Assembly (NCBI GenBank): GCA_007135795.1
Contig: SLIE01000038.1
Span: forward strand, 1 to 9,462
DNA: 9,462 bases
DNA from: Desulfobacterales bacterium
GTDB lineage: Bacteria > Desulfobacterota > Desulfobacteria > Desulfobacterales > Desulfosalsimonadaceae
Direction of reading: 5' to 3'
The notes beneath the pieces were generated by a model, which saw nothing but the letters and a program-made list of their open reading frames with translations, did not search any database and was not told the origin of the DNA. A program made the translations under genes and the position numbers. This document shows, in pieces, positions 1-9,462 of this stretch (position 1 is the first letter of the stretch; each line of letters opens with the position of its first letter).

Positions 1-83
1 CCGTTCTTGAAAACCGTTTCGAACATCCCTTGTGAGACCAAGCAATCACAGCAAATTCCGATCCGCATATCCCCACTGGGAGC

Positions 84-127
84 GCCAGGCTCTTGCCTGG
101 CACGCCTTTTAAACCGGGCAAAGCCCG
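84..127. repeat. Two tandem small GC-rich hairpins (REP-like)
   Basis: The first hairpin has perfect 7-bp arms, GCCAGGC at 84-90 and GCCTGGC at 95-101, with loop TCTT. The second has CGGGC at 115-119 and GCCCG at 123-127 with loop AAA. They sit 13 bases apart in gene-free DNA. Neither is followed by a T run on the + strand, so they do not look like ordinary intrinsic terminators. Short GC-rich hairpin pairs like this are typical of dispersed extragenic palindromes. Whether this one recurs in the genome cannot be seen from one window. Confidence 0.5.
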
Positions 128-168
128 CTATTCGGTCTGTAACATAACGGTATGAATTTATAGTTAGT

Positions 169-305
169 GCCTGAACGAAAACCGTCTTTTTCGCCAATCT
201 CTGCGTCCGGCTCAAATTTTAATCCTCAAAATACGTCCAGTATTCCTGCGGTTAAAATTTTCGCCGTCCTTGAACTTGACGAAAAATCCTGGTTTTCGTT
301 CGGGC
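169..305. repeat. Long imperfect palindrome of about 137 bp
   Basis: The left arm (169-234) and the reverse complement of the right arm (240-305) match over most of their 66 bases, leaving a 5-base centre (235-239). The outer part is strongest: GAACGAAAACC at 173-183 pairs with its perfect complement at 291-301, followed by TTTTTCG and CAA blocks after a one-base indel. The inner part pairs AAATTTTAA near 214-222 with TTAAAATTT near 252-260. The tip pairs AATAC with GTATT. Transcribed, it would fold into one very long hairpin; as DNA it could form a cruciform. It carries no reading frame. It resembles a MITE-like or dispersed repeat more than a terminator, though this is inference. Confidence 0.75.
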
Positions 306-346
306 TCTAGTTAATTTGCAAATACGATGACGGATCAGGGGTGTAA

Positions 347-1162
347 ATGCGGTTTTTAAAAAGACATGATTTCGGGGAAGTTCGTGGGCTGGAACTCGGC
401 TGGTCTCCCGTGGGGAAACCCCTGATGACCACGATGTGCTACCGGTTCGGACCGGTTCTGATCGATACGGGCCTTGCTCACATGCGCCCGGAAGTGTTGC
501 GCATGGCAAAACAAAACCCGGTTGACGCCGTATTGCTGACCCATTACCACGAAGATCACAGCGGCAATGCCGGCGCCATCAAGGCCGGTTTCAATGTTGC
601 GGTTTACGGATCTGCACAAACTGCGGAAAAACTGGCAACACCCTATGGCATTTACCCATACCAGCACTTGGTCTGGGGCGCCACCGATTCTCTTAAAATC
701 GATATCTTCCCGGAAAATCTTGAATTAAATGGCGTGCGATTTATACCCGTACACACACCTGGTCATTCCAGAGACCACACGGCGTACTTTGTCTCCGAGC
801 ATGGCTGGTTGTTTTCCGGTGATCTCTTTTTATCACGCAGGATCAAGTATTTTCGGGCCGACGAGAAGATTGACGAGCAGATTGTGTCCCTGAAAAAAGT
901 GCTGACACTTGATTTTGACACTCTTTTTTGCGGGCATCACCCCAAGGCCGAAAACGGCAAGGCCGCCATTGCTGCAAAGCTTCAGTATCTAGAGGATTTT
1001 TACGGTAAAGTGGCGGAACTTGCCCGAACCGGAATGGCAGAGTCCCGGATTATGGGAGCACTTCACTTAAAAGAACAGACCTTCATTAAACTGTTATGTT
1101 TTGGCAACGTCAGCATGAAAAACATGGTCCGCTCCGTTATACGGTCGCTTCCTCAGAAATGA
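347..1162 (+). CDS. Metallo-beta-lactamase (MBL) fold hydrolase
   Basis: A 271-residue cytoplasmic protein with no signal peptide. It carries the MBL-fold metal-binding signature THYHEDHSGN at about 65-74 (H66, H68, D70, H71). Further ligands are expected at H140 in HTPGHS, D159 in FSGDLF and H197 in CGHHPK, so both metal sites look intact and the enzyme should be active. The fold covers about residues 25-200. The last 70 residues are helical and resemble the C-terminal helical part of LACTB2-like or quinone-pathway-like MBL proteins. The substrate (thioester, glyoxalase-type or nucleic acid ester) cannot be told. The ATG follows AGGGG (337-341) with 5-base spacing, which supports this start. 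The gene stands alone and converges on the M48 protease gene with 34 bases between stops; no terminator hairpin is evident there. Confidence 0.9.
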   Translation: MRFLKRHDFGEVRGLELGWSPVGKPLMTTMCYRFGPVLIDTGLAHMRPEVLRMAKQNPVDAVLLTHYHEDHSGNAGAIKAGFNVAVYGSAQTAEKLATPYGIYPYQHLVWGATDSLKIDIFPENLELNGVRFIPVHTPGHSRDHTAYFVSEHGWLFSGDLFLSRRIKYFRADEKIDEQIVSLKKVLTLDFDTLFCGHHPKAENGKAAIAAKLQYLEDFYGKVAELARTGMAESRIMGALHLKEQTFIKLLCFGNVSMKNMVRSVIRSLPQK

Positions 1163-1196
1163 CGAAAGCGTTTCCATTCAGACACGGAGGACAGGA

Positions 1197-3032
1197 TCAG
1201 TATCTTGTGCCGGCGTTCGCCGCATCTTCAAATTTTTTGAGCTGCTGCCTGTAATAATCCCTGTTTTCGCTTGCGAGGAGGTATGCTTCTTTCCCGGCCT
1301 CGACCGCTTTTTCGTACTTGCCGTTCACGTAGTAGCTTTCGGCCAGGGTGTCAAGAATATAGGCTTGTCGTGACTGTTCAGCAGCTCTGCGGGCCAGCTC
1401 AAGGGACTTTTCCGGATTGAAAAAACGGGATTCATCGGTCGTGGCGTACACCCAGGCCAGGTTGTTCAGTGCCCTGGCGTTTTCGGGATCGAGAGAAATG
1501 GTTCTCCGGTAAGATTCGATGGCCCTGCCTATATCCCCCGTGCTTTGATACATGTCCGCCAGCATCAGATGCAGTTCGGCGTTTTCCGGTTCTGTTTCCA
1601 GTTGCTGTCTTACAAGGCGCTCCACAAGATTCGTGGAAATCATTTCCCCGGCGCCCCCGGCATGGAGGTTGTACCCGCCCCAACCGATCATTATGATAAC
1701 AGTTGCATAGACCAGAACACTCAATTTAATCTTGCGGTTCTGGCTGTCGATCCATTTTCGGTTGGTTTCGCATTTCTTGAGGTAATTGATTCGTTCGGTA
1801 ATCGAGAAGTGGTGCCAGTTGGGCCGGTCAGGCGATTGCCCGCTGGAAGCGGCGATTTTGTTAAATGTCGCGATAAGTGGTTGAGCCGAATCCATGAGCT
1901 GGTAAACAAAGGTATCTGCCTGCCGTTCAAAATTGCGCATGAAATAACCGAATACAAACCTGAAGTAAAACAGGAAGATCAGTATCATGGTAAATGAGAA
2001 CATGATGGGGACCAGGGTGGACCCACCATTCCCCCCTGCACCGAACCACCCGAAGGAAACGTTCATGTATATGATCAGCCAGATGATAAGATCCAGGGTG
2101 GAAAACGCGATAACCAGGTACCCCACGAAAAAAAACAGATAAAACAGCAGGTGTTTCTGCTTCACATGACCGATTTCATGAGCGATTACCGCATCGATCT
2201 CTTCCGGATTCAGGTACGCAAGCAGCCCCGGGGTAACAAGAATATACCGAAAGCGTCTTGCCAGCCCCATAACCCCCGCGGTTATCATTTTCCCGCCGAA
2301 CATCGGCCACAGCAGGATATCCTGGTACTTTACCCCGGCCCTTTGGCACATTTTTTCTATGCGAAATCGTTCATGCCCGTCTTCCAGTGGCTTGCATCCC
2401 CAGAATCGCTGTATGAGCCAGGGACCGATAATGGCGATGACAAATAGAAAAATCAGGAAATAGATGATCTGCCCCCCCGTTGACATCAGGAACTGCTGCG
2501 GGGCTTCAAAGGGGAGGGCGGTAATGAAATCCATAATGACTGACAGGAAAAACCAGGGCAGAAGAACGGGTACGGAAAACGAGATATTTGAAAAAACGTA
2601 ATTCCAGCGGGATGCGCCGGTGTTGTTGATCCTTTCATAAAGGTCGTAAGCGGATGCCCAGACAATCCCCAGGTAAAGCAGGAAGAGACAAAGGAAAAAC
2701 ACCGCCTCCAGGGTGGGGAAAATCTGGAAAATGGTTATATTCCTTAGATAAGCGCCAAGGTTGATGACATAGATGATGAATGCAAAAGCCGCCAGTGACA
2801 GGATCGAAAAGTGTGTCAGCAGGCTGTAAAACCGTTCTTCCACGCCGCTGACCCCGGCTTCGTACTTTACTTGCAGTTTGTTGAACAATAACCGGGCAAG
2901 CGATGCGAATCCAACCGTCAGGCTCATCAGCATCAGCAGTGCATGGAAAAAAGGTGTTTCGGGCTGGGCCGGCGGCTGGTACGTGGTATAAATCAGCAGT
3001 GCGATAATAAAATATATAAAATTTCCGAACAT
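1197..3032 (-). CDS. M48 family membrane metalloprotease with C-terminal TPR repeats
   Basis: An integral membrane zinc peptidase related to HtpX/Ste24 with an added helical repeat tail. From the chosen start the protein is 611 residues. About five hydrophobic helices occupy the first 210 residues. The zinc motif HEIGH lies at 285-289 (H285, E286, H289), followed by two long hydrophobic segments. ERQAD at about 369-373 supplies the likely third ligand. After another TM segment near 437-453, residues about 473-590 form TPR-type helix pairs, for example LHLMLADMYQSTGDIGRAIESYRRTISLDPENA. Family knowledge suggests membrane protein quality control; the TPRs probably recruit a partner. The ATG at 3032-3030 was preferred because AAGG (3038-3041) lies 5 bases upstream and a membrane segment begins at once. 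An in-frame ATG at 3068-3066 would add 12 residues but has only a weak Shine-Dalgarno. It is the last gene of the minus-strand cluster. Confidence 0.9.
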   Translation of the reverse strand: MFGNFIYFIIALLIYTTYQPPAQPETPFFHALLMLMSLTVGFASLARLLFNKLQVKYEAGVSGVEERFYSLLTHFSILSLAAFAFIIYVINLGAYLRNITIFQIFPTLEAVFFLCLFLLYLGIVWASAYDLYERINNTGASRWNYVFSNISFSVPVLLPWFFLSVIMDFITALPFEAPQQFLMSTGGQIIYFLIFLFVIAIIGPWLIQRFWGCKPLEDGHERFRIEKMCQRAGVKYQDILLWPMFGGKMITAGVMGLARRFRYILVTPGLLAYLNPEEIDAVIAHEIGHVKQKHLLFYLFFFVGYLVIAFSTLDLIIWLIIYMNVSFGWFGAGGNGGSTLVPIMFSFTMILIFLFYFRFVFGYFMRNFERQADTFVYQLMDSAQPLIATFNKIAASSGQSPDRPNWHHFSITERINYLKKCETNRKWIDSQNRKIKLSVLVYATVIIMIGWGGYNLHAGGAGEMISTNLVERLVRQQLETEPENAELHLMLADMYQSTGDIGRAIESYRRTISLDPENARALNNLAWVYATTDESRFFNPEKSLELARRAAEQSRQAYILDTLAESYYVNGKYEKAVEAGKEAYLLASENRDYYRQQLKKFEDAANAGTRY

Positions 3033-3089
3033 ATGTGCCTTATAAAGTGTTAGCCCGGCAGATACCATGAGGCCGGTTTCCCGGGCATT

Positions 3090-3623
3090 TTAGGTTTGAC
3101 GGCAATAACGCTGTTTCTCGCTGTAGATGCATCCACAGTATTGCTGGCGATACATCCCCGCCTGGATGGACGCATCACGGCCGATCTCCCATCCCTTGCG
3201 AAAATCCTCGTAAATAAATTTTACACCCACCGATTTTGCAACGGATTCACCAGTTTCAGCAATCATATCGTGTTTCTGATGTTTGCTGTAGAGCAATGTA
3301 GAGGAAAAACCGTCAAATTTGCCTGTTTTGGCTAATTTGGCAGTTGAGTACAAACGTTCGTGGTAACAAATTCCACAGCGGACGGATTCCCGGAAGGCCA
3401 TTTTGCGCAAAAAGCCCTCCAGGTCATAGTCTTGCTGGAAGATCATTTTCAGGTTGATTTCAGATGCGTAGGTGCGAAGGGCCTCTTCACGCTTCATGCA
3501 TTCGGTATACGGGTGAATGTTATGCCGGAAAAAAAATCCCATGACCTTATATCCCTGGTTGCGAAGTGAATCGATCGGATAAATGGCACATGGCGCACAG
3601 CAGGTATGAAGAAGAATCTTCAT
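3090..3623 (-). CDS. queH: Epoxyqueuosine reductase QueH
   Basis: A 177-residue member of the QueH (formerly DUF208) family, which reduces epoxyqueuosine to queuosine in the wobble base of GUN-decoding tRNAs and is the non-homologous replacement for cobalamin-dependent QueG. The N-terminal HTCCAPC (C8, C9, C12) and the RCGICYHER motif (C83, C86) are family hallmarks. C8, C9, C83 and C86 are the expected iron-sulfur ligands. QQYCGCIYSEKQR near the C terminus (C163, C165) is the expected redox-active pair. Length is near the family norm of about 180-200. The ATG is preceded by GGAG (3631-3634) at 7 bases and overlaps the yggS stop by four bases (ATGA), so translation is probably coupled. The protein acts in the cytoplasm. 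No other queuosine gene is visible in the window. Confidence 0.95.
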   Translation of the reverse strand: MKILLHTCCAPCAIYPIDSLRNQGYKVMGFFFRHNIHPYTECMKREEALRTYASEINLKMIFQQDYDLEGFLRKMAFRESVRCGICYHERLYSTAKLAKTGKFDGFSSTLLYSKHQKHDMIAETGESVAKSVGVKFIYEDFRKGWEIGRDASIQAGMYRQQYCGCIYSEKQRYCRQT

Positions 3624-4312
3624 GATCTTTCTCCGAAGATGGCGGTTCCGATCCGAACAAGGGTGGCGCCTTCTTCGACTGCGGCCTCAAAATCACCGGT
3701 CATCCCCATGGAGAGGGTGTTCATGGAAATGTTGGCGATTGTTTTATCTTCAATTCGCTTTTTAAAATCATTCATGGCACGGAAAAACGGTCTCGCTCGT
3801 TCGGGATCATCAAAATACGGGGGCATGGTCATGAGTCCCCGGATGTTGATGTTTTCAAGTTGGCTTATGGATTTGACCAGGGGGAGGGCGTCATTCGGCA
3901 AGACGCCGGCCTTGGTCGCTTCCTGACCGGCGTTGACCTGGATCAGGATGGGTTGAACCTTGTTTTGTTTTGCTGCCTGCCGGTTGATTTCGGCAGCCAG
4001 TTTGTCGGTTCCCACTGAGTGGATCAAGTCGAAATGCATAACCGCGAATTTTGCTTTGTTCGACTGGAGGCGCCCGATAAAATGCCAGGACACATCGAGT
4101 GAAGACAAGGCGTCGATTTTTTCAAGGCTTTCCTGGATGTAATTTCCTCCCAGGATGCGAAGTCCGGCTGCCACAGCCGTTGCAACCCGGTCAGTGGGGA
4201 CTGTTTTGGTAACCCCGACAATTTCAACGTCATCCGGATTTCTTCCGGAACGAAGGGCAGCGTCGGCAATTTTTTCACGAATACGCTCCAGGCGTTTTGA
4301 AATCGTTTCCAT
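3620..4312 (-). CDS. yggS: YggS/PLPBP family pyridoxal phosphate homeostasis protein
   Basis: A 230-residue single-domain, alanine-racemase-fold PLP-binding protein. Members have no known catalytic activity and buffer PLP and amino-acid/keto-acid balance. The PLP lysine is K36 in VGVTKT. HFIGRLQSNK (78-87), IQVN (124-127), and the C-terminal SMGMTGDFEAAVEEGATLVRIG block (201-222) with IFGER bind the cofactor phosphate. The common FGENYVQE motif reads LGGNYIQE here (54-61), so the usual Glu of GEN is Gly. The ATG at 4312-4310 matches the usual family N terminus (METISKRLERIREKI) but has a poor Shine-Dalgarno. A GTG at 4345-4343 would add 11 residues (MRLSKKKPIKI) and leave 9 bases after the maf stop. 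Downstream it overlaps queH by four bases. Assignment is secure; only the start is uncertain. Confidence 0.95.
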   Translation of the reverse strand: METISKRLERIREKIADAALRSGRNPDDVEIVGVTKTVPTDRVATAVAAGLRILGGNYIQESLEKIDALSSLDVSWHFIGRLQSNKAKFAVMHFDLIHSVGTDKLAAEINRQAAKQNKVQPILIQVNAGQEATKAGVLPNDALPLVKSISQLENINIRGLMTMPPYFDDPERARPFFRAMNDFKKRIEDKTIANISMNTLSMGMTGDFEAAVEEGATLVRIGTAIFGERS

Positions 4313-4354
4313 AATTTTTATCGGTTTCTTTTTTGACAATCTCACAAAAAGTCA

Positions 4355-4963
4355 TCATTTTTGCCCCAGGCGGTTTATGGCATTAACCGAGACAAGGTGA
4401 TCGAGCACTTCGGCAAGCGGCAATCCCACCACGTTGGTGTATGACCCGTTGATCCGTTTGACCATGAACGCCCCGATACCCTGGATGGCATAAGCGCCCG
4501 CCTTGTCATAAGGTTCCGGTTTTTTAATGTACCAGTCGATTTCCGGTTCCCGAAGCGTCTTGAACGTTACTTCTGAAATTACCACGTCCGTAAACCGGTG
4601 TCCAACAGTTTGGCGGAAAATGCTGTATCCTGTCATCACCCGGTGGGTCCGTCCGCTTAAAGATGTCAGCATCTCTTTGGCGTGTGATGGTGATGATGGT
4701 TTGTTTAATATGATATCATCGATGGTGACAATGGAATCCGCCCCGATTACCCAGTGGTCCGGATACCGGCGGGATACGGCGGTTGCCTTTGCGATGGAAA
4801 GAATTTGCGCATAATCTTCCGGCTGAGCGGCGGATATGGCCTCTTCATCCACATGGCTCTCCACGATCTCAAAATCGATACCAAGCTGTTCCAGCATCCT
4901 TATCCGCCGGGGGGATTTTGACGCCAGAATGATCTTGGTGGTTTTTTTAATATTATTTGGCAT
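4355..4963 (-). CDS. maf: Maf family nucleoside triphosphate pyrophosphatase
   Basis: A 202-residue cytoplasmic house-cleaning pyrophosphatase that hydrolyses non-canonical or excess NTPs (dTTP/UTP or 7-methyl-GTP, depending on subfamily) to the NMP and PPi. Conserved signatures are ILASKSPRR (12-20) at the substrate loop, GADSIV (74-79) with catalytic-type D76, NKP (87-89), LSGRTHRV (102-109), EPYDKAGAYAIQG (150-162) and NGSYTNVVGLPL (172-183). Length is typical. I cannot assign the dTTP/UTP versus m7GTP subfamily by eye. The ATG has only a weak GAAG upstream. Translation ends at two tandem TGA codons (4357-4355 and 4354-4352). It appears to be the first gene of a maf-yggS-queH-M48 minus-strand unit and its promoter should lie in 4964-5160. 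Confidence 0.95.
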   Translation of the reverse strand: MPNNIKKTTKIILASKSPRRIRMLEQLGIDFEIVESHVDEEAISAAQPEDYAQILSIAKATAVSRRYPDHWVIGADSIVTIDDIILNKPSSPSHAKEMLTSLSGRTHRVMTGYSIFRQTVGHRFTDVVISEVTFKTLREPEIDWYIKKPEPYDKAGAYAIQGIGAFMVKRINGSYTNVVGLPLAEVLDHLVSVNAINRLGQK

Positions 4964-5015
4964 GGCGCTTCATTAACAGATTCGTAAGTGTTTTACAAGT
5001 CACCCTCTTTTTCGC

Positions 5016-5063
5016 ATTTCTGATTGCATTGAAATGGCAGTTTTAGTATTGCATAGCGTAGAT
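5016..5063 (+). repeat. 48-nt direct repeat, copy 1 (upstream of the three-gene cassette)
   Basis: This stretch aligns without gaps to 8480-8527 with 38 of 48 bases identical by hand count. The best-conserved blocks are ATTTCT, TTGCA, CAGTTT, AGTAT and CATAGCGTA. Similarity ends sharply at both sides. Both copies are in the same orientation and in non-coding DNA. The block contains a promoter-like pair of hexamers at 17-base spacing, so it may be a shared promoter/regulatory module. It could instead be a remnant repeat flanking the cassette. Confidence 0.65.
5024..5052 (+). promoter_or_regulatory. Candidate sigma-70-type promoter for the three-gene cassette
   Basis: TTGCAT (5024-5029), a 17-base spacer, then TATTGC (5047-5052). 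The -10 box is weak, but the same layout occurs in the second repeat copy before the tRNA gene. Initiation near 5059 would give a leader of about 100 bases and place the inverted repeat at 5062-5073 just downstream of the start, a position suited to an operator. A competing candidate is TTGATC (5080-5085) with TATAAA (5101-5106). Confidence 0.3.
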
Positions 5064-5073
5064 CACGGGTGAT
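5062..5073. promoter_or_regulatory. Operator-like inverted repeat ATCAC-GG-GTGAT
   Basis: Perfect 5-bp arms separated by two G's, immediately after the conserved repeat copy 1 and about 90 bases before the lipoprotein start. Position and symmetry fit a dimeric regulator site, but no regulator is encoded nearby. A 12-base inverted repeat can also arise by chance. Confidence 0.25.
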
Positions 5074-5160
5074 AAAAAGTTGATCTGATTTATGACGAAT
5101 TATAAATGACAAAATACGCTTCTTCTAACCGACATCAATCCAAAGAAATTAATTCCTGCC

Positions 5161-5982
5161 ATGACACGTAATTTCTTGTTAAAAGTTTTCGTTCTTCTTC
5201 TGTTGATTCCTTTCATTCATGCATGTACTTCGGGGAGAATTCTTGTACGGGAGGACGACCTCTTGCATGTAAAAGCCCGACTTGAGGCCGGTGAAAAACG
5301 ACAGGAAGCCCAGTTGGAAAAAATGGACCGTCTGCTCGAGGGGTATGAAATTCAATATCAATTGATGCTTCAAAATGTCGTGGAAAGAATACGTTATTTC
5401 GAATTCCTGGAAGATATTATAAGGGATGCCCATGCGGATTCAAGTCATAAACTGACAAGACTGTCATCTCTGTTGGTTTCTGAACCAGCAAGCCATCTGT
5501 CAATGGAACCCGGATTCAATACAATCAGCACGGAGAAACTACTGGTGGGAGAAATCGAAAAAGTGCGCCTGACTCCTCCGGGCCGTGTTTTTCATGCCCG
5601 AATAGATACCGGGGCCACCACATCGTCACTCGATGCGCGTGATATTGAATCGTTCGAAAGAGACGGATGTGCATGGGTTCGTTTCAAAGTGGCGGAGCAT
5701 GAAGATGAATCCCTCCATGAGCTGGAAAAACCAGTTGAACGGTATGTCAGGGTTCTCCAGTCTTCCAGTGAAAAGGCGGATCGGCGTCCGGTGATTAAAC
5801 TGCAATTTCAATTGGGTCCGATTGAAATGATCGATGAATTCACACTGGTCGATCGAAAACATCTGGATTATCAGGTATTGATCGGGCGCAATATTTTAAA
5901 AGACCTCATGGTCGTGGACGTGGCACAGCAATTTGTCGTGCCGTTGCCGGAATCAGAAAGAGACGAGAACGACACCCCATGA
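5161..5982 (+). CDS. Lipoprotein with retropepsin-like aspartic protease domain (RimB/'Zn_protease' family)
   Basis: 273 residues. An N-terminal hydrophobic segment (5-20) ends in a lipobox-like I-H-A-C with C22 as the lipidated cysteine; Thr at +2 suggests outer-membrane sorting, so the protein should face the periplasm. Residues about 32-100 are charged and heptad-like, probably a coiled-coil stalk. The C-terminal domain (about 125-262) is the family often labelled 'ATP-dependent zinc protease' but really retropepsin-like. It has IDTGATTSSLDA (148-159) with catalytic D149, and LIGRNILKDLMVVD (240-253) as the second conserved strand. One catalytic Asp per chain means it should work as a dimer. 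RimB relatives act together with RimK-type ligases, matching the ligase two genes downstream. The Shine-Dalgarno is weak, but the signal sequence supports this ATG. The stop overlaps the next start (ATGA). The substrate is unknown. Confidence 0.85.
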   Translation: MTRNFLLKVFVLLLLIPFIHACTSGRILVREDDLLHVKARLEAGEKRQEAQLEKMDRLLEGYEIQYQLMLQNVVERIRYFEFLEDIIRDAHADSSHKLTRLSSLLVSEPASHLSMEPGFNTISTEKLLVGEIEKVRLTPPGRVFHARIDTGATTSSLDARDIESFERDGCAWVRFKVAEHEDESLHELEKPVERYVRVLQSSSEKADRRPVIKLQFQLGPIEMIDEFTLVDRKHLDYQVLIGRNILKDLMVVDVAQQFVVPLPESERDENDTP

Positions 5983-7493
5983 ATCCCAGGCCCACCTTTT
6001 ATTTATTGATTGTTACATTGATCCTTACAGGTTTGACCTTGGCATTCCTCAGGCATATGTATCTGGATATTCCGTTGTGGCCGGGTGATAAAAAGCCTGT
6101 TTGGCTCATTGAAGCCAGGATTGATTTTATTCCCAACGGCGAACCTGTGCTGGTGAGTCTGGATCTACCCAGTAACCCGCCCGGGTTTATTCAGGTTTCC
6201 GAGCAAGCCGCATCCCCCGGGTATGGTTTCTCAATTGTTGAAGAAGCTGGAAATCGGCGGGCGGAATGGTCCAGGCGTAATGCGGAAGGCGTACAGACTT
6301 TATATTATAAAATACAGATGATTCCGGGCAGAGCCAGTGACCATGATGACCTTGCAGGAGATGCCCCCGGCCCCCGCTCCGTTTTTTGGAGTGAACCCCA
6401 ATCCACGGCAGCAATCCAATTGCTTTCCCAGGCACATGACAGATCGAGTACCCCGACCAGTTTTGCCCGTGAGTTGATAAGGCAGGTCAGTGCCTTGGAA
6501 CCGGATCAGAATGCCGCACTGCTTTTGGCCGAATACCCTCTGCCGACCTTGCTCATGCGGCTTCTCAACCATGCAGGTATTCCCGCACGGGTATCCATGG
6601 GGTTGGAACTGGAAGATGCCCGCAGGTATCAGTCGTTAAAACCATTTTTAGAAATTTATGATAAAGATCAATGGATTACTGTAGATCCGAGGACCGGTGC
6701 CCATGGGTTGCCCGAGAACCTGCTTTTGTGGCACAGGGGAGGGCAATCCTTGCTGGATGTTATGGGTGGGAGTCGTTCAGTTGTTCGCTTTTCCATGATC
6801 CGCCAGATCCAGCCAGCGATGGACCTGGCCCGGTTGCAGTTCAATGAAAGGGGACTTTCCCGGCTGAGCCTTTACCATCTTCCCATCGAAGAACAGAGCA
6901 TGTTCAAGCTGTTGCTCCTTCTTCCGGTTGGTGCCCTGGTCGTCACGTTCATGCGAATCATCATCGGCGTTCGCACTTCTGGTACATTTATGCCGATTCT
7001 CATCGCCCTTGCATTTATGCAGACTTCCCTGGTTCCGGGGTTGACCGCTTTTATTGCAATCGTTTCCATGGGGTTGATGCTGCGCGGCTACCTGTCTCGG
7101 TTAAATCTGCTTTTGGTAGCGAGGATATCGACTCTGATCGTGCTGGTGATATTTCTTACTTCCGCGATCAGTGTGTTGGGTCATGAATTGGGGTTGAATG
7201 TCGGTTTGACCATAACATTTTTTCCCATGGTCATTATTGCATGGACGATAGAGCGGATGAGCATCCTGTGGGAAGAGGACGGGAGTCGCGAAGTTATGGT
7301 GCAGGGGCTTGGAAGTCTTCTTGTCGCCATTGCAGCTTATGCCTGCATGCGGATAGGGGTTGTCGGGCACATAACCTTCAACTTCCCGGAAATTCACCTG
7401 GTGCTCCTGGCATTGATTCTCATGATGGGACAGTACACGGGTTATAAATTAACCGAACTCAAGCGGTTTTCGGTAATGATGAGGGACGACTGA
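5979..7493 (+). CDS. UUP1-type membrane protein: inactive transglutaminase-like domain plus 7 TM helices
   Basis: 504 residues. One TM anchor (about 7-25) is followed by a large extracytoplasmic part (30-305). Seven hydrophobic helices then lie at about 309-329, 335-350, 352-370, 379-400, 405-424, 439-458 and 471-488, with a short basic tail. This is the layout of the 'inactive transglutaminase fused to 7TM' families. Residues 160-240 keep the transglutaminase fold landmarks (LLMRLLNHAGIPARVSMGLEL; FLEIYDKDQWITVDPRTG). There is no Cys in the whole soluble domain, and the His normally before the E-[VI]-[YW] strand is Leu, so catalysis is not expected. It probably binds a peptide or amidated ligand and passes it, or a signal, through the 7TM part. 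The start overlaps the lipoprotein stop by 4 bases; the ligase begins one base after its stop. The partners imply a shared substrate. Confidence 0.85.
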   Translation: MNPRPTFYLLIVTLILTGLTLAFLRHMYLDIPLWPGDKKPVWLIEARIDFIPNGEPVLVSLDLPSNPPGFIQVSEQAASPGYGFSIVEEAGNRRAEWSRRNAEGVQTLYYKIQMIPGRASDHDDLAGDAPGPRSVFWSEPQSTAAIQLLSQAHDRSSTPTSFARELIRQVSALEPDQNAALLLAEYPLPTLLMRLLNHAGIPARVSMGLELEDARRYQSLKPFLEIYDKDQWITVDPRTGAHGLPENLLLWHRGGQSLLDVMGGSRSVVRFSMIRQIQPAMDLARLQFNERGLSRLSLYHLPIEEQSMFKLLLLLPVGALVVTFMRIIIGVRTSGTFMPILIALAFMQTSLVPGLTAFIAIVSMGLMLRGYLSRLNLLLVARISTLIVLVIFLTSAISVLGHELGLNVGLTITFFPMVIIAWTIERMSILWEEDGSREVMVQGLGSLLVAIAAYACMRIGVVGHITFNFPEIHLVLLALILMMGQYTGYKLTELKRFSVMMRDD

Positions 7494-7494
7494 T

Positions 7495-8448
7495 ATGCGG
7501 CGTTTTTCACTCCCGCTTCACGGAAAGGGAATATTGGGGATGAATCGTCGCAACATATCCTATATCTTTCGCTATAATGATCGCGGTCGGTATCCACTTG
7601 TCGACGACAAGTTGAAAACCAAGTTGCTGGCTGAAAAATTCAATTTACCCACCCCGAAATTACTATCGGTTGTGCGTTATCAATACGAGATTGCTTCATT
7701 CCACAAAGCAATTGATGGGCTCGATGGGTTCGTGATCAAACCAGCGAAGGGTGCCGGAGGGAAGGGGATTCTCGTAATCGTGAATCGGGACGATGACAAG
7801 TTTGTCAAACCTTCAGGTAAAACCATCGGTATCCATGATGTAAACAGGCATTTGTCCAACATCCTGGCCGGGCTGTATTCCCTTGGCGGCACACCGGATG
7901 TGGCCGTGGTGGAAGATCTGATCAGGCCCGTGCCAATGTTTGAAAAACTTTCTTACGAAGGGGTTCCGGATATACGCATTATCATTTTTAAAGGATACCC
8001 GGTAATGGCAATGCTGAGATTGTCCACCCATGCATCCGATGGCAAGGCCAACCTGCACAAGGGGGCTGTGGGGGTAGGACTCGATATTGGCGGCGGACGA
8101 TGCTTGCATGCGGTACAGTATGCCCGCAGGGTAGCGCATCATCCGGATAGTGGCATCTCGCTGGACACGATTGTTATTCCGGATTGGGAAAAATTGCTCC
8201 TATTGGCTGCACGCAGCTATGAAATCACCAGGCTCGGTTATATCGGGGCGGACCTGGTTGTCGACAAAAACCGTGGCCCGTTGATGCTTGAATTGAATGC
8301 GAGGCCGGGACTTTCCATACAAGTGGCTAACGGCGCCGGTTTATTGCCGCGTTTGAGAAAAATCGAAGCGCTCGATCCGGATTTTATTATCGGTCCGGAA
8401 GAAAGGGTCGCTTTCTCCATGGAGGCATTTTCTGCAGACAGGCTTTGA
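7495..8448 (+). CDS. RimK-related alpha-L-glutamate ligase-like ATP-grasp protein
   Basis: 317 residues, cytoplasmic, no signal peptide. It matches the 'alpha-L-glutamate ligase-related' ATP-grasp family that typically sits next to an inactive-transglutaminase 7TM gene. KGILGMNRRNISYI and YPLVDDKLKTKLLA (33-46) form the family-specific N terminus. FVIKPAKGAGGKGI (79-92) is the nucleotide-binding lysine plus glycine loop. KANLHKGAVGVGLDI (184-198) follows, then GYIGADLVVD (248-257) and LMLELNARPG (263-272) with Mg-binding E266 and N268. All ATP-grasp essentials appear intact, so it should form amide bonds from an amino acid and a carboxylate through an acyl phosphate. The acceptor is unknown. 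The start codon lies one base after the membrane protein stop, with GAGGG at 7481-7485. An internal ATG at residue 16 is possible but would remove conserved sequence. Confidence 0.88.
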   Translation: MRRFSLPLHGKGILGMNRRNISYIFRYNDRGRYPLVDDKLKTKLLAEKFNLPTPKLLSVVRYQYEIASFHKAIDGLDGFVIKPAKGAGGKGILVIVNRDDDKFVKPSGKTIGIHDVNRHLSNILAGLYSLGGTPDVAVVEDLIRPVPMFEKLSYEGVPDIRIIIFKGYPVMAMLRLSTHASDGKANLHKGAVGVGLDIGGGRCLHAVQYARRVAHHPDSGISLDTIVIPDWEKLLLLAARSYEITRLGYIGADLVVDKNRGPLMLELNARPGLSIQVANGAGLLPRLRKIEALDPDFIIGPEERVAFSMEAFSADRL

Positions 8449-8462
8449 ATGGGTTGTGAAAG

Positions 8463-8476
8463 ATGTGTATACACAT
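8463..8476. promoter_or_regulatory. 14-bp perfect palindrome
   Basis: ATGTGTATACACAT is its own reverse complement, lying 14 bases after the ligase stop and just before repeat copy 2. It has no loop and no T run, so it is not a terminator. The TGTNTANACA-like core resembles operator half-sites used by GntR-type and similar dimeric regulators. It could control the tRNA promoter region. Assignment to any regulator is speculation. Confidence 0.35.
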
Positions 8477-8479
8477 TCT

Positions 8480-8527
8480 ATTTCTTCTTGCAATTAAAAG
8501 CCAGTTTCAGTATGACATAGCGTAAAT
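8480..8527 (+). repeat. 48-nt direct repeat, copy 2 (between the ligase and tRNA-Leu)
   Basis: Partner of 5016-5063: 38 of 48 positions are identical by hand alignment without gaps, including an identical CATAGCGTA (8515-8523). It ends 22 bases before the tRNA. The two copies bracket the three-gene cassette in direct orientation, about 3.46 kb apart. Confidence 0.65.
8488..8516 (+). promoter_or_regulatory. Candidate tRNA-Leu promoter within repeat copy 2
   Basis: TTGCAA (8488-8493), a 17-base spacer, then TATGAC (8511-8516). Initiation near 8523 would leave a leader of about 27 bases to be removed by RNase P. This is a better fit than TTGACA at 8534-8539, whose -10 box would fall inside the tRNA. 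Confidence 0.4.
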
Positions 8528-8549
8528 TTGCAGTTGACATCACATATGC

Positions 8550-8638
8550 GCCTGGGTGGCGGAATAGGTAGACGCAAGGGACTTAAAATCCCTCGGGGCA
8601 TTGTCCCTGTACGAGTTCGATTCTCGTCCCAGGCACCA
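8550..8638 (+). tRNA. tRNA-Leu (anticodon UAA)
   Basis: A complete cloverleaf with encoded CCA. The acceptor stem is GCCTGGG (8550-8556) with CCCAGGC (8628-8634), discriminator A8635 and CCA 8636-8638. The anticodon stem AGGGA/TCCCT (8577-8581, 8589-8593) holds loop CTTAAAA with anticodon TAA at 8584-8586, reading UUA and UUG. A long class II variable arm (about 8594-8610) is diagnostic of Leu/Ser/Tyr. The T arm is ACGAG-TTCGATT-CTCGT (8611-8627). Six T's follow CCA directly (8639-8644) and may help end the transcript. Confidence 0.97.
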
Positions 8639-8653
8639 TTTTTTGACTGCCGC

Positions 8654-8681
8654 TTGAAATCTTCAAGAAGGTGTATATAAT
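8654..8681 (+). promoter_or_regulatory. Sigma-70-type promoter for the UDP-sugar dehydrogenase gene, overlapped by an inverted repeat
   Basis: TTGAAA (8654-8659), a 16-base spacer and a perfect TATAAT (8676-8681), giving a predicted start near 8688 and a leader of about 100 bases before the ATG at 8789. The perfect inverted repeat CTTGAA-ATC-TTCAAG (8653-8667) lies over the -35 box, where a bound repressor would block polymerase. It lacks a following T run, so it is not a good terminator for the tRNA. Confidence 0.5.
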
Positions 8682-8788
8682 TGATATATCGTCTGAGGAT
8701 CCCCGGGAAACCTCCTGTTAGGAATCGTATTCGAACGTTCAATAAACTTTTCTTTTCATAATCAGTAATCCTACGCAGAGGTGTGCGC

Positions 8789-9462
8789 ATGAATGTCTGT
8801 ATCGTTGGAACGGGCTATGTGGGGCTGGTTTCGGCCGCTTGTCTGGCCGAAACCGGAAATCATGTATATTGCGTCGATATCAATGAAAATATTATAAACC
8901 GTCTGAAAAATGGTGAGATTCATATATACGAACCCGGACTTGAGACGCTTGTCCGCAGAAATGTGGAGGGCAAGCGTCTTTTTTTTACAACTTCGTTGCA
9001 GGAAGCCATTTCCGGTTCGATGTTCATTTTCAGTTGTGTGGGAACTCCCCGGAATCCGGATGGATCCTGTGATTTGTCGGCGGTTTTCCAGGTCGCGGGC
9101 CAGATCGGCCGCTACATGAATGATTACAAGATCGTGGTGAACAAATCAACCGTGCCCGTAGGTACGGCAGACAAGGTCCAGGCCATTATTGCAGAGCAAA
9201 TGAAACACCGCCAACTCGAGATTCCTTTTGATGTGGTGTCCAATCCCGAGTTTCTGAAAGAGGGGGATGCGGTTAATGACTTTATGAAACCGGATCGGAT
9301 CATTATCGGCACCGATAAGGAAGAATCGGCATCGCTTCTTGAGGATCTGTACGCACCATACGCCCGAAGCCGTGACAAACTGATCGTCATGGGGAGACGG
9401 AGTGCGGAGATGACCAAGTATGCCGCAAACTGCATGCTTGCCACCAAGATTTCCTTTATCAA
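8789..9462 (+). CDS. ugd: UDP-glucose/GDP-mannose dehydrogenase family protein, N-terminal half (runs off the window)
   Basis: 224 codons are visible with no stop. Full-length members have about 430-450 residues, so roughly half is present. The N terminus MNVCIVGTGYVGLVSAACLA is the Rossmann NAD-binding motif (GxGYVG at 7-12), with D30 at the end of the second strand favouring NAD. CVGTPRNPDGSCDLS (83-97) and NKSTVPVGT (118-126) are family motifs. VVSNPEFLKEGDAVNDFMKPDRIIIG (149-174) contains the substrate-loop Glu. The segment around K210-K220 (KYAANCMLATKIS) begins the central helix with a conserved lysine. The catalytic Cys lies beyond the window. UDP-glucose 6-dehydrogenase is most likely: it makes UDP-glucuronate for exopolysaccharide or LPS. 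A related UDP-sugar or GDP-mannose dehydrogenase is not excluded. GAGG (8778-8781) lies 7 bases before the ATG. Confidence 0.9.
   Translation, partial: MNVCIVGTGYVGLVSAACLAETGNHVYCVDINENIINRLKNGEIHIYEPGLETLVRRNVEGKRLFFTTSLQEAISGSMFIFSCVGTPRNPDGSCDLSAVFQVAGQIGRYMNDYKIVVNKSTVPVGTADKVQAIIAEQMKHRQLEIPFDVVSNPEFLKEGDAVNDFMKPDRIIIGTDKEESASLLEDLYAPYARSRDKLIVMGRRSAEMTKYAANCMLATKISFI

Follow-up and report, generated by a model that had tools for sequence, protein, structure and literature searches.

In Pseudomonas aeruginosa, the rlo operon has been reported to act in tolerance of osmotic (hypo-osmotic) stress and of wall-targeting drugs, in biofilm and in cell shape (PMC12239564, 2025). According to that report, RloA cuts runs of at least eight glutamates and, in vitro, also tails at a protein C-terminus; two of its arginines are essential, both to the cutting of polyglutamate and to its role in vivo, and R114 is a polyglutamate contact required in vitro and in vivo. 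Loss of the three RloA proteases is rescued by removing rloB or rloC, and RloB and RloC therefore lie upstream of the material that RloA removes; ΔrloB and ΔrloC single mutants are sensitive to ampicillin and have shape defects, and a rimB deletion is described as showing no interaction with rloA mutants (PMC12239564). RimB belongs to a second described system, in which RimK puts tails on ribosomal protein S6 and RimB takes them off (PMC11957791). In Shewanella vesiculosa, loss of hm2192, annotated as an 'inactive transglutaminase', raises vesicle output (PMC12096838).

Results

The window, by which we mean the whole stretch of 9,462 nucleotides analysed here, comes from a relative of the Desulfobacterales and contains a cassette of three genes called as open reading frames on the + strand: an rloA-like gene at 5161-5982 (273 aa), an rloB-like gene at 5979-7493 (504 aa) and an rloC-like gene at 7495-8448 (317 aa). 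The first two overlap by 4 bp (5979-5982) and the last two are separated by a 1-bp gap at 7494. The cassette is a tightly packed RloABC-type set and forms one unit. The initial annotation had placed the genes with exactly this overlap and gap, and was right to read them, in this order and on one strand, as a single unit; the families it named were also borne out, with PF05618, PF14400/PF14402 and PF14397 all above their Pfam cut-offs. Scanning 4900-8800 for promoters and terminators yielded counts near chance, and no promoter-like site was seen in the 4964-5160 gap upstream of rloA.

To place the cassette among its relatives, we assembled a set of RloB loci for which the best 80 of 575 relatives were kept, so that the sample is biased towards the window's kin; a broader listing covered 120 of 4,367 RloB relatives. 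The three families had been expected to neighbour each other, and all three rlo-type genes do lie side by side in 95 of the 98 RloB loci, the other three being loci at contig ends; RloA adjoins RloB in 96 of the 98, the window's own locus counted. Across 147 genomes of the class, an RloC-type ligase (>280 bits) occurs in 17, every one of which also has PF14402, a domain present in 18 genomes. This co-occurrence (hypergeometric p 2.4e-21) rules out a chance pairing. The window's RloB lineage falls among Marinobacter, Halomonadaceae and other Gammaproteobacteria. A 2009 survey of amidoligases by Iyer and others may have anticipated this gene neighbourhood.

The cassette is a divergent relative of the P. 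aeruginosa rlo operon (PMC12239564), and because of this homology the system is not new to science. The view that it might be uncharacterised therefore does not stand, since mutants, protease structures and cleavage of polyglutamate are on record for the homologous operon (PMC12239564); the accompanying statement that no product is firmly established still holds. In the main text of PMC12239564, the words lipoprotein, coiled, Desulf and PgsC do not occur.

The product of the rloA-like gene is a long-form retropepsin (PF05618, 131 bits against a cut-off of 27) whose protease domain, residues 129-260 (5545..5940, +), matches PDB entries 9g59, 9g58 and 2pma by sequence. Its N-terminus, examined by eye, is hydrophobic and ends at Cys22, which suggests a signal peptide, probably of the lipoprotein type, at 5161..5226 (+). 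We consider the protein likely to be lipid-anchored, as had been proposed: the hydrophobic N-terminus and Cys22 speak for the anchor, while the lipobox, IHAC, is atypical in its His at -2 and does not fit a loose lipobox pattern that is met by 76 of 86 long RloA proteins and by none of 10 short ones. Between the putative anchor and the protease domain lies a spacer (5227..5535, +), judged by eye to have helical or coiled-coil character, which is missing from short RloA; 125-271 residues precede the catalytic Asp in the 86 long proteins, and 45-84 in the 10 short ones. The long, likely lipid-anchored form occupies 86 of 96 loci in this kin-biased set, a hint that study should extend beyond the P. 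aeruginosa form.

Residues required for polyglutamate cutting appear to be retained. The catalytic Asp149 of the DTG motif (5605..5607, +) is Asp in 95/96 proteins and is equated by motif with P. aeruginosa D48. Arg209 (5785..5787, +; Arg in 95/96) and Arg232 (5854..5856, +; Arg in 94/96) presumably correspond to P. aeruginosa R114 and R137, an equation made from motif and an identical 23-residue spacing rather than from alignment to the P. aeruginosa sequence. Of the P. aeruginosa-type NCBIfam models for RloA and RloB (NF052262-4, NF052267), those for RloA score below their cut-offs on this protein, at 107.6, 93.7 and 80.1 bits against 210, 250 and 280.

Profiles and predicted helices divide the rloB-like product into an N-terminal transmembrane helix, a dead transglutaminase domain and a C-terminal membrane domain, with PF14400 at 183 bits and PF14402 at 335 bits (cut-offs 25). 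The inactive transglutaminase domain, residues 39-279 (6093..6815, +), is probably periplasmic. At its nucleophile position, picked by helix and motif context, the window's protein has Asn178, and Cys is absent from columns 172-185 in 98/98 proteins. Structure searches with Foldseek and VIA-align found matches for this domain; for the membrane part, no PDB match stood out, although its fold may be one that is not listed. Against the curated P. aeruginosa-type RloB model (NCBIfam) the protein scores 336.2 bits, below the cut-off of 900.

The rloC-like product has no export signal by eye and carries an ATP-grasp domain at residues 18-291 (7546..8367, +; PF14397, 294.5 bits against 31.4). It exceeds the cut-off of TIGR02291, 'alpha-L-glutamate ligase-like' (430.2 bits against 314.2). 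K82, E140, D159, R161, D253, E266, N268 and R270, which we take to be the catalytic residues of ATP-grasp enzymes and which include the ATP/Mg ligands, are each kept in 97/97 proteins. An inactive ligase, which would have told against the initial annotation, thus seems improbable on sequence grounds, given that all eight residues are intact throughout the set. The 'glutamate' label on this family is a name inherited from RimK.

The membrane core of RloB, residues 303-458 (6885..7352, +; PF14402), may resemble the poly-gamma-glutamate synthase subunit PgsC/CapC: the order of six predicted helices agrees, and a single G..G...P register is common to both, in a comparison that took in putative re-entrant G..P elements. 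Although the profile comparison is not significant, this suggests that the two may be akin. PF14102 had no match in the window's genome, and none to the window's RloB at E up to 10, a search in which HMMER filters drop most weak matches. With deep profiles, from which two partial RloB sequences (L087 and L100) were left out, hhalign of RloB against PgsC/CapC gave E 0.07-0.43, not significant, while positive controls within the CapC family gave 1.8e-9, 6.7e-5 and 3.9e-4. Against the second copy of the tandem CapC proteins, E was 0.013 with 5 sequences and weakened to 0.18 with 120. When columns of shallow profiles were permuted within hydropathy classes, the score was reached by 7/300 permutations for tandem copy 2, 9/300 for copy 1 and 65/300 for PgsC under one gap-cost setting; under the other the counts were 10/300, 29/300 and 18/300, respectively. 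The deep-profile permutations reached it in 7-90/200 over nine pairings and in 0/200 for two CapC-family controls; P339 of RloB fell on the shared Pro of the top alignment in 5/9 of these pairings.

Tandem CapC second copies ranked first in a search with the RloB model (11/11, best E 0.0066), all of them from one family. The controls were 135 reversed sequences and 112 membrane proteins, the latter made up of 40 cluster representatives of the 83 flank controls used in a first run plus 72 new ones. The 120 PgsC proteins scored no better against the RloB model (median -1.3 bits) than reversals, reversed tandem copies included (-1.1), and in the reverse search with CapC models RloB did not rise above controls. 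With the conservation threshold at 80%, the register shift that had been expected came second, and neither the TM3 nor the HP2/TM4 segment singled it out. PgsC itself found no clear match with Foldseek or VIA-align. In the literature searched, no title or abstract opening among the papers listed linked PgsC/CapC with a transglutaminase, and from 2021 onwards no cryo-EM work on PgsC and poly-gamma-glutamate appeared; the names RloA, RloB and RloC led to a single relevant paper.

Discussion

We propose, with confidence that is evenly balanced, that RloC makes a glutamate chain, which RloB exports or receives and RloA trims. The chain, predicted to be alpha-linked, would be built by RloC in the cytoplasm. 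Carrying it across the inner membrane, or receiving it there, would fall to RloB, whose dead transglutaminase domain may hold it, and the likely lipid-anchored RloA would cleave it on the periplasmic side. Such a periplasmic polyanion might act in osmotic balance and wall shape. The earlier suggestion that RloB moves a tag is plausible, and movement of the chain by RloB is what we infer here. A more elaborate form of this proposal is tentative and, taken whole, unlikely: RloB would be a PgsC/CapC-type polyglutamate conduit whose dead-transglutaminase cap grips the emerging chain, and Rlo would be an ATP-grasp-driven system for export and trimming of poly-alpha-glutamate in the envelope of Gram-negative cells. 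It would be the peptide equivalent of the osmoregulated periplasmic glucans, with a ligase convergent with the Gram-positive poly-gamma-glutamate synthase.

Two alternatives keep the ligase and the protease but change what is made. RloC and RloB could attach glutamate tails to some molecule of the envelope, be it a protein of the periplasm or the membrane, lipid II or a different carrier, with no export of a free chain, RloB being a receptor or scaffold and RloA the eraser. We regard this as somewhat unlikely, although precedent exists in the tails that RimK adds to S6 and RimB removes (PMC11957791), and it is consistent with the cutting of C-terminal protein tails by RloA in vitro and with the ampicillin-sensitive, misshapen ΔrloB and ΔrloC mutants (PMC12239564). 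However, because RloC lacks an export signal by eye and the eraser is outside, passage of the tailed molecule through the membrane would still be required, and no gene for an acceptor stands out next to the window's cassette, whose six flanking genes found no match among 4,954 ORFs from the other loci. It is also conceivable, at a considerably lower probability, that what RloC joins is another amino acid or is sugar-linked, and that polyglutamate cutting by RloA is a side activity common to it and RimB. In favour are the name of PF14397, 'sugar-transfer associated', the distance of RloC from RimK (40.6 bits against a TIGR00768 cut-off of 143.4) and a gene for a nucleotide-sugar dehydrogenase that begins 340 bp downstream of the cassette; yet a tRNA stands before that gene, no counterpart of it turns up at the other loci, and the RloA arginines essential for polyglutamate cutting are kept in all but one and two, respectively, of 96 proteins.

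Transplanting either of the better-known systems onto the cassette fares worse than the proposed making, export and trimming of a glutamate chain. The ligase of PgsBC(A)/CapBC is of the Mur type, and a pgsB-like gene from a genome of the same order (L053) is weakly Mur-ligase-like (PF08245, 22.3 bits against a cut-off of 24). RloC is an ATP-grasp enzyme, PF14102 matches neither RloB nor anything in the genome, and the trimming enzyme comes from a family of retropepsins that, where tested, cleave peptide-bonded Glu; a PgsBCA-type synthase for a poly-gamma-glutamate capsule is thus very improbable despite the PgsC-like helix order of the RloB core, and on these grounds we rejected it. More improbable still is a RimBK copy with ribosomal protein S6 as its target. 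Such a copy would account for the protease and ATP-grasp families common to both, but RloA has a predicted signal peptide and RloB is a membrane partner, the RimB model gives RloA 70.2 bits (cut-off 200) and TIGR00768 (RimK) gives RloC 40.6 (cut-off 143.4), and in P. aeruginosa a rimB deletion reportedly showed no interaction with mutations in rloA (PMC12239564). The window's 82%-complete genome shows no RimB/RimK pair: RloA is the sole PF05618 protein and the best TIGR00768 score is 87.4 bits, under the cut-off. A role restricted to S6, which the initial annotation had named as evidence against itself, likewise appears unlikely because neither secretion of the protease nor a partner in the membrane suits a ribosomal target, and S6 modification was rejected on the low model scores, the export signal and the membrane partner.

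A conserved trio with an intact ligase, a polyglutamate-type protease and possibly a PgsC-like core leads to the prediction of a glutamate polymer in the Gram-negative periplasm, and the cassette thereby offers a predicted, checkable chemistry for an rlo-type system. A single PF05618 gene is found in 15 of the 18 RloB genomes of the class, which represent a one-protease version of the system; of ten named genomes, Nitrosomonas oligotropha alone carries just one such gene, whereas Marinobacter has others besides rloA.

Comparison with described systems shows where the cassette stands. It shares with RimB-RimK the pairing of a retropepsin with an ATP-grasp glutamate ligase, whereas that pair, as far as PMC11957791 describes it, has a ribosomal target and no membrane partner. 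Like PgsBC(A)/CapBC (PF14102), it combines a ligase with a polytopic membrane subunit, but RloB has a transglutaminase domain and two more helices than PgsC. The hm2192 protein of S. vesiculosa answers to the same description as RloB, a dead transglutaminase with seven transmembrane helices (PMC12096838). The P. aeruginosa rlo operon is made of the same families (secreted retropepsin, dead transglutaminase-7TM protein and ATP-grasp ligase), and its RloA has the catalytic Asp and the key polyglutamate-contact arginines in common with the window's protein. In contrast to that operon, the window's RloA is long and likely a lipoprotein, its RloB and RloA fall under the curated P. aeruginosa-type cut-offs, and its genome, at 82% completeness, shows no RimB/RimK pair.

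The three-gene unit and its surroundings

Reading of the open frames reproduced the gene boundaries of the initial annotation: the rloA-like (5161-5982), rloB-like (5979-7493) and rloC-like (7495-8448) genes lie on the + strand, joined by a 4-bp overlap and then a 1-bp gap. Its family assignments were likewise upheld, with matches of the first protein to PF05618 (retropepsin), of the second to PF14400 and PF14402 (inactive transglutaminase and 7TM), and of the third to PF14397 and, above its cut-off, TIGR02291 (ATP-grasp ligase).

The initial annotation also held that these families tend to neighbour each other, and the survey bears this out. Within the class, PF14402 was found in 18/147 genomes (the window's own included), with RloA directly upstream of RloB at 18/18 loci and RloC downstream at 17/18, the eighteenth lying at a contig end. 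PF05618 occurs in 22/147 genomes (26 places). PF14397 is a broad family (79/147 genomes at E ≤1e-3; 36 above cut-off); its RloC type (>280 bits, the next-best match scoring 183 bits) occurs in 17/147 genomes, all 17 of which have RloB. Adding the best 80 of 575 loci from named genomes, a sample tilted to the window's kin, gave 98 loci with 98 RloB, 96 RloA and 97 RloC; the full trio is present at 95, and the three exceptions (L033, L087 and L100) are all at contig ends.

Upstream of the trio, on the opposite strand, are maf, yggS, queH and a gene (1197-3068, - strand) whose product joins an M48 peptidase to TPR repeats and contains several hydrophobic stretches. Beyond this group the + strand carries a gene of the metallo-beta-lactamase fold, and downstream of the trio a tRNA-Leu is followed by the gene for a nucleotide-sugar dehydrogenase. 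These six flanking proteins had no BLAST matches (E ≤1e-3) among 4,954 ORFs of other loci, a database in which an RloB control query was answered; the window's neighbours are thus not common to the trio in this sample. Ahead of the dehydrogenase gene, 8654-8681 is promoter-like (TTGAAA, 16 nt, TATAAT; 11/12 matches), with overall counts of such sites near chance.

RimBK and other retropepsins

RloA is the single PF05618 protein of the window's genome (82% complete), which at that completeness has no match above cut-off to TIGR00768 (RimK), and hence shows no RimBK pair. A lone PF05618 match is found in 15/18 RloB genomes of the class, and two to seven matches in 9/10 named genomes with the long form of RloA; PMC12239564 states that RimBK is also present in most RloABC organisms. 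The S6 protein of the window's genome (L191:620-1048, - strand) has a long, gene-encoded acidic C-terminal extension ending in VEKE, which is no clue for or against. Tandem retropepsins occur as single open frames in the genomes of Photobacterium aquae (G151:C7:80875-82380, with locus L128; 634 aa, three PF05618 matches, one below cut-off) and Shewanella corallii (G152:C5:65236-66039, with locus L131; 296 aa, two matches).

A possible make-move-trim cycle

The operon was named rlo in PMC12239564, which reports that purified RloA cuts chains of 8 or 10 Glu and leaves 6 or fewer uncut and that rloA1-3 mutants under low salt are rescued by loss of rloB or rloC, and which raises poly-alpha-glutamate as a possibility. 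A suppressor screen described in PMC7314104 yielded transposon hits in PA1766-PA1768, the same operon. Rescue by loss of rloB or rloC suggests that RloB and RloC most simply create material that RloA must remove. The likeliest mechanism, which fits a ligase, a membrane protein and a secreted protease, is a cycle in which cytoplasmic RloC would make a polymer, RloB would move it across the membrane and secreted, polyglutamate-cutting RloA would trim it. Its main rival is that the proteins would instead tail an envelope acceptor.

Whether the membrane part of RloB could be a conduit was examined by comparing it with PgsC, using AlphaFold models built from separate alignments. Helices span 2-20, 29-35, 40-63, 69-91, 107-118 and 120-145 in the PgsC model (mean pLDDT 89), and 303-329 (split), 337-349, 351-373, 379-403, 414-434 and 436-458, with further ones after, in that of RloB (mean pLDDT 82, pTM 0.66). 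For the first segment at 90% conservation, the best of 177 ungapped shifts is the one predicted by helix order, placing RloB G330, G335 and P339 on PgsC G21, G26 and P30; at 80% it ranks second. In TM2, Arg369 on R58 is one among several tied shifts, in TM3 Arg382 on R71 is outranked by one other, and in the last segment the expected shift is not favoured. Because profile methods comparing the two gave no significance, kinship is treated as a lead, with the chances about evenly balanced, and export is a step that we infer.

Other CapC-type genes were seen in the survey. The gene at L048:2693-5932, whose neighbours encode a CHASE2 protein and an 844-aa protein lacking any Pfam match, specifies a protein of 1079 aa in which two PF14102 (CapC) domains stand in tandem and a large portion has no Pfam match; it is also present in L049-L052, with copies in L140-L150, and has 1392 relatives at E ≤1e-3 among 7994 scored candidates. 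In a genome of the window's order, a compact operon (L053:2933-5650) combines pgsC with one gene that weakly resembles Mur ligases and another for which Pfam gave no match, a pgsBC-like system in a Gram-negative.

Relationship to the Pseudomonas aeruginosa rlo operon

With the best 80 of 575 loci included, 86/96 RloA, the window's among them, are long, with 125-271 residues ahead of the catalytic Asp, and 10/96 are short, with 45-84; a loose lipobox pattern is found in 76/86 and 0/10, respectively. The motifs IHAC of the window (long) and SSGC of L031 (short) miss this pattern, and both resemble it by eye.

On a quick maximum-likelihood RloB tree (SH-aLRT support, midpoint root), one change explains the long or short label. 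The window groups with five rows (support 99), namely four genomes of the same order or the same family and the Desulfobacterales MAG L087, and this group is nested in a 63-row clade (support 100) of mostly Gammaproteobacteria. Three further long forms of the same order (L043-L045) lie elsewhere in that clade, and the ten short forms, also of this order, lie outside it, several on long branches. Across L031-L047, one bacterial order holds two separate rlo lineages, one nested among Gammaproteobacteria; the simple reading of the tree is horizontal transfer, in either direction. This order is most likely Desulfobacterales, since G064, a genome belonging to it, encodes a protein identical to one named Desulfobacter sp., and G050, a second such genome, has one that is 99% identical to a protein of Desulfobacula phenolica.

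Against the P. aeruginosa RloB model, short forms scored 452 (L032), 419 (L047) and 327 (L031), and long forms 390 (L124), 354 (L127), 351 (L116), 350 (L061), 337 (L034), 336 (window) and 324 (L131), none of these ten reaching its cut-off of 900. The window trio is a divergent variant of the rlo operon with a long RloA.
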